Shown: positions 1 through 61,384 of the stretch, piece by piece
How the letters are laid out: each line of letters starts with the position of its first letter
How positions within the stretch are numbered: position 1 is the stretch's first letter
Source of the DNA: a virus
Length of the DNA stretch: 61,384 nucleotides
Virus record (IMG/VR): IMGVR_UViG_3300037961_004286
Span: 1 to 61,384 of that record
Reading direction: 5' to 3' (one strand)
Notes under the pieces: generated by a model
Told to the model about the DNA's origin: nothing
Databases searched by the model: none
What the model saw: the letters and a program-made list of their open reading frames with translations, nothing else
Position numbers and translations under genes: made by a program

Positions 1-735
1 CTAGATCCTAATCCAACTCAAAGTGTAGAGGAGTGGACTGCTGGTGCATTTGATTGTATAGCAGATGCTATTGATACTGAGGAGTTGGACGTATTTCATT
101 ATCATAAAGCAGTTATAGATACTAACTACAAATTGTGGCATGATACCAACTCAGAATTTTATCACGACTTCATGCATTACTTCAATAGAGTGTCAGGATT
201 CAATGATGAATATTTCGCTAGAAAAAATATTCCTTTTGATAACGGTCATGTTAATGTTAGCAGCTTTACTGTTAACTATGAAGAGTATGATGGATTTGAA
301 GATCGTGGGGAGTTATCTTTTCCTAATCTGCCTCCTAACCAATGGTATATGGTTGACCTTTTTCCAGGCTATAACTTCAACCTTCGTGGCTCAGCTTATC
401 GTTCTGACATTGTCACACCGCTAGGTCCAAACAAAGTTTTGATTGAGTTTCGTGGATATGGTTTGAAGAAAGATACGGAAGAAGAAAGAGCAAGTCGTAT
501 CAAAGCTCATAATACTATTTGGGGTCCTTTTGGTCGTAACCTACATGAAGATCTTATTGGTGTAGCAGGTCAAGGTACAACAATGAGAGAAGGTACTGAA
601 CGCAGAAATATTCTACATGGAAGACATGAAAATAGTACTATTCATGATGAAGTTGGAATGAGACATTATTATGGCGAGTGGGGTAAGTTTATGGATATGA
701 ATCCATCTAATCCCTTGAATAAATATGCTGTATAG
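1..735 (+). CDS. Rieske-type ring-hydroxylating oxygenase, catalytic (C-terminal) part; 5' end outside window
   Basis: The reading frame is open from base 1, so the gene begins upstream; the TTG at 85 is only the first possible start inside the window. The visible part resembles the catalytic domain of Rieske oxygenase alpha subunits: an NYKLW segment followed by EFYHDFMH supplies the two His of the mononuclear iron site. The later segment FGRNLHEDLIGVAGQG matches the conserved ED...Q stretch whose Asp completes the 2-His-1-carboxylate triad. The N-terminal 2Fe-2S domain would lie off the window, so its presence is inferred. The substrate cannot be predicted. It overlaps the next gene by 11 bp. 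Confidence 0.72.
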   Translation, partial: LDPNPTQSVEEWTAGAFDCIADAIDTEELDVFHYHKAVIDTNYKLWHDTNSEFYHDFMHYFNRVSGFNDEYFARKNIPFDNGHVNVSSFTVNYEEYDGFEDRGELSFPNLPPNQWYMVDLFPGYNFNLRGSAYRSDIVTPLGPNKVLIEFRGYGLKKDTEEERASRIKAHNTIWGPFGRNLHEDLIGVAGQGTTMREGTERRNILHGRHENSTIHDEVGMRHYYGEWGKFMDMNPSNPLNKYAV

Positions 736-1213
736 AGTAACTGGTTATTTTAAAGAAGAAAAAATAACAAAAATTTTTGATAATCTCTATAATGCTATAG
801 AGTTTAAGGATACAGTTGACGCTCACTATCCTAGTAAAGTAACTTTTGAAAAAGGGGTTTATCCGATGAGAGAAATGGTATATAATAGTTGGAATGGGGT
901 TATGAATATGGATGTTAACCCTCTTAAACATATTCCAGATCTTCAAGTGCGACATTTAGTACTGCAAATTTTAGCTTGGATGTGGTGTATTGTATTTTCT
1001 ATGTATATAGGAAGCTGGGTTGTTATGGGTATCAGTATGGTTGCTCATGCTCTACTTCTTACTGCAATAGTTATTACAGTAGGTACTTTTAACGTAGCAA
1101 AAAATAATCCAGGTTTCTTTAAAAAGTTTCCAACCTCTACACCAAGTAGAGCTAGAACATTATGGATTGAAGGTAAACCATATAAAGATCCATATGGGGG
1201 AGAACACGAATAG
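725..1213 (+). CDS. hypothetical membrane protein
   Basis: This 162-residue protein is not recognised. It has a polar N-terminal part of about 80 residues, then two hydrophobic segments at about 82-122 that would form two transmembrane helices, and a basic polar tail. The ATG overlaps the end of the Rieske oxygenase gene by 11 bp, so the two are probably translated together. It is the last gene before the structured RNA and terminator at 1217-1340. Confidence 0.6.
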   Translation: MLYRVTGYFKEEKITKIFDNLYNAIEFKDTVDAHYPSKVTFEKGVYPMREMVYNSWNGVMNMDVNPLKHIPDLQVRHLVLQILAWMWCIVFSMYIGSWVVMGISMVAHALLLTAIVITVGTFNVAKNNPGFFKKFPTSTPSRARTLWIEGKPYKDPYGGEHE

Positions 1214-1216
1214 GAG

Positions 1217-1306
1217 ACGTCCTATATGAGCACTAACGCTCATCAACGAAAGGAGAACGGACTGCGGTCCAGCATCTAGCATTTATTAGCTAGCTCTGCG
1301 TTATAG
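1217..1306 (+). ncRNA. run of perfect small hairpins ahead of a terminator; candidate small RNA or 3' UTR structure
   Basis: The non-coding stretch holds three hairpins in a row: ATGAGC with GCTCAT around 1234-1251, GGAC with GTCC closing TGCG around 1259-1270, and CTAGC with GCTAG around 1276-1294. A fourth pairing, TCTGCG (1295-1300) with CGCAGA (1318-1323), would enclose the left arm of the terminator and compete with it, as in an attenuator. Whether this is a processed small RNA or a 3' UTR cannot be told from sequence. Confidence 0.35.
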
Positions 1307-1340
1307 AAAAGAGGCACCGCAGAAGGCCTCTTTTCTTTTT
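1307..1340 (+). terminator. intrinsic terminator
   Basis: AAAAGAGGC (1307-1315) pairs perfectly with GCCTCTTTT (1326-1334) across a 10-base loop and is followed by a T-rich run. It separates the oxygenase and membrane-protein transcript from clpP. Confidence 0.85.
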
Positions 1341-1392
1341 TCTTAAAAAATAAAATAGTATCTCTATAATAAGTAAGTGAAAGAGAGGTAAG

Positions 1393-1983
1393 ATGCCGTT
1401 TCCAGCATTTATAGAAAATACTCGTGATGGCGAGAAAGCTTATGATGTTTATACTCGTATGCTTAAAGATAGGATTGTCTTTTTAACAGGGGTAGTAAGA
1501 GAAGAGATGGCTAACCATCTCGTTGCTCAATTGCTATTGCTCGAATCTCAAAACGACAAAGCTCCTATTATAATGTACGTTAACAGTCCGGGAGGATCTG
1601 TAACTCACGGTATGTCTATCTATGATACGATGCAGTATATTACTTCACCAATTCACACGGTGGTGATAGGTCAAGCAGCATCTATGGCTTCGTTGCTCGC
1701 TTGTTCTGGTGCTCATAGATCTATCACTACCAACTCTCGTCATATGATTCATCAACCTTTAGGAGGAGCTTCAGGTCAAGCTACAGATGTTCTTATTCAT
1801 GCTAATGAACTGGTTAGATGGAAAGAAGTTCTGACTAGTATTTATCAGAAACATACAGGTCAAGATTATGATAAACTGGTAGCAGATATGGAAAGAGATA
1901 ATTATATGACAGCAGAACAAGCTAAAGAATATAATCTAGTTGATATTATAGTGGAGAATAGAGTTGAAAGTACAACTGATTGA
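1393..1983 (+). CDS. clpP: ClpP-like ATP-dependent protease proteolytic subunit
   Basis: The 196-residue product has the normal ClpP length. Ser97 lies in GQAASMAS, His120 in RHMIHQPLGG and Asp169 in ERDNYMTAEQ, giving an intact catalytic triad. The NSPGGSV oligomer/substrate-groove motif is at about 64-70. Family knowledge: ClpP forms a cytoplasmic barrel fed by ClpX or ClpA, one route for degrading tmRNA-tagged peptides. No ClpX or ClpA is encoded here, so the host ATPase would be needed. It opens a clpP-thyX-guaC run joined by short overlaps. The start has AGAGAGG about 6 nt upstream, and a TATAAT at 1365-1370 could serve as a -10. Confidence 0.95.
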   Translation: MPFPAFIENTRDGEKAYDVYTRMLKDRIVFLTGVVREEMANHLVAQLLLLESQNDKAPIIMYVNSPGGSVTHGMSIYDTMQYITSPIHTVVIGQAASMASLLACSGAHRSITTNSRHMIHQPLGGASGQATDVLIHANELVRWKEVLTSIYQKHTGQDYDKLVADMERDNYMTAEQAKEYNLVDIIVENRVESTTD

Positions 1984-2608
1984 TAGTCTAGGTAGTGACG
2001 TAAATGTAGTAAATGCTGCTAGAGTATCTTTTGCAAAAGAAGTTTCTGAATTTTCTGATAGAGATGAAAAACTAATTAATTATCTTGCTTCTCACGATCA
2101 TTGGACTCCGTTTAGTCAGGTTCAATATCAGGTAAGAATTAGCGCACCCATTTTTGTAGCTCGTCAATGGTATAAACATCAGATAGGTATTTCTCGTAAT
2201 GAAGTATCTAGACGATACGTTGATTATACTCCAGAAGTGTATGCTAATAGATTATGGAGAAAAAGACCTGAAAATAAAAAGCAAGGTTCTTCTGATACTA
2301 GTTTCTTTACTGAATCTGAACTTGATACTGTTACTTTTATTTACGATGATGCTGTTAGACATGCTAAAGATGCTTATGCTGCTCTAATAGAAAAAGGAGT
2401 AGCTCCTGAACAAGCAAGAGCAGTTCTTCCTCAAGGTACTTATACAGAATGGGTCGAAACAGGTAGTTTAGCTGCTGCAGCTAGAATTGTTAGTTTACGT
2501 GACCAAGATGATGCTCAGAAAGAAATTAGAGATCTTGCTATAATGTTAGCTAAAGAAGTAAAAGATATAGCTCCTGTGAGCTGGAAAGCACTTACTAATG
2601 CGCATTGA
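1964..2608 (+). CDS. thyX: flavin-dependent thymidylate synthase ThyX
   Basis: ThyX makes dTMP from dUMP using FAD and methylenetetrahydrofolate. The 214-residue protein carries the signature region as [16 protein letters not shown]. The NEVSRRY half is canonical, while the usual RHR start of the motif reads KHQ. The start is TTG at 1964, chosen because GGAG lies 7 nt upstream and the conserved family N terminus follows; it overlaps clpP by 20 bp. It overlaps guaC by 11 bp and so belongs to a nucleotide-metabolism operon. Confidence 0.93.
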
Positions 2609-3632
2609 GAATGACATAAAATTAGACTTTAAAGATGTTCTAATTAGACCTAAAAGATCAGAACTAAGTTCTAGATCTGAAGTAGTTTTAGATAGAAACT
2701 TTAAAGTAAACGAAAACGATGAATATAACTGGGTAGGTATTCCTATAGTTGCATCTAATATGGATACTACAGGTACTATAGAAATAGCTAAAATACTTAG
2801 AGAGTTTAAACTTTTAACTTTTTTACATAAGCATTATGAAGTAGAAGATCTATATAATATATTTTTTGAGCCTCAAGAGTATGTAGGTTACTCTATGGGT
2901 ATAACTGATTTAGATGTAAAAAAATGGGAACAGCTTCAGTCTAAATTACCAGTAGGTAATATTAAATGGGTTTGTATTGATGTAGCTAATGGTTATACAG
3001 AACGTTTTATAGAATTTGTAAAAGACTTTAAAGAAGCTAACCCTTCTATAAGGTTAGTTGCTGGTAATGTAGTTACTGGAGATATTACAGAGCAATTAAT
3101 CTTAGCAGGAGCAGATGTAGTTAAAGTAGGTATAGGTCCTGGTAGTGTTTGTACAACTAGAATTCAAACTGGTGTAGGTTATCCTCAATTATCATCTATA
3201 ATTGAATGCGCTGATGCTGCTCATGGTTTAGGTGGTAGAATTATGGCAGATGGAGGTTGTACTTGTCCTGGAGATGTAGCTAAAGCATTTGGAGCTAATG
3301 CTGATTTTGTTATGATAGGTGGTATGTTTGCTGGTCATGAAGAATCAGGAGGAGAAACTATCACAGAAAACGGAGAGTTATATAAAGTTTTCTATGGTAT
3401 GTCATCTGATACTGCTATGGAAAAGTATGCCGGAGGAGTAGCTGAATATAGATCTTCTGAAGGTAAAACTGTAAAAATTCCTTTTAGAGGTTCTATTGCT
3501 AATACAGTACAAAGTCTTTTAGGAGGTCTTAGAAGTTCTTGTACTTATGTAGGAGCAAGAGAACTAAGAGAGCTTTCTAAATGTACTACTTTTGTAAGAG
3601 TAAACGAAACACATAACAAGGTATTTGAATAA
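2598..3632 (+). CDS. guaC: GMP reductase
   Basis: The 344-residue protein is close in length and sequence to E. coli GuaC (347 aa) along its whole length. The N terminus [13 protein letters not shown], the catalytic loop GPGSVCTTR (nucleophilic Cys), [20 protein letters not shown] and the end [17 protein letters not shown] all match. GuaC reduces GMP to IMP with NADPH and releases ammonia. It lacks the CBS domains of IMP dehydrogenase. A phage-borne GMP reductase is unusual; here it sits beside ThyX, and the phage also diverts GTP into 7-deazaguanines. The ATG overlaps thyX by 11 bp. Confidence 0.95.
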
Positions 3633-3997
3633 TGTCTAAAGATGACTTCATAAATGAAAACTACACTTTTACTAAAGATACAATAATAAATAATGAGTTA
3701 GACTCCTCTATTTCATACGATTTTTTTAATAAAAATAATTTACCAGAGGTTCTAAGAAGTTGCTTAGAGTTTTTGCAATCAAGCGGTTATCCTTATGTTA
3801 CCAAACTAGTTGCAGTTAAAGAAGACGGCGAAGAGTTAGCGTCTGATGATGATATTAGTGAAGAGATTTTTGAAGTCTTAAACACTGTAGTAGAAGAATT
3901 AGATACAATTAGAGCTAATAAACGCAAAGAAATTAAACCTAAATTAGAAGTGGTTGTATCTAATGATGATGAAAATAACAGCACTGATAGCACTTAG
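3632..3997 (+). CDS. hypothetical acidic protein
   Basis: This 121-residue acidic protein is not recognised. Its middle (about 35-90) looks helical and its last 15 residues are rich in Asp, Asn, Ser and Thr. It starts in a TAATG overlap with guaC, so it is probably translationally coupled. Its 3' end overlaps the next, secreted product. Confidence 0.55.
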   Translation: MSKDDFINENYTFTKDTIINNELDSSISYDFFNKNNLPEVLRSCLEFLQSSGYPYVTKLVAVKEDGEELASDDDISEEIFEVLNTVVEELDTIRANKRKEIKPKLEVVVSNDDENNSTDST

Positions 3998-4313
3998 TCT
4001 AGCTATTCTATCTCCTGCATATGCAAGCGAAAAATGGGTACAAAAACCTGTACAGTGTGGTTCTCCTGATAAAGCTAAAGGTATTTTAGAAGAATACGGT
4101 GAAAAAGCTATTTTAGGAGGACTTACTAATGTCAAAGGTCCTGACGATAATAGAGATTTTTATTACCCTTTATATGTTTTTGCTAATACTGAAACCGGTT
4201 CATTTACTATTATAGAATATCATTTAGGATCTAATGAAGTTTGTGTAATTGGTTATGGTAATGGTTTAGACTTTGACGTGCAGAAATTCTTTGAACCTAA
4301 GAATGAATCGTAA
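3969..4313 (+). CDS. small exported protein with signal peptide
   Basis: The start lies among three consecutive ATGs (3963, 3966, 3969); the one giving MKITALIAL is chosen. The first 19-20 residues form a classic signal peptide ending AYA before SEK, so the mature product of about 94 residues should be periplasmic. It has two Cys, in the segments PVQCGSPDK and NEVCVIGYG, that could form a disulfide. No family is recognised. It lies directly upstream of the lysis genes, but a lysis role is only a guess. Confidence 0.6.
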   Translation: MKITALIALSLAILSPAYASEKWVQKPVQCGSPDKAKGILEEYGEKAILGGLTNVKGPDDNRDFYYPLYVFANTETGSFTIIEYHLGSNEVCVIGYGNGLDFDVQKFFEPKNES

Positions 4314-4323
4314 TAAATAAATA
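4312..4323 (+). promoter_or_regulatory. late promoter motif, two overlapping AATAAATA copies
   Basis: AATAAATA occurs at 4312-4319 and again at 4316-4323, overlapping the upstream stop codon. It matches the T4-type late -10 element, and transcription should begin just before the pseudoknot-like leader at 4326. Confidence 0.5.
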
Positions 4324-4325
4324 GT

Positions 4326-4384
4326 CCAGGTTGCTCCTGTAGTTAAAACAGCCAAATAAAAATAAAATTTTTTTTGGAGCAACG
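4326..4384 (+). promoter_or_regulatory. structured leader with Shine-Dalgarno sequestration ahead of the lysis pair
   Basis: GTTGCTCC (4329-4336) is perfectly complementary to GGAGCAAC (4377-4384), which contains the GGAG ribosome-binding site of the ATG at 4385. A competing fold pairs CAGG with CCTG (4327-4337) and lets the loop TTGCT reach the downstream AGCCAA as an H-type pseudoknot. The two folds are mutually exclusive, as expected of a translational switch. A related leader precedes uvsX. Confidence 0.45.
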
Positions 4385-4555
4385 ATGGAATTTTACGAAA
4401 ACATATTCATAACTACCCTTATAACTGTAGTAGGCTTTATTGCTTGGCGCGTTTGGACTATAGAATCTAACCACCTAAGGCATTTGAATGAAGATATCAA
4501 AGAGCTTAAAACTGATATTAAGTGGCTTATCGAATTTCATAAAAAAGAAAAGTAG
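4385..4555 (+). CDS. small membrane protein with C-terminal coiled coil; holin or inner-membrane spanin candidate
   Basis: This 56-residue ORF has one N-terminal transmembrane segment (about residues 8-25) and then a charged helix (27-56) with heptad-like spacing. GGAG lies 4 nt before the ATG but is caught in the leader hairpin. The start of the endolysin gene lies inside this gene, in another frame, as is common for phage lysis cassettes. The topology suits a holin, antiholin or i-spanin, but no family signature settles which. Confidence 0.5.
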   Translation: MEFYENIFITTLITVVGFIAWRVWTIESNHLRHLNEDIKELKTDIKWLIEFHKKEK

Positions 4556-5027
4556 TCTATTACTTTTTCTTTTGCTTTTCCCCACCCCTTTATCAGCACT
4601 CTCACAAGCTGAACATACTTTTATTAGACAAATAGACTACTGTTTATCTCAACTATATAAACGTATAGATGAAGATAGACATATAGATAGACAAATTATT
4701 ATAGCTATGGCTTCGTTAGAATCTAATTATGGTAGAAGTAGGTTTGCTTTAGAAGGATATAATTTTTTTGGAATTAGAACTAATAATTTAGATAGACCTC
4801 ATATCAAGCCAAAAGGTTATAAAAATCCTAATTTCGGTCTTATAAAATTTAAACATTTTTGCGAAAGTGTTAATTATACGGTTTGGACTTTAAATGACCA
4901 TCCAGCTCATAAAAAATTTAGTAAATCAAAAAACGTTAATGACTTAATAAACTGGGCTACAGATCCTGATTATATAAAGAAGATAAAAGAACGTATCAAA
5001 ACTCATTCAGAAAAAAGTCATAACTAA
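4488..5027 (+). CDS. secreted endolysin, Bax/FlgJ-type glucosaminidase domain
   Basis: The first 40 residues hold a basic stretch and a strongly hydrophobic segment (SLLLFLLLFPTPLSA), read as a signal or signal-anchor sequence. Residues about 70-150 resemble the glucosaminidase/Bax domain: ASLESNYGRSRFALEGYNFFGI gives the catalytic Glu and the downstream NFFG motif. This fits a peptidoglycan-cleaving endolysin that reaches the periplasm through the Sec pathway. The ATG at 4488 overlaps the putative holin gene by 68 bp; no later ATG would keep the signal sequence. Confidence 0.75.
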   Translation: MKISKSLKLILSGLSNFIKKKSSLLLFLLLFPTPLSALSQAEHTFIRQIDYCLSQLYKRIDEDRHIDRQIIIAMASLESNYGRSRFALEGYNFFGIRTNNLDRPHIKPKGYKNPNFGLIKFKHFCESVNYTVWTLNDHPAHKKFSKSKNVNDLINWATDPDYIKKIKERIKTHSEKSHN

Positions 5028-5054
5028 CCTTATAATATATATGGAGGTGTGATT

Positions 5055-5603
5055 ATGGCAAGAAGATCTAAAGTCGATATGTCAGCGAATATTAAAGCGC
5101 TGCTTGATCAAGAAAAACCAGAACCTAAAAAAGTTAGACGTCGTAGAAAACCTATGACAGATGCGCAGAAAAAAGCAGCTGCTGAACGTCTAGCAAAAGC
5201 TAGAGCTGCTAAGAAACCTGCTAAAGGTAAAACTTATCATGAAGTTTGTTATGATGAAAAAAGATGTTTTAAACCTCTTAAAGATGTACAAGCTTGGCTT
5301 AAAGAAGCAAAAGAACAAGCATATGCTTCTAAAAAAGATATGCAACGTTTAAAAGATGGAACAAAAGACTGGTCAGTTGCTTCAGATAAGTATCATTTTT
5401 GGTACGGTTATGTAAATGATATTAATTGGTATCTACGTCATGGAGATTGGATATCAAATACTTATGGTTCACAGCAACAAAATAAAACTAAATGGAAGAC
5501 TATCGTTCATGCATATTATCCTGATGGTACAAGAAAAGATCAAGTAAAAGATACTATAATAGAGGATAAACCCAAGAAAAGACGTAAGAGGAAAACGAAA
5601 TGA
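5055..5603 (+). CDS. hypothetical basic protein upstream of the sliding clamp
   Basis: The ATG at 5055 (MARRSKVDM) is chosen over an upstream in-frame GTG because GGAGG lies at 5043-5047. The 182-residue protein has a Lys/Arg/Ala-rich segment at about 25-60, a more structured middle with many aromatics (about 65-145), and a very basic C terminus. This suggests nucleic-acid binding. No function is known to me. It overlaps the clamp gene by 4 bp (ATGA). Confidence 0.65.
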   Translation: MARRSKVDMSANIKALLDQEKPEPKKVRRRRKPMTDAQKKAAAERLAKARAAKKPAKGKTYHEVCYDEKRCFKPLKDVQAWLKEAKEQAYASKKDMQRLKDGTKDWSVASDKYHFWYGYVNDINWYLRHGDWISNTYGSQQQNKTKWKTIVHAYYPDGTRKDQVKDTIIEDKPKKRRKRKTK

Positions 5604-6253
5604 AGCTGTCTAAAAAGACTTTAGCTATCTTAAAAAACTTTGCTACTATTAATCAATCGATTGTAGTTAACCCAGGAAATAAACTAGAAACTATCTCTAA
5701 TGTAAAAGATATTTTTGCTAAAGTAGATGTAGATGAAACGTTTGATAAAACGTTTGCTATTTACGATCTTAATGAATTTTTAGGTGTAGTGAGTCTATTT
5801 GAAGACCCTGATTTTGAGTTTGGAGATGGAGAAGTAATTATTTCTCAAGGTAAGATGAAGCAGAAATATTATTATGCTGACCCTGCTGTAATTACAGCTC
5901 CACCTGAAAAGGGTGTATCTCTTCCTTCTGTAGAAGTCAAAGCGTCTATGAAAAAAGAGCAATGGGGCGTAGCTGTTAGAGCTGCTTCAGCTAATAACGC
6001 TTCTACTCTTACGTTTACTAATGGTGATATTTTACTACATGATAAAGGCGTTCCTAACTCTAATAACTTTGTATTCGAAGGAGTTGCAAGTCATGAAGTA
6101 GATTACAATTTATCTATAGCAGTAGAAAAGCTTAAAATGATTATGGACGATTACGAAGTAGAAGTTTGTTCTAAAGGTTTAGCAAGGTTTAATGGAGCTC
6201 AAGGCATTGAATATTTTATCGCGTTGCTGCCGGATGGTAAATATGGCTCTTAA
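5600..6253 (+). CDS. 45: sliding clamp, T4 gp45 family
   Basis: The 217-residue protein corresponds to the T4 gp45 DNA polymerase processivity clamp (228 aa), a trimeric ring loaded by gp44/gp62. In T4 it is also the mobile enhancer of late transcription with gp55 and gp33. The assignment rests on whole-length character (MKLSKKTLAILKNFATIN at the start, the YNLSIAVEKLKMI segment near the end) and on synteny with gp44, gp62, regA and gp43. It overlaps both neighbours by a few bases. Confidence 0.9.
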   Translation: MKLSKKTLAILKNFATINQSIVVNPGNKLETISNVKDIFAKVDVDETFDKTFAIYDLNEFLGVVSLFEDPDFEFGDGEVIISQGKMKQKYYYADPAVITAPPEKGVSLPSVEVKASMKKEQWGVAVRAASANNASTLTFTNGDILLHDKGVPNSNNFVFEGVASHEVDYNLSIAVEKLKMIMDDYEVEVCSKGLARFNGAQGIEYFIALLPDGKYGS

Positions 6254-6500
6254 TAAAGAACAAAGAGAAGGTTTAGAAAGTTCTATTTTCGATGCGCATT
6301 TTGCAGCTAATAAATTTATAGAATCTGGTAAAGACATTCATAAAAAATTATTAGAAATAAGTGTAAATGAAGCAATACAAACATTAGAAGCAGTTAAAGA
6401 CGAAATAAAAGATGATGACATGGTTGGAAATTATAAAATTCATTTATTAGTTCCTCTTCAATTGTATGAAGTAATAAAAGCTAGAAAAGCTAATGAGTAA
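6243..6500 (+). CDS. hypothetical small helical protein
   Basis: The ATG at 6243 (MALNKEQREG) lies in the end of the clamp gene with an 11-bp overlap; an upstream in-frame start would overlap far more. The 85-residue product is mostly helical and acidic. Not recognised. It lies between gp45 and gp44, where marine T4-like phages carry small genes. Confidence 0.55.
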   Translation: MALNKEQREGLESSIFDAHFAANKFIESGKDIHKKLLEISVNEAIQTLEAVKDEIKDDDMVGNYKIHLLVPLQLYEVIKARKANE

Positions 6501-6684
6501 AAATTACGATAAAAAATGGAGTAATACTTTTAAAGATTTTAACTCCTTAGGTAAAAGTGGAGTAGTAACAGGTAACGCTGTTGCTATTGAAGTAGATGGC
6601 AAAGTTTATGAAACTTTGAAGCAAGCTAAAGAAGAGACAGGGAAATCTCTTTGGTGGCTTAAAAAACATGGTAAAGTATTATAA
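6493..6684 (+). CDS. hypothetical small protein, possible NUMOD-like DNA-binding helix
   Basis: This 63-residue basic protein starts in an 8-bp overlap with the preceding gene. Its C-terminal part, about residues 33-63, runs GKVYETLKQAKEETGKSL and resembles the NUMOD/IENR1 helix-turn-helix pattern found beside homing endonucleases. That is a weak motif-level resemblance only. Confidence 0.5.
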   Translation: MSKNYDKKWSNTFKDFNSLGKSGVVTGNAVAIEVDGKVYETLKQAKEETGKSLWWLKKHGKVL

Positions 6685-6704
6685 TATTACTGTGCGATGA
6701 GGGT

Positions 6705-7640
6705 ATGATGAAAAGCGATTTCCTTTATGTAGAAAAATACCGTCCTAAGACTATCGAAGAGTGTATCTTACCTGATAGTATTAAGAAAGTATTTCTTACC
6801 CTTCGAAATAAAGGAGAGATCATCAACCTATTGCTCTCTGGTGGGGCAGGTACTGGTAAGACCTCAGTAGCTAGAGCTCTTTGTAATGAACTGGATTGTG
6901 ATTATATTATAATTAACGGTTCAGAATCGCGCGGTATAGACATGGTAAGGCAGCAAGTATCCTCATTTGCATCTACCATGTCTACAAACGGCAAGGTGAA
7001 AGTTGTGATTCTCGATGAAGCGGATTACATCACACCCGAAGCACAAGCTGCTCTCCGTAATTTGATTGAGTCCTTCTCTTCATCTTGCCGTTTCATTCTT
7101 ACTTGTAACTTTAAAGCTAAAATTATTCAACCTTTACATTCTCGTTGTTCTGTAGTTGACTTTACTATAGATAAAAGTGAACTACCTAAGCTACAAGCTG
7201 AGTTTGCTAAAAGAGTCATATCTATACTTAAAACTGAGCAGGTAGAGTTTAACACTGAAGTAATTTTAGAAGTTATTAAACGTTACTTTCCTGATAATCG
7301 TAGATGTCTAAATGAACTGCAACGATATGCTAATATTTCAGGTAATATCGATACAGGTATATTATCCGTTGTTGATAGCTCTAAAGTAAAAACTTTAGTA
7401 GAATTTATTAAGAAGAAAGATTTTAAGTCTTGCCGTCAGTGGATAGCTGACAATCCTGATCCAGATGTGTTGTTTAGCGAGTTGTATATAAATATATCTA
7501 GTTTGGTAGACTCTGCATCTATACCTGAACTTATCTTAATTATGGGTGAGTATCAACATAGAGCTGCTTTTGTTGCATCTCAAGAGATAAACTTAGCAGC
7601 GTTTGTAGTAGAGGTTATGAAAAGTGTAAAATGGAAATAA
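6705..7640 (+). CDS. 44: clamp loader large subunit, T4 gp44 family AAA+ ATPase
   Basis: The 311-residue protein has Walker A GGAGTGKTS at 46-54, Walker B VVILDEADY with Asp104-Glu105-Ala106-Asp107, and an SRC arginine-finger/sensor region near 146. It starts with FLYVEKYRPKTIEEC, typical of gp44/RFC proteins. With gp62 it opens and loads the gp45 clamp at primer ends using ATP. ATGs at 6705 and 6708 are both possible, with GAGGG upstream. Confidence 0.95.
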   Translation: MMKSDFLYVEKYRPKTIEECILPDSIKKVFLTLRNKGEIINLLLSGGAGTGKTSVARALCNELDCDYIIINGSESRGIDMVRQQVSSFASTMSTNGKVKVVILDEADYITPEAQAALRNLIESFSSSCRFILTCNFKAKIIQPLHSRCSVVDFTIDKSELPKLQAEFAKRVISILKTEQVEFNTEVILEVIKRYFPDNRRCLNELQRYANISGNIDTGILSVVDSSKVKTLVEFIKKKDFKSCRQWIADNPDPDVLFSELYINISSLVDSASIPELILIMGEYQHRAAFVASQEINLAAFVVEVMKSVKWK

Positions 7641-7867
7641 GAGAAGGTATATTTAGATTATTGAAAAAAATTATTAACGAGAACAGCTTAACTCTAGCTG
7701 TAATCTATACTCTTGGTCATGTTATAATAGCAATGAATGTAGTTTATTGGCTTACAGGATCAACTATATGGGAAGCTGGAGTAGTAGCCTTAGTAGAACC
7801 TTGCATTAACGGTGTATGGTTTTATGTTCTACATAAGACATGGGTTAAGTTAACGAATGGAAATTGA
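7631..7867 (+). CDS. DUF2061-like small membrane protein
   Basis: The 78-residue protein has two hydrophobic segments (about 19-40 and 44-66). It resembles DUF2061 membrane proteins in ALVEPCINGVWFYVLHKTW, which in that family is an E...K..Y..HE.W-type pattern. It overlaps gp44 by 10 bp and gp62 by 11 bp, an odd place for a membrane protein. The function is unknown; the assignment is from memory of the family pattern. Confidence 0.6.
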   Translation: MEIREGIFRLLKKIINENSLTLAVIYTLGHVIIAMNVVYWLTGSTIWEAGVVALVEPCINGVWFYVLHKTWVKLTNGN

Positions 7868-8288
7868 CTTATTCGGTAATATTATTCAGCAAGAGAAAGA
7901 CTACAATACAGAAACTCGTAGTGATTCTCCCTTTGTATACATGAATAATATTTCTAAGAAAGACTATCCTGATAGTCTAGAAGGTTATAATCCTTTCCTT
8001 ACTAATCTTGGCTTTAGTCAAAGACAAGATACGGTTCTCTATGCAAACGAGATGAATAAGTATGCTGATTTACCTGAAGAAGCTCAGTTTGACTTCTATT
8101 TTTATAGTCTACCTAAGAAAAATTATTTTGCTAAGTGGGCAAAGAAAATGAAAAGAGAAGAAACAGAGATGATTATGGAGTACTTCAAAGTTTCATATAA
8201 AGTAGCTAAGCAGTATGAAAAGATATTAGAAGAAAAACAGCTACAACAAATTAAGAAATGGTATGAAACTAGAAAGGGAGGAAAATAA
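7857..8288 (+). CDS. 62: clamp loader small subunit, T4 gp62 family
   Basis: The 143-residue protein is shorter than T4 gp62 (187 aa). It has the family character: an N terminus naming an LFG element, the SLEGYNPFLTN segment, then a helical C-terminal half with AKWAKKMKREETEMI and KVSYKVAKQYE. It completes the clamp loader with gp44. The position between gp44 and regA is the T4 gene order and supports the call. Confidence 0.85.
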   Translation: MEIDLFGNIIQQEKDYNTETRSDSPFVYMNNISKKDYPDSLEGYNPFLTNLGFSQRQDTVLYANEMNKYADLPEEAQFDFYFYSLPKKNYFAKWAKKMKREETEMIMEYFKVSYKVAKQYEKILEEKQLQQIKKWYETRKGGK

Positions 8289-8291
8289 ATA
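8284..8291 (+). promoter_or_regulatory. late promoter motif AATAAATA before regA
   Basis: AATAAATA overlaps the gp62 stop codon, 21 nt before the regA ATG. In T4, regA is transcribed early/middle, so this match may be chance. Confidence 0.3.
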
Positions 8292-8312
8292 ATCTAGCGG
8301 GTCTTCTTAATT

Positions 8313-8714
8313 ATGGAAGATAAAATGTTAGATAATTTATTAGAAGTGCGATTGCGAGAAAGAGAAGATTTCCTTAAGATCGTTGAAACCTTAACTCGTA
8401 TAGGTATATCTACAAGAGATAAAAGATTAGTGCAAACTTGTCATCTATTTCATAAGAGAGGCAAGTACTATGTATGTCATTTTAAAGAGTTGTTTAAAAT
8501 TGACGGTGTAGATAAAACGATGATTACAGAAGAAGATATTGAACGAAGAAATGCTATAGCTAAGCTTCTACAAGAGTGGGGCTTATGTCATATTATAGAT
8601 AAAGATAAAGCAGAACCAAGTTCATTGAACAGAATTAAGATAGTTCCTTTTTCTAAAAAAAGTGAATATACCCTCAAACAAAATTACACCATTGGCAAAA
8701 AGGCTGAGTATTAG
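8313..8714 (+). CDS. regA: translational repressor RegA
   Basis: The 133-residue product aligns with T4 RegA (122 aa). ERREDFLKIVETLTRIGIS-like N-terminal residues (as REREDFLKIVETLTRIG here), the CHLFHKRGKYYVCHFKELF core and YTIGKK at the end are the clear matches. RegA binds AU-rich translation-initiation sites of early mRNAs and represses them, in T4 including gp44, gp45 and gp62. The gene sits between gp62 and gp43 as in T4. No good Shine-Dalgarno precedes this ATG. Confidence 0.93.
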   Translation: MEDKMLDNLLEVRLREREDFLKIVETLTRIGISTRDKRLVQTCHLFHKRGKYYVCHFKELFKIDGVDKTMITEEDIERRNAIAKLLQEWGLCHIIDKDKAEPSSLNRIKIVPFSKKSEYTLKQNYTIGKKAEY

Positions 8715-8728
8715 ACTATAATATAGTT

Positions 8729-11221
8729 ATGGATTACTATACTAATATTGTTCGTCGAGGTGATAGACTTCTTATCAGAGGTGTTCGCAACGGAGAAGAG
8801 GTTCGTGACAAGGTACGTTACGAACCTACTCTGTATATTGAACATCATAAAGATTATGGCTATAAGTCGCTATATGGTAAAAGTCTTAAACCTATAGAGT
8901 TTTCTAATATGAATGAAGCTTGGGAGTTTTCTGCTGAGCATAAAGATTCTAATCTTAAAGTGTATGGTTTTCCTCGTTTTGAGTCTCAATATTCTTTAGA
9001 AAACTTCGGTGACGCTGTTACTAAATGGGATAAGAAAGATCTAAGAATATTCAATATAGATATTGAGGTATTTTCTAACGAAGGTTTTCCTGAAGCTAAA
9101 GACGCTGCTTATCCTGTTACTGCTATCTGTATACATGATTCTAAAGTAGATAAATTTGTTACTTTTGGTCATGGTAAATGGAATGAAAAAGAGTCTATTC
9201 TACCAGAAGACATTCGTTCTAGAGTTATGTATGTTGAATGTAAGACTGAAACAGATCTACTTACTAAGTTTCTTCAGTACTGGAATAAATTTACTCCTAA
9301 TATTGTTACTGGTTGGAATATTGAGAAGTTTGACTTTCCTTATCTCTATAATAGACTAGAGAATATGGGTATAGGAGGTCATAAGCTGTCTCCTTGGGGT
9401 AGAGCATCTCTTCGTAATATCTCAACTTCTAGAGGAGAAGAAATAGCGGTTACTATTGACGGGGTAGATCAGATTGACTATATTGAACGTTATCGTAAAA
9501 CTAAGATACAAGAATCGTATAGACTCGACTTTATCGCTTCTGTAGAATTAGGAGAAAGAAAGTTAGACTATTCAGAAGTTTCTGGTTTGCATATGCTATA
9601 TGTAGAAAACTTTCAGAAATTTATTGACTATAATATTCAGGACGTTAATCTTGTTAAACGTCTCGATGAAAAGTTAGGTCTTATTGACGCTCAGATTATG
9701 ATAGCGTATATGGCTTGTATTAACTATGGTGAGGTTAACTCTACTGTTAGAACCTGGGATAGCTTGATTAATAAAGAGCTACAAAAGGATAGAGTTATAC
9801 CTCATTTTCATATTACTACTGCTGAATCGTCAGGTAATATTCCAGGTGGTCATGTTAAAGAACCTCAAGTAGGAAAGCATGGCTGGTGTATGTCTTTTGA
9901 CTTAAACTCTCTATATCCTCACCTTATCATGCAGTTTAATATCTCTCCTGAAACCTTTAGACCAGAAGAACAAGTATGGCCTATGGAAGGTGATATGGAA
10001 AGAGTGCAGAAGTTTTTGTCTAAAGAGAAATATAAAGCACCTAAAGGATTGTCAGTATCTGGATCGGGATACACGTTCTCCAATGAGATAGAAGGGGTAA
10101 TCCCACGTCTAATGCGTAGATTGTATGATGATCGTAAGAAAATTAAACAAGCTATGCTACAAAAACAAAGAGAGGGTAAAGATGACTCTCTTGAAAACTT
10201 ACGACAATATGTTATAAAGATTCTACTTAATTCAGGTTATGGTGCGTTCGTTAACAAATACTTTAGATGGTATGATCAACGTATTGGTAAGTCTATTACT
10301 CTATCGGGTCAGTTAGTTATTCAGATTGCTGAACGCGAGATTAATAAATGGATGAATAAGGTCTTACAAACTGAAAACGTAGATTATATTATTGCTATCG
10401 ATACTGACTCTAACTATCTTAACTGTCAACCTTTAGTAGATAAGTTTTTCTCTAATAAATCTAAGAATGAAATAGTAGATATACTAGATAAAATTGCTAA
10501 AGAGCAAGTGCAGAAAGTTCTAGAAGAAGGATGGGTAGATACTAAAGATTATCTTAACGCTTACGATCAAAAGATGGTTATGGAAAGAGAAGCTATAGCT
10601 TCATCTGCTTTCTGGACTGCTAAGAAGAGATATGCTATGTGTGTTTGGGATATGGAAGGTGTTAGAATGCCTGATGATAAACCTAAACTTAAGATTCAAG
10701 GCTTAGATGCTATTAGATCCTCTACTCCTCAGTCATGCAGAGAAGCTCTACTTACTATGATTAGACTTACTCTACTAGAAGATGAAAAGACTCTTCAATC
10801 ATATATTTCTGACTTTAAAGATAAGTTCAAGGCTATGCAATTTGAAGATATAGCGTTTCCTCGTACGATGAATAATATTTCTAAAATGACTCAAACTTCA
10901 GGTTTTGCAAAGGGTACTCCTCCTCATATTAGAGGTGCTATACAGTTCAATAGATTACTAAAGCAATATAAGCTAGAAAAAGATTGGGAGACTATGAAAG
11001 ATGGCGAAAAAGGAAAATTCATCTATCTTCGCGAACCTAATAATATTGGTACTAATGTACTTTCTTTTAATCATACTGTTCCTAAAGAGTTTGACTTCAT
11101 AAAATATATTGACTTTGAGAAGCAATTTTCAAAAGCTATCATTGAGCCTATGGATATTATTCTATCTCCTATTGGTTGGACTCCGGAAAAGCAAAATACT
11201 CTAGAAGACTTCTTTTCTTAA
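8729..11221 (+). CDS. 43: family B DNA polymerase, T4 gp43
   Basis: At 830 residues it is shorter than T4 gp43 (898). The 3'-5' exonuclease motifs are present: Asp111 and Glu113 in NIDIEVF, and Asn197 with Asp202 in GWNIEKFDF. Polymerase motif A is DLNSLYP with Asp391, motif B is KILLNSGYG, and motif C is DTDS at 558-561. It is the replicative polymerase working with gp45, gp44/62, gp41 and gp61. It begins 14 nt after regA, as in T4, without a strong ribosome-binding site. Confidence 0.97.
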   Translation: MDYYTNIVRRGDRLLIRGVRNGEEVRDKVRYEPTLYIEHHKDYGYKSLYGKSLKPIEFSNMNEAWEFSAEHKDSNLKVYGFPRFESQYSLENFGDAVTKWDKKDLRIFNIDIEVFSNEGFPEAKDAAYPVTAICIHDSKVDKFVTFGHGKWNEKESILPEDIRSRVMYVECKTETDLLTKFLQYWNKFTPNIVTGWNIEKFDFPYLYNRLENMGIGGHKLSPWGRASLRNISTSRGEEIAVTIDGVDQIDYIERYRKTKIQESYRLDFIASVELGERKLDYSEVSGLHMLYVENFQKFIDYNIQDVNLVKRLDEKLGLIDAQIMIAYMACINYGEVNSTVRTWDSLINKELQKDRVIPHFHITTAESSGNIPGGHVKEPQVGKHGWCMSFDLNSLYPHLIMQFNISPETFRPEEQVWPMEGDMERVQKFLSKEKYKAPKGLSVSGSGYTFSNEIEGVIPRLMRRLYDDRKKIKQAMLQKQREGKDDSLENLRQYVIKILLNSGYGAFVNKYFRWYDQRIGKSITLSGQLVIQIAEREINKWMNKVLQTENVDYIIAIDTDSNYLNCQPLVDKFFSNKSKNEIVDILDKIAKEQVQKVLEEGWVDTKDYLNAYDQKMVMEREAIASSAFWTAKKRYAMCVWDMEGVRMPDDKPKLKIQGLDAIRSSTPQSCREALLTMIRLTLLEDEKTLQSYISDFKDKFKAMQFEDIAFPRTMNNISKMTQTSGFAKGTPPHIRGAIQFNRLLKQYKLEKDWETMKDGEKGKFIYLREPNNIGTNVLSFNHTVPKEFDFIKYIDFEKQFSKAIIEPMDIILSPIGWTPEKQNTLEDFFS

Positions 11222-11227
11222 TAAATA
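11220..11227 (+). promoter_or_regulatory. late promoter motif AATAAATA
   Basis: The motif overlaps the gp43 stop region and lies 18 nt before the ATG at 11246, with AAGGA between them as the ribosome-binding site. This is the expected layout of a T4-type late gene with a short leader. Confidence 0.5.
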
Positions 11228-11245
11228 GAATAAAGGAATTCTACT

Positions 11246-11671
11246 ATGGATATTGAACTAGTTAAAAAATTTGGTAGTCTAGCTAACTTTAGAGATTTTC
11301 TATCTGAAAAAATAAACGATGGAGCTGAAATTTCTAGAGGTAAAGACAGTAACGATACTTCTAAAGAAGAGAAAAAAGAAAAAAAGATTTCTAAAGAAGT
11401 AGAAAAGAAAGCTGATGGCTCATCTACTGAAACTCATTACGATACAGACACGGGAGAAGAGCAACCTAATCCAGCAGAAATGCCTCCTCCTGCTCCCCCA
11501 GTAGATCCTGCAGCAGCTCCTGGTTCTCAAGTAGCTGTAGGAAAAAAAGATACTAATGATAATGAAGCAGATGCAGATAAGGCTGTTAAAATAGAACTTT
11601 CTGGTCAGAAAGAAAAACTTAATCTAAAGCCTAAGGTTACAGTCAAAGATAATGGAACTGACAGAAAGTAA
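11246..11671 (+). CDS. hypothetical low-complexity, charged and proline-rich protein
   Basis: This 141-residue protein has a folded-looking N terminus (DIELVKKFGSLANFRDFLSE), then a Lys/Glu-rich stretch, a Pro/Ala-rich stretch at about 73-96, and a charged C terminus. The composition suggests a disordered linker or scaffold-type protein. A late promoter motif and AAGGA precede it. Function unknown; a head or internal virion role is a guess from the promoter. Confidence 0.55.
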   Translation: MDIELVKKFGSLANFRDFLSEKINDGAEISRGKDSNDTSKEEKKEKKISKEVEKKADGSSTETHYDTDTGEEQPNPAEMPPPAPPVDPAAAPGSQVAVGKKDTNDNEADADKAVKIELSGQKEKLNLKPKVTVKDNGTDRK

Positions 11672-12020
11672 TTTGGAGATTTACGCAGCTAAGCATTATA
11701 GATCAGAATCGTGTCTAAGTAAAGAAGAGTTTATAGAAGATTATAATAGACACAAACTTGCGAAGAAACTGACTAAAAAATTTGCAGCGGAAAAGTCAGA
11801 GAATATTAGATTATTATGTAACCATATATTATGTTTTACTAATAGTTTTGAATTACCTGCAGCTAAAAATATATTAATGTATGGTATAACAGAGAAAGAA
11901 AAGAGTGTAATGAAGACAGTGTTAAATTATTTTGGCTTTTTAGTTCAAGGAGAAATGCCTCAAATTAAATTTGATTTATACACTGCAAAAGTTCTTAAAG
12001 AGATGGATAATGGCCGTTAA
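11652..12020 (+). CDS. hypothetical protein
   Basis: The 122-residue, mainly helical protein contains LLCNHILCFTNSFELPAAKNILMY, a pattern I associate with a small conserved protein of marine T4-like phages; no function is known to me. It overlaps the preceding gene by 20 bp and the following one by 11 bp, so it belongs to the same transcript. Confidence 0.6.
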   Translation: MELTESNLEIYAAKHYRSESCLSKEEFIEDYNRHKLAKKLTKKFAAEKSENIRLLCNHILCFTNSFELPAAKNILMYGITEKEKSVMKTVLNYFGFLVQGEMPQIKFDLYTAKVLKEMDNGR

Positions 12021-12576
12021 TCAAGTTGTAGATACAGTAATTATTTTTAGAATACTTAAAAAACTGGTAACTCCTTTTCACAAAACCCCTGCTTTCAAAG
12101 CTGGTGTAATAGATAGAAATGGCAAAATTTTAATTAGACCAGGAGATAGAACAGCTAACCAAAAAAAGACTATTACTCTTTTAGATAGAATGGTTTTTAA
12201 TCTTAAAAGACTATTAGCTAAAGTTCCAGGTGGCAAGACTCAACTTGCATCTTATGTTGCAGCTTTAGCTCTAATAAAAGAGTATGTGGAAAAAGAGTCT
12301 AACGAAAAGACATCTCAAGTGTTATTAGAAAAATTAGAAGAACATAAAATTATACCTAAAACAAAATATGACTTATCAACTCAAGAAGGCTTTATGGATG
12401 CTTGGGAAGAAGCTATGTATGAAGGAATGGCTTCTGGCGCATCTATAGGTGGTCCTCTCTCAGGAGCAGGTTCTAACGCTCAAGTAAATGCCACAGGATT
12501 AGCAGGGATTGATCCTGTTCTAGGCAATAAAAAAATTAAAAGAAGAAAAGATCTACGTAAAATACTTGACAGATAA
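12010..12576 (+). CDS. conserved T4-like phage protein of unknown function
   Basis: The ATG at 12010 (MAVNQVVDT) is chosen over an upstream in-frame ATG because it leaves a short 11-bp overlap. The 188-residue protein contains FRILKKLVTPFHKTPAF, LDRMVFNLKRLLAKVPGGKTQLAS and a C-terminal basic tail KKIKRRKDLRKIL. The pattern is familiar from hypothetical proteins of marine T4-like phages, possibly virion associated. A glycine-rich segment (about 139-160) may be a linker. Confidence 0.65.
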   Translation: MAVNQVVDTVIIFRILKKLVTPFHKTPAFKAGVIDRNGKILIRPGDRTANQKKTITLLDRMVFNLKRLLAKVPGGKTQLASYVAALALIKEYVEKESNEKTSQVLLEKLEEHKIIPKTKYDLSTQEGFMDAWEEAMYEGMASGASIGGPLSGAGSNAQVNATGLAGIDPVLGNKKIKRRKDLRKILDR

Positions 12577-12590
12577 ATTATAATATCTTT

Positions 12591-13451
12591 ATGTTCAAGT
12601 CATTGAGTGATTGTGTTATGCAGGGTACTTGCCCGTATTGTGGAAACGATTCTTTTGTTTACACATACGAAGAAGAAAAAGTATTTTTATGTCATCATTG
12701 TCAAAGACACTTAAGCTACGAAAAGGTAATAAAAAATGCTAACATGGATAGTAATGATGATCGGAATATTCGGTCTGTCTCAAGAGTCGCCGTTAACTAT
12801 CAGAGCGTGTTACGTAATTGTGAGAGCTTATCTAATCTTGCTGATAACCATGAGTGCGTACTATATGCACGGTCTAGAAACCTCCCTGACAGCGTTTATA
12901 GTGAGTTATATTACTGTGAAGACTTTGGAATGGTTGCTGAAGCTGCCGGCATTAAAATTAAAGGATCTAAAAGACTTGTAATACCTCTCAAGAACGAGAA
13001 TAACGAATTATTTGGGGTTCAGGGAAGATCTCTAGACGGTTCCGAACCTAGATACTTAACTATAATGTTTAATGAAGACGAAGAAAAGATATATGGAAAA
13101 CATAAAGTTGATCTTACTAAAACTTTCTATTGTGTAGAAGGACCATTAGACAGTTTATTTCTAAAAAATTGTATTGCTATGGCAGGATCCGATGGTCTAT
13201 CAGATAAATACAACTCCAACGCTGTCTTGTGCTTTGATAATGAGCCACGAAACAAGCAAATTGTTGATAAAGTGGAGAAATATATTGACAAAGGTTTCAA
13301 GACAGTCATATGGCCTGACTATATTAAAGAAAAAGACATAAACGATATGATACTTAAAGGTATTGATGTTCAATCAATAGTTGAGCATAATACTTACGCT
13401 GGACTTGCAGCTAAAATTAAGTTTAACGCATGGAAGAAGGTAAATGGCTAA
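12591..13451 (+). CDS. 61: DNA primase, Toprim half of the T4 gp61 family with a short zinc ribbon
   Basis: The 286-residue protein opens with a compact zinc ribbon (Cys14-Cys17 and Cys34-Cys37). It then follows the T4 gp61 Toprim region: KRLVIPLKNENNELFGVQGR, FYCVEGPLDSLF (catalytic Glu), AVLCFDNEPRNKQI (Toprim Asp) and KDINDMILKG. It makes RNA primers for lagging-strand synthesis with gp41. T4 gp61 is 342 aa; the N-terminal zinc region here is shorter and unlike the gp61 type, which instead appears as a separate gene at 43490. It overlaps nrdA by 8 bp. Confidence 0.88.
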   Translation: MFKSLSDCVMQGTCPYCGNDSFVYTYEEEKVFLCHHCQRHLSYEKVIKNANMDSNDDRNIRSVSRVAVNYQSVLRNCESLSNLADNHECVLYARSRNLPDSVYSELYYCEDFGMVAEAAGIKIKGSKRLVIPLKNENNELFGVQGRSLDGSEPRYLTIMFNEDEEKIYGKHKVDLTKTFYCVEGPLDSLFLKNCIAMAGSDGLSDKYNSNAVLCFDNEPRNKQIVDKVEKYIDKGFKTVIWPDYIKEKDINDMILKGIDVQSIVEHNTYAGLAAKIKFNAWKKVNG

Positions 13452-15435
13452 TAAATTAAAAGTTAATTATAACATGGACGAACATCTAACTGATTATGCT
13501 ATAGGAATGTTAGAAGATTTTTATATGTTAGAGCATGAGAAATCACCACAAGACGCATATGCAAGAGCTTCAACAGCTTGGGCAACTTATAAAGGCGAAA
13601 CTGATCATGAATTAGCTCAACGTTTATATGAATATGTTAGTAAAAAATATTTTATGTTTGCATCTCCAGTATTATCTAATGCACCAAATGGAAAGAAAAA
13701 AGACAAAGGTCTTCCTATTTCTTGTTTTTTGACTTATGTACCAGATACATTAGAAGGTCTTATTAGCCATAGCTCTGAACTGCGATGGTTATCTATCTAT
13801 GGAGGAGGTGTTGGAGGCCATTGGTCAGATGTTAGGACTGTGAGTGATATTGCTCCCGGTCCTATTCCATTTTTGCATACTGTAGATGCTGATATGATTG
13901 CTTATAGACAAGGAAGAACTCGTAAAGGTTCTTATGCTGCATATATGGATGTATCTCATCCTGATATTATGGAGTTCTTAAATTTAAGAATACCTACAGG
14001 TGATGTACAACGAAAAGCTCTTAACTTACACAACGCAGTTAATATTTCGGATGAGTTTATGCATTGTGTGTTCGAAGGAGAACCTTGGCATCTAAAGGAC
14101 CCTAAAGATAATTCAGTTAAGGAGACTGTAAATGCTAGAAAATTATGGGAACGTATTTTGGAGATTAGGTTTCGAACCGGAGAACCATATCTTAATTTTA
14201 TTGACACTGCTAACAACGCGCTTCCTTCCAACTTGAAAAACTTAGGATTAAAAATTCATGGATCTAATCTTTGTAATGAGATACATTTGCCAACGAGTGG
14301 CGACAGGACTGCAGTCTGCTGCCTTTCATCTCTTAATCTTGAATTATATGATGAATGGAAGGATACGACCATTGTCGAGGATCTTATCACTATGCTCGAT
14401 AATGTTATTCAGTATTTCATCGATAATGCCCCAGATGCAATCTCAAGAGCTAGATTCTCAGCTGAAAGAGAGAGATCTATAGGTCTAGGAGCTATGGGAT
14501 TTCATTCATATTTACAAAGAAATAATATTCCATGGGAATCAGAATCAGCATCAGTAAAAAATATAATTATATTTGACAACATTAAAGATAAATCAGTTAA
14601 ACAATCTAAATCATTAGCATCAATAAGAGGAGAGTATCCAGATGGTATTGGAACTGGTCTTAGACATGCGCACTTACTTGCAATCGCTCCCAACGCCTCT
14701 AGTGGTATCATTCTTTCTACTAGCCCTAGCATTGAGCCGATGAAAGCTAATGCGTTTACTCATAGAACTAGAGCAGGTTCTTTCTTAGTTAAAAATCAAT
14801 ATCTAAAGAAAGTATTACAAAAACATGATAAAAACGATGATAAGACATGGTCGTCAATCATTACAAACAAAGGTAGTGTACAACACCTCTCTTTCTTATC
14901 AGATACGGAAAAGAGTGTATTTAAGACTGCGCAAGAACTCGATCAAATGTGGGTTGTCAAACATGCAGCGGAAAGGCAAAGATTTATATGTCAAGGTCAG
15001 TCCGTTAATCTTTTCTTCCCTGCTGGCAGCGAAAAGTCCTATGTTAATAAAGTTCACCTTGCCGCGTGGGAGCAAGGGCTTAAAGGGTTATACTATCTAC
15101 GTACAGAAGCAAAGTCAAGAGCTGAGACTGTTGCAGATAAAGTAGAAAGAATAGCATTAGAAGATTATAAAGGTACTGTTATCTACGGTAAAGACGATTG
15201 TCCTTATTGTGAGATGGCTAAAGAAGAATTCCTTATGAGAGGAATACAATTTGAGTTTGTAGATCTCAAAGAGATAAAAAAGACTGCAGCGGAAGTAACA
15301 GGCAGAGATGTCAAAACCATTCCGCAAATTTATTATAATGGTAATTATGTAGGAGGGTATGAAGAACTTATGTCTTTCTTACATGATGATGTCGCAGTTC
15401 AAGAAGGCGACGAATGTAGAGCGTGTGAAGGATAA
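13444..15435 (+). CDS. nrdA: ribonucleotide reductase large subunit with glutaredoxin inserted before the C-terminal tail
   Basis: Class Ia R1 subunit, reducing NDPs to dNDPs. Active-site residues are intact: Cys94 (PISCFLTY), Asn275-Cys277-Glu279 (NLCNE), Cys292, and a Tyr-Tyr pair in GLYYLRTEAKSR. The N-terminal ATP cone is missing, so overall-activity inhibition by dATP is probably lost. A glutaredoxin domain with CPYC at 586-589 and the TIPQIYY cis-Pro segment fills about 574-650, and the protein still ends with the redox tail ECRACEG. The built-in glutaredoxin could re-reduce that tail. The 663-residue chain overlaps the primase gene by 8 bp. Confidence 0.95.
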   Translation: MANKLKVNYNMDEHLTDYAIGMLEDFYMLEHEKSPQDAYARASTAWATYKGETDHELAQRLYEYVSKKYFMFASPVLSNAPNGKKKDKGLPISCFLTYVPDTLEGLISHSSELRWLSIYGGGVGGHWSDVRTVSDIAPGPIPFLHTVDADMIAYRQGRTRKGSYAAYMDVSHPDIMEFLNLRIPTGDVQRKALNLHNAVNISDEFMHCVFEGEPWHLKDPKDNSVKETVNARKLWERILEIRFRTGEPYLNFIDTANNALPSNLKNLGLKIHGSNLCNEIHLPTSGDRTAVCCLSSLNLELYDEWKDTTIVEDLITMLDNVIQYFIDNAPDAISRARFSAERERSIGLGAMGFHSYLQRNNIPWESESASVKNIIIFDNIKDKSVKQSKSLASIRGEYPDGIGTGLRHAHLLAIAPNASSGIILSTSPSIEPMKANAFTHRTRAGSFLVKNQYLKKVLQKHDKNDDKTWSSIITNKGSVQHLSFLSDTEKSVFKTAQELDQMWVVKHAAERQRFICQGQSVNLFFPAGSEKSYVNKVHLAAWEQGLKGLYYLRTEAKSRAETVADKVERIALEDYKGTVIYGKDDCPYCEMAKEEFLMRGIQFEFVDLKEIKKTAAEVTGRDVKTIPQIYYNGNYVGGYEELMSFLHDDVAVQEGDECRACEG

Positions 15436-15445
15436 GGAGAATTAT

Positions 15446-15625
15446 ATGTCTACATATACAGACGAACTTAAAGCAGAACTGGACAGAGTCACACTTAGAG
15501 GCAGTCCAGATAAATCATCGTTTGCTAAATTAGCATCTGTAATTTGGAGAATGGATCAAAGAATTCAGATGTTAGAAGAGCAGATTGTGGTAGATAGTAA
15601 ACCAAAGAAGAAAAAGGAAAACTAA
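15446..15625 (+). CDS. hypothetical small protein between nrdA and nrdB
   Basis: The ATG at 15446 (MSTYTDEL) has AAGGAG 6-11 nt upstream; the longer upstream frame overlaps nrdA. The 59-residue product is helical with a Lys-rich C terminus and looks like a short coiled coil. Lying exactly between the two reductase subunits, it is co-transcribed with them; function unknown. Confidence 0.55.
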   Translation: MSTYTDELKAELDRVTLRGSPDKSSFAKLASVIWRMDQRIQMLEEQIVVDSKPKKKKEN

Positions 15626-16590
15626 TGTCATTACTTGAAGAATCTAAAACTTATAAACCCTTCTTGTATCCTTGGGCAGTTGATCTGGTTAAGAAACACG
15701 AAGAAATTCACTGGGTAGAAGATGAAGCTGAACTGTCTGAAGACGTTCAGGACTGGCGCACAAAACTTAACGACGAAGAGAAAGAGTTTATTACTCATGT
15801 TCTAAGATTGTTTACTCAATCTGATGTACAAGTAGGAGCTAACTATCATGACTTTCTTATTCCAAAATTTAAGAACAACGAAGTTAGAAATATGTTAGCT
15901 TCTTTTGCTAACAGAGAAGGTGTGCATCAACGTGCATATGCTTTGCTAAACGATACGCTAGGTCTACCAGAAGAAGACTTTCATAAGTTTTTAGAGTATT
16001 CTGAAATGGCAGATAAGATTGAATTCATGCAAGATAATAATGTTACTACTCAAACAGGTTTAGCATTAGCATTGGCTCAATCTGTGTTTAACGAAGGAAT
16101 GTCTTTATTTGCTTCGTTTGTTATGCTTCTTAACTTTCAACGTTTTGGAAAAATGAAAGGTATGGGAACAATCGTAGAATGGTCTATTAGAGATGAATCT
16201 ATGCATGTTCAAGGTAATGCAAAGCTGTTCAGAACTTTTTGTGAAGAACATCCTCGCATTGTAACTGATGAGCTTAAGTCTAAAATTTATCAAATGTCTA
16301 AAGATGCTGTAGCTTTAGAAGATAAGTTTATTAGATTAGCTTTTAAAGGTAATGCTATCGAAGGTATTACTGAAAAAGAAGTCAAGCAATACATTAGACA
16401 TATTGCAGACAGAAGACTTCTACAATTGGGTATGAAACCCAAGTTTAACGTCAAAGACAATCCTATTCCATGGTTAGATTGGGTTCTCAATGGCGCTTCA
16501 CACGACAACTTCTTTGAAAAAAGAGTTACAGAATATTCAGTTACTAGCATGGAAGGTAACTGGGGTAGTTATGAAAGGACAGCAGCGTAA
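15625..16590 (+). CDS. nrdB: ribonucleotide reductase small subunit
   Basis: The 321-residue R2 subunit holds the diiron-tyrosyl radical cofactor. Metal ligands Asp67, Glu98 and His101 (REGVHQRAY), Glu157 (FNEGMS), and Glu191 and His194 (RDESMH) are present, and Tyr105 is in the radical position. It should be an active class Ia partner of NrdA. It overlaps the preceding small ORF by one base and the next gene by one base (TAATG). Confidence 0.95.
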   Translation: MSLLEESKTYKPFLYPWAVDLVKKHEEIHWVEDEAELSEDVQDWRTKLNDEEKEFITHVLRLFTQSDVQVGANYHDFLIPKFKNNEVRNMLASFANREGVHQRAYALLNDTLGLPEEDFHKFLEYSEMADKIEFMQDNNVTTQTGLALALAQSVFNEGMSLFASFVMLLNFQRFGKMKGMGTIVEWSIRDESMHVQGNAKLFRTFCEEHPRIVTDELKSKIYQMSKDAVALEDKFIRLAFKGNAIEGITEKEVKQYIRHIADRRLLQLGMKPKFNVKDNPIPWLDWVLNGASHDNFFEKRVTEYSVTSMEGNWGSYERTAA

Positions 16591-16829
16591 TGGAAATGTT
16601 AAAAGCTTTAATTAAACAATATGAAGGGGAGATTGCTGTAGCACAGGCTACGGTCCGTATCTATATGAATAATAGTGTAGGTATTGGAGAACACCCACAG
16701 CATGCAGAAGAGATTGACACTCTGTTAGGAACTATTGCGGATCGTCAAGACAAAATTGAAGCTGCTGAGGAGATGATGGACTCCAGATACACGGATCGAA
16801 TGACTTTAAATGAGACATCCTCAGTCTAA
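16590..16829 (+). CDS. hypothetical small protein following nrdB
   Basis: The 79-residue acidic helical product starts in a TAATG overlap with nrdB, so it is probably translated by coupling. Its last 98 bp overlap the end of the opposite-strand GIY-YIG gene. No family is recognised. Confidence 0.55.
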   Translation: MEMLKALIKQYEGEIAVAQATVRIYMNNSVGIGEHPQHAEEIDTLLGTIADRQDKIEAAEEMMDSRYTDRMTLNETSSV

Positions 16830-17100
16830 TATTAATCATGTCGTTTAAGCACAAAGGGTCATCTCTTTGTTGCCATTGTAATAAAAACTCAGCCATCTTG
16901 GCGTATGACTTTTGGTCATACTCCTTGATGGTTTCCTTTTTTAACTCACCTTCATACTCTTTTACTATTGTTGATGAACCAAAATATTTTTCATAAAGTT
17001 TATCAGGTTTACCTGAATAACCAATGTAATATCTACCATCTGGGAAGTAAGTACAATATACTCTATGAACCTTCTTAGGAACTTTTTTTCGCTTTCTCAT
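16732..17100 (-). CDS. GIY-YIG family endonuclease
   Basis: The only convincing minus-strand gene in the window. The 122-residue protein carries the GIY-YIG core as VYCTYFPDGRYYIGYSGKP (about residues 14-32), followed by a conserved YEKYFGSS segment. Such single-domain nucleases are common in T4-like phages, often as free-standing homing endonucleases, but no DNA-binding domain is visible. TATAAATA lies 4 nt before its ATG on the minus strand, so it has its own late promoter. Its 3' end overlaps the plus-strand gene 16590-16829 tail-to-tail. Confidence 0.8.
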   Translation of the reverse strand: MRKRKKVPKKVHRVYCTYFPDGRYYIGYSGKPDKLYEKYFGSSTIVKEYEGELKKETIKEYDQKSYAKMAEFLLQWQQRDDPLCLNDMINIRLRMSHLKSFDPCIWSPSSPQQLQFCLDDPQ

Positions 17101-17104
17101 ATTA

Positions 17105-17112
17105 TATTTATA
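17105..17112 (-). promoter_or_regulatory. late promoter TATAAATA 4 nt before a minus-strand ATG
   Basis: Read on the minus strand, TATAAATA runs from 17112 to 17105, followed by TAAT and the ATG at 17100. The 4-nt spacing equals that of five plus-strand late genes and suggests a leaderless transcript. Confidence 0.6.
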
Positions 17113-18800
17113 TGTGCGGAATAAATGGTATTACATCTCCTAATCAATTCGATAGAATAGATAAGATGATGGAGTACACTTATAAAAGAGGACCTGATGG
17201 AAAAGACGTTTATAGTAATGATGACGTTACATTTGGTCATAACCTTCTTGCTATATTTTCTGACATAGATAAATCTAAACAACCATATCATTATGAAGAT
17301 AGTGTACTTATCTTTAATGGTGCTATCTATAATTATAAAGAACTTGATGAATGGAATAGTCAATCAGGTACAGATACTGAAGTACTAATAAAAGGTTTAT
17401 ATCATTATGGTATAGATTTTATGAATAGATGTGAAGGTATGTGGGCTTTTGCATTTTATAGAAAAGGTTATACTATTATATGTAGAGATCATTTTGGTAT
17501 AAAACCTCTTTACTACAGACATAATGGTAATGAGTTAGTATTCTCATCTTCTATAAATGCTTTAGAAGTAGAAGATAAAAAACTTGATATGTTTGCTTTT
17601 AGTTTATACAATGCTTTTGGTTATGTTCCTGGATATCTAACTCTACTAAAAGGTTGTTACAAACTATGTCCAGGAGAATACATTACACATACAAAAGATA
17701 GTTTTAGTTCTGGTAATCTTTGGTATAGTAAAAAGTTTAGTATAGGTGAATATAATAAAGAAGAGTTTGTTTCTAAACTAGAACAAGCAGTAAAAAAGAG
17801 CTATGTAGGAATAAGACAGAGAGGTATCTTTTTATCAGGAGGACTTGATTCAACCTCTGTAGCTCATTTTCTTGGTGAAAAAAATACTTTTACTAATAGA
17901 TATACAGCAATAGATGAGCAGGTTAATGATGATGCTAACGTTGCTAAAAAAATGGCAGATGATTATAAATTTAACCATGAAGAGGTTATTATTACTCCTG
18001 AAATATTTTACGATAACATAGACGAATCCTTAGATAGCTTAGAACTTCCTGTGTTTAATAAATCTACTCCTTCTTATTTTTATATGAATAAAATAATGAG
18101 ATCTAAAAATACTATAGTAACTTATTCAGGAGACGGTGGAGACGAAATGTATACAGGTTACTCTGTTCATGGTCAATACGGTAACTATGAAGATCCTATA
18201 GAAGATCACTTTGAAACTATAAGCTGGAAGAAAAAGAAACAATTAAAGTTTACTAATGACAGTCTTTATATGACTAAGCAAAAATATCTATCTTATATGC
18301 ATAACTGGTTTCCTAAAAATGTATTCGGAAATGATCATATCAATAACTGTTTATTTGTTGAAATGATTACTAGAGTATCAGAAGATTTTTTAACTAGAAA
18401 TGATAAGTTTGGTTCTAATTTTGGAATGGAAGGTAGATTTCCTCTACTTAATTTGCCTTTCTATATGTATGTTATGTCTATTCCTTCTAATATTAAGATG
18501 AAAAATTTATCTATAGAAAATTTTAAACCTGGTGAATATAAATTTTTAGCTAGGAACAGTTTAAGTAATATCTTACCTGATTATGTTACTACAAAAAGTA
18601 AGTCTGGATGGTCTATTCCTGATGCTGAATGGAGAAAACAAGAAGATAAATTTATATCTAAAATGACAGATATAATTAAAGAGCCTCTCAATAATAATTT
18701 AGATAGTATTATTGATTGGAACTCTTCTAATGGACCTAAAACTTTTTATGCAGCTGTATTTCTTAAACAATGGTTGAAGAAGCACTCTATCAGCTTATAA
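17112..18800 (+). CDS. asnB: asparagine synthetase (glutamine-hydrolysing) AsnB-like
   Basis: The 562-residue protein begins MCGINGI, exposing the catalytic Cys2 of a class II glutamine amidotransferase after Met removal, with RGPDG and NGAIYNY typical of AsnB. The synthetase domain follows with the PP-loop SGGLDSTS (about 245) and the GDGGDE-type segment SGDGGDEMYTGY. It would make Asn, or amidate another carboxylate, using Gln and ATP. The ATG lies on the divergent late promoter of the GIY-YIG gene, and no Shine-Dalgarno is visible. Confidence 0.9.
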   Translation: MCGINGITSPNQFDRIDKMMEYTYKRGPDGKDVYSNDDVTFGHNLLAIFSDIDKSKQPYHYEDSVLIFNGAIYNYKELDEWNSQSGTDTEVLIKGLYHYGIDFMNRCEGMWAFAFYRKGYTIICRDHFGIKPLYYRHNGNELVFSSSINALEVEDKKLDMFAFSLYNAFGYVPGYLTLLKGCYKLCPGEYITHTKDSFSSGNLWYSKKFSIGEYNKEEFVSKLEQAVKKSYVGIRQRGIFLSGGLDSTSVAHFLGEKNTFTNRYTAIDEQVNDDANVAKKMADDYKFNHEEVIITPEIFYDNIDESLDSLELPVFNKSTPSYFYMNKIMRSKNTIVTYSGDGGDEMYTGYSVHGQYGNYEDPIEDHFETISWKKKKQLKFTNDSLYMTKQKYLSYMHNWFPKNVFGNDHINNCLFVEMITRVSEDFLTRNDKFGSNFGMEGRFPLLNLPFYMYVMSIPSNIKMKNLSIENFKPGEYKFLARNSLSNILPDYVTTKSKSGWSIPDAEWRKQEDKFISKMTDIIKEPLNNNLDSIIDWNSSNGPKTFYAAVFLKQWLKKHSISL

Positions 18801-18821
18801 GAAAAAAATATTACTATACAC

Positions 18822-18829
18822 TATAAATA
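18822..18829 (+). promoter_or_regulatory. late promoter TATAAATA upstream of the tmRNA acceptor segment
   Basis: A perfect TATAAATA lies just before the first base of the predicted tmRNA acceptor piece. Initiation 5 nt downstream would start the RNA at about 18834. Confidence 0.5.
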
Positions 18830-18833
18830 TATT

Positions 18834-18902
18834 ATACAAGGTTTATGATCGTGTATAGAATATACGGGCTGGACGCGGGGGCAGTACCCGCCGCTTCCAC
18901 CA
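18834..18902 (+). ncRNA. ssrA: tmRNA acceptor (3') piece of a circularly permuted ssrA gene
   Basis: The segment ends with a tRNA-like 3' half: T stem GCGGG (18875-18879) pairing with CCCGC (18887-18891) around a 7-nt loop, acceptor strand CGCTTCC (18892-18898), discriminator A and an encoded CCA (18900-18902). The acceptor strand pairs over 7 bp (one G-U) with GGGAGCG at 19105-19111. TTTATGATCGT (18842-18852) pairs with ACGTCATAAA (19127-19136) with one bulge, and ATTATACAA (18831-18839) with TTGTATAAT (19151-19159). The T loop reads GGCAGTA, not the usual TTC-type loop. The order acceptor piece first is that of permuted alphaproteobacterial and some cyanobacterial tmRNAs. The 5' end is approximate. 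Confidence 0.85.
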
Positions 18903-18914
18903 TAAGGACATTGA

Positions 18915-19103
18915 ATGGAGATTATTTGGCATATATTGTTAACCGCTTGTCTAAATTCAGAGTGCAGAACTCAAGATGTACAGTGGTTTGAAAACAAAAA
19001 TACTTGTGAAGCAACTAAAAAGCTTTATGAAGAGATTCCTATAGACGGAAACTGGACAAGTGTTAATTATATATGTAAGCCAAAAGACTCAGTGTCTTTA
19101 TGA
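18915..19103 (+). CDS. small ORF filling the intervening segment of the permuted tmRNA gene
   Basis: The ATG at 18915 follows AAGGA (18904-18908) by 6 nt, and the stop ends one base before the mature 5' end of the tmRNA coding piece (19105). The 62-residue product has a short hydrophobic N terminus and Cys at about 13, 17, 30 and 54, with the DVQWFENKNTC and NYICKPKDS segments. It resembles small Cys-containing proteins I associate with marine phages, possibly exported. Translation would require the uncleaved precursor or a separate transcript. Confidence 0.55.
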   Translation: MEIIWHILLTACLNSECRTQDVQWFENKNTCEATKKLYEEIPIDGNWTSVNYICKPKDSVSL

Positions 19104-19104
19104 T

Positions 19105-19289
19105 GGGAGCGAACTAGGATCGACAGACGTCATAAAAATATGCGTAGATTTTGTATAATAAAAGTAACTGCAAAACGCAAGTCTACTTTTGCTTCAATCC
19201 TTAGCACGAAGAGAGAAGTTACTTCCTCAAGTGCTCAGGCTCTTGCAGCGATTGCCTAATCGAGTTAAGTACGATTAGCGGGGTTTTGG
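19105..19289 (+). ncRNA. ssrA: tmRNA coding (5') piece with tag reading frame
   Basis: The 5' end GGGAGCGAACTAGGATCGAC matches the tmRNA 5' tRNA-like consensus and pairs with the acceptor piece. A resume codon is placed at GCA (19170-19172) after AGTAACT. From there the frame stays open for 29 codons to TAA at 19257-19259 and ends in Ala-Gln-Ala-Leu-Ala-Ala-Ile-Ala, a typical small hydrophobic proteolysis tag. TAATCG and CGATTA (about 19256-19277) form a hairpin that includes the stop codon. A 29-residue tag is long, so the true resume codon could be later in the frame. The 3' end is approximate. Confidence 0.8.
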
Positions 19290-19326
19290 AGGTTTTTCCT
19301 GGCAACAGAAAAAACCTTCTTTTTTT
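19290..19326 (+). terminator. intrinsic terminator of the tmRNA transcript
   Basis: AGGTTTTTCCTG (19290-19301) and CAGAAAAAACCT (19306-19317) form a 12-bp stem with one mismatch, capped by a GCAA tetraloop and followed by a T run to 19326. Confidence 0.9.
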
Positions 19327-19328
19327 GT

Positions 19329-19336
19329 TATAAATA
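19329..19336 (+). promoter_or_regulatory. late promoter TATAAATA before hsp20
   Basis: A perfect TATAAATA lies directly after the tmRNA terminator and 52 nt before the hsp20 ATG. The leader would contain the short palindrome CCGATAATCGG (about 19344-19354). Confidence 0.6.
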
Positions 19337-19388
19337 TATTGACGCCGATAATCGGGTCACTTTAAACTGTCCAATAATGGAGGTATTA

Positions 19389-19856
19389 ATGACAGGAACA
19401 TTTGCATTTCCTAGGAACGTTTTCCTAGGTTTCGATCACATCTTTAACGAACTAGACCATATTACTAAACATGCTCAGGATACTTATCCTCCGCATAATG
19501 TTGTAAAGGAAGATGATCTTCATTACATCTTAGAAATGGCTGTTGCTGGTTTCAAAGAAGATGATATTACTATTGAACTGAAAGACCACATTCTTACTGT
19601 AGAAGGTTCTCGAGATAAACGCAGAGAGCAAGAAAAGTATATTCATAAAGGTATTTCAGCTCGCAAGTTCAAAAAGTCATATAGACTGTCCGAATATACG
19701 GAAGTAGTCGGAGCTAAACTAGAGGATGGAATTCTTGCTATTGGTTTAGAAGTAGTCCTTCCCGAAGAGAAGCGTCCCCAATTGATCAAAATTAACGCTG
19801 ATACAAAGGGGATTAAAAATGACAGCACTAGCACTAAGAGGTTATTCACTTCTTAA
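19389..19856 (+). CDS. small heat shock protein, Hsp20/alpha-crystallin family
   Basis: The ATG at 19389 (MTGTFAFP) is preferred over the in-frame ATG at 19377 because GGAGGT lies between them at the right distance. The 155-residue protein has an alpha-crystallin domain at about 40-130 (YILEMAVAGFKEDDITIELKD, then a GILAIGLEVVLPEE end close to the usual G-I-L motif). It would act as an ATP-independent holdase. Hsp20 is common in marine T4-like phages. It is followed by a coupled chain of very small ORFs. Confidence 0.9.
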   Translation: MTGTFAFPRNVFLGFDHIFNELDHITKHAQDTYPPHNVVKEDDLHYILEMAVAGFKEDDITIELKDHILTVEGSRDKRREQEKYIHKGISARKFKKSYRLSEYTEVVGAKLEDGILAIGLEVVLPEEKRPQLIKINADTKGIKNDSTSTKRLFTS

Positions 19857-20055
19857 ATCAGGATTCATTGCAACACTGTTTGCATGGATGACCGGTCACC
19901 TTTCTGCATTAGGTAGAGCTATTCAAGTTTCAAAGCAAATTGAAGCTAATCAAAAAATAGCTCATCTAATGAGACACGAGTACCCAAACGAAAATTATGC
20001 TGGTATTCTAGCAATTCTAAATGAAAAAACTTTGAAGGAGTATTACAAAAAATGA
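19819..20055 (+). CDS. hypothetical small protein overlapping hsp20
   Basis: The 78-residue protein begins 38 bp inside hsp20. Its first 35 residues are moderately hydrophobic (MTALALRGYSLLKSGF, then LFAWMTGHLSALG) and could be a membrane or amphipathic helix. The rest is a polar helix with an HEYPNENYAGI motif. Not recognised. GGGG at 19809-19812 is a possible ribosome-binding site. Confidence 0.6.
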   Translation: MTALALRGYSLLKSGFIATLFAWMTGHLSALGRAIQVSKQIEANQKIAHLMRHEYPNENYAGILAILNEKTLKEYYKK

Positions 20056-20198
20056 TTAGTTTATTCAAGAAGATTTTCGCAATGGAAACTCCTACTTCAG
20101 ATAAAACTCCTCTGAAGTATAGAGAATATCAATATACTCTTGCAGAACTAGAGCGTAGACTCAATGCAGAAGTACAAGGATATGGGACTAGATACTAA
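20052..20198 (+). CDS. hypothetical 48-residue protein
   Basis: It starts in an ATGA overlap with the previous stop and ends in a TAATG overlap with the next ORF. The product has an amphipathic N terminus (MISLFKKIFAME) and a helical second half (LAELERRLNAEVQ). The tight coupling on both sides supports it as a real gene; the function is unknown. Confidence 0.5.
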   Translation: MISLFKKIFAMETPTSDKTPLKYREYQYTLAELERRLNAEVQGYGTRY

Positions 20199-20254
20199 TG
20201 AATCCAAGAACTATCTTAATCATTAGTAGATATCTTAAAAAGGTACAAAGTTAA
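20198..20254 (+). CDS. putative 18-residue microprotein
   Basis: An 18-codon ORF (MNPRTILIISRYLKKVQS) begins in the TAATG of the preceding ORF and ends in the TAATG of the next. Evidence is only the stop-start chaining; the peptide is a basic amphipathic helix. It could also be a spacer. Confidence 0.3.
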   Translation: MNPRTILIISRYLKKVQS

Positions 20255-20295
20255 TGTGGCCATATACTAAAGAAGAAAATGACTCATTAAGTTAA
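20254..20295 (+). CDS. putative 13-residue microprotein
   Basis: A 13-codon ORF (MWPYTKEENDSLS) is chained by TAATG to the ORF before it and ends 7 nt before a terminator. Short MWPYT-like peptides seem familiar from marine phages, but this is a weak recollection. Confidence 0.28.
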   Translation: MWPYTKEENDSLS

Positions 20296-20302
20296 AATAA
20301 AT

Positions 20303-20334
20303 ATAAGGAGTGGGTAACTGCTCCTTATTTTTTT
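20303..20334 (+). terminator. intrinsic terminator of the hsp20 operon
   Basis: ATAAGGAG (20303-20310) pairs perfectly with CTCCTTAT (20321-20328) across a 10-nt loop, followed by seven T. Confidence 0.85.
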
Positions 20335-20344
20335 AGGAGGATTT

Positions 20345-20512
20345 ATGTACGGAGAACCTAGGACTTGTAAAAAATGTGGTCATAGATGTCACTGCTATCA
20401 ACCAGATTGTGATGAATGTATAAACGATGTATGTGTAAACTGTGAGTGTGACAAAATAGAAATAAAAGAAATAGTAGATATACCTCAATCGTTTTATAGA
20501 AACCCGGGTTAA
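20345..20512 (+). CDS. small cysteine-rich, probably zinc-binding protein
   Basis: A 55-residue ORF has TAGGAGG 4-10 nt before its ATG, an excellent ribosome-binding site. It holds nine Cys within residues 8-35 (Cys8, 11, 15, 17, 22, 25, 30, 33, 35) plus two His, enough for two zinc sites or a metallothionein-like cluster. The last 20 residues are free of Cys. Not recognised. Confidence 0.6.
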   Translation: MYGEPRTCKKCGHRCHCYQPDCDECINDVCVNCECDKIEIKEIVDIPQSFYRNPG

Positions 20513-20588
20513 CAACATATTAAAGTTTAATGAATTTTTTAAAATACTATTTAAATACTCTATAACAATTACATTACAGGAGTAAGTA

Positions 20589-21059
20589 ATGACTGATAAG
20601 TTATGGAAAAAGGTTAGTAAAATGGATTTAGGAAACCCTATAATCACCGCTCTAGTTGGGTTGGTGATTTTTTATATTGGACTAAAAACGTTTTCTGGAG
20701 GCATGAAGTCGATGGGAAATATGGATCATTTGTCTTGGTTTACAGGTAACATTTTTTATATGTTTATCGGTGGCATTGTTATGACTTTGTTATGGCAATC
20801 TTCTTCATTATCTACAACAGCTATTATTGCTTTAGTAGCTTCAGGAGCTATTCCATTACCTGCTGCTATAGCTTGTGTATTAGGAGCTAATATAGGTACC
20901 ACAGGTACTATTTGGTTAGCTGGTTTACTAGTGTCAGATGGAATGCCAAAAGGTGATACTTTACGAATAGCATTGGCTCATACAGGAGTAAATTTAGCCA
21001 TGGCTGCTACATTACTACCTTTTGTAAGTCATATAGCTAAGTTTTTGCAAAAATTCTAG
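20589..21059 (+). CDS. half-size Na+/phosphate cotransporter-like membrane protein
   Basis: The 156-residue protein has three or four hydrophobic segments and the NaPi-II signature QSSS in LLWQSSSLSTTAIIALVASG, followed by ACVLGANIGTTGT, the second hallmark of NptA/YjbB-type carriers. Those proteins carry two inverted copies of this unit; only one is present, so it may dimerise or act with a host carrier. It would import phosphate across the inner membrane. AGGAG lies 9 nt upstream of the ATG. Confidence 0.8.
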   Translation: MTDKLWKKVSKMDLGNPIITALVGLVIFYIGLKTFSGGMKSMGNMDHLSWFTGNIFYMFIGGIVMTLLWQSSSLSTTAIIALVASGAIPLPAAIACVLGANIGTTGTIWLAGLLVSDGMPKGDTLRIALAHTGVNLAMAATLLPFVSHIAKFLQKF

Positions 21060-21091
21060 TTTATCTCCTATAATTATATAGGAGGTGTGAT

Positions 21092-21277
21092 ATGGCTCAT
21101 CAAGCAGAAAATATAGAAACTCGCGGGCATCATTTAGTTGGTGTCCGCTGGCCTGTTACAGGCTCTAGAGGTGATCAGTATTATGTAGAGATGACTGATT
21201 GGGGCTTTGAATGCAATTGCATTGCTTATCGTAAGTGCAAGCATATCAAAGAAGTAGAAAAAAAGTTCGAAGAATAA
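21092..21277 (+). CDS. SWIM-like zinc-finger small protein
   Basis: The 61-residue protein ends with FECNCIAYRKCKHIKEVEK, a CxCx(n)CxH arrangement like SWIM zinc fingers, which bind DNA or protein. It has AGGAGG before its ATG and lies directly upstream of uvsX; a recombination-related role is inferred from position only. Confidence 0.6.
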   Translation: MAHQAENIETRGHHLVGVRWPVTGSRGDQYYVEMTDWGFECNCIAYRKCKHIKEVEKKFEE

Positions 21278-21280
21278 ATA
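21273..21280 (+). promoter_or_regulatory. late promoter motif AATAAATA before uvsX
   Basis: AATAAATA overlaps the stop codon of the preceding gene. Initiation about 5 nt downstream would place the pseudoknot at 21287 at the very 5' end of the uvsX mRNA. Confidence 0.45.
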
Positions 21281-21285
21281 TAATA

Positions 21286-21318
21286 TCAGGTAGCGCCTGT
21301 AAAGTAAAACAGCTAGGA
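21286..21318 (+). promoter_or_regulatory. H-type pseudoknot in the uvsX leader
   Basis: CAGG and CCTG (21287-21290 with 21296-21299) form a short stem whose loop TAGC is complementary to GCTA (21311-21314). The GCTA runs straight into the Shine-Dalgarno AGGAG, and the connecting strand is A-rich. The fold would hide or expose the uvsX ribosome-binding site. A related element lies at 4326. In T4 a 5' pseudoknot nucleates autoregulation of gene 32, a useful analogy. Confidence 0.45.
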
Positions 21319-21324
21319 GAAAAT

Positions 21325-22407
21325 ATGTCTGACTTACTAAGTAGGTTGAAGAAAGCTTCAACCGTTAAACAATCTGAGGTTTTATCTAAATCTCAACTAT
21401 TCAATAAAAAAGATATGTGTCCAACTGACGTTCCTATTTTGAACGTTGCGTTGTCAGGTTCTGTAGACGGAGGTTTGACACCAGGTCTTACTGTCATTGC
21501 AGGTCCTTCTAAACACTTTAAGTCTAACTTAGCTCTGCTTATGGCAGGTGCTTATCTAAAGAAATACAGTGATGCTGTATGTCTTTTATATGATACTGAG
21601 TTTGGTATTACTCCTGAGTATCTTAAATCTATGAATGTAGATCCTGAAAGAGTTTTGCATACTCCTGTTGAGCATGTAGAGCAACTTAAGTTTGATATTA
21701 CTCGTCAGTTAGAAAGTATTGAACGAGGTGATAAAGTAGTTATTGTTGTTGACTCAGTAGGTAACTTAGCATCTAAGAAAGAACTTGAAGATGCTCTTAA
21801 TGAAAAGTCTGTAGCTGATATGTCTAGAGCTAAAGCTCTCAAGTCTCTATTCCGTATCTGTACTCCTTATCTTACTACAAGAGATATACCTATGTTAGTT
21901 ATCAACCATACTTATCAAGAGATAGGTTTATTTCCTAAAGAAATAATGTCTGGAGGTACTGGTATTTACTATTCAGCTAATCAGATCTTCTTTATGGGAC
22001 GACAGCAAGAAAAAGATGGTAAAGATGTAGCAGGTTATAACTTTATGATTGGTGTAGATAAGTCTAGATTCGTTAGAGAAAAAACTAGACTGCCTTTGTC
22101 TATCTCTTGGGAAGGAGGTATCAATAAATGGTCAGGTTTACTAGATGTTGGTACTGAGATTGGTTGGATTCGTAAACCTGCTAACGGCTGGTTTGAAGGA
22201 GTAAATGCTAATACTGGAGAAGTCATTACAGATAAAAAGCGTCGTAAAGATACTGATACTGCTGAGTTTTGGCTTCCTATTTTTAAAGCAGGTTTTGCTG
22301 ATGCTATCAAGAAAAGATTCTCTATTAGTGAAGTAAGAGCTGTTGTAGATGAAGAAGAGGGCGATGTATATGCAGAAGATATTGAGGATGAAGTACATGA
22401 AGCCTAA
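21325..22407 (+). CDS. uvsX: recombinase UvsX (RecA family)
   Basis: The ATG at 21325 (MSDLLSRLKKAST) has AGGAG 9 nt upstream; a longer frame upstream is rejected. The 360-residue product matches T4 UvsX, with the variant Walker A AGPSKHFKSNLAL, Walker B VVIVVDSVGNL and the loop region INHTYQEIGLFPKEIMSGGTGIYYSA. It promotes strand exchange and recombination-dependent replication. The C terminus is acidic, as is usual. It overlaps the next gene by 11 bp. Confidence 0.95.
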   Translation: MSDLLSRLKKASTVKQSEVLSKSQLFNKKDMCPTDVPILNVALSGSVDGGLTPGLTVIAGPSKHFKSNLALLMAGAYLKKYSDAVCLLYDTEFGITPEYLKSMNVDPERVLHTPVEHVEQLKFDITRQLESIERGDKVVIVVDSVGNLASKKELEDALNEKSVADMSRAKALKSLFRICTPYLTTRDIPMLVINHTYQEIGLFPKEIMSGGTGIYYSANQIFFMGRQQEKDGKDVAGYNFMIGVDKSRFVREKTRLPLSISWEGGINKWSGLLDVGTEIGWIRKPANGWFEGVNANTGEVITDKKRRKDTDTAEFWLPIFKAGFADAIKKRFSISEVRAVVDEEEGDVYAEDIEDEVHEA

Positions 22408-22633
22408 TCCTAAAAACTTTGAAGCCTTTATTGATCCAGAAGGTGGTGAATGGATTAAGATAAAAACTGGTAAGTATAAAGATACTATATGGCGGCCAGC
22501 AGAGATGCAGATGGATGGAGAAGACAAAATTACTTTTCAAGCAGAGTTTCTTACTCCTCCACCAGAAGATGGAGTAATGTTTGAAAAAGTAGCAGTACAG
22601 ATGATATCAGATATTATGAAAGATATGACATGA
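22397..22633 (+). CDS. hypothetical small acidic protein
   Basis: The ATG at 22397 (MKPNPKNFEAF) is the start with the shortest overlap with uvsX (11 bp). The 78-residue protein is probably beta-rich in its first half (GGEWIKIKTGKYKDTIWRPAEM) with a helical end. Not recognised; it is coupled to kdsB by a 4-bp ATGA overlap. Confidence 0.55.
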   Translation: MKPNPKNFEAFIDPEGGEWIKIKTGKYKDTIWRPAEMQMDGEDKITFQAEFLTPPPEDGVMFEKVAVQMISDIMKDMT

Positions 22634-23325
22634 AGACAGCAGTAGTAATTCCAGCAAGACTTGAATCAACAAGATTTCCAGAAAAAATGTTAGCTAAGGT
22701 TACAAAAGAACATAACCTTATTCAAAGAGTACATCATTGGTGTTGTTGTTTTCATGATAAAGAAGATGTCTATGTAGCAACAGATAGTAAACGTATAGCT
22801 GCGTTATTTCCTAATCAAGCTATAATGACAAGCGAAGACTGTGTAAACGGTACAGCTAGAGTAGCTGAAGCAGCTAAGCAGTTAGACTATGATAACTTTA
22901 TTAACGTGCAAGGAGATATGATAGATGTACCGGTTGTGTTTGATATGCTTATTGGTAGACTGCTAAACTATGATGTAGCTACTGTTTATACTCATTTTAC
23001 TGACGAAAAAGATTTTAGATATGATAAACATAGACAAGACCCTAACTTTGTTAAAGTAGCTCATAATCTTATGACTGCACAGTGGTTTGGTAGAGGTATG
23101 GTTGGTTATGGTGATTGGCATTTAGGTATATATGCATATAAAAAATCTGCTTTAATGGCTTATAATCATCTTACTGTATATGAGCCTGAAATGGTAGAGT
23201 CATTAGAGCAGCTTAGATGGTTACAAAATGGTTATCAAATAGGTGTAGTGCATACTAGTGATGCAACAGCAGAGATTAATACTAAAGAGGATTTACAACG
23301 TTGGCAGTCGACTCACCAGAACTAA
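22630..23325 (+). CDS. kdsB: 3-deoxy-manno-octulosonate cytidylyltransferase (CMP-KDO synthetase)
   Basis: The 231-residue protein has the KdsB signatures IPARLESTRFPEKML at the N terminus, NGTARVAEA (the usual motif has SGTDR), NVQGD, and ESLEQLRWLQNG with EINTKEDL near the end. KdsB activates KDO with CTP for lipopolysaccharide or capsule synthesis, so this is an auxiliary gene that could alter host envelope or glycan metabolism. It sits inside the replication block between uvsX and gp41, overlapping gp41 by 25 bp. Confidence 0.9.
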   Translation: MKTAVVIPARLESTRFPEKMLAKVTKEHNLIQRVHHWCCCFHDKEDVYVATDSKRIAALFPNQAIMTSEDCVNGTARVAEAAKQLDYDNFINVQGDMIDVPVVFDMLIGRLLNYDVATVYTHFTDEKDFRYDKHRQDPNFVKVAHNLMTAQWFGRGMVGYGDWHLGIYAYKKSALMAYNHLTVYEPEMVESLEQLRWLQNGYQIGVVHTSDATAEINTKEDLQRWQSTHQN

Positions 23326-24674
23326 GAAAGGGTATTCTATATAACTTACTTAAAAGTGATGAGTTCTGTCAGAAAGTTTTACCTTTCTTATCTAAAGAGT
23401 ACTTTACAGAAAAGTATGAGAGTATAATATTCGAAGAGATCTATAAGTATTACGGTAGTTACAATAATGCTCCTGACTCTGCTGCTATAAAGATTGAATT
23501 AGAAACTAGAAACGATCTAACTGAAGCTGTATATAACGAGTCTATGAAGCTTCTAGATCAAGATGTAGAACCTATTTCTAAAGTAGATTTTCTAGTTAAT
23601 AAAACTGAGCAATGGTGTCAAGAAAGAGCTATTGTTAATGCAGTATATAAAGCTGTAAATGTTATAGGAGGAGAAGATAAAAAGACTCCTATGTCAGCAT
23701 TACCTGAGATGTTAACGGAAGCTATATCTACTTCTTTTGATAAGTCTGTAGGTCATGATTATATAGACGAAGCAGATGATCGTTGGGAGTTCTATAATCG
23801 TAAAGAGCTTAAAATACCTTCTGGCTTAGAGCATTTAGACTATATTCTAAGAGGCGGTTTTCCTTCTAAGACTCTAGGTGTTATTATGGCAGGTACTGGT
23901 GTTGGTAAGTCTCTCTTTATGTGCGCTATGACTTCTAACTTAGTAGAATCTGGTCACAATGTTTTATACATTACTATGGAAATGGCTGAAGAAAAAATAG
24001 CTCAGCGTATTGACCAGAACTTGCTTAACTTAGCAGGAGAAGAACTAGAGACTATAGCTAAAGACTCTTTTCTAAAACGTTTTGATAATCTAAAGATGAA
24101 AACTAAAGGTCAGTTAGTAGTAAAAGAATATCCTACTAAGTCAGCTCATGCAGGTCATTTTAGAGCTTTACTAAAAGAGTTAAAGATGAAAAAAGACTTT
24201 ACTCCTGATTTAGTTTGTGTTGATTATCTTAATATTTGTGCTTCTATGAATACTGGTAAGAATGCTAGCTCGTATGAACAGATAAAGTCTACTGCAGAAG
24301 AGCTTAGAGCTCTTTCTATGGAGTTTGATGTGCCTGTATTGACTGCTACTCAGACTAATAGAACTGGTTATAGTGATGCTGATGTAGAGATAACTTCTGT
24401 ATCTGAGTCGTTTGGGCTTCCTATGACTGCTGATTATTTCTTTGCTATGACTACTAACGATAAGCTTAGAGATGAAGGTCTCATTAGGTTTACTCAGCTA
24501 AAGAATAGATATGGCGATCCTGCTGATAGACGTAACTGGTTACTAAATGTAGATTATGCTAAGATGAGAGTTATAGACTTACCTAATCAACCTGTAAGTA
24601 TAGAAGAGCAGAATAATGCAATGCAGAATCCTGTAACTGATACTAAACCTATAATGGATATAAATTGGGAATAG
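23301..24674 (+). CDS. 41: replicative DNA helicase, T4 gp41 / DnaB family
   Basis: The 457-residue protein has an N-terminal helical domain and a RecA-like motor: Walker A MAGTGVGKSLF (about 193-203), ITMEMAEEKIAQR, DLVCVDYLNIC (Walker B) and ATQTNRTG (H3-like). It is the hexameric 5'-3' helicase that works with the gp61 primase. The start is TTG at 23301 because no ATG precedes the conserved N terminus; it overlaps kdsB by 25 bp. Confidence 0.95.
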   Translation: MAVDSPELRKGILYNLLKSDEFCQKVLPFLSKEYFTEKYESIIFEEIYKYYGSYNNAPDSAAIKIELETRNDLTEAVYNESMKLLDQDVEPISKVDFLVNKTEQWCQERAIVNAVYKAVNVIGGEDKKTPMSALPEMLTEAISTSFDKSVGHDYIDEADDRWEFYNRKELKIPSGLEHLDYILRGGFPSKTLGVIMAGTGVGKSLFMCAMTSNLVESGHNVLYITMEMAEEKIAQRIDQNLLNLAGEELETIAKDSFLKRFDNLKMKTKGQLVVKEYPTKSAHAGHFRALLKELKMKKDFTPDLVCVDYLNICASMNTGKNASSYEQIKSTAEELRALSMEFDVPVLTATQTNRTGYSDADVEITSVSESFGLPMTADYFFAMTTNDKLRDEGLIRFTQLKNRYGDPADRRNWLLNVDYAKMRVIDLPNQPVSIEEQNNAMQNPVTDTKPIMDINWE

Positions 24675-25288
24675 AAACAGAAGGAATGCAACTTATAGAG
24701 TTCCAAAGAGAGTGGTTAGACTTAGCTTTGGATGAATTATGGGTATATAATAAACTTGAGATATCTACCCAGTTAGGTTATAACTGTGGACCTGTAGGAA
24801 TATCAGTTCCTCATTCAGGTTGGTATATTGTTAGACCACCTATAAACTTATTAGGTTTAGGATTAGGAGCTAAAAAAGTATGGATAGATAAAAGTACTGA
24901 TCACCTTACTGTAGGACACTTTTGGTGTGAGTGGTTTGAAGGAAAACATTATAGCGTAGATTATGAAAAAGGAGAATGGGTTAGAACAACAACTGGAGAT
25001 CAAGATAAAAATGATCTAACAAAATGGAGTAAATGGTATACTATAGACCACGTTATTCCTTTTCCTTCTATTATATCAAGCTTATACCATAAACCTAATA
25101 TAAACTGTGAATTTGTGGGAGAAAATTTAATTGAAGTTCATGTGAGAAATAATCCTGATTTCTCTTATAATAATAGTGTCTTTATACCCGTATGGGAAAG
25201 CGATACTATCGATCCTCCTGACGGTTATAGGTATGTAGAGACGCCAGATAAGAACGGTAGAATAGGAGCTTACGTTGATATTACTTGA
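24665..25288 (+). CDS. conserved phage protein of unknown function
   Basis: The 207-residue protein uses TTG at 24665 or ATG at 24686 (MQLIEFQREW). It contains GWYIVRPPINLLGLGLGAKK and FWCEWFEGKHYSVDYEKG, a pattern I associate with a hypothetical protein of T4-like phages, faintly recalling nucleotide-binding enzymes. No catalytic motif is certain. It overlaps gp41 by 10 bp and rnh by 14 bp, so it is part of the replication operon. Confidence 0.6.
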   Translation: MGIETEGMQLIEFQREWLDLALDELWVYNKLEISTQLGYNCGPVGISVPHSGWYIVRPPINLLGLGLGAKKVWIDKSTDHLTVGHFWCEWFEGKHYSVDYEKGEWVRTTTGDQDKNDLTKWSKWYTIDHVIPFPSIISSLYHKPNINCEFVGENLIEVHVRNNPDFSYNNSVFIPVWESDTIDPPDGYRYVETPDKNGRIGAYVDIT

Positions 25289-26123
25289 TTATTCATCTAT
25301 TGCGATGTCGTCTATTATGGTTAGAGTCGATGACTTTCAAGAACAACCTGAATTAGTTCGTCATCAAATATTTAATATTATTCGTCAGTATAACGAACGA
25401 TTTCGTAGCGACTTTGGTGAGATGGTTATAGCTATGGATCATACTAACGTATGGCGTAAGAAGTCATTTCCTTTCTATAAAGCTAATCGTAAGAAGCAAC
25501 GCAAAGAATCTAAGCATGATTGGACTGCTATCTTTACTATGATGAATGACGTACGAGAAGAAGTAGAAGAGTATTCTCCTTATCGTTGTGTTCGTATAGA
25601 AGGCTGCGAAGCTGACGATGTTATTGCTACTATCATAGAAGCTAAGAACGACCCTAGTCCAACTGTTATTGTATCTCCAGACAAGGACTTTGTGCAGCTT
25701 CAGAAATATCCTAACGTTAAGCAGTTCTCTAATATTCAGAAGAAATGGATAGAACCTGACATAGATCCTATTACTGACTTAGAAATCAAGGTTCTTAAGG
25801 GAGATATGGGTGATGGTATACCTAATGTAATGTCTGAAGACGATGTACTTATAGAAGAAGGTGCTCGTCAAACACCGTTACGAAAAGCTAAGATGGATAT
25901 GCTTATGCAAGATCCAGAAGCTCTAGGTACTTCTATTGCTCGTCGTATTATTCGTAATAGAGATATGATAGATCTTAGTAGATGCCCTGACTATCTCAAA
26001 GAAGAAATATTAGAAGCTTTCAGTAAACCTGCTAGAGGTAGTGTAAATAGGTTAATGACTCTGTTTACTAAGAATCAAATGAAACTTCTACTAGAATCTT
26101 TACAGGATTTTGAAATAAGATAA
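25275..26123 (+). CDS. rnh: RNase H / 5'-3' exonuclease, T4 Rnh family
   Basis: The 282-residue FEN-like nuclease would remove RNA primers from lagging-strand fragments. It shows the acidic active-site pattern: LLDYSSIA at the start, VIAMDHTNVWRKK, EGCEADDVIA, SPDKDFVQL and KGDMGDGIPNV. The start is TTG at 25275, after AGGAG at 25264-25268, overlapping the preceding gene by 14 bp. It ends the replication block; a late promoter motif follows. Confidence 0.9.
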   Translation: MILLDYSSIAMSSIMVRVDDFQEQPELVRHQIFNIIRQYNERFRSDFGEMVIAMDHTNVWRKKSFPFYKANRKKQRKESKHDWTAIFTMMNDVREEVEEYSPYRCVRIEGCEADDVIATIIEAKNDPSPTVIVSPDKDFVQLQKYPNVKQFSNIQKKWIEPDIDPITDLEIKVLKGDMGDGIPNVMSEDDVLIEEGARQTPLRKAKMDMLMQDPEALGTSIARRIIRNRDMIDLSRCPDYLKEEILEAFSKPARGSVNRLMTLFTKNQMKLLLESLQDFEIR

Positions 26124-26126
26124 ATA
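26119..26126 (+). promoter_or_regulatory. late promoter motif GATAAATA
   Basis: It overlaps the rnh stop codon and lies 39 nt before the ATG at 26166, with AAGGAG in between. It opens the late block 26166-30765. Confidence 0.55.
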
Positions 26127-26165
26127 CCTTGGATCCAAAATACTAATTAAGAAGGAGACTCCAAA

Positions 26166-26522
26166 ATGGTATATATCAAACCGTCTATCGATGACAGTGA
26201 TATCAACGCTGTATACAGAGATGGTCAACGAAAGCAAACTGCTATTAGTGGTACTCATTATCCTTCAGCATCTGCTGTAATGACAGAAGCTGGTTATGGA
26301 GTAAGATATAGAGTAGTCGGTGATTCAGATGGTGCTGACAATGCTAAATTCGATGTAGAAATTCTAGATGCATATCCAGCTAGAAAGCTATTGTCAATCG
26401 GTGACCCAGATGATACATTAGGTGGTGGTGCAATAGATTCTGAACATGGAATTCAATATGATTCCGATACTGAATCTCTTACAGCTACGACAAACGAGTA
26501 CACTCGATTTAGTCTTACCTAA
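26166..26522 (+). CDS. putative small virion protein
   Basis: The 118-residue acidic, probably beta-rich protein (GYGVRYRVVGDSDGADNAKFDVEIL) has AAGGAG upstream and a late promoter. It uses the SD(S/T)-rich style seen in the tail-fibre proteins further on. It resembles small structural proteins of marine T4-like phages, but no family is certain. Confidence 0.55.
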   Translation: MVYIKPSIDDSDINAVYRDGQRKQTAISGTHYPSASAVMTEAGYGVRYRVVGDSDGADNAKFDVEILDAYPARKLLSIGDPDDTLGGGAIDSEHGIQYDSDTESLTATTNEYTRFSLT

Positions 26523-26524
26523 TT

Positions 26525-27178
26525 ATGTCTAAAGCAGTTTTTACATTTGGTAGGATGAACCCCCCTACTATAGGACATGAAAAACTGGTTAATAAAGTGA
26601 GAGCGGTCGCTAGAGCTCATAGAGGTGACCCTCTCATTTACTTATCTCATACACATAAACTTCCTAAAGACCCTTTAGAATATAGCTATAAATCTAAAAT
26701 AGCCAAAAAAGCTTTCGGTAATATAGTTAAAATTACTAGAGCTAATACTATAATAAAGGTGCTTCAAGAACTAGAAAAAAAGTATAAAGAAGTTGTTTTA
26801 GTTGTGGGTTCAGATAGAGTAACTGATATGAGAGAATTAATAACCGCATATAACGGCAAAGATTATACTTTTGATACAATTAAGGTTGTATCAGCTGGTG
26901 AGCGTGACCTTGATGCTGTTGACGAAAAAGAGACTGACAAGAAAAAAGTTAGAACAGTTTCAGGAATGTCAGCTTCAGCGATGAGAGCTCTAGCAGCAGC
27001 AGAGCAATTAGATGATTATACTGAAGGAGGTTCAAAGTATATAGGTTTTAGATCTGGACTTCCTAAAATGCTGCAAAGAGATGCAGAAAATATTATGAAA
27101 CAAGTAAGAAAAGGATTAAATTATGAACAATATCAAGCCCAGGGACATGCAAGTCTTCGAGATTCTATCGGAGATTAG
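26525..27178 (+). CDS. nucleotidyltransferase-like protein (cytidylyltransferase / NMNAT fold)
   Basis: The 217-residue protein begins with FTFGRMNPPTIGHEKL, containing the (H/T)xGH nucleotide-binding motif. It later has SGMSASAMR, the equivalent of the ISSTxxR motif of adenylyl- and cytidylyltransferases. VVLVVGSDR fits the Rossmann core. A role in NAD or nucleotide metabolism, or in the virion, cannot be decided. It is in a late transcript with DUF6433 and SOD genes. Confidence 0.75.
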   Translation: MSKAVFTFGRMNPPTIGHEKLVNKVRAVARAHRGDPLIYLSHTHKLPKDPLEYSYKSKIAKKAFGNIVKITRANTIIKVLQELEKKYKEVVLVVGSDRVTDMRELITAYNGKDYTFDTIKVVSAGERDLDAVDEKETDKKKVRTVSGMSASAMRALAAAEQLDDYTEGGSKYIGFRSGLPKMLQRDAENIMKQVRKGLNYEQYQAQGHASLRDSIGD

Positions 27179-27731
27179 TAAGCTAAAAAGCGACGAATTA
27201 AAAGTCAAAACTTTCAAAGAAAAATATTATGACCATACTCCTCTTCATAGAATTTTGAAGATGAATTATTGTGATACTATTATTCCTATGCTTCCAGAAG
27301 GAACTCCTCCATTTAATAGAAATGATCAATCAGATGGTCCTAATCATGCTTCTTTATGGGAGTATATTCGTATTTTTCCGGTTATTGTAAGATCAGCTCA
27401 ATCTGTTAAAATGCGTCCTCTACAAATTGAGAGATCATTTATTGAAATGTTAGAAGCAGTTGATCCTAAGGAAGCAGAAGTCATTTGTTTAGCAAAAGAT
27501 AAAGCTATTGAATCTGAATATAGGATAAACTTAGATATTGTTAAGTCAGCTTTTCCGGTTCTTAACATCGAAAATAATTCAAAAGAATCTGTTGTAGAAA
27601 AAACTAAAGAAGAACAAGCAGCAGAATATATTGAATTAGCTAAGCTTAGAAAAGCAGAAGCTAAAAAATTATACGATGAAGCAAAAGAACTTATTTCAGC
27701 AGCGGAAGAACTGACAAATGAAAATGCTTGA
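27123..27731 (+). CDS. DUF6433 family protein
   Basis: The 202-residue protein follows the DUF6433 pattern of marine T4-like phages: an N-terminal helical part, MLPEGTPPFNRND, SLWEYIRIFPVIV, IERSFIEMLEAVDPKEAEVICLAKDK, YRINLDIVKSAFPVL. Its C-terminal 50 residues are a charged coiled coil. Function unknown. The ATG has AAGGA 5 nt upstream and overlaps the preceding gene by 56 bp. Confidence 0.75.
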   Translation: MNNIKPRDMQVFEILSEISKLKSDELKVKTFKEKYYDHTPLHRILKMNYCDTIIPMLPEGTPPFNRNDQSDGPNHASLWEYIRIFPVIVRSAQSVKMRPLQIERSFIEMLEAVDPKEAEVICLAKDKAIESEYRINLDIVKSAFPVLNIENNSKESVVEKTKEEQAAEYIELAKLRKAEAKKLYDEAKELISAAEELTNENA

Positions 27732-28245
27732 ACAAACTAAATTTACTTATGATATTTCAAAGTTAAAACCTGTTATTCACGAGCAAGCCTTTGATCTACA
27801 TTTTAATGGGATCTATAAAAAACATATTGAAAACTATAATAGAGGAGTAGGTGATTTCGCGTTTGATAAAGCTGGTGCTTATCTTCATAAATTATATTTT
27901 GATAACATAAGAGATTATAGAATTAATAATGATCCTTCTGGTAAAGCATTGCAGGTTATGGAATTAAGATATGGTTCTTATGATAGATTTTTAAATACTC
28001 TTATTGATAAGTCTAAGTCTATACAAGGTAATGGCTGGGTGTTTATGAATACAAGTGGTTATATAAATTTAATTCCTAATAATAGAATAGTTGATAATAT
28101 AGCATTAATTATTGATTGCTGGGAACATGCTTATATGTTTAATTTTGGAAATGATATTGAAAACTATATTAACCGTACTCTATCAATAGTTAACTGGGAT
28201 GAAGTTAGTAGACGTATAGAGTTTGGAAACAAAGCTAAGATATAA
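27718..28245 (+). CDS. Fe/Mn superoxide dismutase family protein
   Basis: The 175-residue protein keeps all four metal ligands of Fe/Mn-SOD: His28 (DLHFNG), His57 (AYLHKLYF), Asp133 and His137 in DCWEHAYMF, with the family ending NYINRTLSIVNWDEVSRRIE. The RYGSYDRFLN and GNGWVFMN segments also match. It is shorter than bacterial SOD (about 190-205 aa) and diverged in the first helix pair. It would detoxify superoxide, or be a structural derivative packaged late. It overlaps the DUF6433 gene by 14 bp. Confidence 0.85.
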   Translation: MKMLEQTKFTYDISKLKPVIHEQAFDLHFNGIYKKHIENYNRGVGDFAFDKAGAYLHKLYFDNIRDYRINNDPSGKALQVMELRYGSYDRFLNTLIDKSKSIQGNGWVFMNTSGYINLIPNNRIVDNIALIIDCWEHAYMFNFGNDIENYINRTLSIVNWDEVSRRIEFGNKAKI

Positions 28246-28248
28246 ATA
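28241..28248 (+). promoter_or_regulatory. late promoter TATAAATA 4 nt before an ATG
   Basis: A perfect TATAAATA contains the SOD stop codon and lies exactly 4 nt before the ATG at 28253. There is no Shine-Dalgarno, which suggests a leaderless mRNA. Confidence 0.6.
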
Positions 28249-28252
28249 TAGT

Positions 28253-29485
28253 ATGCTAAGTTTTATGGAATACATATCTGAAGCAGCTGATTCAGCTCAA
28301 AATCTGCATATGACTCATGCAGATGAAGATATATTCGAAAGAGGAGATACAGGAGCTCAAGCTGCAATTGATTTTCTAAAAGACTTTGCTGAAACTGTTG
28401 GAACAAACGAAGCTAATTTAACTGTTAAATGGGACGGAGCTCCAGCTTTATTTGCAGGATATGATCCTAGTGATAATAAATTTTTTGTAGGTACAAAATC
28501 AGTATTTGCTAAAAATCCAAAACTATATAAAACTCAAAAAGATATTACTGATAATGAAAAAGGCGGAAAGGCGCAAAAACTTAAAGTTGCTTTGAAAGAG
28601 TTACCAAGCGTTGGAATTCCAAAAGGTACAGTTCTACAAGGAGATATGTTATTTACTAAAGGGGATCAGAAATATGAAACTATCGATGGTGTTAGATATC
28701 TTACCGTACATCCCAATACAATTGTATATGCTTGGCCTTCCAATAGTGATGTTGCAAAGCGTATTCGGAATGCCAATATTGGTATTATTTGGCATACCTC
28801 CTATAGCGGTAGAGGTGACCTTTCTACTTACTCTGCTACTTTTGGTGTTGATGTCTCTAAGCTTAAAACTACAAGAAATGTATTCATGGATGATGCATAC
28901 TTCAAAGGAGCAAATATAGGCTTAGATGATAATGAACATAGATCTTTGATGAGTCATATATCTAAAGCTGAAAGATATATAGGTAATTTTGATGATATAG
29001 TCACAGTAATGAATACTATTCCTTCTTCTGCAGCAGGAGCTAATGTTAAGACATTTATTAATAGTAAAATTAGAGCTGGACAGCTACCTAATCCTAGATC
29101 AGCAGCTAATGAATACTTAGATTATCTTAAAACCTATTGGGAAGATAAAGTAATATCTAAAGTAAAATCAGAAACAGCTATTAATACAAAAAAAGCAGCG
29201 TTAAAACAACTATTAGATGATCTTAAAAATATCATGCCTACTTTAGTTAAAGCTTTTCAATATGTAGATGAAATTACTCAGGCAAAAATGATTGCAATCA
29301 ATAAGCTTAATATGATAAATAATCAAAAGACATTTGTTCTTACAAACGACGGATTCAAAGTTACAGAACCAGAAGGGTATGTAGCTATTAACACAGAGAA
29401 AGGTGAGGCAGTTAAATTTGTAGATAGATTAAACTTCTCTCATTTTAACTTCTCATCGGAATATATTAAAGGCTGGCAACGATGA
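28253..29485 (+). CDS. DUF6267-like protein with KxDG nucleotidyltransferase/ligase motifs
   Basis: The ATG at 28253 (MLSFMEYISEAAD) follows TATAAATA by 4 nt. The 410-residue protein has VKWDGAPALF with Lys59-Trp-Asp61-Gly62, the motif I pattern of covalent nucleotidyltransferases (DNA/RNA ligases, capping enzymes). VLQGDMLF resembles motif III, and EGYVAI plus AVKFVDR near the C terminus resemble motifs IV and V. It resembles DUF6267 proteins of marine T4-like phages. Ligase-type activity is an inference from motifs; the late promoter suggests a virion or late-packaging role. Confidence 0.65.
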   Translation: MLSFMEYISEAADSAQNLHMTHADEDIFERGDTGAQAAIDFLKDFAETVGTNEANLTVKWDGAPALFAGYDPSDNKFFVGTKSVFAKNPKLYKTQKDITDNEKGGKAQKLKVALKELPSVGIPKGTVLQGDMLFTKGDQKYETIDGVRYLTVHPNTIVYAWPSNSDVAKRIRNANIGIIWHTSYSGRGDLSTYSATFGVDVSKLKTTRNVFMDDAYFKGANIGLDDNEHRSLMSHISKAERYIGNFDDIVTVMNTIPSSAAGANVKTFINSKIRAGQLPNPRSAANEYLDYLKTYWEDKVISKVKSETAINTKKAALKQLLDDLKNIMPTLVKAFQYVDEITQAKMIAINKLNMINNQKTFVLTNDGFKVTEPEGYVAINTEKGEAVKFVDRLNFSHFNFSSEYIKGWQR

Positions 29486-30765
29486 CAGATTTTTACGCAA
29501 ACTACATTTCAAAAACTACATTTGATCCAGAAACTCATTCTGTTAGATCAAAAATGGAAGAAGCAGCTACGGATATGAAAAAGAAGCCTGCTTCTAAAAC
29601 TCCTAAACTAGAAGTTGAACCAACAGTGATTCCTGAAAAGAAACATATTGAAAAGGAAGAGCTTCATGGTGATCAGCATAAGTTAGATCATAATAAAGAT
29701 ATGAAGATTGATGCTGCTGATATGAAAATGGTTCGTAAAAAAGGAGCAGTTAAAAATCATCCCGCAGAAGATACTACAGACGAAGCAATGGTTATTCGTT
29801 CTAAAAAGTCTTCAGCAAAATTAAGAAGAGATGCTGAATCAAGACCAATGGGTGTAAGAGAAGATGATGAAGAGTTAGAAGAAGCTACATTTAGAGTTTC
29901 TATTTCAGGTCTTCCTACAATGCATGTAAGTGGCTCATCTGCAGGAGAAATTAAAACATCGTTGCGTAAGATGTTAAAAGATCCTAAAGCTCTAGGTAAC
30001 ATTGAAAAGATTACTCCGTCAGAAAAGAAATCAGATCTCAGAGCTAAGATGTCTGAAGATCAAACTGTAGCTGATTATCTTAAAAAAGGTGGAAAAATTA
30101 CAAAACTTCCAGCAGGTAAAGCTCAGGGTGCTCATGGCGACTCTAAAATGGCTAGTGGTATTGCAGGTCAACTTAGTACAGCTGATACAAGTAGATTTAA
30201 GACAAAGAAAAAAGTTAAATCTATGGAAGATGTAGAGCAAGTTGCTGAGCTAGATAAAAAGACAATGGGTTCTTATATCAAAAAAGCAACTCATGATGTA
30301 GATAATAGATCATTTACACAAGGAATGAGATCTAATAATAAAGATTATACTTCAGCAGATGCTAGTAATAATAGAAATATTAGAAATAGAAGAGCTGGTA
30401 TTGCTAGAGCAGCAAATAAAATGTCAGAAAAGTTCGCTAATCCAGCACAACAAGCAGCAGCTATGGCAGCCATTAAAGCTAAGCCAGGCTACTACAAAAA
30501 ACCAAAAGAAGAGTCTTATAGTCATGCTGGTACTAGTTTTAGTATGAAAGCAATGTCTAAAATGAAACCACAAGAAAAAGAAAAACCCAAAAAAGAATCT
30601 GTAAATGTTGAAGAAAAAGACACTCATGTAACTAAGGACGGCCGTACAGTTAAGAAAGGTCTTTGGTATTATATGAATAAGCGTAAAAAAGCTGGCACAA
30701 GTAGACCAGCAAGCGCTGGTACAGTTTCACCTGAAGCTATGAGAAAATCACAATCTGATAATTAA
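29482..30765 (+). CDS. Lys-rich late protein with an EF-hand-like loop
   Basis: The 427-residue protein is mostly low complexity and basic. Residues around 72-84 read DHNKDMKIDAADM, a canonical calcium-binding EF-hand/dockerin loop (Asp, Asn, Asp at 1, 3, 5; Ile8; Asp12). A short folded domain (ATFRVSISGLPTMHV...) lies at about 134-190. The C terminus ends with KDGRTVKKGLWYYMNKRKKAG, a tail I associate with internal or scaffold-type proteins of marine phages. It overlaps the preceding gene by 4 bp and is followed by a strong terminator. Confidence 0.6.
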   Translation: MTDFYANYISKTTFDPETHSVRSKMEEAATDMKKKPASKTPKLEVEPTVIPEKKHIEKEELHGDQHKLDHNKDMKIDAADMKMVRKKGAVKNHPAEDTTDEAMVIRSKKSSAKLRRDAESRPMGVREDDEELEEATFRVSISGLPTMHVSGSSAGEIKTSLRKMLKDPKALGNIEKITPSEKKSDLRAKMSEDQTVADYLKKGGKITKLPAGKAQGAHGDSKMASGIAGQLSTADTSRFKTKKKVKSMEDVEQVAELDKKTMGSYIKKATHDVDNRSFTQGMRSNNKDYTSADASNNRNIRNRRAGIARAANKMSEKFANPAQQAAAMAAIKAKPGYYKKPKEESYSHAGTSFSMKAMSKMKPQEKEKPKKESVNVEEKDTHVTKDGRTVKKGLWYYMNKRKKAGTSRPASAGTVSPEAMRKSQSDN

Positions 30766-30785
30766 AAAAAATTAAACTTTTTTCC

Positions 30786-30826
30786 AAGGGCCTTGAAATC
30801 ATTGAATTTTCAGGGCCCTTTTTTAG
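30786..30826 (+). terminator. intrinsic terminator fused to an early promoter
   Basis: AAGGGCCTTGAAA (30786-30798) pairs with TTTCAGGGCCCTT (30808-30820) over 13 bp with one T-G pair, followed by a T run. The next bases, AGTTG, begin the -35 of the early promoter. Confidence 0.9.
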
Positions 30827-30855
30827 TTGATTTCTTCTCAAAAAGTGTATATAAT
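30827..30855 (+). promoter_or_regulatory. early sigma70-type promoter
   Basis: TTGATT (30827-30832), a 17-bp spacer and TATAAT (30850-30855) with GTA just before the -10. The leader ATGTATAGAATGAGAAAT-type sequence recurs after the promoter at 47819. Confidence 0.8.
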
Positions 30856-30887
30856 ATATGTATAGAATGAGAAATGAGGAGAATATT

Positions 30888-31226
30888 ATGAAGTTTTCAG
30901 TTCACCAGATGATTCCAGCACATCGCAAGTACTTAGCTGAGCATAAGTCTGACGAGTATTTTCAGGTTTCGTTTTACGGTAATGTTTCCCCGTCATTGTT
31001 TCTTGCTCATTATAGCAAGGTTTGCGAGATTGTTGCAGAAGATCTTAATGAAGTATTTGAGATTGGTAACATTGGTCCTGAAGATAAGATTACTCGTTTA
31101 GATCGTATGCATTCAATCAGTGTAGGCGATGCTATTAGAGTAGAAGAAGGTCCTGAAATGGGTTATATCTATATTGTTAAGCCTGCTGGTTTTGAACGTT
31201 TTAGCAGCGAGAAGGAAGTAGCATAA
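30888..31226 (+). CDS. hypothetical early protein
   Basis: The ATG at 30888 (MKFSVHQMIPAH) has GAGGAG upstream; the in-frame ATG at 30858 lies in the conserved promoter leader and is rejected. The 112-residue product is not recognised. It is the first gene of an early operon immediately behind a strong promoter, a typical place for host-takeover proteins. Confidence 0.6.
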   Translation: MKFSVHQMIPAHRKYLAEHKSDEYFQVSFYGNVSPSLFLAHYSKVCEIVAEDLNEVFEIGNIGPEDKITRLDRMHSISVGDAIRVEEGPEMGYIYIVKPAGFERFSSEKEVA

Positions 31227-31405
31227 TGGAAAAGAGTTTGTATGCAATGTGTGAATTTACTGATGATGTTGTCAGAGTGATTAGATATCTAGGTATGCTT
31301 AATTACCTTGTTGAGTATCCTGATGGAGAAACTCAAGTTGCTCATGAGTCTACTTTAGATTTTGATTGGTTAGATGCTAGAGAAGGAAGAATTGCAAATG
31401 ACTAG
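31226..31405 (+). CDS. hypothetical 59-residue early protein
   Basis: The ATG overlaps the preceding stop codon (TAATG) with GAAGGAAG upstream. The acidic product (MEKSLYAMCEFTDDVV...) has a Y-P-D-G beta-turn segment followed by an acidic helix. It overlaps the next gene by 8 bp. Not recognised. Confidence 0.55.
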   Translation: MEKSLYAMCEFTDDVVRVIRYLGMLNYLVEYPDGETQVAHESTLDFDWLDAREGRIAND

Positions 31406-31613
31406 ATTAGTTAACGTTCTTAAGGTAGGTGATCCTGTTATTACTCGTTTTGGTCATACTACTGTAACTAAGATTGAGTTGTGTGAGAAACGAGACGATA
31501 AGTATGGCATCAAGATGAATAGAGTGTTTTACTCAGATGTCGATCGCTGTGTTGTAGATACTGCTGATGGTCATTGGCAGTATGGTCATCAGTTAGACTT
31601 TATTACTATATAG
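31398..31613 (+). CDS. hypothetical early protein
   Basis: The ATG at 31398 (MTRLVNVLKVGDPV) has GAAGGAAG 7-14 nt upstream. The 71-residue product looks beta-rich, with an N-terminal LKVGDPVITRFGHTTVTKI segment like small SH3-type barrels. Function unknown. Confidence 0.55.
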   Translation: MTRLVNVLKVGDPVITRFGHTTVTKIELCEKRDDKYGIKMNRVFYSDVDRCVVDTADGHWQYGHQLDFITI

Positions 31614-31623
31614 GAGAATAGTT

Positions 31624-32028
31624 ATGTGGATGGAAAAAACTTGTGGTGATCTCGAAAATATTGTTGATCAGCTTAACGAGCGTGTACCTTTCAAAGGCGA
31701 ATGCAAGAAGAGATATACTAAGAATAAAAAGCTTGATCGTTTTCGTCGTGCTCAGAATGTAGTTCATGATATCTTTAACAACGGTCTGATAAATCGTTAT
31801 CGTGAGCTTCGTGTTCTTGATAGAGATCTACGTATTCACCACTTACCTATTCATTCTAATCAAGAAGGAAAGTGGGACATAATTGAGAAACGCATTGCTC
31901 CTCATTTTCGTGAGATTGTTATGGATGCTGTTCTTGAGCAATTCGGTAAGGATGTGTGGATGCAGGTAATGCATAATCGTTCAAGTTCTATTATTAACAA
32001 AGCTATTGCTGAAGGAAGAGTAAAATGA
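31624..32028 (+). CDS. hypothetical early protein
   Basis: The 134-residue basic, helical product has AGGAG 8 nt upstream. It contains FRRAQNVVHDIFNNGLINRYRELRVLDRDLRIHHL. No family is recognised. It overlaps the metallopeptidase-like gene by 4 bp. Confidence 0.55.
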   Translation: MWMEKTCGDLENIVDQLNERVPFKGECKKRYTKNKKLDRFRRAQNVVHDIFNNGLINRYRELRVLDRDLRIHHLPIHSNQEGKWDIIEKRIAPHFREIVMDAVLEQFGKDVWMQVMHNRSSSIINKAIAEGRVK

Positions 32029-32441
32029 TTGTTTGTTTAGATATTGTTGGAGTTGAAAATGAAGAACAAGGTTTACTTATCAGAGATGTCATCGAGCAGT
32101 CCTTGGATACCCTTATGCCAAGGCGTCGCTCTCCTATTTTTATCGATTGTCATATTGCTTTAGATGAAGATATGGGTAATGCAGAAGCTATGATACATCA
32201 AGAAGCAGATGATACTTTCTTTCTTGCTTTATCTCAATCAGCTTTAGAAGGTCCTACTGATGATCTTGTAACTCTTCTTATTCATGAGATGGTTCATGTT
32301 CGTCAATATATTCGTAAACAAATTACGAATAATCCTTATAATAATTTCGAAGAATATATCAAGTTACCTTATGAGCAAGAAGCTTATAGACTTCAAGAGG
32401 AGATGTTAGATGAGATCAAAGCGAAAGTCTTTAACGATTAA
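32025..32441 (+). CDS. putative zinc metallopeptidase (HExxH)
   Basis: The 138-residue protein has LLIHEMVHVRQY, an HExxH zinc-binding motif at about 88-92, and LPYEQEAYRLQEE about 25 residues later, whose Glu could be the third ligand as in gluzincins. It is small, like minimal metallopeptidase domains. As an early protein it could act on a host target; this is inference. Confidence 0.65.
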   Translation: MIVCLDIVGVENEEQGLLIRDVIEQSLDTLMPRRRSPIFIDCHIALDEDMGNAEAMIHQEADDTFFLALSQSALEGPTDDLVTLLIHEMVHVRQYIRKQITNNPYNNFEEYIKLPYEQEAYRLQEEMLDEIKAKVFND

Positions 32442-32757
32442 TCAGCAGAAAGCTAAGGACGATCATGATAAGTGGTTACGTAAACGAGGTGTTCATCCAG
32501 ATCAGCTTAGAGCTGTATTACCTCATAACGCTAAGGGTAAACGCTTAGGAGTTCATGCATTACCTGACTATAAGGCTCATCAAGGCGAACGTACTGTTCA
32601 GACTTCTGATAGGGTTGTAGGTTCTACTGCTAAGAAAGAATCTAATACTTATACGGGAGACTTTATTGTAGGTATTGCTACTATGCATAAGTCTAACTTT
32701 GTACCTGTTACTCGAGATCAGGATGGCAAAGATTATGCTACTATGAGGCGTAACTAA
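32410..32757 (+). CDS. hypothetical basic early protein
   Basis: The 115-residue basic protein starts 32 bp inside the metallopeptidase-like gene, with GAGGAG upstream. It contains KWLRKRGVHPDQLRAVLPHNAKGKRLG and looks nucleic-acid binding by charge. Not recognised. Confidence 0.55.
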   Translation: MRSKRKSLTINQQKAKDDHDKWLRKRGVHPDQLRAVLPHNAKGKRLGVHALPDYKAHQGERTVQTSDRVVGSTAKKESNTYTGDFIVGIATMHKSNFVPVTRDQDGKDYATMRRN

Positions 32758-32978
32758 TGAGTGAAGATGATCAGGTTACCTTAAATTTAGGTAACGGAAT
32801 GAGTAGCAGCTCTATGTCTGCTGCTCGTTCTTTATTTGACGAAATTGTGAACATTAACACAAAAATATCTATAATGAAACAGCAAGGTGTAGAAAGTGAA
32901 GAACTTTCTGATCTGCGTTCAGTAAGAAAATATATGAAAGATAGAATAGAATTTTATGTTAATGGTGGTTGTGTATGA
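32757..32978 (+). CDS. hypothetical small acidic protein
   Basis: The 73-residue product starts in a TAATG overlap. Its N terminus is Ser/Met rich and its second half is helical (MKQQGVESEELSDLRSVRKY). It ends in an ATGA overlap with the following gene. Confidence 0.55.
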   Translation: MSEDDQVTLNLGNGMSSSSMSAARSLFDEIVNINTKISIMKQQGVESEELSDLRSVRKYMKDRIEFYVNGGCV

Positions 32979-33574
32979 ATGTATTTTGTCTCGATAGAGA
33001 CCCTATGAAAGCTGCACATATGATGTGCGATAAACATGTAGTTAAGATGATAGTAGAGACTTGTCAGATTCTATCTGCAGTTCTAGATAACAACTACACT
33101 ACTAAAGAGGATATTAAACCTTCTGTGCAACTAGGTACAGCAGGATATCCTCCTGCTCATGTAAAGCATCCTTCTACTATGTGGGCTATGGAAGCTAAAG
33201 GTAACTATAAATGGCTAGTTAAACATCTAAGAGGTTTATGTATAGAATATTCTAGACGCTATAATAAAACTCATAGTATGGAAGGTCAGCTTATGATCTT
33301 CGAAGGTCAGTTACCTCATCTTTCTTTTGCTAAAGAACGAAAAACTGAGTTTGTTCAAGCTATAACAGATAAAAGATGGCACCGTAAAGACCCTATCGAA
33401 GCTTATAGAGTGTACTATAACATGGAGAAGTTTACGTTTGCTAAATGGAAACTAGGTAATGTACCTGATTGGTATACAGGTGCACCTCAATATATTGTAG
33501 AATTGGAGAAGAAATATGCCGCACTTATCAACGAAGACTTACGGCCACGAAAACGGACTAAGTTGCGCGTTTAG
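32975..33574 (+). CDS. conserved phage protein, CDKHVVKM family
   Basis: The ATG at 32975 (MNVFCLDRDPMKAAH) overlaps the previous stop. The 199-residue product carries MMCDKHVVKMIVETCQILS, HPSTMWAMEAKGNYKWL and DPIEAYRVYYNMEKFTFAKW, strongly conserved in a family of phage proteins of unknown function. The conserved Cys, Asp, His and Lys suggest an enzyme. It directly precedes and overlaps queD by 59 bp, so a link to the base-modification pathway is possible but unproven. Confidence 0.65.
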   Translation: MNVFCLDRDPMKAAHMMCDKHVVKMIVETCQILSAVLDNNYTTKEDIKPSVQLGTAGYPPAHVKHPSTMWAMEAKGNYKWLVKHLRGLCIEYSRRYNKTHSMEGQLMIFEGQLPHLSFAKERKTEFVQAITDKRWHRKDPIEAYRVYYNMEKFTFAKWKLGNVPDWYTGAPQYIVELEKKYAALINEDLRPRKRTKLRV

Positions 33575-33992
33575 ACAGCCTAATGCTACTCACTCTCATT
33601 GTTCTCGCATTCATGGTTATGCTTTATCGTTTAAGTTTACTTTTGGTTGTAGAGAGCTAGATGATAAAAACTGGGCTGTAGATTTTGGTAGTCTTAAGAA
33701 GTTAAAAGAATGGTTAGAAGATAACTTCGATCATACTCTAGCTGTTGATTATGCTGATCCTATGAAAGAAACTTTACAAGATCTAGCTCGATATGATATA
33801 GTAAAGATTAGGTTGTTCGACGGTGTAGGGTGTGAAAAGTTTGCTGAACATGCTTTTTGTTATGCTGATAGACTTATTGATGAAATGACGGATGGAAGAT
33901 GCTTTGTTGAATCCTGTGAGGTAAGTGAGCATGGTGCTAATAGCGCTATCTATACACCTTACCATGTAAAGAGAGAAAGATTTGTCGGATAA
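33516..33992 (+). CDS. queD: 6-carboxytetrahydropterin synthase QueD
   Basis: The 158-residue protein belongs to the PTPS/QueD family. His residues in KTYGHENGLS, THSHCSRIHGYALSFKF and FDHTLAVDY match the zinc-binding and catalytic positions of the phage-type enzymes. QueD converts dihydroneopterin triphosphate, the FolE product, into 6-carboxytetrahydropterin. GGAG precedes the ATG by 8 nt; the start lies 59 bp inside the previous gene. It opens the 7-deazaguanine cluster. Confidence 0.85.
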   Translation: MPHLSTKTYGHENGLSCAFRQPNATHSHCSRIHGYALSFKFTFGCRELDDKNWAVDFGSLKKLKEWLEDNFDHTLAVDYADPMKETLQDLARYDIVKIRLFDGVGCEKFAEHAFCYADRLIDEMTDGRCFVESCEVSEHGANSAIYTPYHVKRERFVG

Positions 33993-34221
33993 GATAATTA
34001 GACTAACTGAGCTCTTAGATCATAAGCTTAGAAAAGAAAAAGAGTTAGCTTATTATAGAGAGCAGTTGTTAGAGATACAAGATAAAATTGTAACTATGCA
34101 AAAAGATTTAGATTTAACTAAACTTATAATAGAAATTATTCAAGCTGAAAAAGTAGTAGATATAGAACAAAAAGTAAGAGATGCAATTCCAGTCTTAGGA
34201 GTAAATGATAAAGAACTATAA
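33982..34221 (+). CDS. hypothetical coiled-coil protein
   Basis: The 79-residue, highly charged helical protein starts at TTG 33982, overlapping queD by 11 bp. Residues about 5-60 have the heptad-like pattern of a coiled coil. Not recognised; it lies between queD and queE. Confidence 0.5.
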   Translation: MSDKIIRLTELLDHKLRKEKELAYYREQLLEIQDKIVTMQKDLDLTKLIIEIIQAEKVVDIEQKVRDAIPVLGVNDKEL

Positions 34222-34258
34222 ATGTATTTTACTTATAATAATATAAATGGTGAGATAA

Positions 34259-35161
34259 ATGACTGAAAAGAAATATTACTACTCAGAGATCTTTAACTCT
34301 ATTCAGGGTGAAGGTACTTATACTGGTGTGCATACTTTATGGCTAAGATACTTTTTGTGTAACTTACAATGTGATGGATTTGGTCAGATAGATCCTACTA
34401 ACCCTGATACTTATGAATTACCTTATGATGACTTTGATGCTATGTCTGTTAACAGAGTAGAAGATCTTCCTGTTTGGTCTAAAGGGTGTGATAGCTCTTA
34501 TACCTGGTCTAAAAAGTTTAAGCATCTTATGGGTCAAAAGACAGCTAAAGATATTGCTAGAGAAATAGTTATGGCTAATATGAATGAGCATAACTTAGCG
34601 GGAAGCTTCCTACATCCAGTAAGCAATCAACGTTCACATATGTGCTTTACTGGAGGTGAACCTCTTATGAAGCATGCTCAAAAATGTTCTATAGATATTT
34701 TACAATTTTTTATCGATACAGAAAATATTCCAGGTAGTACTACTTTCGAAACTAATGGTACTCAGAAGTTAACTGATGAGTTTAAAGACTGGTGGGCTAC
34801 AAGCGGAGAAGATTTAGAGTTATTTTTCTCTCTTAGTCCTAAGCTATGGACAGTTGCAGGTGAAAAGAGAGAAAAAGCTATCAAACCTGAATTTGTAGCT
34901 GAATATAGAGAATTATCCGATAGAGGTCATCTTAAGTTTGTTCTAGGTTCAGAAAAAAGACAATGGGATGAACTTGATGAAGTAATTAAGCTATTCAGAG
35001 ATGAAGGAGTAGATTACCCTGTCTTTATTATGCCTGTAGGTGCTAGAGAAGAAGAGCAAACTGCTACTGCAGGAGAGGTAGCTAAAATGGCTTTCGATAG
35101 AGGTTATAATGTCTCTGGTCGTATGCATGTATATTTGTTTGGTAATGCTATAGGAACGTAA
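34259..35161 (+). CDS. queE: 7-carboxy-7-deazaguanine synthase QueE, with an insertion in the radical-SAM Cys motif
   Basis: QueE is a radical SAM enzyme that forms 7-carboxy-7-deazaguanine from carboxytetrahydropterin. SIQGEGTYTG at the N terminus, CFTGGEP, TTFETNGT and LSPKLW are the family signatures. The iron-sulfur motif is split: Cys34 and Cys38 (CNLQC) are separated from Cys77 (KGCDSSYTW) by 38 residues, where B. subtilis QueE has CxxxCxxC directly before DS..TW. At 300 residues it is longer than the bacterial enzyme. It is preceded by TGAG and a 37-nt gap. Confidence 0.92.
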   Translation: MTEKKYYYSEIFNSIQGEGTYTGVHTLWLRYFLCNLQCDGFGQIDPTNPDTYELPYDDFDAMSVNRVEDLPVWSKGCDSSYTWSKKFKHLMGQKTAKDIAREIVMANMNEHNLAGSFLHPVSNQRSHMCFTGGEPLMKHAQKCSIDILQFFIDTENIPGSTTFETNGTQKLTDEFKDWWATSGEDLELFFSLSPKLWTVAGEKREKAIKPEFVAEYRELSDRGHLKFVLGSEKRQWDELDEVIKLFRDEGVDYPVFIMPVGAREEEQTATAGEVAKMAFDRGYNVSGRMHVYLFGNAIGT

Positions 35162-35162
35162 G

Positions 35163-35540
35163 ATGGGTAAGTGGATATTTTTGGCTTTAATTTTTATCTG
35201 GTATTTTGGTTTTGTAGCTACTTTTGCTTTCGGTCAAACTAATCAAGATTGTACCTATGTTAATAAAATAGAGCATGGATTAGACGGAGAAATAATTAGC
35301 TCAACTCAAGAATATATTTGCAAAACTCCTCCTAAAGTTATAGAGATTCACACATACCCTAATAAAAAAGCTCATGATGTAATGCAAACTCCCGTATATG
35401 GTTTAACTTTAGATTCATACGAAAATCCTACTCAAGTTCTTTATAATATGAATACGGAAATACAAATGAATAGAGCTATTACTCAAAGTAATTTACGATT
35501 TATTACTACGTTTGGTAATTTTTTGTCAATGTTTAATTAA
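35163..35540 (+). CDS. hypothetical exported or membrane-anchored protein
   Basis: The 125-residue protein has an N-terminal hydrophobic segment (WIFLALIFIWYFGFVATFAFG) that could be a signal peptide or anchor. Two Cys in the mature part (QDCTYV, YICKTP) could form a disulfide. No family is recognised. It begins 2 nt after queE and precedes a lipoprotein gene, so the pair may act together in the envelope. Confidence 0.55.
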   Translation: MGKWIFLALIFIWYFGFVATFAFGQTNQDCTYVNKIEHGLDGEIISSTQEYICKTPPKVIEIHTYPNKKAHDVMQTPVYGLTLDSYENPTQVLYNMNTEIQMNRAITQSNLRFITTFGNFLSMFN

Positions 35541-35550
35541 GAGGTGTAAA

Positions 35551-36186
35551 ATGAGAAACATTGCATATATCGCAGCAGGTACTCTAGTACTTGGTGCTTG
35601 TTCGTCTAACGATACTGCTGAGTTAATGATCGAAGATCCTATTAAGTATAATACTGAAAAGGTAGAGAATCAGATTGATGAGATTCCTAGCTGGTATCTT
35701 GAGCATCCTAAGACTGAAGAGATTATCTTCTCGTCAGGTACTGCTGTAACTCCTGATATGCAATTGTCTATGGATATTGCTATTCTAAATGCTAAGACTA
35801 CGTTAGCAGATAGAATTAATGGTCGTTTGTCATCTAAGACTAAGAACTTTGTTCAACGTATTGGGTCAAATGATCTAGATGCAGCTGTTGCTATGGATAT
35901 TCAGAGAGTAACTACTAATCTTATCGCTGATGTAGATGTTGCTGGCTATGCAGTAGATAAGTCAGAGATTATTCAAGACGGTCCTCAGTATAGAGCATAC
36001 GTTCTGCTAGCATACTCTGACAAAGAAGCTAATAAGATTCTAGTTAATCGTCTTCGAAAAGATAAAATGCTTTTAGATAAACTTTCTGCTACTAATGCTT
36101 ATAAAGATCTAGAAGATAGCGTTGCTGCTAAGAAAGAAAAAGATCTCGATGAGATGGAATTAATAGTAAAGGGTTTAAGTAATTGA
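35551..36186 (+). CDS. putative lipoprotein, LPP20-like
   Basis: The ATG at 35551 (MRNIAYIAAGTLVLG) has AGAGGTG upstream. The signal sequence ends in a lipobox, LVLGAC, predicting lipidation of Cys18. The mature part contains IPSWYLEHPKTEEIIFSSG and AILNAKTTLADRI, reminiscent of LPP20-type outer-membrane lipoproteins. It overlaps folE by 4 bp. Its place within the deazaguanine operon is unexplained; superinfection exclusion or host envelope change are possibilities. Confidence 0.7.
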   Translation: MRNIAYIAAGTLVLGACSSNDTAELMIEDPIKYNTEKVENQIDEIPSWYLEHPKTEEIIFSSGTAVTPDMQLSMDIAILNAKTTLADRINGRLSSKTKNFVQRIGSNDLDAAVAMDIQRVTTNLIADVDVAGYAVDKSEIIQDGPQYRAYVLLAYSDKEANKILVNRLRKDKMLLDKLSATNAYKDLEDSVAAKKEKDLDEMELIVKGLSN

Positions 36187-36872
36187 AGGTATCTGATAGA
36201 ATAAATGAATGGATGCGCAAAGACGGTAAACGTTTTTGGGCAGGAGATAATATCTCCGAATATATGACTGATAAGACTAAAGACGCTCTAATAGATGAGG
36301 CTACTGTTGCATTCGAAGGTGTACTCGATGCTCTCCTCATCGATAGAGAGAATGATCCTAATTCTCATGGTACAGCTAGAAGGTTAGCTAAAATGTACTA
36401 TAATGAGATTATGGCAGGAAGATATGATCCAATGCCTAAAGCTACTGCATTTCCTAATGACGGAGATGATAGATATGAAGGTATGTTAGTTGTAAGATCT
36501 GAGTTAAAATCTATGTGCTCACATCATCATCAGCCAGTAGCAGGTATAGCATATATAGGTATTATCCCCGGAGATAAAGTTATTGGACTGTCTAAATATA
36601 CTAGAATAGCTCAATGGTGTGCACGAAGAGGTACCTTGCAAGAAGAGCTTTGCAATGATATAGCCAGAGAGATTCAGAAAGCTACTGAAAGTGAAAACGT
36701 AGCTGTATATATTCAAGCAACGCATGGTTGTTGTGAGAATAGAGGTATAGGAGCTCATAGTTCTTTAACTCAAACTGCGGTCCTAAAAGGACATTTTCTA
36801 GATGATAATATGACTACGAAGAAAGAGTTCTTCGATCATATTAACCTTCAACAACAATTTGCACCAAAATAA
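36183..36872 (+). CDS. folE: GTP cyclohydrolase I
   Basis: The 229-residue enzyme converts GTP to 7,8-dihydroneopterin triphosphate, the first step to both folate and 7-deazaguanines. Zinc ligands are in SMCSHHHQPVAGIAYI and THGCCENRGIGAHSS; IPGDKVIGLSKYTRI and WCARRGTLQEEL also match the family. The start is TTG at 36183, overlapping the lipoprotein gene by 4 bp. Within this cluster its product feeds QueD. Confidence 0.95.
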   Translation: MKVSDRINEWMRKDGKRFWAGDNISEYMTDKTKDALIDEATVAFEGVLDALLIDRENDPNSHGTARRLAKMYYNEIMAGRYDPMPKATAFPNDGDDRYEGMLVVRSELKSMCSHHHQPVAGIAYIGIIPGDKVIGLSKYTRIAQWCARRGTLQEELCNDIAREIQKATESENVAVYIQATHGCCENRGIGAHSSLTQTAVLKGHFLDDNMTTKKEFFDHINLQQQFAPK

Positions 36873-36882
36873 GGAGAATAAA

Positions 36883-37488
36883 ATGTTGAAAGAATGGTTC
36901 AATTTACAGGATGTGAATAGAGAGCTTCTAATGAAGCTTGTAGCTTTACATCTAGTAATTATTGCTGCATCGAATTATATCGTGCAGTTTAGTGGCACAA
37001 TCTTTGGTTATCACTTTACGTGGGCTATGTTTGTGTTCCCTCTAGTTGTTATTGCTACAGACTTGACTGTACGATTAACAAATAAGTATCAAGCTAGATC
37101 TGTAGTAGCTCTAGCATTTCCTCCAGCAATCATTATTAGCGCAATGCTAGCTGATTGGCGTATTGGTTTTGCTAGCGCATTTGCATATCTTATTGGTCAG
37201 TTGTTTGACGTATCAGTCTTTCAACGTATTAGAGAAAAATTTACTGAAATGTGGTGGGTAGCTCCTGCTATCTCTACTGTAGTAGCTAATGTAGTAGATA
37301 CTTATCTATTCTTCTGGGCTGCATTTAGTAATCATGCAACTAATGAATTTATGGCTGCTAATTGGCTAGAAATTGCTACAGTCGATGTATTCTTTAAGAT
37401 TGCTACCTCTCTAGTATTGTTCTTACCTATCTATGGTGTGCTTTTGTCATACCTTAAGAGTAGAATGAACGTAACTTCAGCAGGTTAA
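36883..37488 (+). CDS. yhhQ: YhhQ-family queuosine-precursor transporter
   Basis: The ATG at 36883 (MLKEWFNLQDVN) has AAGGAG 7 nt upstream. The 201-residue membrane protein has about five or six hydrophobic segments and the family motif in VFPLVVIATDLTVRLTNKYQAR. YhhQ imports preQ0 and preQ1 across the inner membrane. With full synthesis genes also present, this phage could both make and salvage the base. A strong terminator follows. Confidence 0.88.
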   Translation: MLKEWFNLQDVNRELLMKLVALHLVIIAASNYIVQFSGTIFGYHFTWAMFVFPLVVIATDLTVRLTNKYQARSVVALAFPPAIIISAMLADWRIGFASAFAYLIGQLFDVSVFQRIREKFTEMWWVAPAISTVVANVVDTYLFFWAAFSNHATNEFMAANWLEIATVDVFFKIATSLVLFLPIYGVLLSYLKSRMNVTSAG

Positions 37489-37498
37489 ACTTTATAAT

Positions 37499-37529
37499 AG
37501 AGAGAGCATACAAGCTCTCTCTTTTTTTT
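37499..37529 (+). terminator. intrinsic terminator between yhhQ and dpdA
   Basis: AGAGAGAGC (37499-37507) pairs perfectly with GCTCTCTCT (37514-37522) across ATACAA, followed by eight T. It divides the deazaguanine cluster into two transcripts, unless read-through occurs. Confidence 0.9.
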
Positions 37530-37539
37530 CGAGGTAAAT

Positions 37540-38319
37540 ATGAAAATAGCGCATGAAGCTCCTTTAAGTATCTTTGATAAGGTACAACAACTTACTGACT
37601 ATGATTATTTTCTAGTTCATCTATTTGAAGAAAATATAGCTTATCTTGAAAAAGCTTATGAATGTGTTGGTAATGGAAGAGAGACTATTTTAGATAATTC
37701 TATATTTGAGCTAGGAACAGCTTGGGATGCAGAAAGATTTGCATACTGGGTTGAAAAGATGAAACCTACTTATTATATTATACCTGATGTTTTAGATGAT
37801 AGCGCAGGTACTCTAGATTCGTTTGAGAAGTTTACTGAACAATATAAAGATCTGCCTGGTAAGACTATAGCTGTTGCTCAAGGTAGTAGCTACGACGACT
37901 TAGTTAAATGTTATAATTATCTTGCATATGATAATAGAGTTCATAAAATAGCTTTATCGTTTAATCATCCTTTCTTTCAAGACTATGAAGGTCAAAATAA
38001 GTATGAAAAGATGTTAAATGGCAGACAAGATACCTTACGTAAGATGGTAGAAGAAGATGTTATCAATACAAATAAACATCATCATCTACTAGGTTGTGGT
38101 TTACCGCAAGAGTTTAAAGAGTATAGAAAGTATCCATGGATAGATAGTTTAGATACCTCTAATCCGGTGATACATGGTATGAAAGGTATATGGTACGATG
38201 CTCAAGGATTGCAAAATAAAGAATCAGTAAAACTATATACTCTGATTAACGAAGATGTAAATGATCGCTGGGGAGAGATAGAGTATAATATTAAGACATT
38301 TAGGAGTTATTGTCGATGA
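37540..38319 (+). CDS. dpdA: DpdA-like DNA guanine transglycosylase
   Basis: The 259-residue protein resembles phage DpdA, a tRNA-guanine transglycosylase relative that exchanges guanine in DNA for a 7-deazaguanine. Visible features are ILDNSIFELG with a candidate nucleophilic Asp, YYIIPDVLDD, HKIALSFNHPFF, LLGCGLPQEFKEY and WIDSLDTSNPV, arranged like the TIM barrel of TGT enzymes. The queD-queE-folE-queF-queC context supports it strongly. The DpdA subfamily cannot be assigned here. GAGG precedes the ATG; it overlaps the next gene by 4 bp. Confidence 0.85.
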   Translation: MKIAHEAPLSIFDKVQQLTDYDYFLVHLFEENIAYLEKAYECVGNGRETILDNSIFELGTAWDAERFAYWVEKMKPTYYIIPDVLDDSAGTLDSFEKFTEQYKDLPGKTIAVAQGSSYDDLVKCYNYLAYDNRVHKIALSFNHPFFQDYEGQNKYEKMLNGRQDTLRKMVEEDVINTNKHHHLLGCGLPQEFKEYRKYPWIDSLDTSNPVIHGMKGIWYDAQGLQNKESVKLYTLINEDVNDRWGEIEYNIKTFRSYCR

Positions 38320-38840
38320 AGTGGATAGCATTGTTCTCTCAAACAGGAACTGAAATTAGAGATCTGTCTGAAAAATTAGGCAGATCTCCTGATCTTATCT
38401 ATACTAATAATAGATCTAACGATATATGGCAAAGAGTGTTGCATGAAGTTGACTCTCAAGTACTAGTATTCAACCATATAGATATTATGAATAGAATTAA
38501 GAATTATCAAAAAGATGCTCTTATTACTTTGCATGGTTATCTTAGAATTATACCTGAAGATGTATGCAGAGAATGTAATATTGTAAACGGTCATCCAGGT
38601 CTAATTACGGAATATCCTTGGATGAAAGGTAAAGACCCTCAAGAAAAAATAGAACCTTGGATGGCATGGATTGGTTCTGTAGTTCATAAAGTAGCACCTG
38701 AAGTAGATGCTGGTCAGGTTCTTACTGAAGATAGAATAGCACTAAAGGAAGCAGAAACATTCAAGGGTAATTACTATAATATGTTAAGAATTACTAGCTT
38801 GAATGCATGGGAGAAATATTTTGAAGAGTATCAGACCTAA
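38316..38840 (+). CDS. dpdN: formyltransferase-like protein, DpdN candidate (dPreQ1 formyltransferase)
   Basis: The ATG at 38316 (MKWIALFSQTGTE) has TAGGAG upstream and overlaps dpdA by 4 bp. The 174-residue protein keeps the PurN/Fmt catalytic triad: Asn91 and His93 in NGHPGLITEYP, and Asp131 in VAPEVDAGQVL, with LHGYLRIIP matching the PurN core. Phage DpdN has been predicted to formylate preQ1 in DNA to 7-(formylamino)methyl-7-deazaguanine. The position directly after dpdA fits that role better than purine synthesis, but the substrate is inferred. Confidence 0.8.
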   Translation: MKWIALFSQTGTEIRDLSEKLGRSPDLIYTNNRSNDIWQRVLHEVDSQVLVFNHIDIMNRIKNYQKDALITLHGYLRIIPEDVCRECNIVNGHPGLITEYPWMKGKDPQEKIEPWMAWIGSVVHKVAPEVDAGQVLTEDRIALKEAETFKGNYYNMLRITSLNAWEKYFEEYQT

Positions 38841-39078
38841 TCACTATCGTGCTGAACGCATGGTAGAATTTGAGTGTATTAAAGTTATTGAAGCGTTGTG
38901 TGATGATCATCAGAATGATGTATATACTGACTATAATCGTTATCAGGCGTTTAAGTATCTATGGCGTCTAGGTAAGAAAGATGATGTATTGCAAGAGTTG
39001 TATAAAGCAGCTACGTTTATTAATTTTGCTATTGAGAAACTAGAGAAGGATAGAGGCATTGCAAATGAACAAGATTGA
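38821..39078 (+). CDS. DUF3310 family protein
   Basis: The start is TTG at 38821 (MKSIRPNHYRAERM), with GGGAG 7 nt upstream; an earlier in-frame ATG lacks a good site. The 85-residue product matches DUF3310 (SaV-like) phage proteins: RPNHY, ECIKVIEAL, YQAFKYLWRLGKKDD and LYKAATFINFAIEKL. Some members are nucleotide kinase-like regulators in annotation only; the true function is unknown. It overlaps both neighbours. Confidence 0.75.
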   Translation: MKSIRPNHYRAERMVEFECIKVIEALCDDHQNDVYTDYNRYQAFKYLWRLGKKDDVLQELYKAATFINFAIEKLEKDRGIANEQD

Positions 39079-39979
39079 AGATATTGCTAGTCAGCATTTA
39101 GGACGTACTTCTGACGGAGGTACTATGACTCGTTATGAAACTCCGGATGCTGTAGATAGCAGCTTACTGGTAGGTATACCTCGTCATTTGAATAGAGAGG
39201 CTTATGAGATTACAGATAAAGACTTTATCGGGAGTGATACTTGGCATGCTTATGAAGTGTCTTTTCTTCTATCAAGCGGATATCCGGTATCTGGTGTAGT
39301 AAAGTATGTTTATGAATCTGATACTCCTAATATTGTAGAGTCTAAATCGATTAAGCTATATCTTAACTCTTATAATATGGCTGTAATGGGTAATGATATA
39401 AAGACAGCTACTCAGAAAGCTATTGAGATGATGGAAAGAGATCTTACTCAATGTATTGGTGGTAGAGTACAAGCACAGTTTCATAGTAAAGCATTTGGAG
39501 ATCCTGTTTCTGAATCATATATTAAGCTAGAAGATGTCGTAGATGTATCTGAAGTATCGTTTGATAGATATAATGAAGATCCTGATATTTTAGAAATCAT
39601 AGAAGTAGAAGATAGAGAGGTTACTAAGTATACTACCAATGCTCTTCGTTCTAACTGTCGTGTAACTAACCAACCCGACTGGGGTGATATCTATATCTAT
39701 ATAGAGGGTGATAGTACTGTTACTCCTGAATCGTTACTGCAGTATATTGTTAGTATGAGAAGAGAGAATCATTTTCACGAAGAAATTTGTGAATGTGTAA
39801 TTAAACGACTAATGGTACTTATGCCTAAATGTGATATTGCAGTAGCTTGTCTCTATACTCGTAGAGGTGGGATTGATATTAATCCAGTTAGAGGTACAGG
39901 ACCTTTAGCTCTTATGAGATCTGGCTTTAGTGATCTACAAAGTGTAGAACAAGCTCCTATGAAGACTGCGAGACAGTAA
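39065..39979 (+). CDS. queF: NADPH-dependent 7-cyano-7-deazaguanine reductase QueF (long form)
   Basis: The ATG at 39065 (MNKIEDIASQHLG) overlaps the DUF3310 gene by 14 bp. The 304-residue protein is the two-module type found in E. coli. It has the preQ0-binding segment ESKSIKLYLNSYN at 92-104, catalytic Cys198 (LRSNCRVTNQPDWGD) and Asp205, plus YIVSMRRENHFHEE and YTRRGGIDINP. QueF reduces the nitrile of preQ0 to the aminomethyl group of preQ1. Its presence indicates that a preQ1-type base is made. Confidence 0.95.
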   Translation: MNKIEDIASQHLGRTSDGGTMTRYETPDAVDSSLLVGIPRHLNREAYEITDKDFIGSDTWHAYEVSFLLSSGYPVSGVVKYVYESDTPNIVESKSIKLYLNSYNMAVMGNDIKTATQKAIEMMERDLTQCIGGRVQAQFHSKAFGDPVSESYIKLEDVVDVSEVSFDRYNEDPDILEIIEVEDREVTKYTTNALRSNCRVTNQPDWGDIYIYIEGDSTVTPESLLQYIVSMRRENHFHEEICECVIKRLMVLMPKCDIAVACLYTRRGGIDINPVRGTGPLALMRSGFSDLQSVEQAPMKTARQ

Positions 39980-40782
39980 TGATGCAAGAAAGACATACAG
40001 CATATATTAAGAGGAGATTTGCTCAGATGGAAAAACTAGATCAAATGATGGGTAGATTACCTATTACAGATAAAAAAGTTATTGTAACTCATAGTGGTGG
40101 TATGGATAGTGCTACTGCAGTTATTCTATGTGCTAAGATGTATGGTGCCGAAAATGTTATCTCTCTAGGATATTTCTACGGTCAGAAGCAGAGTGTAGAA
40201 TTAGACTATGCAGAGCGTTTATGCGCAGAGTTAGGGGTAACTAGACAGGTTATAGATCTAGGTATCTTAGGTCATATTGTAAAAAATGTATCAGCTAATA
40301 TTGCAGGTACAGATGTAGAGATGCCTACTATAAAAGATATTCTAGGTAATCCTCAACCTCCTACTTATGTGCCTTATCGTAATATGATTATGTTTTCGCT
40401 TACTGCTGCTTTTGCTGAAGCTAATGCTGCTTCTCATATTGTATGTGGTTTGCAAGTACATGATGAGTATAGTTATTGGGATACTACTCAGAAGTTTGTA
40501 GATGGATTGAATAATATCTACGATCAGAATAGATCTTGGCCTCTTACTTTGATTGCTCCTTTTGCTGATCTGTCTAAGACAGAAGAGATTAGTTTGCTAG
40601 AAGAGATGGATAGTACACATTTACTTAAGCATACTCTAACATGCTATGATCCTATTACTAAGGATGGTCATGGTATTGCTTGTGGTAAGTGTCCTTCTTG
40701 TTCAGAACGCATTCAAGCGTTTATGAATAAAGGTATGAAAGATCCTATTGAGTATGCTATCGATATTCCATGGAGTAACTAA
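39979..40782 (+). CDS. queC: 7-cyano-7-deazaguanine synthase QueC
   Basis: The 267-residue protein converts 7-carboxy-7-deazaguanine to preQ0 with ATP and ammonia. It has the PP-loop SGGMDSATA near residue 39, YVPYRNMIMFSLTAAFAEA, GLQVHDEYSYWDTT and the zinc-binding CGKCPSCSER near the C terminus. ATGs at 39979 and 39982 are both possible. It is followed with a one-base overlap by a glutamine amidotransferase that could supply its ammonia. Confidence 0.95.
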   Translation: MMQERHTAYIKRRFAQMEKLDQMMGRLPITDKKVIVTHSGGMDSATAVILCAKMYGAENVISLGYFYGQKQSVELDYAERLCAELGVTRQVIDLGILGHIVKNVSANIAGTDVEMPTIKDILGNPQPPTYVPYRNMIMFSLTAAFAEANAASHIVCGLQVHDEYSYWDTTQKFVDGLNNIYDQNRSWPLTLIAPFADLSKTEEISLLEEMDSTHLLKHTLTCYDPITKDGHGIACGKCPSCSERIQAFMNKGMKDPIEYAIDIPWSN

Positions 40783-41405
40783 TGTGTGCTATCTTTGGTT
40801 CATGGGATAAAGATAAGTTTTATGAGCTAGCTAAACTTAATAGTTATAGAGGTTCTCATAGTTATTCTATAGCTTATTATGATAGAAAGAAAGTAGCTCT
40901 TCTTACTCAGGGGTTTGGTGAATTTCCAGAAGTAGATCTAGATAAAAATTATTATTATATAGGTCATGTACAAGCTCCTACTACTGATAGTAAAGATGAA
41001 TCGTCTATTCATCCTGCTAATGATATGGGAGACTATCTATGGCATAACGGTATAATAAAAGATTATCAAATAAAAGTATGGCAGAATGCTTGGGATAAAG
41101 ATTGGACCTGGGATACTAAATGGTTATTGCATCTTATCAATGCAGGAGACATAGAAGGTACTCTATCTGAAGCTGATGGGTCCTTTGCTTGTTTATGGTA
41201 TGGTAAATATAATCCTTCCATTTATCTCTTTAGAAACGATAACTGTCCTATGTTTATTAACGGTCATGACTTCTCTTCTACTAAGTTTAATGGCGCAGAA
41301 AGTATAGAAAGCGGTCAGTTCTATTCTTATAATATGAAAGACGGGTGGGTAAAAGATAGAAGAACTTTTAAGACGAAAAATAAATTTTATTGGAGTGCTG
41401 GATGA
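40782..41405 (+). CDS. stand-alone class II glutamine amidotransferase
   Basis: The 207-residue protein begins MCAIFGSW, exposing Cys2 as the Ntn nucleophile, with SYRGSHS, YYIGHVQAPTTDS and HNGIIKDY matching the glutaminase domain of PurF/AsnB enzymes. No synthetase domain follows. It overlaps queC by one base. GAT-QueC fusions are known in some archaea and phages, so this looks like the unfused form: an ammonia donor for QueC, or for amidation of preQ0 to an archaeosine-type base. Confidence 0.82.
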   Translation: MCAIFGSWDKDKFYELAKLNSYRGSHSYSIAYYDRKKVALLTQGFGEFPEVDLDKNYYYIGHVQAPTTDSKDESSIHPANDMGDYLWHNGIIKDYQIKVWQNAWDKDWTWDTKWLLHLINAGDIEGTLSEADGSFACLWYGKYNPSIYLFRNDNCPMFINGHDFSSTKFNGAESIESGQFYSYNMKDGWVKDRRTFKTKNKFYWSAG

Positions 41406-41554
41406 AAGATAGAATTAAGAAATACTACTGGGCATTTCGTCAGTGGTGGTTTGAACATGATAGTATAGAGTTAGTATTATTTGCTAGTATATTTGGTTTT
41501 ACAGGCTGGATGGCTTATCATGCTATATTAGGTATTATAGGGAGATTTAGTTAA
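41402..41554 (+). CDS. small membrane protein
   Basis: The 50-residue ORF starts in an ATGA overlap and ends in a TAATG overlap. A basic aromatic N terminus (MKDRIKKYYWAFRQWW) is followed by one transmembrane segment (about 22-47). The tight coupling supports it; not recognised. Confidence 0.55.
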   Translation: MKDRIKKYYWAFRQWWFEHDSIELVLFASIFGFTGWMAYHAILGIIGRFS

Positions 41555-41910
41555 TGAGTAATTTTACTAGAATAAAAGATTGGTCTGATGAAAGACTAAT
41601 CACGTTTAACGAACCTGATCGAAATGGTTTTATCGCTATGATTGTAGAAGAGTGCGGTGAGTTCTTAGAAGCTAAGGATAATATAGATGGCAGAATAGAT
41701 GCTATGGCTGATATGATTGTCTTCTGCTATGGTGAGATGGCTAAGTATGGTTATGATGGTGACAAAGTTATGGATGAGGTAATAAAAGAGATATCTTCTC
41801 GTACTGGTGCATATGACCCAGCTACTAAAAAATGGCAGAAAGATAAGTCAGATGAAGCTATGGCTAAGTGGTATCAAGCAGACTTTAGTAAGTGCAAATT
41901 GGATGAATGA
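41554..41910 (+). CDS. MazG-like nucleotide pyrophosphohydrolase
   Basis: The 118-residue protein has the all-alpha NTP pyrophosphatase pattern MIVEECGEFLEAKD followed by RIDAMADMIVF, giving the EExxE and DxxAD metal-binding sites. It is a single domain, half the length of E. coli MazG. Such phage enzymes hydrolyse (d)NTPs or have been proposed to affect ppGpp. It overlaps a second MazG-like gene by 8 bp. Confidence 0.8.
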   Translation: MSNFTRIKDWSDERLITFNEPDRNGFIAMIVEECGEFLEAKDNIDGRIDAMADMIVFCYGEMAKYGYDGDKVMDEVIKEISSRTGAYDPATKKWQKDKSDEAMAKWYQADFSKCKLDE

Positions 41911-42172
41911 TAATCTAGATAAACAGCAGCAGCTTATGGTTATTACTATGGAAGAGTGTGCTGAGTTACAGGTAGCTTGCAGTAAGATACTTCGACAAGG
42001 AACTAAAGTAACTGAAGAAAAACTTAAAGAATTAACAGAAGAGCTTGGAGATGTTTATTGCATGATTCAACTTATGCATGAACATGGATTTGTTGAGTCT
42101 AAAGATCTTAATGAAAGAGTACAAGTCAAAAAACAAAAACTAGAGAAATGGAGTGATCTAGTTGGACGGTAG
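41903..42172 (+). CDS. second MazG-like nucleotide pyrophosphohydrolase domain
   Basis: The ATG at 41903 (MNDNLDKQQQLM) is chosen because the longer frame would overlap the previous gene by 100 bp. The 89-residue product contains TMEECAELQVACSK and ELTEELGDVYCMI, again an EExxE/ExxD pattern of the MazG fold. Two adjacent, diverged single-domain copies may form a heterodimer. It overlaps the following oxygenase by 11 bp. Confidence 0.75.
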   Translation: MNDNLDKQQQLMVITMEECAELQVACSKILRQGTKVTEEKLKELTEELGDVYCMIQLMHEHGFVESKDLNERVQVKKQKLEKWSDLVGR

Positions 42173-42770
42173 ATATATTCAAGTTTATGAAAATACATTA
42201 GACCCTGAGTTCTGTAAAGAGCTAATAGATATGTTTGAGTCTAACACTCAGCTTTATAACAAAGTTGACAAAGCTGCTGTAGCAGGAGAAAAGACTTACT
42301 TTAATCAAATTAATATTACAGAAAATATGAACGACATTCAATCGTTTAAGAGTTATCATAATAAACTTGTAAGCGTTGGAAGAAAAATTGTAAGTGATTA
42401 TATTAACATATTACCATCTCCTGTATACCCTACAAACTATACAAATACCTGGGAAAATTTTAGAATGAAGAGATATATGCCAGGAGGTTATGAAGGTTTT
42501 GGATTACATGGAGATGCTACTCATACAGGAACTATTAGTAGATGGTTAGCATTCTTCTGGTATCTAAATGACGTAGAAGAAGGAGGAACTACTACTTTTT
42601 TATATCATGAAGACGAAGTTATAGGATCTGTAGAAGCTAAACAAGGAAGATGTTTGGTATTTCCTCCGTTATGGACTTATCCTCACAAGGGCGATCCTCC
42701 CATGTCAGGACCAAAATATATAGTAGGATCATATTTACACATTGTAGGAGATGAAGATGGGAAAATCTAG
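42162..42770 (+). CDS. 2-oxoglutarate/Fe(II)-dependent oxygenase
   Basis: The 202-residue protein is like prolyl-4-hydroxylase-type oxygenases. GLHGDATHTG supplies HxD, and YPHKGDPPMSGPKYIVGSYLH the distal His and the basic residue for 2OG. AFFWYLNDVEEGGTTTF is the typical core strand. The start is TTG at 42162. Target unknown: phage members are annotated as possible protein or base hydroxylases. Confidence 0.82.
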   Translation: MDGRYIQVYENTLDPEFCKELIDMFESNTQLYNKVDKAAVAGEKTYFNQINITENMNDIQSFKSYHNKLVSVGRKIVSDYINILPSPVYPTNYTNTWENFRMKRYMPGGYEGFGLHGDATHTGTISRWLAFFWYLNDVEEGGTTTFLYHEDEVIGSVEAKQGRCLVFPPLWTYPHKGDPPMSGPKYIVGSYLHIVGDEDGKI

Positions 42771-42954
42771 ATTTAGTTCTGATGAAGCTAAGATGGTAGG
42801 TACTGTATCTAATAAGCTGAAAGCTATGTCTGATAAGGAGAGACTCAAGAGACGTAGATTAAGACTTGAGCAAATGACTGAAGGTGAAAAGAAAATTATG
42901 CAAAAGTATGGTAAGAGCTGGGATACAGAATATAGAAGTACATTTTATGATTAG
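42757..42954 (+). CDS. hypothetical small basic protein
   Basis: The 65-residue Lys/Arg-rich helical product (MGKSRFSSDEAKMV) starts 14 bp inside the oxygenase gene; the ATG at 42751 is an alternative. RLKRRRLRLEQMTEGEKKIM suggests nucleic-acid binding. Not recognised. Confidence 0.5.
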   Translation: MGKSRFSSDEAKMVGTVSNKLKAMSDKERLKRRRLRLEQMTEGEKKIMQKYGKSWDTEYRSTFYD

Positions 42955-42966
42955 AGAAAGTTTGTA

Positions 42967-43152
42967 ATGAGACTAAAAAAAGATCAAAAATTAGTAGAAT
43001 TTAACTATAATAGAAATGAGAGTTCTGCTACAGTAACATATTGGTATAATGGTGCCTACAAAGACCCTTCATATATTAAGCATGTTAGTCTTGAAGAAGC
43101 TAACTCTCGTTATGATCAATTAGTTAAAGAAGGTTATAAAAATGCTATATAA
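42967..43152 (+). CDS. hypothetical small protein
   Basis: The 61-residue product looks like a small beta-alpha domain (ATVTYWYNGAYKDPSYIKHV then EEANSRYDQLVKEGY), the pattern of a short KTSC-like beta domain, but without a clear family. It overlaps the next gene by 11 bp. Confidence 0.5.
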   Translation: MRLKKDQKLVEFNYNRNESSATVTYWYNGAYKDPSYIKHVSLEEANSRYDQLVKEGYKNAI

Positions 43153-43351
43153 AATTAGAAGCTGGCTTGGAAATGAGATTCATTTTAAGCTTTCTGATTG
43201 GGAAGTTAGTAAGGAAATCTCTACTCTTATTGTTACTATGATGGTATCATTTGCATCATCATTTTTTGTAGATAAGACTGCAGTAGTTATTCTTACTATG
43301 ACAACTTATATTGGTCTCAGATATTTGCAGAGAGGAGCTCATCATGCTTAG
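43142..43351 (+). CDS. hypothetical small membrane protein
   Basis: The 69-residue product has an amphipathic N terminus and two hydrophobic segments at about 28-42 and 46-60, predicting a hairpin in the inner membrane. Not recognised. It overlaps both neighbours by 8-11 bp. Confidence 0.55.
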   Translation: MLYKIRSWLGNEIHFKLSDWEVSKEISTLIVTMMVSFASSFFVDKTAVVILTMTTYIGLRYLQRGAHHA

Positions 43352-43493
43352 TAGAAGAATTAAGGCTTTGCTTGCTTGGAAAGAAATAGCAGACGAACAA
43401 GGTAATAAATGGGCTTCTGACTTAGCTCATAAAAATATTATCTTACTACAGAAAAAACTTATTAGTGAAGAGAATAATACTAGTATACTATGA
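43344..43493 (+). CDS. hypothetical small protein
   Basis: The ATG at 43344 (MLSRRIKALLAWK) has GAGGAG 7-12 nt upstream. The 49-residue product is a basic amphipathic helix. It ends in a 4-bp ATGA overlap with the zinc-domain gene. Confidence 0.5.
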   Translation: MLSRRIKALLAWKEIADEQGNKWASDLAHKNIILLQKKLISEENNTSIL

Positions 43494-43924
43494 GCTACTT
43501 AGATACTATACAGATAATAAATGATATAGCGTTAGAAGTAAGAAACTTTGAACGCAGCAAAGACAATACTAAATGGAAATGGTCTTGTCTTGTCTGTGGT
43601 GATTCGAAGAAAGATCTAAGAAAGGCTAGATTCGGTGTCGCAAGAAAGCAAAATGAGTTTGTTTGTCATTGCTTTAATTGTGGCTATAGCAGTCATTTTA
43701 CTTCCTACTTACGTGAGTATCATCCTAGTCTATGGTCTAAGCTTTCTGTGTCTCGGATAAAAACTGAGATGCCTTCTCTGTATAGTCAAGATGACATCAT
43801 ACAAAAGTTACCACCAGAGATACTCAAGCATATATTTTATAACGGTGATATAGAAAAACTAAAGCAAATCAAGTTAAATATATCAAAGAGTAGTCAAGAG
43901 AAATTGAGAAAAGCGTTTGTATAG
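43490..43924 (+). CDS. stand-alone zinc-binding domain of the T4 gp61 primase type
   Basis: The 144-residue protein matches the N terminus of T4 gp61: KWSCLVCGDSKKDLRKARF with Cys33 and Cys36, then FVCHCFNCGYSSHF with Cys61 and Cys64, and YLREYHPSLW. No Toprim region follows; the remaining 70 residues are helical. The Toprim half lies 30 kb away at 12591 and carries a different zinc ribbon. It could supply the template-recognition domain in trans or regulate priming. Confidence 0.8.
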   Translation: MSYLDTIQIINDIALEVRNFERSKDNTKWKWSCLVCGDSKKDLRKARFGVARKQNEFVCHCFNCGYSSHFTSYLREYHPSLWSKLSVSRIKTEMPSLYSQDDIIQKLPPEILKHIFYNGDIEKLKQIKLNISKSSQEKLRKAFV

Positions 43925-44591
43925 TATATCCCGCGATGAGTTATTCGAAGCTCTAGAATGCAGTCAAAATATTATTGTAAGTGAAGTTAAAGTAGATCCT
44001 ATCAAGTACTATGTAGTTGATAACGTCTTCAAAAATCCAGATAAGGCTGTAGCTGTACTAAAGAACTGGCCTGTTATTACTCCTCCTTCTTATACCTATA
44101 CACCTGGAGGCAGACAATATTTTACTCCTATGGATCTTAAACCGTTAATGCTGTTCTATTCTGATGTAGCTAACTATATTACTAATAAGAATTTTAACCC
44201 TATCAATTTTATCACGTCATCAAACGTAGTACCGCCAGAACCAGATGTATGGGAAGGTTCTTGGCATCCTCATACAGATCATGATATGGTCTTTAACTTA
44301 TGGTTATGTGATTGGACAGAAGGAACAGGTTTATTTACTTACAAAGATTGCTATGCTGATAGAGATTATGATGGTACTCCTGATCAGAAAGTCAATCATG
44401 ATAAGATAGTCAAATGGCGTAACCCAGGAACATATGAAAATGATTATAAACATTATCATACTATTCCTTGCAAATATAACTCAGTAGCTATCTATGATGG
44501 TAAATTATTTCATGGTACTATTATGGGTGAAGGAACAGGAGACAGATATTCTCTGATATCATTTTATCATCAGGAGCAAAGCTATGCTTAA
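43917..44591 (+). CDS. putative 2OG-Fe(II) oxygenase-like protein (DUF6445-like)
   Basis: The 224-residue protein contains SWHPHTDHDMVFNLWLC (HxD in HTD) and AIYDGKLFHGTIMGEG (distal His), followed by DRYSLISFYHQ, the usual order for a double-stranded beta-helix oxygenase. KYYVVDNVFKNPDKAVAVL at the start is typical of DUF6445-type proteins. The start is TTG at 43917. Substrate unknown. Confidence 0.7.
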   Translation: MYSISRDELFEALECSQNIIVSEVKVDPIKYYVVDNVFKNPDKAVAVLKNWPVITPPSYTYTPGGRQYFTPMDLKPLMLFYSDVANYITNKNFNPINFITSSNVVPPEPDVWEGSWHPHTDHDMVFNLWLCDWTEGTGLFTYKDCYADRDYDGTPDQKVNHDKIVKWRNPGTYENDYKHYHTIPCKYNSVAIYDGKLFHGTIMGEGTGDRYSLISFYHQEQSYA

Positions 44592-45270
44592 AGGACTACC
44601 ATATGAGAGACAAAAATTTAGTCAGAATGGCGAAGATGGAATATTAGAATATCTTATTCAGTTTACAAACAAGAAGTCATTTCTTGAGATAGGCTGGGGA
44701 AACGGAACGGTAAATAACTGTAGAAATCTACACGAGAGACATGGATTCTCTGGTACAGGAATAGATAGTTTACCTCAGAAGCATGCTCAGAAGCATTCAA
44801 GAGTACAGTTTGTGCGTAAGCATCTTACTATTGATGATGCTGAGTTCTGTACAAAGTTAGAAGGATTAAGTCCTGCTGTATTCTCTATAGATATCGATAG
44901 CATAGATTTTCATTTACTAAGAGCAATGTTAGAGCTTAAATTTAGACCAGATATTATTGTGCATGAATATCAATCTATATGGCCTATAGAATACTCTAAA
45001 GTAAGAAAACTCGATGCTAGCTTTGAAAGAACTTTCAACTATGGTGCATCTCTCTCGGCTTACAAAAAATTATTGACTAAACACTATTATACATTTGTAA
45101 CATGCGACAGTATGGGAGTAAACGCCTTTTGGATAAGAGATGGTATCCCATTCGATATGCCAGAACAACGGCATGAATATGTGAGATTGAATAAGAAATA
45201 CAAGGCAGGCAAATACCCATGGACATATTATCTGCCTAAAATAGATAACGGATGGGAAGACTATGAATAA
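44584..45270 (+). CDS. FkbM-like SAM-dependent methyltransferase
   Basis: The 228-residue protein opens with KFSQNGEDGILEYLIQF and has FLEIGWGNGTVNNCRNLHERHGFSGTGID, the SAM-binding motif I region of FkbM-type proteins, then FSIDIDSIDFHLL. The first Gly-rich loop (GWGNG) is slightly changed from the usual GxxxG. The acceptor is unknown, possibly a sugar. It overlaps both neighbours by 8 bp. Confidence 0.72.
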   Translation: MLKGLPYERQKFSQNGEDGILEYLIQFTNKKSFLEIGWGNGTVNNCRNLHERHGFSGTGIDSLPQKHAQKHSRVQFVRKHLTIDDAEFCTKLEGLSPAVFSIDIDSIDFHLLRAMLELKFRPDIIVHEYQSIWPIEYSKVRKLDASFERTFNYGASLSAYKKLLTKHYYTFVTCDSMGVNAFWIRDGIPFDMPEQRHEYVRLNKKYKAGKYPWTYYLPKIDNGWEDYE

Positions 45271-45676
45271 TGATCTGTTCAGAATATACGTAATCACTCT
45301 AAAGAAAGACAACGATTATGTTCTGAAAGTAGGCATAACGTCTAAGACAATCGACGAGAGAGTAAAAAGAAAACATCTCGCAGGATTTCATAACGGTTTA
45401 CCAATGACGAAATGGTTCGAAGGCTATAAGGTGGAATTCGATAGTGGTAAGCTATTTGATAGACATACAGCACAAACCATAGAGCAAAAGGTATTATCTA
45501 AGTATCCTAGAGATTATTATACACCATATGGCAAATGGAATATGGTAGATGGCATTACGGAAACACGTAGATATACCGTAGAACGCAAGGAAACCATTAT
45601 TAACACATTAAAAACGTTAATAAAAACATACGGTAGCGGTGGGAATACTATAGAGACTATTGTCGAAAATGTGTAA
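45263..45676 (+). CDS. GIY-YIG-like nuclease domain protein
   Basis: The 137-residue protein has FRIYVITLKKDNDYVLKVGITSKTIDERVKRK, a GIY-YIG-like arrangement (YVI...KVGIT) close to T5orf172/MUG113-type domains, with Arg34 and Glu (TIEQKVLSKY) as possible catalytic residues. It differs from the nuclease at 16732. It may be a homing-type or repair nuclease. It is the last gene before a non-coding gap and terminator. Confidence 0.65.
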   Translation: MNNDLFRIYVITLKKDNDYVLKVGITSKTIDERVKRKHLAGFHNGLPMTKWFEGYKVEFDSGKLFDRHTAQTIEQKVLSKYPRDYYTPYGKWNMVDGITETRRYTVERKETIINTLKTLIKTYGSGGNTIETIVENV

Positions 45677-45790
45677 GAGACATAGGATAGCCCTTGGAGA
45701 AACGTTCGGAGACAAGTGGACCTTAGTTTGCGGTCACTGAGATATTCTGAGAAAACACTGTGTGTTACAAAAAAAGTTCAAAAAAATTCT
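45677..45790 (+). other. non-coding gap ahead of a terminator-promoter cassette
   Basis: No ORF of note. Short hairpins can be drawn: AGTGGACC with GGTCACT around 45715-45740 (one bulge) and AACAC with GTGTT around 45754-45766. Nothing else is recognised. Confidence 0.4.
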
Positions 45791-45828
45791 AAGTCATTGT
45801 AATCATTGACTTTTCGGGGCCCTTTTTT
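45791..45828 (+). terminator. terminator-like element fused to an early promoter
   Basis: AAGTCA (45791-45796) pairs with TGACTT (45807-45812), followed by TCGGGGCCC and six T. The GGGCCCTTTTTTAGTTG string is nearly the same as at 30813 and 47807. Confidence 0.65.
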
Positions 45829-45830
45829 AG

Positions 45831-45859
45831 TTGCACTTTCAATAGAATGAGTATACAAT
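45831..45859 (+). promoter_or_regulatory. early sigma70-type promoter
   Basis: TTGCAC (45831-45836), a 17-bp spacer and TACAAT (45854-45859), with GTA before the -10 as in the three sister promoters. Confidence 0.75.
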
Positions 45860-45892
45860 AGTATTATAATAAGAAATCAGGAGATTTTAGAA

Positions 45893-46051
45893 ATGAATAA
45901 CCCAATTTTGCCAAACCTTGTTTTAGAAGTTATGGGTCCTACTAAGAATGCTGTAGAGGGTATCGAGGCTATTATGCGGGTATTCAAGGTAGATGAGAAG
46001 ACTGCTACTGAGCTTCTCGATGCTGCAATTGCTTATGCTACAGGAGAGTAA
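45893..46051 (+). CDS. hypothetical 52-residue early protein
   Basis: The ORF has CAGGAG about 13 nt upstream and lies right behind the early promoter. The product is a hydrophobic-acidic helical protein (LEVMGPTKNAVEGIEAIMRVF). Not recognised. Confidence 0.55.
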   Translation: MNNPILPNLVLEVMGPTKNAVEGIEAIMRVFKVDEKTATELLDAAIAYATGE

Positions 46052-46052
46052 T

Positions 46053-46247
46053 ATGAAAAGATTTACTTTAACCACTTATGATGCTGATGGTAACCCGATG
46101 ATCGAGACTGTTCGTCATTCTAGAAAAGCTATCACGTTTGCTGCATTGATGGAATGTATTAGAGATCCTGAGGAGTTGGGTGGTGAGGTTGTCGCTTATA
46201 CGATCAAGCCTGAGGGCGAGGAAGAGGAGCATTATTGGAATGTCTAG
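46053..46247 (+). CDS. hypothetical early protein
   Basis: The ATG at 46053 (MKRFTLTTYDADGN) has CAGGAGAG upstream; the longer frame overlaps the previous gene and is rejected. The 64-residue acidic product is not recognised. It overlaps the next tiny ORF by 8 bp. Confidence 0.55.
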   Translation: MKRFTLTTYDADGNPMIETVRHSRKAITFAALMECIRDPEELGGEVVAYTIKPEGEEEEHYWNV

Positions 46248-46326
46248 GTATGATTGGGAACAGCTTGGTGCTGGTTTAGTGTTTATTGTTATTTGTTGTG
46301 CATTACCTATTTTATTGGTTTGGTAG
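46240..46326 (+). CDS. putative 28-residue single-span membrane peptide
   Basis: The ORF overlaps the preceding gene and encodes MSRYDWEQLGAG followed by one hydrophobic segment up to LLVW. Coupling to its neighbour and the membrane-peptide composition are the only evidence. Confidence 0.35.
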   Translation: MSRYDWEQLGAGLVFIVICCALPILLVW

Positions 46327-46378
46327 TTGCAATCTGTGGTAAGAAGCCACATATGTATATTATGAGGAGATATTTGTT

Positions 46379-46909
46379 ATGAAGAAAACTTTCAAGATTA
46401 AGCATAAGGAATTTGCTGAAAACCCCACTAGTGTAGATCAGGCAGTACGTCAGTGTACGCGTATGGTCCATAAGCTGGCGAAAAAATGGACTCGTAACCA
46501 TTATAATGAATATAACGATATAGTTCAGCAAGGCTTTATGGGTGTGGTAGAAGCATGGAATAGATTCGAAGGTACTAAGTATCAGAAAAAAGGATATAAG
46601 TTCTCTACATATGCATGGCTATGGATACGTGCATATATGAAGACGTATGCAGAGACTAACTGGAAGAGACTTAATAATACTACGCCTCTAGATCTACATG
46701 AGTTTAGATTAGAGACGTATGATATAGATGAGTCAGCTATCTTCTTAGAGGCAGAGATATCTAAGTTTATGCCAGAGGATAGAAAGATCTTCGATATGCG
46801 TAAGGAAGGATATACGTTTGACGAGATAGCAGAGCAGACGTCTTTTAAGAACTTGCATAAGGTCCGTAATAGGTATTTAGAGCTAGTAGAAAAAATACAA
46901 GCAGCTTAA
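46379..46909 (+). CDS. 55: sigma factor, T4 gp55-like late sigma
   Basis: The 176-residue protein is close in size to T4 gp55 (185 aa). Region 2 is clear: VHKLAKKW, NDIVQQGFMGVVEAWNRFEG and YKFSTYAWLWIRAYMK. A short region-4-like helix-turn-helix follows (MRKEGYTFDEIAEQT). It would direct host RNA polymerase to the NATAAATA late promoters with gp45. Calling it gp55 rests on size and on the presence of those promoters; GAGGAG precedes the ATG. Confidence 0.8.
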   Translation: MKKTFKIKHKEFAENPTSVDQAVRQCTRMVHKLAKKWTRNHYNEYNDIVQQGFMGVVEAWNRFEGTKYQKKGYKFSTYAWLWIRAYMKTYAETNWKRLNNTTPLDLHEFRLETYDIDESAIFLEAEISKFMPEDRKIFDMRKEGYTFDEIAEQTSFKNLHKVRNRYLELVEKIQAA

Positions 46910-46917
46910 AAAAACAG

Positions 46918-46946
46918 TTGCACTTTGTAAAAAAATAGTATATAAT
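46918..46946 (+). promoter_or_regulatory. early sigma70-type promoter
   Basis: TTGCAC (46918-46923), a 17-bp spacer and TATAAT (46941-46946), with GTA before the -10. It leads into a GC-rich hairpin leader. Confidence 0.75.
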
Positions 46947-46948
46947 GC

Positions 46949-47085
46949 CCCAGGGGGTAGTGTTTTGCCCCCGTACTGGGTCGTACTATGTCCGCGCTAA
47001 GTCGCTAAATAATTTTTTTCCGCGCGCTGCCTGCCACTATATAATGCCTGCCACGGAAATTTTTTCGCGCGCGTACTATAATGAT
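46949..47085 (+). promoter_or_regulatory. GC-rich structured leader with direct and near-repeat modules
   Basis: CCCAGGGGG (46949-46957) pairs with CCCCC and CTGGG (46968-46980, GTA bulged). Then TGCCTGCCAC occurs twice (47028-47037, 47045-47054), flanking ACTATATAATG. A T-run plus CGCGCGC module occurs twice, near 47013 and 47061, each followed by an ACTATAATG-like -10. TTTCCG and CGGAAA bracket the repeats. It could be tandem promoters or a protein-binding site. No ORF. Confidence 0.5.
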
Positions 47086-47102
47086 AATGAGGATGAGACT
47101 AT

Positions 47103-47273
47103 ATGAAAAGAGTTTGGAATATCTGGTGTAAGACCATAGGCAGTAAGATAACGGAAGATAACTGTGAGAATGACATTGCAGCTATTATTCGTACGGTGTG
47201 GGTTGTTACTCATATGGTAGCATGTTTTTTTATTATTATTCACAATGGAAGTAAAATGGGTTGGTGGTTATGA
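47103..47273 (+). CDS. conserved early membrane protein
   Basis: The 56-residue ORF (MKRVWNIWCKTIGSKITEDN) has GAGGATGAG upstream. A polar N-terminal half is followed by one hydrophobic segment (about 29-47) ending with HNGSKMGWWL. The pattern is familiar from small proteins of marine T4-like phages (a KxIWxIWC start). Function unknown. Confidence 0.6.
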   Translation: MKRVWNIWCKTIGSKITEDNCENDIAAIIRTVWVVTHMVACFFIIIHNGSKMGWWL

Positions 47274-47497
47274 TTGAGTTGGTTATTGGATTGATTGCTG
47301 GTTCTTCTTTAATGTATCATAATAACGAGTTTATTGATACTGTAAAAGAGCAGAGAGAAGATGGTTATGTATGGGTATTAAATCCTAAGGATGCAGATGA
47401 AAATTTACCTAACATAACTATAAAAGAGAAAGATGGTAGCGAACGAGTATTGTGGGTCTTAGATAAGCCTGCAGAGTTACAAGGAAGAGATCAATGA
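47270..47497 (+). CDS. hypothetical early protein with N-terminal anchor
   Basis: The ATG at 47270 (MIELVIGLIAGSS) overlaps the previous stop by 4 bp. The first 17 residues are hydrophobic and may be a signal anchor; the rest of the 75-residue product is polar (VWVLNPKDADENLP). It overlaps the next gene by 4 bp. Confidence 0.55.
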   Translation: MIELVIGLIAGSSLMYHNNEFIDTVKEQREDGYVWVLNPKDADENLPNITIKEKDGSERVLWVLDKPAELQGRDQ

Positions 47498-47742
47498 ATA
47501 TTGGAGATAAGATAGTTCTAAAAGGTAAGAGTAGACATGGTAAGAATCGTATCAATCAGTTTGGTAATAGATTCACAATCGTAGATATCCGTAGTCAGAT
47601 CAATACTACGGCTCATAGAGGACGTATAGGACCGTTTGCGTTTCTTAATGCGGATCAACCTCATCTTATGAACGGATCTAGATGGATTAGCTTATTTGAC
47701 GACCCTGACTTCGAAGTACATTATAAAGAAGAAATTGGTTAA
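47494..47742 (+). CDS. hypothetical early protein
   Basis: The 82-residue basic product looks beta-rich, with MNIGDKIVLKGKSRHGKNRI at the start, like a small SH3/KOW-type barrel. Not recognised. It ends the operon before a terminator-promoter cassette. Confidence 0.55.
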   Translation: MNIGDKIVLKGKSRHGKNRINQFGNRFTIVDIRSQINTTAHRGRIGPFAFLNADQPHLMNGSRWISLFDDPDFEVHYKEEIG

Positions 47743-47780
47743 CCGAGAATAGTTCTTTCTACCGAGAAAAAAAATTCTAA

Positions 47781-47816
47781 CTTGTTGTTTTATATGGAGA
47801 ACAAGAGCCCTTTTTT
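47781..47816 (+). terminator. terminator-like element fused to an early promoter
   Basis: CTTGTT (47781-47786) pairs with AACAAG (47800-47805), followed by AGCCC and six T. The stem is weaker than at 30786, but the layout is the same. Confidence 0.6.
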
Positions 47817-47818
47817 AG

Positions 47819-47847
47819 TTGCCTTTTTCTAGAAATGGGTATATAAT
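47819..47847 (+). promoter_or_regulatory. early sigma70-type promoter
   Basis: TTGCCT (47819-47824), a 17-bp spacer and TATAAT (47842-47847). The bases after the -10 (ATATGTATAGAATGAGAAA) are identical to those after the promoter at 30827. Confidence 0.8.
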
Positions 47848-47879
47848 ATATGTATAGAATGAGAAATAAGGAGAAAGTA

Positions 47880-48128
47880 ATGTTGAAGTTGATGGAAGTT
47901 TCAGAAGGTTTTTATAAAGCTATTAATATCGTTTCAGATCATACAGCTTTTATAGATCGCGATATGCTAGGTGATTATCGTGGTACAGTTGAGACTCTTA
48001 CTTCTGAAGGTTATGTTGGTGTTGAGTCTGATGCTTATGAGACTATCGAAGAAGCTGCTCGCTGGATTGAGTGTCAGGGTATTGTCATGACTACTAACTT
48101 CGACGGTACTCCGAGGATTGTAGCTTAA
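47880..48128 (+). CDS. hypothetical early protein
   Basis: The ATG at 47880 (MLKLMEVSEGFYK) has AAGGAG 7 nt upstream; the ATG at 47850 lies in the conserved promoter leader and is rejected. The 82-residue product has an IEEAARWIECQGI helix near its C terminus. Not recognised. Confidence 0.6.
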   Translation: MLKLMEVSEGFYKAINIVSDHTAFIDRDMLGDYRGTVETLTSEGYVGVESDAYETIEEAARWIECQGIVMTTNFDGTPRIVA

Positions 48129-48129
48129 A

Positions 48130-48372
48130 ATGAAGAATCCTATAGCAAAATATCTAATGTGTTCTTACGCATATTATGTTCAAGACGATCCTCTGATTAC
48201 AGATGCAGAGTTTGATGAGTTAGCTAAGGAGCTTCTTGCGAATTGGGATAGTATAGAGCACCCTCATAAGTGCTACATAACGAAAAATGATTTAGAAGCT
48301 GGTACTTTTCTAGGAAATTATCCTACTAGAGTAAAGGGTGCAGTAAAAAGTTATAGAAAGATGATGAAATGA
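48130..48372 (+). CDS. small protein like the Ia domain of NAD-dependent DNA ligase
   Basis: The 80-residue protein contains AYYVQDDPLITDAEFDELAKELL, very like the YY..DxP.I.D.EYD.L pattern of the NAD-binding Ia domain of LigA. No adenylation domain follows. Short proteins of this kind occur in many phages; the role is unknown. It overlaps the next gene by 4 bp. Confidence 0.6.
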   Translation: MKNPIAKYLMCSYAYYVQDDPLITDAEFDELAKELLANWDSIEHPHKCYITKNDLEAGTFLGNYPTRVKGAVKSYRKMMK

Positions 48373-48908
48373 TAGTATATTTAGATATGGATGGTGTAAT
48401 AGCCGATTTTTTCAAAGAATTTGCGAAAGCTTACAAAGTAGATCATTGGAAATCTATTACTGATAAGGAAAGAGCTCTTCTTAACCTTAAAAATACTGAC
48501 TGGTTTATGAGACTTCCTACTTTCGAAGAAGAATCTACTAACCTGTCTACTAAGATCGTCAAGTTTACTAAGAAAATGTCACGTAAATTTGGTCATGACT
48601 GGGGAATTTGCAGTTCTCCTCTCAGAGGTGACCATAATAACAGTGCTTTCTGGAAGAGATTATGGTTAGTGAAGCATGGTTACATGCCATCAGTGGAGAA
48701 TCTTGTTATTACTAGCAATAAACATAAGTATGCAGTCAATAAACTTGATGGTCGTCCTAATATTCTTATAGACGACAAACCAGAAAACGTAAAACGTTGG
48801 GAAAATGCAGGTGGAATTGGTATTAGATTTCAGACTGACAAAGATGACATTGAAGAGTACTTGTTTCCTAAGATTGAAGAGGCTTTAGAACAAATAAATA
48901 AGTTATGA
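48369..48908 (+). CDS. HAD-family 5'(3')-deoxyribonucleotidase-like
   Basis: The 179-residue protein starts MIVYLDMDGVIADFF, the HAD motif I with nucleophilic Asp6 and Asp8, then has ICSSPLRGDHNN and NILIDDKPENVKRWENAGGIGI (motif IV). This fits the 5'(3')-deoxyribonucleotidase type, which dephosphorylates dNMPs. It overlaps both neighbours by 4 bp. Confidence 0.82.
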   Translation: MIVYLDMDGVIADFFKEFAKAYKVDHWKSITDKERALLNLKNTDWFMRLPTFEEESTNLSTKIVKFTKKMSRKFGHDWGICSSPLRGDHNNSAFWKRLWLVKHGYMPSVENLVITSNKHKYAVNKLDGRPNILIDDKPENVKRWENAGGIGIRFQTDKDDIEEYLFPKIEEALEQINKL

Positions 48909-50023
48909 TTAGCTTTAAATCTTTTAAGACCCTAGTTACCGAAGCAAGAAACATGTCAGCAGATCAAGCAAGGGCTATGATCCGTCAAGCTGTTGATAAT
49001 GCTGATGGTAGAACACTTATTAATCTTATGAGAGCAGTAGAAAGACCTATTCTTGAAGAGAAATCTAGAGAATTATTTCGTGCTCGTAAGTTAGATGCAT
49101 TTGGTAAAAGAAACTCATTACCTTTTGTAGAGTTTGTTAATAAAGTATCTTCTGCTAAAGGTGATACGGAAGAAAAACTTACTTTTATACAAAATTGTAT
49201 AGATGGTGTATACTTTGACGCTAATGGATTTACTAGAGCTAAGTCTGGTAACTTTTCTTCCTATGTCAAAGCTCCTGACTCAATTATGAAACAACTTTAC
49301 ACTTGGTTCTTAAACTGGAAACCACAGATTGATGCTAATGGTACTGTTGCTGTTGGTAGAATGGAAGCTGTTATGATTTTTCTTGCAGCAGATGGTGGTA
49401 AAGGTGGTGATGGCGAAACCTTTGGTGACGCTTTTGCTGGTGGTAACCTTATTGAGGTTAAAACTGGTGGTGGTCATATGGGTAAAGGTGGCAAAACTAT
49501 GTTTGGTACTAAGAAGACATGGTTTATTAATGAATGTAAAAAACAGATACCAGATTGGGCAGGTTCAAAGAGTGATAAAGAAATTCTTGCAGCATTTATG
49601 GGTGGAGCTGGTAAACCTAAGAATACAGTTATAGTAGAAATTAACGAAGCACTAAAAAAAGCAAGAAAAAAACCGTCTGATTTTTGGAAATCGTTTTTCA
49701 ATGAAGTTTATGGTCAAAGAATTAACGATCAAGGTATTTTAGATGATCCTAACCTCATAGATTTGCAAGCTTACGCAACTGGGTTAGGATTTATAGTTTA
49801 TAAACAGCAAACTAACTTCGATATGGTATCTGTTCTATCTACAACTAATGCAGGTGGGCAAAAATTTGGTGATTTTGTAAACTGGCACACACCTGATGAT
49901 TGTATTACTACTTTTAAGTCAAATTTATGGTCTATGGATTACTCTCTTAGCTGGGATGGCGGAGGAAGAGTAGATGGACTGTCACCTAGACTGTATACTG
50001 GTAAAAAAGGTTATACTTTGTAA
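48905..50023 (+). CDS. hypothetical protein with a possible PD-(D/E)xK nuclease motif
   Basis: The 372-residue protein begins with a helical region and has GDAFAGGNLIEVKTGGGHMG at about 177-196. Asp178, Glu187 and Lys189 could be the D...ExK site of a PD-(D/E)xK nuclease, but the rest of the fold is not confirmed. It could equally be a virion structural protein with Gly-rich loops. It starts in a 4-bp overlap with the HAD gene. Confidence 0.5.
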   Translation: MISFKSFKTLVTEARNMSADQARAMIRQAVDNADGRTLINLMRAVERPILEEKSRELFRARKLDAFGKRNSLPFVEFVNKVSSAKGDTEEKLTFIQNCIDGVYFDANGFTRAKSGNFSSYVKAPDSIMKQLYTWFLNWKPQIDANGTVAVGRMEAVMIFLAADGGKGGDGETFGDAFAGGNLIEVKTGGGHMGKGGKTMFGTKKTWFINECKKQIPDWAGSKSDKEILAAFMGGAGKPKNTVIVEINEALKKARKKPSDFWKSFFNEVYGQRINDQGILDDPNLIDLQAYATGLGFIVYKQQTNFDMVSVLSTTNAGGQKFGDFVNWHTPDDCITTFKSNLWSMDYSLSWDGGGRVDGLSPRLYTGKKGYTL

Positions 50024-50157
50024 TGAAAACTTTCAAAGAATATAAAGGCGAAGAAGATAAAGAAGAAAAAAAAGAAGAAGATACTATGCCATCAGAGTAT
50101 GAACCAACAGCACAAGATTTTTATGCAGAATATATCAAAAAAACTAATCAAAAATAA
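50023..50157 (+). CDS. hypothetical 44-residue charged protein
   Basis: The ORF starts in a TAATG overlap. It encodes a Lys/Glu-rich stretch (MKTFKEYKGEEDKEEKKEED) followed by YEPTAQDFYAEYIKKT. The C-terminal DFYAEYI resembles the start of the protein at 29482 (TDFYANYISK), a possible shared interaction motif. Confidence 0.5.
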   Translation: MKTFKEYKGEEDKEEKKEEDTMPSEYEPTAQDFYAEYIKKTNQK

Positions 50158-50195
50158 TATAATAGCTTAAATATTAACTTAACTATGGAAATGCG

Positions 50196-50402
50196 ATGTC
50201 TACCTATAAACAGATTACTGAACTTATTGAACTCGCCGTATTTCACTACCAGTCTAAAGATGTTAGTGAAGTAATTAATTTTATTCGCGCAAATAGCAAC
50301 TTACGTTCACTTGACGAGAAAGAAATTGAACGTTTGATTAACGTTATTTGTACTCCTTATAAAGATAACCCAGAAGATATTTTTATTCCTAAAAATGCGT
50401 AA
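50196..50402 (+). CDS. hypothetical small protein
   Basis: The 68-residue helical product (MSTYKQITELIELAVFHYQ) has no strong ribosome-binding site and overlaps the next gene by 8 bp. Not recognised. Confidence 0.5.
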   Translation: MSTYKQITELIELAVFHYQSKDVSEVINFIRANSNLRSLDEKEIERLINVICTPYKDNPEDIFIPKNA

Positions 50403-51576
50403 ATTAAAAATAAAAAAATCGCCAGGACAAAAGCCTAAACTACCTAGAGGTGAATATGCTTTTGTCATTGGTAACGGAACGTCACGTAAAGATCTAAATA
50501 TTAAACAGCTTATGGATTACGGTCTGTTTTTTGCATGTAACTGGTTCTTTAGAGAAGAATTTAGACCGCATGTATTAGTAGCTTCAGATGAACCTATGTC
50601 TAAGTCTATCTTAAAAAACTATGCTGCATACTCTAGAGGTAACTGGTTTTATACTTGGTATCCTAAACCAGGATCGGGAGCTAAAAAAGCAACTACTCCT
50701 GAAAAGTTTGCAGCAGGTCCTATGGCAGCTCATATTGCTGCTTATCAATATGAATGTCCTAAAGTATTTCTTATTGGTATGGATTTCTTTGGTTTTGGCT
50801 CTAAAAATAAAAATAGTAATGGTGTAATGAATAATCTATATGAAGGTATGAAGCATTACGCAAAAAAACCAGAAGATGAAAATGCTAAAAATGGTGCACC
50901 TACATATAGAAACTGGCAAAGAAGATATCAATGGATTATTAAACGTTTTCCAGATACACATTTTTATCATGTTAATCCTTTTGATGGTAAGTCTCCTGAA
51001 CGGTTAAAAGGTTTTGATAACTTTCATCAGATTACTTTTGATAATCTTATAGATCATCTTAAAAATGATTCTCCGTTAGTAGATATATTAGAAGTGACAG
51101 AAGAAGATAAAAAACTAGCTACAGAAGTCAATACTGATAATATACTAGCTTGTTTAGAACGTCAACTTGCAGGTCAAGAAAATTGTATCTATCCTGACTT
51201 GTTAGACCCTCAAGAGGTTCTTAATATTAAAGTAAACGTTAATAAAGAGTATGATAAACTTATTAAGAAACATGGTAACGTAGAAGGTCATGAGCTAGGT
51301 ATACAAATTGGAGATTATGATGTAAAAGTACCTCCTATGTTAGTAAAAGAAGGTAATTTACTTAGAGTTGCTACTGTCAAAGAGTGTGAGAACAACTTTA
51401 ATAATGAACATCAGATGAGAGTTAAACTTGCTATGGAATCAGAAGTAATGGAATCTAAGTTTAATGTAGACATTACACCTAAGCCAGCAGAAAAGAAAGC
51501 AGACGTGGGATTACCTCCTCCACCACCTCCTCCGGTAATGGACTTGCCCCCGCCGCCGCCTCCACCTGCTGTATAA
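50395..51576 (+). CDS. DUF115/Maf-like protein with polyproline C terminus
   Basis: The 393-residue protein has GEYAFVIGNGTSRKDLNIKQL, FFACNWFFREEFRPHVLVASDEPM and KVFLIGMDFFGFG, the pattern of DUF115/motility-accessory-like domains seen as putative glycosyltransferase relatives in phage proteins. After about residue 230 comes a helical part. The C terminus (about 372-393) is two runs of proline. Its role in the virion or in glycan transfer is unknown. Confidence 0.6.
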   Translation: MRKLKIKKSPGQKPKLPRGEYAFVIGNGTSRKDLNIKQLMDYGLFFACNWFFREEFRPHVLVASDEPMSKSILKNYAAYSRGNWFYTWYPKPGSGAKKATTPEKFAAGPMAAHIAAYQYECPKVFLIGMDFFGFGSKNKNSNGVMNNLYEGMKHYAKKPEDENAKNGAPTYRNWQRRYQWIIKRFPDTHFYHVNPFDGKSPERLKGFDNFHQITFDNLIDHLKNDSPLVDILEVTEEDKKLATEVNTDNILACLERQLAGQENCIYPDLLDPQEVLNIKVNVNKEYDKLIKKHGNVEGHELGIQIGDYDVKVPPMLVKEGNLLRVATVKECENNFNNEHQMRVKLAMESEVMESKFNVDITPKPAEKKADVGLPPPPPPPVMDLPPPPPPPAV

Positions 51577-51579
51577 ATA
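51572..51579 (+). promoter_or_regulatory. late promoter TATAAATA 4 nt before an ATG
   Basis: It contains the stop codon of the previous gene and is separated by AGGT from the ATG at 51584. Confidence 0.6.
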
Positions 51580-51583
51580 AGGT

Positions 51584-52501
51584 ATGATTTTAAGTTTACT
51601 TGTTTTAACTACAGCTTTAGCAATTTCTGTTATTGCTGCGTATTATTCAATTATAGGTTTAGCAGCTATCTTTGCTGCAGCTGCAATACCTGTTATTATT
51701 ATGGGATCAATTTTAGAGGTTGGTAAACTTGTTACAGTTACGTATTTGCACAGGCAATGGAAAGAATGTCCTTTTATTCTTAAGTCTTATCTTTGTGGCG
51801 CTGTCCTTGTCCTCATGTTTATCACTTCAATGGGAATCTTCGGGTTCCTCTCACGTGCCCATATTGAACAAACTACCATATCCGGTGATAACAGTCTCAG
51901 AATCGAAAGACTTGAAAGTTCGATCGAAAGAGAGCGAAGAACGATTAAAGATGCTGACGGAGTACTCTTCCAACTTGACGAAGCTATCAACGTGCTCATT
52001 GAGTACGACAGAATACGGGGCGACTCTGGTGCTATTGCAACTAGAGAGCGTCAGAAACCCGAAAGACAAGATTTATCAAAAGTTATTGCAGGCGCTGAAG
52101 CTAGAATATCAGAGTTGCAAGATGAACTCATAGTATTAGAAAAAGAACAGATTAAATTAGAAGCTGAAGTTGGTCCTATCAAATATATTGCTGAATTTGT
52201 TTATGGTGAAAAAGCTGATAGGACATTATTAGAAGAAGCAGTAAGATGGGTTATAGTTATTATAGTAGTTGTATTCGATCCTCTCGCTGTTGCATTATTA
52301 GTAGCTTGGAATGATTTACAAATGAGAGTAACTCCGGTTCCACCAATAATTAGAACACCTAACCCTCCACCTAGACCCAAACCTAAACCAAAACCAGATA
52401 TTCCTGATAGAGCCGAGCAGGATCAAATGGCAAAAAAAGGTTATGTTTGGGATGCTGAAACTCTTAGTTATAAGAGAATTAAGGCCGGCGCAACCTCTTA
52501 A
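51584..52501 (+). CDS. putative late membrane protein with coiled coil
   Basis: The 305-residue protein has three hydrophobic segments in its first 90 residues, a long charged coiled coil (about 100-200), a fourth hydrophobic segment (about 222-242) and a proline/lysine-rich C terminus. The pattern is familiar from conserved membrane proteins of marine T4-like phages. Its late promoter, 4 nt before the ATG, makes it a late, perhaps virion-associated, protein. Confidence 0.6.
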   Translation: MILSLLVLTTALAISVIAAYYSIIGLAAIFAAAAIPVIIMGSILEVGKLVTVTYLHRQWKECPFILKSYLCGAVLVLMFITSMGIFGFLSRAHIEQTTISGDNSLRIERLESSIERERRTIKDADGVLFQLDEAINVLIEYDRIRGDSGAIATRERQKPERQDLSKVIAGAEARISELQDELIVLEKEQIKLEAEVGPIKYIAEFVYGEKADRTLLEEAVRWVIVIIVVVFDPLAVALLVAWNDLQMRVTPVPPIIRTPNPPPRPKPKPKPDIPDRAEQDQMAKKGYVWDAETLSYKRIKAGATS

Positions 52502-52504
52502 ATC

Positions 52505-52596
52505 AATAAATATTATAGCAACGGGGCAACCCACAAAAACCGCGACGAGAGCAATCTCCCCCTATATTACCATCTAAAAAGAAAAGAGGTAATCAG
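52505..52596 (+). promoter_or_regulatory. late promoter AATAAATA and leader with tandem GCAA-tetraloop hairpins
   Basis: AATAAATA is at 52505-52512. The leader then has GGG-GCAA-CCC (about 52523-52532) and GAGA-GCAA-TCTC (about 52547-52558), two hairpins with GNRA tetraloops. Next come ATTACC (52566-52571) and GGTAAT (52588-52593), which pair across the ribosome-binding site AGAGG of the ATG at 52597. Confidence 0.5.
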
Positions 52597-53076
52597 ATGG
52601 CAGTGGCAGAAATTCTTGCGGGTATCGCGTTAGTTAAATCTAGCGTTGAGTTTATTAAGAGTAATATTAACACAGCTAAAGACATTGGTGAAATAGCCGG
52701 TGCTATTGATGGCTTATTTACTGGTACTGAAGAATGTAATAAAGCACGTAATAAAAAATCAGGAATAGGTATGGGTGATCAGTTTGGTATTAAGAGTGTA
52801 GCTCAAGAAGTCATAGATGCAAAACTTGCAGAAGAAAAAATGAATGAAATGAGAAACATGATTGATATGAGATTTGGTCCTGGAACTTGGCAGTCAATAG
52901 TTGATGAAAGAGCAAAAAGAATACAAGAAGCAAAAGAAAAAGCAAGAGCAGAACGAGCGCAAAAATTAAAAGAACAAGAAGAATTTTGGGAACAAATGAA
53001 GATGGTTGCTATAATAGGAGGAGTAAGCATCTTTATGATTTTTGCATTTATTTGGATATTCACTTCAGGTCTATGA
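52597..53076 (+). CDS. putative late membrane-anchored protein
   Basis: The 159-residue protein has a mildly hydrophobic N-terminal segment, an IGEIAGAIDGLFTG stretch, a charged coiled coil (about 95-130) and one C-terminal transmembrane segment (about 135-157). It resembles a conserved protein adjacent to structural genes in marine T4-like phages. Function unknown. AGAGG precedes the ATG. Confidence 0.6.
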   Translation: MAVAEILAGIALVKSSVEFIKSNINTAKDIGEIAGAIDGLFTGTEECNKARNKKSGIGMGDQFGIKSVAQEVIDAKLAEEKMNEMRNMIDMRFGPGTWQSIVDERAKRIQEAKEKARAERAQKLKEQEEFWEQMKMVAIIGGVSIFMIFAFIWIFTSGL

Positions 53077-53249
53077 TTATATTATTTTTTATTACTATGA
53101 TATATCTTATAAGTGTACTTGTTTACGGTTTATATGCTTTATGGCATATAGAAGAAGGCTGGTATATTCCTTACAAAGAAACTGAATTAGACAGAAAAAT
53201 TAGAAATATTAAAAGTAGATATGCATTATGCTTTTCGCGATTATCATAA
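53073..53249 (+). CDS. small membrane protein
   Basis: The ATG at 53073 overlaps the previous stop (ATGA). The 58-residue product has one N-terminal transmembrane segment (about 2-22) and a basic cytoplasmic tail. Not recognised. Confidence 0.55.
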   Translation: MIILFFITMIYLISVLVYGLYALWHIEEGWYIPYKETELDRKIRNIKSRYALCFSRLS

Positions 53250-53389
53250 CAGTTGGAGCAACAGTGTATAATTTCGATCACCTTGAATACAAGGATATTG
53301 AAACTTGCGAATATCATAGAGAAAAAATATATGAAACTTTTATGGACATTTCTCGTAAAAATTTTAAGGTAGAGTGCTATAATAAATAA
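53228..53389 (+). CDS. small protein with short hydrophobic N terminus
   Basis: The 53-residue ORF begins 22 bp inside the previous gene (MLFAIIITVGATVYNF). It has a signal- or anchor-like start and two Cys (ETCEYH, VECYNK) that may form a disulfide. Its stop codon lies in the AATAAATA late promoter of the next gene. Confidence 0.5.
   Translation: MLFAIIITVGATVYNFDHLEYKDIETCEYHREKIYETFMDISRKNFKVECYNK
53381..53388 (+). promoter_or_regulatory. late promoter AATAAATA 4 nt before an ATG
   Basis: It overlaps the stop of the small ORF and is followed by ATTC and the ATG at 53393, with no Shine-Dalgarno. Confidence 0.6.
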
Positions 53390-53392
53390 TTC

Positions 53393-55090
53393 ATGGCGCT
53401 TACTAAAACTAGAAAAATTGGTAAATTACTTAATAATAACTTTCAGGTAGATGTATTAGATTCTGAAAGAATTAATGTATCGATCAATAAAGGATCAAAC
53501 ATTTCAGGTGATCTAATTATAGTAGACACCTCTGATGACTTACCGGGTAATTCTTCTACAGGTAGAAAAGCTTACGTATTAAGTACAAAAACTTTATATA
53601 TTTTTAATGGTTCCGGTTGGTTTAAAATAGCGTCGGTTAATAATTTTAACCCTCAATGGATTATACCACCAGATTCTGATTACAGTCTTGAACTTATTTC
53701 TATAGACTCAGATGTAAAAATTACTCTTTACGCAACAGATAGTGATCAAGTTCCTATTACTTATACTGCTACTGTAGATTCTGATTTTAATGTTGCAGCT
53801 ACTATTACTCATGACTCAGATAAAGACCCGGTGTGGATAGTTAGAAGACGGGATAGTGAATCGGGTGCAGGTACTACAGGTGATGTTACTTTTAAAGCTT
53901 CCGATGGAGTTAATGTTGTATCCTTTGTTAGTACTTTTACTGTAGCTTCCAATGCAGCTCCTTTTAGTGGTATTAATGGTACCAATTATGGAATTTTTGG
54001 ACGTAACACAGGTGCCGGTGCTTCAAGACAAACAGGTTCAAATCCATATGGAGCTAGTGATGGTTTAGCTATTCAAAGAACTCCTTTTGCTACTGACTCT
54101 CCATTTACTGCTTTTGCATCTCCATATAATTATAGACATCAATCTACAGGTGGCGCTGCTTCCAGTACTCATGGTTACATTAATACAGGGTATGGTACAC
54201 CTAGCATTCCAGGTTCACCAACTCCTTACTATCCGCAAGGTGCATTGGGTGAAAAGTTTCCATTAGCTAGTGGTGGTGATACTTCAACTGTAAATACAAT
54301 GGATTTTAGTTCATATCCTAAAGCCCTGTTTGGTCAAGGTAATGCTACTGTTACTCATGATGATGGTTATTTTATAGTTGGAGGTGGTAATGGTTTTCCT
54401 ACTTATGGAGCACCCGATTCTACATCACATGTTAAAAATATGTCTAAAGTAACATATGCTAATGATACTATTTCTTTTGATGTAGCTACTTTAGACAAAA
54501 ATAGAGATTCTATTTACGGTGGAGGTGGACAATCTGAAACAACTGGTTATGTAGTTGGAGGTAGACAACCTACTCATGTCTCATTAGACGACTCAGTAAA
54601 ATTTCCAAAAGCAGCATCATATCCTATGACAACTCAAACATCTTTTCCAGGTACACGTAATGCAGAAGGTAGTATGTCTTTCTCTGCTCCAGATCATATG
54701 TTAAATATGGGAAGCTCAACAGCAGGAGCAGCATATGTAATCTATAAAATGCCTTTCTCTACTGAAAGTTGGTCTACTACAGGTTGGTCTCTCGATAACT
54801 CAGCTACTCAACCTTGGATCACCGCACCATTACAAGGACTTGCAAGTTATATAGGAGATGGTACAGCATATAAAATGGGTGTCTATTCTGATACAAAAGG
54901 ATATAAAATTGGTGGTGCTCCTTTTGATAATAGAACAACAACAACAGTTATACCTTATTCGTCATTAAACCCATCATCTGGCACTGTCACAGCCGGTACT
55001 GACTCTGGAGTAATGTTTCAAGGAGTTGCAGGAGACCCTGCGGGTGGTTATAGCGGCTTTCAAAGTAGCGTATTTGGTATGCAACATTAA
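53393..55090 (+). CDS. adhesin / tail-fibre-like virion protein, paralogue 1
   Basis: The 565-residue protein shares a two-part N-terminal module with the products at 57330 and 59854: MALTKTRKIGKLLNN-type start with a YIFNGSGWFKIA segment (about 1-90), then a cadherin-like beta domain (about 95-185) with VDSDFNVAATITHDSDKD and GDVTFKASDGVN. The rest is a Gly/Ser/Thr-rich region with kelch-like GYxxGG motifs. It probably forms a trimeric fibre or surface decoration. Confidence 0.7.
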   Translation: MALTKTRKIGKLLNNNFQVDVLDSERINVSINKGSNISGDLIIVDTSDDLPGNSSTGRKAYVLSTKTLYIFNGSGWFKIASVNNFNPQWIIPPDSDYSLELISIDSDVKITLYATDSDQVPITYTATVDSDFNVAATITHDSDKDPVWIVRRRDSESGAGTTGDVTFKASDGVNVVSFVSTFTVASNAAPFSGINGTNYGIFGRNTGAGASRQTGSNPYGASDGLAIQRTPFATDSPFTAFASPYNYRHQSTGGAASSTHGYINTGYGTPSIPGSPTPYYPQGALGEKFPLASGGDTSTVNTMDFSSYPKALFGQGNATVTHDDGYFIVGGGNGFPTYGAPDSTSHVKNMSKVTYANDTISFDVATLDKNRDSIYGGGGQSETTGYVVGGRQPTHVSLDDSVKFPKAASYPMTTQTSFPGTRNAEGSMSFSAPDHMLNMGSSTAGAAYVIYKMPFSTESWSTTGWSLDNSATQPWITAPLQGLASYIGDGTAYKMGVYSDTKGYKIGGAPFDNRTTTTVIPYSSLNPSSGTVTAGTDSGVMFQGVAGDPAGGYSGFQSSVFGMQH

Positions 55091-55102
55091 CTAAAAAATA
55101 CT

Positions 55103-55110
55103 TATAAATA
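55103..55110 (+). promoter_or_regulatory. late promoter TATAAATA
   Basis: A perfect TATAAATA lies 30 nt before the ATG at 55141, with TTGGAG as ribosome-binding site, so this late gene has a normal leader. Confidence 0.65.
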
Positions 55111-55140
55111 TATTATTACATTATTTTGGAGCGATAAAAA

Positions 55141-56364
55141 ATGAATTTACCTACCCCTAAAGAAGTTTTTGCTAAAAACAAGATGATTTATCTTTCACAA
55201 GCTATCAATAAAGATACTTGTAGACAGTTAACTGAAAGAATGTTCTCTCTTAAAAAAGAAGGTAAACTTGTTCAAGATGAACAATGTCCTCTTTCCTGGT
55301 CAGTTTATGGTGACGAGGTTTTTGATAAAATTTTAGCTGACATGGCACCACATCTGTCTGAACAATTAGATATTGAATTGTTACCAGCTTATACCTATGC
55401 TAGAATATATCAAAATGGGGAAGAGTTAAAAAGACATAAAGACAGACCTGCTTGCGAAATATCAGGAACTATTACTTTAGGTTATGATGAGGATAGTATG
55501 TTATGGCCTATCTTTATGGGTAAAGATGATGATCCGGTAGGAGAAGCTGTTTTAATTGAAGTAGGTGATCTATTAATGTATAGAGGTACAGAAATGGATC
55601 ATTGGAGACCTCCTTACAAAGGTAAATGGCAAGTTCAATTATTTTTTCATTATGTTGATAAAAATGGACCTCACGCTGAATGGGCTAGAGATAAAAGAAA
55701 TGAATTTTTCAAAGGTACAGATGATCGCTTAGGGTATGAAGTTAATTACAATGGTGTAATGCTTAAGACGACAGATTTTGATTTTCCTGGAGTAAGTTGT
55801 TTTCATAGCAATTTCAATCCCGAGTATACATTCTCAAAAGAAGAATGTGAAAAAATAATTTCTTTAGCAGATCAAATGTATGGTGACAAAGCTAAAATAG
55901 GTGATAAAGGAGGTTCAGGAGTTTACAATCCTAATATTAGAGCAGTAGATAATTATAATATAGAATTAAATGATAAAAATAGATGGATTTTTGATAAAGT
56001 TATTAGAGCGGTTGGTAAAGCCAATTCAGAATATTATAAATTTAATTTAATGGGTATAAATCATTCTATTCAATTACTGCATTATAAATCTTCTGAAAAA
56101 GGTCATTACGATTGGCACATGGATACAGGTTCAGGATCAAACTGTACAAGAAAAATATCTATATCTATACCATTAACAGATAGAAATTCTTATGAAGGTG
56201 GTGACTTAGAAATTAATGATGTTGTAGGAACAATTAAAGCTATTGATGAGCAAGGTTCAATTTCTTTCTTTCCTAGTTTTTTGTCACATAGAGTTTCACC
56301 TGTTACAAAAGGTGAAAGATGGGTTATGGTTATTTGGGTAAACGGTTCGGATAGATTCAAATAA
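55141..56364 (+). CDS. tandem 2OG-Fe(II) oxygenase
   Basis: The 407-residue protein holds two oxygenase domains. The first (about 1-185) has LKRHKDRPACEISG (HxD) and MDHWRPPYKGKWQVQLFFHY (distal His and Lys). The second (about 215-405) has HYDWHMDTGSG (HxD) and FLSHRVSPVTKGERWVMVIW (distal His and Arg), as in PKHD-type hydroxylases. Lying between fibre genes, it may hydroxylate virion proteins or surface glycans; the substrate is unknown. Confidence 0.82.
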   Translation: MNLPTPKEVFAKNKMIYLSQAINKDTCRQLTERMFSLKKEGKLVQDEQCPLSWSVYGDEVFDKILADMAPHLSEQLDIELLPAYTYARIYQNGEELKRHKDRPACEISGTITLGYDEDSMLWPIFMGKDDDPVGEAVLIEVGDLLMYRGTEMDHWRPPYKGKWQVQLFFHYVDKNGPHAEWARDKRNEFFKGTDDRLGYEVNYNGVMLKTTDFDFPGVSCFHSNFNPEYTFSKEECEKIISLADQMYGDKAKIGDKGGSGVYNPNIRAVDNYNIELNDKNRWIFDKVIRAVGKANSEYYKFNLMGINHSIQLLHYKSSEKGHYDWHMDTGSGSNCTRKISISIPLTDRNSYEGGDLEINDVVGTIKAIDEQGSISFFPSFLSHRVSPVTKGERWVMVIWVNGSDRFK

Positions 56365-57326
56365 TGGCAAGAAATAAAAAAACAAAAACAGATATAGCTG
56401 TTGTAAATCATATTAAAAATGAATTAGATGTACAAAAAAATTTAGAACACTTTAAGGTTACTCTTACAGATGTTTTTAGTAATACAAGTATAGCTGATTA
56501 TTCAAGCTTTAATAATAGTACTATAAAAGATAATATTGAAAAGGTAGATAATGCATTAACAAAAACACAAGAGTTAAATTCTATATGGGATAGAGCACAT
56601 ACTCAATGGACTTGGAAACATTTAAACTTAAGTTTTCATGACCCAATGAGAAACGTCAAACAAGTTTTAGCAGAAATTAACAATAAGAAAACAGCTCTGA
56701 ATGAAATGAAATGGCGTTTTGTTCAAATAGAACTTTCATTTGCTGAAATAAACGATAAATTATCTAAACCAGAATTGTTAAAAGATAAATGGGAAGAAAT
56801 TAGACTTAATATTGAGCTAGCTCAATTAAAAGAAAGTCTGACTAATCATATCGTACTTATTGATGGAGCTATGAAAGATATACTTTCTCTTACTGATTTA
56901 TATGAACAACTTAAAAGTAAAGTAAACAATTTTAATGAAGATGATGTAGAAGAAAATGAAACTTTAAGCCATTTAAGAAGAAGTTTAGTTCAATGTATAA
57001 GAGATGTTAGAGAAAGAGGATCTATTACTAAAGGCGAACAAGAATACATGGAACAAATAGGTGTTAATCCTATGAAAATTCAAAAAGATATTCGTAATTA
57101 TGTTATGCAAGAAGAAAATAGTGACGATTATAGTACTAACGGTTTATTTAATTTTGTAGAAGATACTGTTAATAAACTTAAACATGTTTATAAAGTTGAT
57201 GAAAAAAGAATGGATATGATTGGTTTAAGCAATAATCATAACCCAGAATATTCTAATAAAAGAAAAGTAGCTATTACCGAAACAAAAAATACATTACCAA
57301 AATTTAAATTCACTCACAATAAATAA
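56364..57326 (+). CDS. hypothetical late coiled-coil protein
   Basis: The 320-residue, mostly helical and charged product contains HTQWTWKHLNLSFHDPMRNVK in its middle and long coiled-coil stretches. It starts in a TAATG overlap with the oxygenase gene. Similar proteins seem to accompany this oxygenase in marine T4-like phages; function unknown. Confidence 0.55.
   Translation: MARNKKTKTDIAVVNHIKNELDVQKNLEHFKVTLTDVFSNTSIADYSSFNNSTIKDNIEKVDNALTKTQELNSIWDRAHTQWTWKHLNLSFHDPMRNVKQVLAEINNKKTALNEMKWRFVQIELSFAEINDKLSKPELLKDKWEEIRLNIELAQLKESLTNHIVLIDGAMKDILSLTDLYEQLKSKVNNFNEDDVEENETLSHLRRSLVQCIRDVRERGSITKGEQEYMEQIGVNPMKIQKDIRNYVMQEENSDDYSTNGLFNFVEDTVNKLKHVYKVDEKRMDMIGLSNNHNPEYSNKRKVAITETKNTLPKFKFTHNK
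57318..57325 (+). promoter_or_regulatory. late promoter AATAAATA 4 nt before an ATG
   Basis: It contains the previous stop codon and is followed by ATGT and the ATG at 57330. Confidence 0.6.
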
Positions 57327-57329
57327 TGT

Positions 57330-59846
57330 ATGCCGATTACTAAAAATAGACGTTTATCTAAAATTTTAGACTTAGAAGGTAAAGTTAAATCTAACCTTTT
57401 AGATTCGGATACTATTGTTACTTCAGGACAAAAAGGTGTAGAAGTTAGTTCAGGAGTAAACTTTATAGTTTCTTCGGTAGACACACTTCCAGTTTCTACT
57501 AATACAGGTCATACAGCTTTAGATTCTTCTACTAATAGATTATATATTTTTAATGGTAGTGGATGGTATCACATTGCCACTATTAATAATTTTAGTCCAC
57601 AATGGATCACACAACCTAATGGTACGTATACTCTTGCTATTGACGGTTCAACAACAACTATTACAGTATTAGCTTCTGATAGTGATGATGTTCCATTAAC
57701 TTATTCTACTGTAACTGATAGTAATTTTAATGCTTTTGCTACTATAGCTAAATCTGTTGACAGTGATAAACATAACGTTTACATAGTTACTCCGACAGAT
57801 AGTGAAAATGGGAATATGGTGGGTGGCACCGGAACTGTTACTTTCAAAGCAAGTGACGGAATAAACTTAGTTCAAGCTGTTTCAACTTTTACTTTATCTT
57901 TTACTGTTAGTAATTCTAATTATTCAGTAGCTCTTATTAAAGCAGACAGTGCTCAATCAGATGCACAAACTGATACAACTTCTAATCATACAATAACGGA
58001 AGTTGGTGATGTACAATCAACTGCATTTACTCCTTATCATCCTGGTGGTTATAGTGTATATTTTGGTGGTGACGATTGGCTTTCAGGTGCTGATAGTGTT
58101 GAATTATCCAACGATGACTTTACAGCTGAAATATGGTTATATAAAACTGCAACTGGTATAGCAAATATATTAAGTAAGAGAGGTAATACTTGGGCATCTG
58201 GAGATTGGTCAATATTCGTTGAATTAAACGCAACGAAAATTGAATTTTGGAATTATGATTTTAGCTCAAGCACTTACTTATTACAAGGAGGAGCTGTTTC
58301 CCTTAATACTTGGACTCACATAGCAGTTACAAGGTCAGGAGATACTTGGACTTTATGGCAAGATGGTAGTTCAGTACATTCAGTGACAAGTTCTCATACT
58401 GTAGGTAATCATTCTAATCCTGTAGTTCTTGGACGTGACGAGTATACTGGAGGAAGATACTATTTAACAGGATATCTTAGAGATGCAAGAATAATAGTAG
58501 GCACTGCATTATACACATCTACATTTACAGTACCAACTCAACCTTTAACCGCAGTAACTAATACTAAATTTTTATCATGTAATAAGCCATACATTGTAGA
58601 TGATTCAATTAATGATTCTGCTATTACTAACAACGGTGCAGTTAATGAAAGATTTGGCCCTTATGAATACTTAGGCTATGGACGTTCAAATCATGGAGGA
58701 TCAGTAAACTTTGATGGTACTGGTGATTATGTAACTTTTCCAACCAGTACTAATCTTAATTTGGGTAGTGGTGATTTTACTATAGAACTTTGGGTTTATA
58801 TGACAGCATATGAGAGTACTGGTTTTAATACTTTTATAATGCCAAGTGCTAGCGCAAGCCCAGATTGGCAGTTAGATTATAAAAACGGTACTACTCAATT
58901 AAGATGGTTACCATATCATAGTGGTACACCGGACACTTCAACTTTAAATGTTACTCAAACTTTGTATACAAATCAGTGGTATCATATAGCAGTAATTAGA
59001 TCTGGTAACTTTTTATCAATGTATTTGAATGGTAGACATTTAAAAACAGCATCATATAATAATACAGTTGATCATGATACTAACACTACTTTTTATGTAG
59101 GTGCTAGAGAACAAGGTTCTACATTTGATAGACGGTTTACTGGTTATATGTCTGACCTAAGAATAGTAAAAGGTACGGCAATATATGATTCAGATATTAC
59201 TGTTCCAACGTCTCCACTAACTAATGTTTCTGGCACGGGTGTTCTTACTTTTAACAATAAAAACAGTATATGGGATGCTGCTAGAGGTAGAGTATTACCA
59301 AAAGCGGGAAATACTACTGCAAGTAATACTCAAAGAAAATTTACTAGTTCCTCTTCTGTTTATTTTGACGGTAATGGTGATTCTTTGTCTGTACCCGATG
59401 CAGATTTATTAGATTTTGGTACAGGTGATTGGACTGTTGAGCATTGGTTATATAAATCTGGATCATTTAAAAACTATGATAGTGTTTGGAGTAAATATGT
59501 TAACCCAGGCGGTTATTGGTTTCATATTAACAATGCTGGTGCTCTTATGTTTGGATTGGGTAATATTACTTATGCAACAAGCACTCAACAAATTTCACTT
59601 AATACTTGGCATCATATAGCTACAGTAAAAAATAGTAATACAATAAAAGTTTATATAGATGGAACAGCTACAAGTATATCTGTATCAGAAAGTACAAGTA
59701 ATAATCAAAATACTCCTTTCTTGATAGGTGCACTTAATGGATGGACTAGACCTTTTGAAGGTTATTTACAAGATTTTAGAGTCACTGCAGGTTTAGCTAG
59801 ATACACTTCTAACTTCACAGCACCTACATCTACGTTCACCGGATAA
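57330..59846 (+). CDS. adhesin / tail-fibre-like virion protein with three LamG-like domains, paralogue 2
   Basis: The 838-residue protein begins with the shared module (MPITKNRRLSKILDLEGK, YIFNGSGWYHIA, cadherin-like domain to about 190). Three concanavalin/LamG-like repeats follow at about 240-405, 455-625 and 670-836. Each has a VYFGG- or NFDGTGDY-type start, FTxExWLY, a NTWxHIAV strand and GYLRDxRI near the end. LamG domains bind glycans, so this is a strong candidate receptor-binding protein. Confidence 0.8.
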   Translation: MPITKNRRLSKILDLEGKVKSNLLDSDTIVTSGQKGVEVSSGVNFIVSSVDTLPVSTNTGHTALDSSTNRLYIFNGSGWYHIATINNFSPQWITQPNGTYTLAIDGSTTTITVLASDSDDVPLTYSTVTDSNFNAFATIAKSVDSDKHNVYIVTPTDSENGNMVGGTGTVTFKASDGINLVQAVSTFTLSFTVSNSNYSVALIKADSAQSDAQTDTTSNHTITEVGDVQSTAFTPYHPGGYSVYFGGDDWLSGADSVELSNDDFTAEIWLYKTATGIANILSKRGNTWASGDWSIFVELNATKIEFWNYDFSSSTYLLQGGAVSLNTWTHIAVTRSGDTWTLWQDGSSVHSVTSSHTVGNHSNPVVLGRDEYTGGRYYLTGYLRDARIIVGTALYTSTFTVPTQPLTAVTNTKFLSCNKPYIVDDSINDSAITNNGAVNERFGPYEYLGYGRSNHGGSVNFDGTGDYVTFPTSTNLNLGSGDFTIELWVYMTAYESTGFNTFIMPSASASPDWQLDYKNGTTQLRWLPYHSGTPDTSTLNVTQTLYTNQWYHIAVIRSGNFLSMYLNGRHLKTASYNNTVDHDTNTTFYVGAREQGSTFDRRFTGYMSDLRIVKGTAIYDSDITVPTSPLTNVSGTGVLTFNNKNSIWDAARGRVLPKAGNTTASNTQRKFTSSSSVYFDGNGDSLSVPDADLLDFGTGDWTVEHWLYKSGSFKNYDSVWSKYVNPGGYWFHINNAGALMFGLGNITYATSTQQISLNTWHHIATVKNSNTIKVYIDGTATSISVSESTSNNQNTPFLIGALNGWTRPFEGYLQDFRVTAGLARYTSNFTAPTSTFTG

Positions 59847-59849
59847 ATA
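59842..59849 (+). promoter_or_regulatory. late promoter GATAAATA 4 nt before an ATG
   Basis: It contains the previous stop codon and is followed by TTAC and the ATG at 59854, with no Shine-Dalgarno. Confidence 0.55.
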
Positions 59850-59853
59850 TTAC

Positions 59854-61353
59854 ATGCCGATTACAAAAAGTAGACAAATTAGTAAACTTATAGATCTAAA
59901 CGGTAAATTAAAAGATGAATTTACCGATTCTGATTTTGTAATAGTTTCTGGAAGATTGGGTATAGTAGCACCTTCAGGTATGAAAGTTGTTTCTTCAGCT
60001 GACACTCTACCAGTTACAGCTACTAACGGAGATCAAGCTTTTGTAACTTCTACAAACAGATTATATGCATATAGTGGTGCTGGTTGGTATAATATAGGTT
60101 TAATAAACTCTAGTCCTTATTGGATTACTGAACCTGATTCTGATTATACTTTAGAACTAATTTCTATAGATTCTGATGTTAAAATAATAGTTTTAGCAGG
60201 CGACAGTGATAATACTCCATTAACATATATAGCAACAGTTGACTCTGACTTTAATGTAGCAGCTACGATAACTCATGACTCTGATAAAGATAATGTTTGG
60301 GTTATAAGACGAAGAGACAGCGAGTCTGGTGCTGGAACAACAGGTGATGTTACTTTTAAAGCATCTGATGGTGTAAATTTAGTTACTTTTGTAAGTACAT
60401 TTACTATTTCTTCAAATGCAGCTGCTTACTCTACTATGGGATCTAATTATGGTTATGTATCAGGTGGATTTGGTCCATCTGGACCAGGCCAGCCTAATGT
60501 GTATATAGACACTATTCAAAAATATTCTTTCACTTCAGATGCTAATGCTACAGATGTAGGTAATCTGACAGGAAACAGAGGTCAAGTGAGTACGGGTCAA
60601 TCAGGTACACATGCAATTATTGCAGCAGGAAGAACTGCACCTAGTGCATCATATACAAATCAAATACAATCTTATCCTTTTGCTTCTGATGGAAATGCTA
60701 CTGACACTGGTCATGACGCATCAGCAGCTTGGTCAAACGGTTCGTCACAAGGTCATCCAGTAGGAAACGGAACTAAAACATACTTTATGTATCAAACTCA
60801 AAGTTACTCGTATAATTTTGCATCTAACACAGCTGCAGCTGCAACAATTAGTCCTACAGCAGATACTAATCAATGGGGTGGACATTCAAGCTCAGACACA
60901 AATGGCTATGTAGCGGGTTGGAGATATTATGGCGGTGCTTGGGTAGCAAGTAATACTATTTTAAGATTTCCTTTTTCAGCTGATTCAACAACAGTTGATG
61001 TTGGCAATTTAAATGCAGCTAAATACAATTCTTCTGGTGCTAATAGTAGTACACATGGATACGCTGCTGGTGGAACTTTTGGTACTCCTCAACCGTATTC
61101 AACAGGTGGACATCAGAATACAATTTATAAATGGTCGTTTGCTTCAGATGGAAACTCATCTGATATTGGAAATTTACAAGAATATAATCCAGGAGGAGCT
61201 GGAGGTAGTAGCACTTCTCATGGTTACGTAGCTGGTGGTGGTCCTGGCACGCGGAATACAATTGAAAAGTGGCCTTTTGCATCAAATGCAAACACAACAG
61301 ATATTGCTGATCTTTTCCATGCTTCTTGGGATGCTGGTGGCCATAACAATTAA
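59854..61353 (+). CDS. adhesin / tail-fibre-like virion protein with kelch-like repeats, paralogue 3
   Basis: The 499-residue protein has the shared N-terminal module (MPITKSRQISKLIDLNGK) and a cadherin-like domain nearly identical in places to that of paralogue 1 (VDSDFNVAATITHDSDKD, RRRDSESGAGTTGDVTFKA). The C-terminal 300 residues carry about five imperfect repeats of roughly 45-50 residues with SFxSDxNxTDxGNL and HGYxAGG cores, predicting a beta-propeller. It is probably a host-recognition tip. Confidence 0.75.
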   Translation: MPITKSRQISKLIDLNGKLKDEFTDSDFVIVSGRLGIVAPSGMKVVSSADTLPVTATNGDQAFVTSTNRLYAYSGAGWYNIGLINSSPYWITEPDSDYTLELISIDSDVKIIVLAGDSDNTPLTYIATVDSDFNVAATITHDSDKDNVWVIRRRDSESGAGTTGDVTFKASDGVNLVTFVSTFTISSNAAAYSTMGSNYGYVSGGFGPSGPGQPNVYIDTIQKYSFTSDANATDVGNLTGNRGQVSTGQSGTHAIIAAGRTAPSASYTNQIQSYPFASDGNATDTGHDASAAWSNGSSQGHPVGNGTKTYFMYQTQSYSYNFASNTAAAATISPTADTNQWGGHSSSDTNGYVAGWRYYGGAWVASNTILRFPFSADSTTVDVGNLNAAKYNSSGANSSTHGYAAGGTFGTPQPYSTGGHQNTIYKWSFASDGNSSDIGNLQEYNPGGAGGSSTSHGYVAGGGPGTRNTIEKWPFASNANTTDIADLFHASWDAGGHNN

Positions 61354-61372
61354 ATAATTTAAAGGAAATATT

Positions 61373-61384
61373 ATGGAAAAAAGC
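61373..61384 (+). CDS. start of a further gene, truncated by the window edge
   Basis: An ATG (MEKS...) with AAAGGAAA 7-14 nt upstream begins 12 bases before the end of the window. The product cannot be judged. Confidence 0.45.

Follow-up and report, generated by a model that had tools for sequence, protein, structure and literature searches.

Permuted tmRNA spacers have so far been viewed as short waste from the precursor. The accessible text of the 2025 tmRNA database paper describes how tRNA-processing enzymes cleave such precursors to give two pieces that pair, and reports, for the nominally archaeal GCA-2688965 sp002688965, a tRNA-Ala in a permuted tmRNA spacer, termed a unique feature (PMC11915505). 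Among phages, the accessible part of the report on phage Melnitz counts 402 that bear a tmRNA, of which 53 have the two-piece form, 50 of these being marine or aquatic; Melnitz itself, whose host is a gammaproteobacterial OM43 strain, has a permuted tmRNA of the alpha type (PMC9004378). A phage-borne permuted tmRNA as such is therefore already published. What appears to be new in the locus described here is a protein gene nested in the spacer of a permuted tmRNA. Term searches of the accessible text of the database paper, which includes RefSeq viruses, revealed no such arrangement (PMC11915505), the passages retrieved from the Melnitz paper make no mention of an ORF in the Melnitz spacer (PMC9004378), and nothing comparable was found in the other, mostly non-subscription, literature searched.

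The window analyzed here is a stretch of 61,384 nucleotides of viral DNA. The permuted tmRNA that the initial annotation had proposed at positions 18834-19289 is borne out by the Infernal search (cmscan) with the permuted Rfam models, in which RF01849 (alpha_tmRNA) matched 18791-19320 on the + strand with 88 bits (E 1.6e-22, cut-off 50) and RF04321 (tmRNA_permuted) matched 18841-19259 on the same strand with 72.4 bits (E 5.5e-12, cut-off 47), both exceeding the curated gathering cut-offs. ARAGORN called no tmRNA gene in the window. These results support the identification of an alpha-type, permuted and probably two-piece tmRNA on a T4-like phage contig. The locus consists of the following features:

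18822-18829, + strand: TATAAATA, predicted promoter-like element, T4-late-like (exact match, just upstream of the acceptor half)
18834-18902, + strand: acceptor (3', tRNA-like) half, with T arm and acceptor stem (RF01849/RF04321)
18892-18898, + strand: acceptor strand within the acceptor half, CGCTTCC from 18892
18900-18902, + strand: encoded CCA, end of the acceptor half
18904-18908, + strand: AAGGA, predicted ribosome-binding site of gene X (kept in nested relatives, 6 nt before the ATG)
18915-19103, + strand: gene X, 62 aa, filling nearly the whole 202-nt spacer (translation, relatives, dN/dS, spacing)
19105-19330, + strand: coding half, with the mRNA-like domain and the 3' pseudoknot region (Rfam match to 19320, stem pairing; 3' end approximate)
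19105-19111, + strand: 5' acceptor strand of the coding half, GGGAGCG
19170-19259, + strand: tag frame AKRKSTFASILSTKREVTSSSAQALAAIA followed by TAA, 29 codons read from the sequence, with GCA at 19170 and the stop at 19257-19259

The acceptor half with its encoded CCA, which ends at 18902, lies 5' of the coding half, which starts at 19105, and the two are joined by the 7-bp acceptor stem that the initial annotation had recognized, GGGAGCG from 19105 pairing with CGCTTCC from 18892 and including G3-U70, the identity pair of alanine tRNAs. At pair 4 of this stem, the window has A-U versus G-C in its closest sisters, L004 and L005, a compensated change. Cofolding of the halves, with the acceptor piece starting at 18834, produced a 14-bp cross-half helix (18834-18847 with 19143-19156), so that a long helix between the halves stands as originally described, but not its division into helices of 10 and 9 bp; this helix depends on where the acceptor piece starts, being recovered from 18837 or earlier but not from 18841. 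The cofolding energy of the window halves was better than that of 98.7% of shuffles; the number of cross-half pairs was unremarkable, being reached by 17% of shuffles.

The spacer (18903-19104) had been taken as filler. To judge from its sequence and that of its relatives, it is instead a conserved small protein gene, denoted X, inside the tmRNA. The 62-codon ORF covers 94% of the spacer, an extent matched by 0 of 1000 shuffles (p=0.001). Its start codon is 12 nt past the CCA, with the AAGGA sitting within the tmRNA trailer TAAGGACATTGA (CCACCATAAGGACATTGA in nested relatives), and its stop codon, TGA at 19101-19103, is followed by a single base and then by the coding half. Relatives of X in IMG/VR include 62 sequences at 52-100% identity and at least 328 by profile. 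Between the window and L004, X differs by 17.5 synonymous and 5.5 nonsynonymous changes (dN/dS 0.046), and in other nested pairs dN/dS is mostly 0.09-0.4, rising up to 0.6 in a few, a substitution pattern which indicates that X is under purifying selection. Nineteen residues, four of them cysteines, are invariant among 29 sequences. AlphaFold predicts the fold of X with confidence (mean pLDDT 91.5), as a beta-beta-alpha-beta arrangement. Sequence searches of Pfam, PHROGs, NCBIfam and PDB yielded nothing significant, including no similarity to endonucleases or recombinases, and comparison of the model with PDB folds gave no significant match; among viral folds, the matches were weak (best E 0.005) and involved small phage proteins that are themselves uncharacterised.

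Very probably, then, a protein gene has taken over the spacer of a functional permuted tmRNA gene of the alpha type, with one transcript giving rise to both products. A single promoter located just upstream would drive a precursor of roughly 0.5 kb that comprises the acceptor half, gene X and the coding half. X could be translated while the precursor is still being transcribed and the coding half is not yet there to pair, or alternatively, from the excised spacer RNA, in which the distance of the start codon from the CCA would leave X readable. Host RNase P would cut at 19104/19105, where the coding half begins, with 3' processing at the CCA, such that X is removed and the two paired halves remain as the presumably active tmRNA. 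Because the predicted RNase P cut falls just past the X stop codon, the excised piece would be a complete mini-mRNA. Furthermore, since X would lie in the loop closed by the acceptor stem once this stem has formed, translation and folding may be expected to compete.

The same geometry recurs in at least 24 viral contigs, namely, 23 fetched loci and L008, so that an assembly artefact, which would have to arise in more than 20 independent contigs, was rejected. In all 23 fetched nested loci, a single nucleotide separates the stop codon of X from the coding half. ARAGORN, which misses several nested relatives as well as the window copy, identified a permuted tmRNA around X in eleven of those it was run on (L008, L017, L020, L022, L027, L328, L329, L333, L338, L353 and L378). 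In L353, the X-nested tmRNA (1122-1894) closes a tRNA array with two tRNA-Met and one tRNA-Ile. The exact X-nested form was absent from the isolates of the phage collection that was searched. All pairs of the acceptor stem can form in 17 of the 17 distinct nested tmRNAs, among which pair 4 is A-U, G-C or C-G, pair 5 is of four types, and pair 6 is C-G or U-A; pairs 5 and 6 also covary among 135 viral tmRNAs, and G3-U70 is kept in all 17 nested and all 135 viral molecules. A stem that stays paired through compensated changes implies that the two halves still co-evolve across X.

X is also found outside this context. In a set of 90 non-redundant X loci, which the window layout entered via L003, 23 were nested, 17 lay within 2 kb of a tmRNA but in a different order, and 50, some of them at contig ends, had none detected (L008 was entered among these tmRNA-less loci, yet is nested by Rfam and sequence). 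Thus, ~44% of the non-redundant X loci are nested in or near a tmRNA, and the larger share of X genes that are free of a nearby tmRNA indicates that X does not need nesting. Among the other orders, X lies upstream of the tmRNA in Melnitz, L018, L059 and L324, and downstream in L009. The C-terminus of nested X, S[VM]SL, is encoded by the tmRNA leader GTGTCTTTATGAT, and free X mostly differs in this region; the same leader is also common among viral tmRNAs without X.

These observations bear on the possibility that X and the tmRNA are coupled, with X acting in ribosome rescue or, alternatively, with translation of X gating tmRNA maturation as a switch, in which a ribosome reaching the stop codon of X would cover the 5' acceptor strand. 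The invariant single nucleotide that, in every nested locus, separates the stop codon from the acceptor stem would fit such a connection, as does the proximity of X to tmRNAs in other orders. However, the position of the stop is mostly set by the shared tmRNA leader (..TTTATGAT/GGGG), the same spacer is used by unrelated ORFs, and X mostly occurs without a neighboring tmRNA; we consider coupling unlikely.

Spacers filled with ORFs extend beyond the X family. We compared viral and bacterial permuted tmRNAs drawn with one and the same acceptor pattern, defining an ORF-filled spacer as one of at least 98 nt of which at least three quarters are covered by an ATG-started ORF. Such spacers were present in 23 of the 112 viral but in none of the 108 bacterial tmRNAs (Fisher p 7e-8), the median spacer being 77 nt in the former versus 28 nt in the latter, where a single spacer out of 108 reached 98 nt. 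Across 38 spacer clusters, ORF coverage exceeded that of dinucleotide shuffles with a combined p of 9e-17, a value that is strong rather than exact because these clusters share a short leader and trailer and are not fully independent. Six further spacer ORF families showed dN/dS values of mostly about 0.1-0.4. The ORFs in these spacers, many of which come from marine phages, are unrelated to one another, and those other than X had no match in isolate phages by tblastn; the contigs of the nested cases L088 and L167 also encode a T4-type gp23 capsid protein. Some of the ORFs stop 1 base before the coding half, as X does, and others stop inside the coding half, for example, at the TAG of GAAATAGG, in which case the predicted cut would remove the stop codon. 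Among isolates, permuted tmRNAs above the Rfam cut-offs were detected in Erythrobacter phage vB_EliS-L02 (L185, 2426-2834), where 13 tRNA genes lie within about 2.2 kb beside the tmRNA, and in Mesorhizobium phage Cp1R7A-A1 (L186, 2412-2797); the annotation of both fetched stretches lists no tmRNA.

Two loci are informative with respect to the traffic of genes through the spacer. In L059, the sister of the nested L027 on the X tree, a short X-less spacer lies between almost identical flanks, with X immediately upstream; in L324, X is likewise upstream and the spacer is occupied by a different ORF family. On the X tree, which is built from only 62 columns, the nested label must change at least 5 times. 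Taken together, these layouts and changes make the spacer look like a site through which genes come and go. A broader proposal, which we consider unlikely, is that permuted tmRNA spacers of marine phages generally serve to house genes, with tmRNA processing coupled to translation: RNase P would make the spacer mRNA and, in several families, would strip the stop codon from the ORF, whereupon the same tmRNA would tag the product, while ribosomes on the ORF would delay tmRNA maturation.

Alternatively, X and the other spacer ORFs could be mobile cargo for which the spacer is a safe insertion site, comparable to the homing-endonuclease genes in introns. The occurrence of several unrelated ORFs at the same place, the relationship between L059 and L027, and the repeated changes of the nested label speak for this reading. 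Nevertheless, we find this quite unlikely given that X lacks endonuclease or recombinase similarity at the sequence level (Pfam, PHROGs, NCBIfam, PDB), that cmscan detected no group I intron in the window, and that the tree has only the 62 columns mentioned above. A group I intron with a homing endonuclease was itself rejected on similar grounds, with no intron family in the window and no Pfam match for X.

The tag of the window tmRNA reads as the initial annotation had it, with 29 codons from the GCA at 19170 to the stop at 19257-19259 and the ending AQALAAIA. The GCA resume codon aligns with UAAUUGCAAA of the relatives, and the frame runs from this alanine codon to an Ala-rich end, ALAAIA, where relatives usually end in LAA; among the viral tags read, the AIA ending was seen in the window only. 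The tag of the closest sisters, L004 and L005, is ANDNFAIEDYRLAA, and nested relatives carry normal tags, such as ANDNYAPEMALAA. In the nested relative L338, the tag likewise consists of 29 aa but has the ALAA ending. Being an outlier in this respect (29 aa, AIA end), the window tag may be altered in its tagging function. The ribosome rescue or phage-controlled tagging suggested in the initial annotation is a putative role of the locus.

This aberrant tag, the failure of ARAGORN to recognize the window copy, and the absence of SmpB from the 61-kb contig (which may be incomplete, and host SmpB could serve) would be compatible with the tmRNA being a decaying relic, broken by the insertion of X, with only X still under selection. 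Given the compensatory changes across X in 17 of the 17 nested tmRNAs, the universal G3-U70, the normal tags of nested relatives, and the favorable long cross-half helix in the window itself, such decay is very unlikely. An ordinary captured permuted tmRNA with a chance open frame in its spacer is extremely improbable, for although spacers are normal in permuted tmRNAs and phage copies are known, the 94% coverage attained by 0/1000 shuffles (p=0.001), the purifying selection on X, the existence of X elsewhere as a free gene, and the shortness of bacterial spacers (median 28 nt, 1/108 of at least 98 nt) all argue against it.

The functional tmRNA gene with a nested protein gene that we favor would be a single transcription unit. 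TTGACA-N17-TATAAATA, in some cases with one mismatch, is found 63-68 nt upstream of GGAC in L008, L011, L022, L027, L018, L033 and Melnitz. Since TATAAATA alone occurs 7 times in the window, against 13 expected by chance, and so shows no enrichment, the promoter call relies on position and conservation. A terminator scan at the locus found none. The unit is flanked by a gene for glutamine-dependent asparagine synthase (17112-18800) and an Hsp20 gene (19377-19856). The genes of the window, including UvsX, NrdA/NrdB, a DnaB-type helicase, a primase, Hsp20, a gp43-type DNA polymerase and a baseplate-wedge-like protein, point to a T4-like myovirus, the nearest isolates of which, by DNA polymerase, are cyanophages with only 41% identity. 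Two possible auxiliary metabolic genes encode a Na+/phosphate cotransporter domain (20589-21059) and a protein that matches the 2OG-Fe(II) oxygenase and phage 'ferrochelatase' families (55141-56364). The alphaproteobacterial host that had been proposed on the basis of the tmRNA type cannot be upheld on these grounds, because Melnitz has an alpha-type permuted tmRNA yet infects a gammaproteobacterium, which makes this host inference weak.

Under the favored scenario, a single maturation step would release an mRNA and a ribosome-rescue RNA from the same precursor, and the locus offers a direct test of translation versus tRNA-type processing on one transcript. Nested genes are also a possible reason for the persistence of permuted tmRNAs in phages. 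Annotation tools miss both the small proteins and the tmRNAs; the tRNA-gene finder did not call the window copy or several of its relatives.

Compared with the tmRNAs of RF01849 and RF04321, the window tmRNA shares the acceptor-spacer-coding order, the CCA, G3-U70, the GCA resume codon, the leader and the structure; it differs in that its spacer is a 202-nt protein gene, whereas theirs are non-coding with a median of 28 nt, and in its 29-aa tag with the AIA end. A close counterpart is the ssrA of Melnitz (MZ577097), described in the accessible text as an alpha-type permuted tmRNA of a T4-like marine phage (PMC9004378). An X homologue (51% identical) is adjacent to it. In Melnitz, however, X is just upstream of the tmRNA rather than inside, and the spacer (L002, 4299-4463) contains another ORF of 54 codons (MFKWLSKTRLVVITRDYF...), which is unannotated in the record, runs into the coding half, and has relatives in L033, L038 and L119 (dN/dS about 0.3-0.6). 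In addition, a glutamine riboswitch follows the Melnitz tmRNA, and cmscan detected none in the window. The tmRNAs with group I introns and homing endonucleases, as presented in the accessible text (PMC11915505), resemble the window locus in having a protein gene in a removed precursor piece; unlike these, the window contains no intron, removal would be effected by tRNA-processing enzymes at the permutation spacer, and X is not recognizably an endonuclease. The tmRNA of GCA-2688965 sp002688965, as far as the accessible text describes it, also harbors a gene nested in its spacer (PMC11915505), but there it is an RNA gene in one case, whereas in viruses, these are protein genes in many cases.

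Follow-up and report, generated by a model that had tools for sequence, protein, structure and literature searches.

Can the intervening segment of a permuted tmRNA precursor carry a protein-coding gene, and, if so, can one transcript serve both as a messenger and as a tmRNA? The question is raised by a locus in the 61,384-nt virus record IMGVR_UViG_3300037961_004286 of IMG/VR, which is referred to here, as the whole stretch of DNA that was analysed, as the window. An initial annotation, made from the letters of the window and its translated reading frames, had noticed an open reading frame (ORF) between the acceptor CCA and the mature 5′ end of a permuted tmRNA, and had proposed that a single transcript could yield both a tmRNA and an mRNA.

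Results

A reading frame fills the intervening segment of a phage permuted tmRNA

The source of the 61-kb record is a marine T4-like phage; its genes include those for T4-type replication proteins, for a UvsX-like recombinase and for a sigma-factor-like protein. The tmRNA site, all features of which lie on the plus strand, is situated between a gene ending at 18800, read as asparagine-synthetase-like (its PHROG match is to a family of unknown function), and an Hsp20 gene at 19377. Two Rfam models match the site above their gathering cut-offs, alpha_tmRNA (RF01849) at 18791–19320 with 88 bits against 50, and tmRNA_permuted (RF04321) at 18841–19259 with 72 bits against 47. As in other alpha-type permuted tmRNAs, the acceptor piece, which is the tRNA-like 3′ portion and ends CCACCA (18841–18902), stands 5′ of the coding, mRNA-like piece, which extends from 19105 to 19320 according to RF01849. 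The two are separated by an intervening segment (IVS) of 202 nt (18903–19104), bounded by the CCA and by the predicted mature 5′ end (GGGAGCGAA), which begins GGGAGCG at 19105. ARAGORN, when run on the window, did not call the tmRNA. The T-arm is uninterrupted in the Rfam alignment, no Rfam intron model matched and the product of the ORF in the IVS has no match among Pfam families, which argues against a group I intron with a LAGLIDADG gene at this site.

The tag reading frame of the coding piece (19170–19259), read from the sequence as AKRKSTFASILSTKREVTSSSAQALAAIA*, is 29 aa in length, twice the usual, and ends LAAIA, not LAA, whereas the nearest relatives of the window tmRNA have ordinary tags of the form ANDN...LAA. 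Tags of 24 aa were seen in three other tmRNAs (L435, L452 and L489). A possible intrinsic terminator, GGAGGTTTTTCC..GAAAAAACCTTC followed by a T run, was identified by eye at 19286–19327; it was absent from the output of a short-loop terminator scan.

The 62-codon ORF, with its Shine-Dalgarno (SD) sequence and four Cys codons, was confirmed at 18915–19103, where it fills the IVS. The CCA end at 18902 is followed by 12 nt (TAAGGACATTGA), which include the SD sequence AAGGA at 18904–18908, and the 13th nucleotide, at 18915, is the first of the ATG; the stop codon TGA (19101–19103) is followed by a single T (19104) and then by the predicted mature 5′ end. The spacing given by the initial annotation, with the ORF starting 13 nt after the CCA and ending a single base short of the mature 5′ end, was therefore right.

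The nested ORF is a genuine phage gene

Protein homologues and purifying selection, the two signs of a real gene that the initial annotation had named, are both present. The product matches hypothetical protein 85 of the Methylophilales phage Melnitz (51% identity over 61 aa, E 1e-16), and its relatives are encoded in 62 viral loci of IMG/VR. Nineteen alignment columns are invariant in 34 sequences, all four Cys residues among them. The nested copies, when pooled, gave a pS of 0.47 and a pN of 0.17 (pN/pS 0.37), as expected of purifying selection, and Ka/Ks between pairs of nested copies was mostly 0.1–0.5. The initial annotation had also held that non-coding sequence of the same length in related phages would speak against a gene; in relatives, IVSs of this length and sequence are coding. 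From the alignment, AlphaFold2 predicted a β-β-α-β domain with a mean pLDDT of 91, and the 62-aa product is accordingly modelled as a small domain of this type. A Foldseek search of the PDB returned no match at E < 0.6, and hence no solved relative, and the matches in BFVD were small uncharacterized phage proteins only. A scan of 84,980 bacterial and archaeal genomes (GTDB) for short peptide patterns, which distant relatives can escape, found no relative. The hydrophobic N-terminus and an LTAC motif resembling a lipobox had raised the possibility of a membrane protein or lipoprotein, which we set aside because AlphaFold2 places a β strand at residues 5–13 within a confident, compact fold.

One could argue that such an ORF is spurious and lies in non-coding RNA, given its short length and the fact that searches of Pfam and PHROG with the 62-aa protein gave nothing usable. 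This explanation is refuted by the homologues, the selection, the fold and the presence of the gene in other genomic contexts, and we give it practically no weight. The ORF is a genuine phage gene.

The 62-aa gene is found inside tmRNAs, beside them and elsewhere

A base-by-base check found the nested layout, consisting of CCACCA, 12–17 nt, the 189-nt ORF, one T and the mature 5′ end, in 17 loci, and wider scans brought the nesting of this gene to 20 distinct tmRNAs. The initial annotation had asked whether the same nesting occurs elsewhere, and it does, with unrelated ORFs as well (see below). Other copies are positioned directly 5′ of a tmRNA (Melnitz, L017 and L032–L037), between tRNA-Thr and tRNA-Leu genes (L018, L023, L025 and others) or among protein genes, and because relatives occur in these other places the protein is not specific to tmRNA. 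Two protein relatives of the window copy, L005 and L006, are not nested, though a tmRNA is present on their contigs, its IVS being short. The nested copies were not grouped into one clade in a tree of 57 columns, which does not support a single origin of nesting; the columns are too few for origins or moves to be counted.

The spacers of tRNA arrays that hold the gene (L018, L023, L025, L028, L039, L044, L054 and L060) often have it 10–20 nt past a CCA end and a few nucleotides before the next tRNA.

The IVS is a general cargo slot in phages

We assembled a set of distinct permuted tmRNAs, 308 viral and 109 bacterial, in which the acceptor pieces were located by acceptor-stem complementarity. 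Long IVSs had been the target of three viral scans, and frequencies were therefore taken from the unaimed scan, in which the viral IVS had a median length of 79 nt and reached 499 nt (111 cases among the matches listed). In the same unaimed sample, a significantly long sense ORF was present in 20 of the 111 cases among the matches listed, as compared with 4 in the antisense direction. The IVSs of the 109 bacterial genes, with a median of 30 nt and a maximum of 116, had no significant ORFs and are too short for such cargo. When all viral IVSs of at least 90 nt were considered, the longest sense ORF was significant (p ≤ 0.05 against dinucleotide shuffles) in 125/240, and the longest antisense ORF in 28/240. 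The IVS ORFs (p ≤ 0.1, at least 25 aa) fell into 41 BLASTP clusters, some singletons of which will be chance; clustering used only the residues encoded within the IVS and excluded the shared translated 5′ end of the tmRNA (DGGELGSTG). The pN/pS was 0.14–0.6 in most clusters with informative pairs. Many marine phages place dozens of unrelated small genes in the IVS slot.

One possible explanation for this diversity is that a discarded, constitutively transcribed spacer tolerates inserts and that small genes settle there by chance, in which case the overlaps between gene and RNA described below would come only from tight packing, without regulation. The occurrence of some 40 unrelated ORF clusters in one slot is what would be expected if this were so, as is the finding of the 62-aa gene between tRNA genes or elsewhere. 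The evidence on the other side comes from the hairpin at the IVS ends.

About 32 of 124 cargo ORFs run on into the mature tmRNA and end at +13 to +42 (e.g., L361, L399 and Melnitz L001). Where the frame reads into the mature tmRNA, processing would remove the stop codon and could make the ORF a target of the very same tmRNA.

An IVS of 499 nt (L104) has a 120-aa ORF that by eye is like an ordinary gene of the window at 725–1213, and because of this resemblance an unrelated, larger gene may also have entered the slot.

The promoter arrangement points to one transcript

A T4-type late promoter box (TATAAATA) is located at 18822–18829, 81 nt before the CCA end. In our survey of viral permuted tmRNAs, this box was present within 140 nt 5′ of the CCA end in 184 of 305 cases, as compared with 10 of 1016 control windows, and its position was nearly always 66–85 nt before the CCA end; among the 20 nested tmRNAs it is inexact in 6. 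Melnitz also has the box just before its acceptor piece. With the box upstream and a sigma-factor-like protein encoded in the window, the tmRNA has the features of a T4-type late transcription unit. No separate late box was found between the acceptor piece and the ORF, where the 12-nt gap between CCA and ATG is too small to hold one. We also rejected a promoter of the ORF's own, since sigma-70-like matches were no more frequent than chance and the one late box in the vicinity on the upstream side precedes the acceptor piece. With a late box 5′ of the acceptor piece and none before the ORF, the single transcript proposed in the initial annotation is supported, and, judging from the promoter anatomy, it appears to be both ribosome-rescue RNA and messenger.

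A second TATAAATA lies at 19329, just past the tmRNA and 5′ of the Hsp20 gene.

The two ends of the IVS form a conserved hairpin

The initial annotation did not mention a hairpin at the IVS ends, the pairing of SD with anti-SD, or the general use of the IVS as a cargo slot. The IVS is closed by base pairing between its first and its last nucleotides, and a 4-nt tail is left opposite the discriminator and CCA; this tail is UGAU in 222 of 299 IVSs from viruses and in 30 of 100 from bacteria. In the window, stem analysis and covariation identified the 5′ arm (TAAGGACATTGA) at 18903–18914, where it contains the SD sequence, and the 3′ arm (TCAGTGTCTTTA) at 19089–19100, where it corresponds to the codons S-V-S-L and holds the anti-SD sequence TCTTT. 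The UGAU junction motif occupies 19101–19104 and its UGA is the stop codon of the ORF, which on this reading of the sequence is borrowed from a conserved element of the RNA.

The terminal stem is 10–13 bp in length. A strong terminal stem was observed in 92% of viral IVSs of at least 40 nt, as compared with 6% of shuffled ones, and in 76% of bacterial IVSs. Over 263 viral IVSs, base pairs 2–10 were paired in 83–95% with many pair types, whereas 41–81% would be expected from column composition. When the acceptor and IVS stems of the nested family were examined together, 97.1% of cells were paired and the covariation score was 0.218, as against 0.090 in shuffled alignments (0/500). Three of the covarying pairs are in the acceptor stem and two are in the IVS stem, the latter in partly coding sequence. 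In the acceptor stem, helix 1 is 100% paired and three pairs have changed on both sides, including the U-A that the window has for C-G. The changes in the IVS stem of this family are few, and some are common to related copies; in L012, a C-G pair has become U-A through changes on both sides that are synonymous in the ORF (GTG to GTA).

The hairpin is also present in IVSs that have no ORF, and in bacteria. It is probably older than the cargo, and its first role is presumably in tmRNA processing; the overlap with the SD sequence could be incidental.

The nested gene fits the hairpin at both ends

In the nested family, the 5′ arm (TAAGGACATT) includes the SD sequence, and UCUUU in the 3′ arm pairs with it. 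The predicted probability that the SD is unpaired was 0.00 in all nested copies except L007, in which the SD arm is weakened. The 3′ arm of the nested copies consists of the last codons of the ORF, S-[V/M]-S-L, and this C-terminus was found in 18 of 18 nested copies, whereas the copies outside the IVS end STST, SRGT, SIAS and the like; the one SVSL among the latter (L058) adjoins a tmRNA. Nesting is, therefore, accompanied by a C-terminus in keeping with the needs of the RNA, a relationship that speaks against chance settlement in a permissive spacer. The same is true of the strong enrichment of an SD-like motif at IVS nucleotides 2–9, which was present in 46/124 ORF-bearing IVSs and in 2/57 short ones (p 4e-7, an optimistic value because related loci are not independent). 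Where cargo ORFs do have an SD-like motif, it lies outside the lower stem in more than half, which is again in keeping with insertion without regulation. Class A cargo ORFs, 42 of 124, have the SD inside the stem, with a median probability of 0.00 of being unpaired, and class B cargo ORFs, 49 of 124, have it at the stem apex, where it is partly accessible (median 0.30). The accessible apex SD of class B indicates that hiding of the SD is not required of the slot. With the points on both sides taken into account, we regard chance settlement in a tolerant spacer as rather unlikely.

Discussion

We propose that the two halves of the permuted tmRNA precursor are connected by a hairpin whose apical loop carries the ORF as protein-coding cargo, and that a single transcript from the T4-type late promoter would comprise the acceptor piece, the ORF and the coding piece, as the promoter anatomy implies. 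Because the SD sequence is transcribed approximately 180 nt before its pairing partner, a ribosome could start on the message while it is still being made and produce the 62-aa protein. Ribosomes would use the interval in which the SD is exposed, and termination would free the 3′ arm; once this arm exists and translation has ended, the hairpin and the acceptor stem would close and the SD would be hidden. RNase P cleavage at the mature 5′ end, together with 3′ trimming to the CCA, would then release the two-piece tmRNA. The location of the SD inside the processing hairpin suggests that use as mRNA and use as tmRNA are sequential, and not the either/or choice made by processing that the initial annotation had put forward. 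We consider it probable that a cargo gene in the hairpin loop is read in this order, with co-transcriptional translation first, followed by hairpin closure, processing and maturation of the tmRNA.

A broader interpretation is that marine T4-like phages have permuted tmRNA genes that are designed for two functions, the hairpin serving as a translational switch and the proteins as interchangeable cassettes. The ribosome-binding site would then be formed by the 5′ arm and the reading frame would finish in the 3′ arm, in a transcript that is mRNA first and tmRNA after. We put this forward tentatively, as a serious possibility that falls somewhat short of being probable.

One could envision two other scenarios for the source or fate of the protein. 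In one, it is made mainly from the excised IVS, which RNase P and 3′ processing would free as a 202-nt mini-mRNA protected by its paired ends. With a single nucleotide between the end of the stop codon and the RNase P site, the excised IVS would still have the complete ORF with its stop, and the IVS ends do form a stem of the length given above. However, the SD stays paired in the predicted fold of the nested copies, and the cargo ORFs that end at +13 to +42 would lose their stop on excision; we consider this scenario improbable. In the other, ribosomes would stall on cleaved IVS RNA whose end coincides with the stop codon or precedes it, and the tmRNA from the same transcript would tag and destroy the product. 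The closeness of the stop codon to the cleavage point, a distance of 1 nt in the window, and the frames that pass this point in some cargo families might favour such a self-targeting loop, which is nonetheless very unlikely, as the conserved residues and the pN/pS below 1 in most families imply that a stable product is wanted. Returning to translation before closure, the cargo ORFs that run 13–42 nt into the mature tmRNA lie outside the logic of a stop just before the cleavage site.

What was believed to be a discarded spacer is a gene slot of many phages, with some 40 kinds of small protein. The locus offers a concrete case of one RNA that may act first as messenger and then as structural RNA, and it provides a switch open to testing, in which a single helix could govern translation as well as RNA maturation. 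With the cargo comes a new group of small phage proteins, whose expression probably falls in the late phase; the cargo may also be a reason for phages to keep a permuted tmRNA of their own. Annotation programs commonly drop a CDS that overlaps a tmRNA call, and genes in IVSs are for this reason likely to be missed; in the phage Melnitz, which is cultured on Methylophilales H5P1, the 142-nt IVS holds a different small ORF (MFKWLSK...) that is indeed unannotated in its record.

The release of an mRNA and a tRNA from one precursor has a parallel in the tyrU-tufB co-transcript of E. coli, in which the mRNA lies beside the tRNA and not, as here, between two halves of one RNA molecule. The permuted tmRNAs of Alphaproteobacteria (RF01849/RF04321) share with the window the order of acceptor piece, CCA, IVS and tag-bearing coding piece, as well as the hairpin at the IVS ends, and differ in their short IVSs without significant ORFs, the IVS of the window being almost wholly coding. 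Group I introns in tmRNA genes are known to carry homing endonuclease genes (PMC11915505), which are likewise protein genes within a removed part of a tmRNA precursor. In that system, the insertion is in the T-loop, the intron is self-splicing and the protein is of the LAGLIDADG type, whereas the window has a permuted IVS with neither intron nor endonuclease. The same 2025 paper on the tmRNA database reports, besides one repetitive element, a single case of a tRNA gene within a permuted IVS (PMC11915505). This tRNA-Ala is another gene in an IVS, but it is an RNA gene, single and nominally archaeal, and the genes described here encode proteins and are recurrent in phages. We found no mention of protein genes in permuted IVSs in PMC11915505 or in the open papers that were searched, and an earlier mention may exist elsewhere.

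Another system similar to that of the window is Melnitz (PMC9004378), a T4-like marine phage with an alpha-type permuted tmRNA and a homologue of the 62-aa gene (gene 85), which is situated directly 5′ of the tmRNA and outside it. The word "intervening" does not occur in the main text of PMC9004378. Permuted tmRNA-like sequences, each unannotated and with an IVS of roughly 90 nt, were also observed in Erythrobacter phage vB_EliS-L02 (L544, OL955261.1) and in Mesorhizobium phage Cp1R7A-A1 (L545, MT188704.1).

Follow-up and report, generated by a model that had tools for sequence, protein, structure and literature searches.

A phage 7-deazaguanine gene cluster with a DpdN-type formyltransferase and, between it and QueF, a slot for DUF3310 or a P-loop kinase

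The vocabulary of this subject (fdPreQ1, DpdN, DpdA3) reportedly stems from Cui et al. 2023, where DpdN is said to be predicted as a dPreQ1 formyltransferase, a view with which an earlier, sequence-only reading of the DNA discussed here agrees. We take Flavobacterium phage immuto to be the fdPreQ1 phage of that study and the DpdA type of our locus to be its DpdA3. Among the papers covered, complete guanine replacement is reported only for the Campylobacter phage genus of CP220 (PMC10273834), and a modified dGTP has been proposed for Campylobacter phages (PMC6884629). In Z-DNA phages, MazZ turns dGTP into dGMP for PurZ (PMC8342488), and gp1.7 of phage T7 phosphorylates dGMP and dTMP (PMC12846349). 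Two routes could lead to full guanine replacement, namely a transglycosylase that reaches every G or an altered nucleotide pool.

Gene content of the cluster

The window (the whole 61,384-base virus record analysed) belongs to a phage from an uncultured sample. A second IMG/VR contig (57,643 bases) carries a DpdA and a formyltransferase identical to those of the window, and the nearest isolate is immuto. The sequence-only reading had reported FolE, QueD, QueE, QueC, QueF, a YhhQ-type transporter, DpdA, and a formyltransferase; all are there, at 33516-40782, in the open reading frames it named and on the plus strand (Table 1). Pfam, PHROG, and NCBIfam profile matches make the gene set from GTP to preQ1 complete, and by gene content (preQ0/preQ1 synthesis genes plus a DpdA transglycosylase) the locus is one of the phage 7-deazaguanine DNA modification systems. 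The earlier inventory was, however, too short: it omitted the class II glutaminase after QueC (the last gene of its own range, to 41405), the gene for a DUF3310 protein, and a pair of MazG-like genes.

Table 1. Features of the cluster, with positions in the window
Feature	Position	Strand	Evidence and remarks
QueD	33516..33992	+	PF01242 2e-14; phrog_2389 4.8e-38
QueE	34259..35161	+	phrog_2076 9.6e-52
FolE	36183..36872	+	PF01227 1.1e-38; listed TTG start, later ATG possible
YhhQ-type queuosine precursor transporter	36859..37488	+	PF02592 1.1e-21; ATG at 36883
DpdA, CP220/immuto type, TGT fold	37540..38319	+	50% to immuto, 39% to CP220
DpdN-type formyltransferase	38316..38840	+	PF00551 30.8 bits, gathering score 26.1
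DUF3310 protein	38803..39078	+	PF11753 32.1 bits, cut-off 24
QueF, bimodular (QueF_N + QueF)	39059..39979	+	PF14819 2.5e-26, PF14489 1e-17; ATG at 39065
QueC	39979..40782	+	PF06508 3.4e-45; SGGMDS loop and zinc-type cysteines intact
Class II glutamine amidotransferase	40782..41405	+	PF13522 30.4 bits, cut-off 27; Cys2 present
MazG/PRA-PH-like pyrophosphohydrolase	41554..41910	+	PF01503 28.2 bits, cut-off 21.3
Second MazG-like protein	41807..42172	+	phrog_4856 5.8e-18; PF03819 19.3 bits, below cut-off 22

Several NCBIfam equivalog models match QueD, QueE, FolE, QueF, and QueC below their curated cut-offs (e.g., 214 bits for QueF against TIGR03138, cut-off 293), as is typical for diverged phage versions. 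QueF has the domains and catalytic Cys, Asp, and His of its family; in the alignment it keeps residues corresponding to Cys190, Asp197, His229, and Glu230 of the E. coli enzyme, which are the key ones. The probable radical-SAM cysteines of QueE are C34, C38, and C77, the third being displaced by an insert (38 residues lie between C38 and C77). The YhhQ-type protein passes its NCBIfam cut-off (TIGR00697, 109.9 against 50.95 bits) and could plausibly serve as a salvage importer of a precursor.

The glutaminase is a probable ammonia source for QueC, to which it is adjacent as a separate gene rather than joined in a Gat-QueC fusion. Where a profiled gene starts at most 700 bases past QueC, the glutaminase directly follows QueC in 31 of 41 clusters (among the matches listed), and it is likewise the next gene in Vibrio phage nt-1; one set of relatives has YhhQ in its place. 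MazG-like genes occur, within the stretch examined, in 27 of 50 clusters (among the matches listed), and a profile search found them in 0 of 90 DpdA1/DpdA2 control loci. The first of the window's two MazG-like proteins is a possible catalyst of the step from dGTP to dGMP.

DpdA, the formyltransferase, and the slot before QueF

DpdA has no match among Pfam and NCBIfam profiles, hhalign gave no sequence-level link to TGT or DpdA1, and a sequence search among solved structures returned nothing; the fold comparison alone gave TGT. The predicted structure (pLDDT 92.9) has a TGT in all 50 of the Foldseek matches listed (6e-8) and superposes on 1iq8 with a Z of 17.6 and an rmsd of 2.9 over 231 residues. 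Homology to the DpdA of immuto and of CP220 spans 99-100% of the length, and the protein groups with the latter, a Campylobacter phage enzyme. It thus belongs to a CP220/immuto subfamily distinct from DpdA1 and DpdA2; the profile of this subfamily matches nothing in four control records and in 90 DpdA1/DpdA2 loci. Neither a profiled kinase nor a Que gene lies within 5 kb of a 34% homologue (L219).

As had been noticed, the formyltransferase gene overlaps dpdA by four bases (ATGA, visible in the sequence), and its triad N91/H93/D131 is intact, the positions having been checked by count. By this Asn-His-Asp triad and its homology to the immuto protein (39%) the enzyme belongs to the DpdN family and, by the curated cut-off, not to PurN (it scores 32.5 bits with TIGR00639, where 150.1 are required). 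Relatives also have the gene after dpdA, often with a four-base overlap. Three patterns, S[QN][ST]G.E[IL], N[GV]HP[GA], and G[KLI][DH]PQ, picked post hoc from the inspected alignment, are present in 18/18 aligned family members and absent from E. coli PurN. The earlier interpretation therefore stands for the preQ1 gene set, the transglycosylase fold, and a formyltransferase other than PurN; action of DpdA on DNA is the less well supported part, the CP220/immuto type being unlike the well-studied DpdA.

For the census, the best 80 of 542, the best 80 of 110, and the best 80 of 98 relatives were retained, so it leans toward near relatives. Eight loci repeating a counted contig were left out, as were three in which DpdA is truncated or absent (L066-L068). 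The extended set comprises 191 loci (168 with DpdN), whose counts are not independent because some contigs recur from earlier sets; clusters were defined at 90% identity. Among the matches listed, 79 clusters extend 3 kb or more downstream of DpdA; of these, 70 contain DpdN and QueF, 6 contain QueF with no DpdN within 4.5 kb, 3 contain neither, and DpdN without QueF occurs in none. Four lineages with QueF and without DpdN encode GNAT acyltransferases, one of them as a fusion with a kinase (L294, L295).

The gene between DpdN and QueF is of two kinds. Of the 58 clusters of the first census, 33 have a P-loop kinase in this slot and 25 have DUF3310; in the extended one the numbers are 54 and 25 of 79; each of these 79 DpdN-then-QueF clusters has exactly one of the two in the slot, never both or neither (counts among the matches listed). 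The DpdA tree implies at least six changes of slot type, at least four of them forced by supported branches. This slot swap is new here. Mutual exclusion across whole loci would be too strong a claim, as exclusion is limited to the slot: in L009, L010, L037, and L042 the slot is occupied by the P-loop kinase while a DUF3310 gene follows QueF, and L044-L048 and L104 have DUF3310 in both places. At most 4.5 kb from DpdA, 84 of 86 loci carry one or other gene, as do 76 of 79 clusters (among the matches listed). The two profiles match in 0/80 DpdA1 and 0/10 DpdA2 loci, controls that include possible duplicates and some loci shortened by contig ends, and where unlike kinases could be missed because the kinase profiles derive from DpdA3 loci.

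AAA_28 is the best Pfam match of the P-loop kinase; among solved structures it matches NadR kinases best, followed by a deoxynucleoside kinase and thymidylate kinases, and homologs are also present in Streptomyces phages with no annotated 7-deazaguanine gene nearby. The DUF3310 protein, which we propose as a candidate kinase for modified dGMP, shares with T7 gp1.7 the DUF3310 domain (found there by profile) and aligns to its residues 118-181 (hhalign, E 2.7e-8). At 91 residues against 196, it corresponds only to the C-terminal part (64/196 residues aligned) and lacks the full gp1.7 architecture. Its predicted structure is weak (pLDDT 72.5) and gave no informative structural match, nor did its sequence profile find a useful one among solved structures.

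A proposed nucleotide-level pathway and its rivals

We propose that FolE, QueD, QueE, and QueC would yield preQ0 with ammonia from the adjacent glutaminase, and that QueF would reduce it to preQ1, while YhhQ may bring in precursor. A MazG-like enzyme would cut the dGTP level and give dGMP, on which, and not in DNA, the compact TGT-fold DpdA would exchange guanine for preQ1. DpdN would formylate the aminomethyl group with 10-formyl-tetrahydrofolate as the donor; the DUF3310 protein (or the P-loop kinase holding its slot in relatives) would phosphorylate the modified dGMP; and host NDP kinase would complete the triphosphate for incorporation by the phage polymerase. Guanine in the phage DNA is probably replaced by formylated preQ1 almost completely, and to the model as a whole, from dGMP base exchange to formylated-preQ1 DNA, we give somewhat better than even chances. 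Against the model weigh the match of DUF3310 to only the C-terminal part of gp1.7 and its weak predicted structure, the mixed relatives of the P-loop kinase and its homologs in Streptomyces phages, the lack of a sequence-level link from DpdA to TGT or DpdA1, the presence of MazG-like genes in just 27 of 50 clusters (among the matches listed), and the surroundings of L219. By analogy with related phages (PMC6884629), we infer protection from restriction.

In the chief rival, a post-replicative one in line with the sequence-only reading, both the swap of G for preQ1 by DpdA and the formylation by DpdN take place in finished DNA, only part of G is modified, and the kinases serve general dNTP supply. 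The TGT fold of the window's DpdA would suit it, as would reports of partial modification: 5.5-18% of the G of plasmid DNA when the 9g DpdA acts with Gat-QueC in E. coli (PMC6884629), 15% dPreQ1 in a QueF-bearing Vibrio phage, and 0.1% dPreQ0 in nt-1 (PMC12028318). However, the phages with measured partial modification (9g and the Vibrio phages) have other DpdA types, a kinase-acyltransferase fusion exists, and the complete dG replacement reported for the genus of CP220 points the other way, although full modification of CP220 DNA is not in itself proof of a nucleotide-level DpdA. Kinase linkage, moreover, is seen in 76/79 DpdA3 clusters (among the matches listed) versus 0/90 DpdA1/DpdA2 loci. 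We consider this rival unlikely. Because the window-type DpdA profile has no match in DpdA1/DpdA2 loci, and the linkage to kinase-type genes is not found there, the better, if unproven, reading is that bases are exchanged at the level of the nucleotide pool and all G is replaced.

Three other readings were considered and rank low. The formyltransferase might be PurN or another folate enzyme that raises host purine synthesis, unrelated to the DNA base. It is a Formyl_trans_N protein with PurN as its best named match, but the shortfall against TIGR00639, the three post hoc patterns, the position after dpdA, and occurrence only alongside QueF (79 clusters, among the matches listed) make this very improbable. 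We attach just as little weight to archaeosine (dG+) as the end product, made by QueC and the separate glutaminase with QueF acting in a QueF-L-like manner. The Gat-QueC of phage 9g makes dG+ (PMC6884629), and nt-1, with the same QueC-glutaminase neighborhood as the window, is reported to have mainly dPreQ0 and some dG+ in its DNA. Against dG+ stand the bimodular QueF with its Cys190, Asp197, and His229 equivalents, an amine formyltransferase without use in that route, and the relatives with YhhQ instead of the glutaminase. Least credible is preQ1 supply chiefly for queuosine in host or phage tRNA rather than for DNA: DpdA and DpdN have, to our knowledge, no role in that route, and ARAGORN found no tRNA gene in the window, even though tRNA Q synthesis uses the same enzymes and has been suggested for DpdA-less phages.

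That suggestion is from PMC6884629. A wider proposal joins DpdA3-type exchange on free dGMP, DUF3310 as a minimal P-loop-less kinase, and a general amine-acylation slot; taken jointly these are tentative, and we rate them a little short of an even chance. Genomes would be copied from a pool in which a tailored 7-deaza-dGTP replaces dGTP, DUF3310 would be interchangeable with the P-loop kinase in handling modified dGMP, and the tailoring slot would hold DpdN in most lineages and a GNAT acyltransferase in four others. The kinase linkage makes the nucleotide-pool answer directly testable with purified proteins. Stand-alone DUF3310 proteins are frequent in phages, and the linkage suggests a concrete function for them. 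New acylated DNA bases are predicted in phages with a GNAT enzyme at the DpdN position; we know of no N-acyl-preQ1 base in DNA. A limited search of the open-licence literature found no mention of DpdN or formylamino together with 7-deazaguanine. Of this vocabulary, the on-subject matches listed (including passages of PMC12783734, PMC12028318, and PMC11515303) use only dPreQ1 or else cite Cui et al. by title, and titles and abstract openings of the matches listed contain no report of acylated preQ1 in DNA. Nor do titles and abstract openings of those listed, or passages of PMC12783734, PMC8342488, PMC12846349, and PMC12398825, link deazaguanine, DUF3310, and a kinase in the way proposed here.

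Comparison with known systems

If the model is right, the Z-DNA phages (PurZ, MazZ, DatZ) are alike in substituting a base at the pool level with a MazG enzyme supplying dGMP (PMC8342488); with another base and another key enzyme, they offer an analogy only. T7 gp1.7 shares the DUF3310 domain, whereas its N-terminal 117 residues have no counterpart in the window's DUF3310 protein.

Phages 9g and CAjan (DpdA1) and nt-1 (DpdA2) resemble the window in having 7-deazaguanine synthesis genes beside a transglycosylase, and nt-1 also in its glutaminase after QueC, where 9g has a fused Gat-QueC. Unlike the window, they have DpdA types without mutual profile match, no DUF3310 or P-loop kinase match nearby, and no DpdN. 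Closer is CP220 (Firehammervirus), with 7-deazaguanine DNA, where a homologous DpdA (39%) is followed by a homologous P-loop kinase; it differs in lacking DpdN and QueF profile matches in the 24.8 kb covered and in an HD plus P-loop gene before DpdA.

Closest of all is immuto (vB_FspM_immuto_2-6A), whose depositors named its DpdA and Que genes. Its slot is filled by a P-loop kinase instead of the window's DUF3310; it has a phosphoribosyltransferase, which the window's cluster lacks; and it shows no glutaminase or YhhQ profile match in the 24.8 kb covered, both of which the window has. QueC lies about 15 kb upstream of dpdA (as seen in immuto_3-5A), whereas in the window it follows QueF. The two nevertheless share QueD, QueE, FolE, DpdA (50%), the formyltransferase (39%), and QueF, in identical order.

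The cassette and its transglycosylase

The sequence-only reading had proposed an apparently complete 7-deazaguanine DNA-modification pathway ending in a formyltransferase. This gene run is real and intact, with open reading frames on the plus strand. The dpdA stop and the formyltransferase start share ATGA, the 4-bp overlap described earlier, and the proposed triad (N91, H93, and D131) is all there. The core claim is upheld and the cassette is a known kind of system. Going beyond it are the slot with its kinase-type genes, the glutaminase, and the acyltransferases found in place of DpdN.

Genes of the cassette in the window and GNAT genes of related loci that lack DpdN
Source	Feature	Position	Strand
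Window	QueD	33516-33992	+
Window	QueE	34259-35161	+
Window	FolE	36183-36872	+
Window	YhhQ-type transporter	36859-37488	+
Window	DpdA	37540-38319	+
Window	Formyltransferase	38316-38840	+
Window	DUF3310 protein	38803-39078	+
Window	QueF, bimodular	39059-39979	+
Window	QueC	39979-40782	+
Window	Class II glutaminase	40782-41405	+
Window	Two MazG-like proteins	41554-42172	+
L294/L295	GNAT fused to P-loop kinase	L294:9816-10769	
L217	GNAT right after kinase	L217:7477-7923	
L268/L269	FkbH-GNAT protein (beside an epimerase-like gene)	L269:6918-8441	
L088/L090	GNAT directly upstream of DpdA	L088:2990-3403	

QueC keeps its SGGMDS motif and zinc-type cysteines, the glutaminase its Cys2, and QueF, by alignment, the equivalents of E. 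coli Cys190, Asp197, His229, and Glu230. In QueE, the third radical-SAM cysteine is displaced (C-x3-C-x38-C); among 131 QueE-profile ORFs of more than 200 residues in related loci, C-x3-C-x(34-40)-C occurs in 56, the canonical spacing in 1, and neither pattern in 74 (fragments included). The replication genes of the 61 kb virus record are T4-type, and its DNA polymerase is nearest to that of cyanophage syn9 (41%). Elsewhere, the 562-residue product of 17112-18800 falls in phrog_16728 (7.7e-84), a family with a further, weak match to QueC, and a single 407-residue protein (55141-56364) matches PHROGs that bear the names ferrochelatase and 2OG-Fe(II) oxygenase.

A profile search with DpdA gave no match in Pfam or NCBIfam. 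Its predicted structure (30 aligned sequences as input, mean pLDDT 92.9) is a TGT fold: all 50 Foldseek matches listed are TGTs (best 6e-8), and a VIA-align comparison of the model with archaeosine TGT 1iq8 gave Z 17.6 and rmsd 2.9 over 231 residues. The invariant D52 (LDNS) and D205 (ID..DTSNP) would correspond to E. coli Tgt D89 (DSGGF) and D264 (ID..DCVMP), judging from the motifs rather than from residue superposition. Among isolates, 25 records hold a homologue: the immuto phages of Flavobacterium at 50%, the CP220-type phages of Campylobacter at 38-39%, and others with weak matches. The family profile matched none of the control phage records (9g, CAjan, Dp-1, and nt-1), none of 80 DpdA1 loci, and none of 10 DpdA2 loci. 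For the type in the window we use the name DpdA3, from Cui et al. 2023. Genomes of 84,980 prokaryote species yielded relatives on five contigs, by their titles four MAGs and one metagenome bin. On a MAG contig (L219), a 34% DpdA homologue adjoins an intein-bearing family B polymerase, and no profiled Que or kinase gene lies within 5 kb of it.

The formyltransferase and the slot before QueF

Over 173 residues, the formyltransferase and its immuto counterpart share 39% identity; the resemblance to E. coli PurN is only weak (25% over 95 residues). On the PurN model it reaches 32.5 bits, below the cut-off of 150.1. Three patterns, S[QN][ST]G.E[IL], N[GV]HP[GA], and G[KLI][DH]PQ, are present in 18/18 aligned family members, the same alignment from which they were derived, and absent from E. 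coli PurN. The first position reads GNGSN in PurN, a loop that binds the phosphate of GAR. In the extended census, which leans to near relatives, 79 DpdA clusters (90% identity) have at least 3 kb downstream: 70 contain DpdN and QueF, 6 QueF without DpdN (within 4.5 kb), 3 neither, and none DpdN without QueF. That DpdN never occurs without QueF in these clusters fits preQ1 as its putative acceptor.

Between DpdN and QueF lies a slot for one of two gene types. The first census grouped 107 full-DpdA loci (the window, immuto, and CP220 among them) into 64 clusters; where QueF follows DpdN (58 clusters), the slot holds a P-loop kinase in 33 and a DUF3310 gene in 25, never both and never neither. 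Three of the 33 P-loop kinase slots also contain a MazG- or NTPase-like gene. The extended set (191 loci, 93 clusters) gives 54 and 25 among 79 clusters with this gene order, again with no case of both or neither. Of the 86 loci that extend 2.5 kb or more downstream, 84 carry either gene no more than 4.5 kb from DpdA; in the exceptions, L076 and L008, a kinase-type gene is further away, L076 having DpdN and DUF3310 together about 7 kb off. By cluster, the extended set has a kinase-type gene within 4.5 kb in 76/79 (at least 3 kb downstream), those without being L076, L008, and L219. Slot type changes at least six times on a DpdA tree built by a quick method (61 labelled rows), at least four changes being forced by supported branches, and four loci combine a P-loop kinase in the slot with a DUF3310 gene after QueF. 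Profiles of both families matched 0/80 DpdA1 and 0/10 DpdA2 loci. No nucleotide kinase is annotated in the sequence retrieved for 9g, CAjan, Dp-1, and nt-1, where many genes are hypothetical.

The slot DUF3310 family aligns to T7 gp1.7 (E 2.7e-8), which carries a DUF3310 domain (4.5e-23) and, according to PMC12846349 (see also PMC10700055), phosphorylates dGMP and dTMP. Several points weigh against this kinase reading: the window DUF3310 protein has nothing that corresponds to residues 1-117 of gp1.7, and its predicted structure is weak; the P-loop kinase is AAA_28, nearest to NadR kinases and then to deoxynucleoside and thymidylate kinases; and relatives of the P-loop kinase are found in Streptomyces phages that have no 7-deazaguanine gene annotated close by. 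In one of these phages, Karimac, the homologue overlaps a methyltransferase gene and a MazG gene lies about 6 kb off; no 7-deazaguanine gene is annotated anywhere in the fetched 18.6 kb.

Linked genes and acyltransferases in lineages without DpdN

Of 50 DpdA3 clusters that extend 4 kb or more downstream, 27 have MazG- or NTPase-like genes, as against 0/90 DpdA1/DpdA2 control loci; in CP220, an HD + P-loop gene directly precedes DpdA. The profiled gene starting within 700 bases after QueC (41 clusters) is the glutaminase in 31, YhhQ in 7, QueE in 2, and MazG in 1. We predict that the glutaminase most likely provides ammonia for QueC. Its homologues appear in 67 phage records at E up to 0.01. 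The gene that follows QueC in Vibrio phage nt-1 (L118:12099-12707), annotated as a "hypothetical protein", encodes a member of the same family (4e-46), and KVP40-type phages also carry one. Many 7-deazaguanine clusters, whichever of the three DpdA types they have, contain a phosphoribosyltransferase gene (PF00156; L001:9840-10235 and related loci); its profile matches in 27/80 DpdA1 and 7/10 DpdA2 loci and has no match in the cluster of the window. This enzyme might recycle the released guanine.

DpdN is replaced by ACYLTRANSFERASES in four lineages that keep DpdA, kinase, and QueF and lack DpdN in the fetched stretch. All four have a GNAT domain within the cluster. In L217, a weakly amidoligase-like gene (below cut-off) precedes the GNAT gene, and a separate cluster, L249, whose contig stops before QueF, has the same FkbH-GNAT and epimerase-like genes as L268/L269. 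One further locus without DpdN (L218), a 3.8 kb fragment, shows no GNAT. Two GNAT families were searched in 30 DpdN records (27 clusters) chosen from 168 DpdN loci; three matched, none closer to DpdA than about 15 kb (distances from contig ranges), and profiles from the GNAT genes of the DpdN-less lineages matched 0/168 DpdN loci. The GNAT domains in DpdN-less lineages point to a putative amine-capping slot, and their fusion to the kinase in one lineage suggests that capping may take place at the nucleotide stage. These acyltransferases could possibly produce new N-acyl-preQ1 DNA bases.

A proposed nucleotide-pool route and reports from other phages

We propose, as the most likely scheme, that modification occurs in the nucleotide pool. 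MazG would convert dGTP to dGMP, on which DpdA would exchange guanine for preQ1. DpdN would subsequently formylate the product and the DUF3310 protein would phosphorylate the formylated nucleotide, after which host NDP kinase and finally the polymerase would act.

In Z-DNA phages, a MazG enzyme supplies dGMP to PurZ (PMC8342488), and the fused Gat-QueC of 9g makes dG+ (PMC6884629). The benefit of the cassette is presumably escape from restriction, which has been shown for other 7-deazaguanine phages (PMC6884629). In the CP220 genus, dG is reportedly completely replaced (PMC10273834). A modified dGTP was proposed for Campylobacter phages, then grouped with phages without DpdA (PMC6884629); CP220, however, has the same DpdA family as the window, and there it lies beside a kinase.
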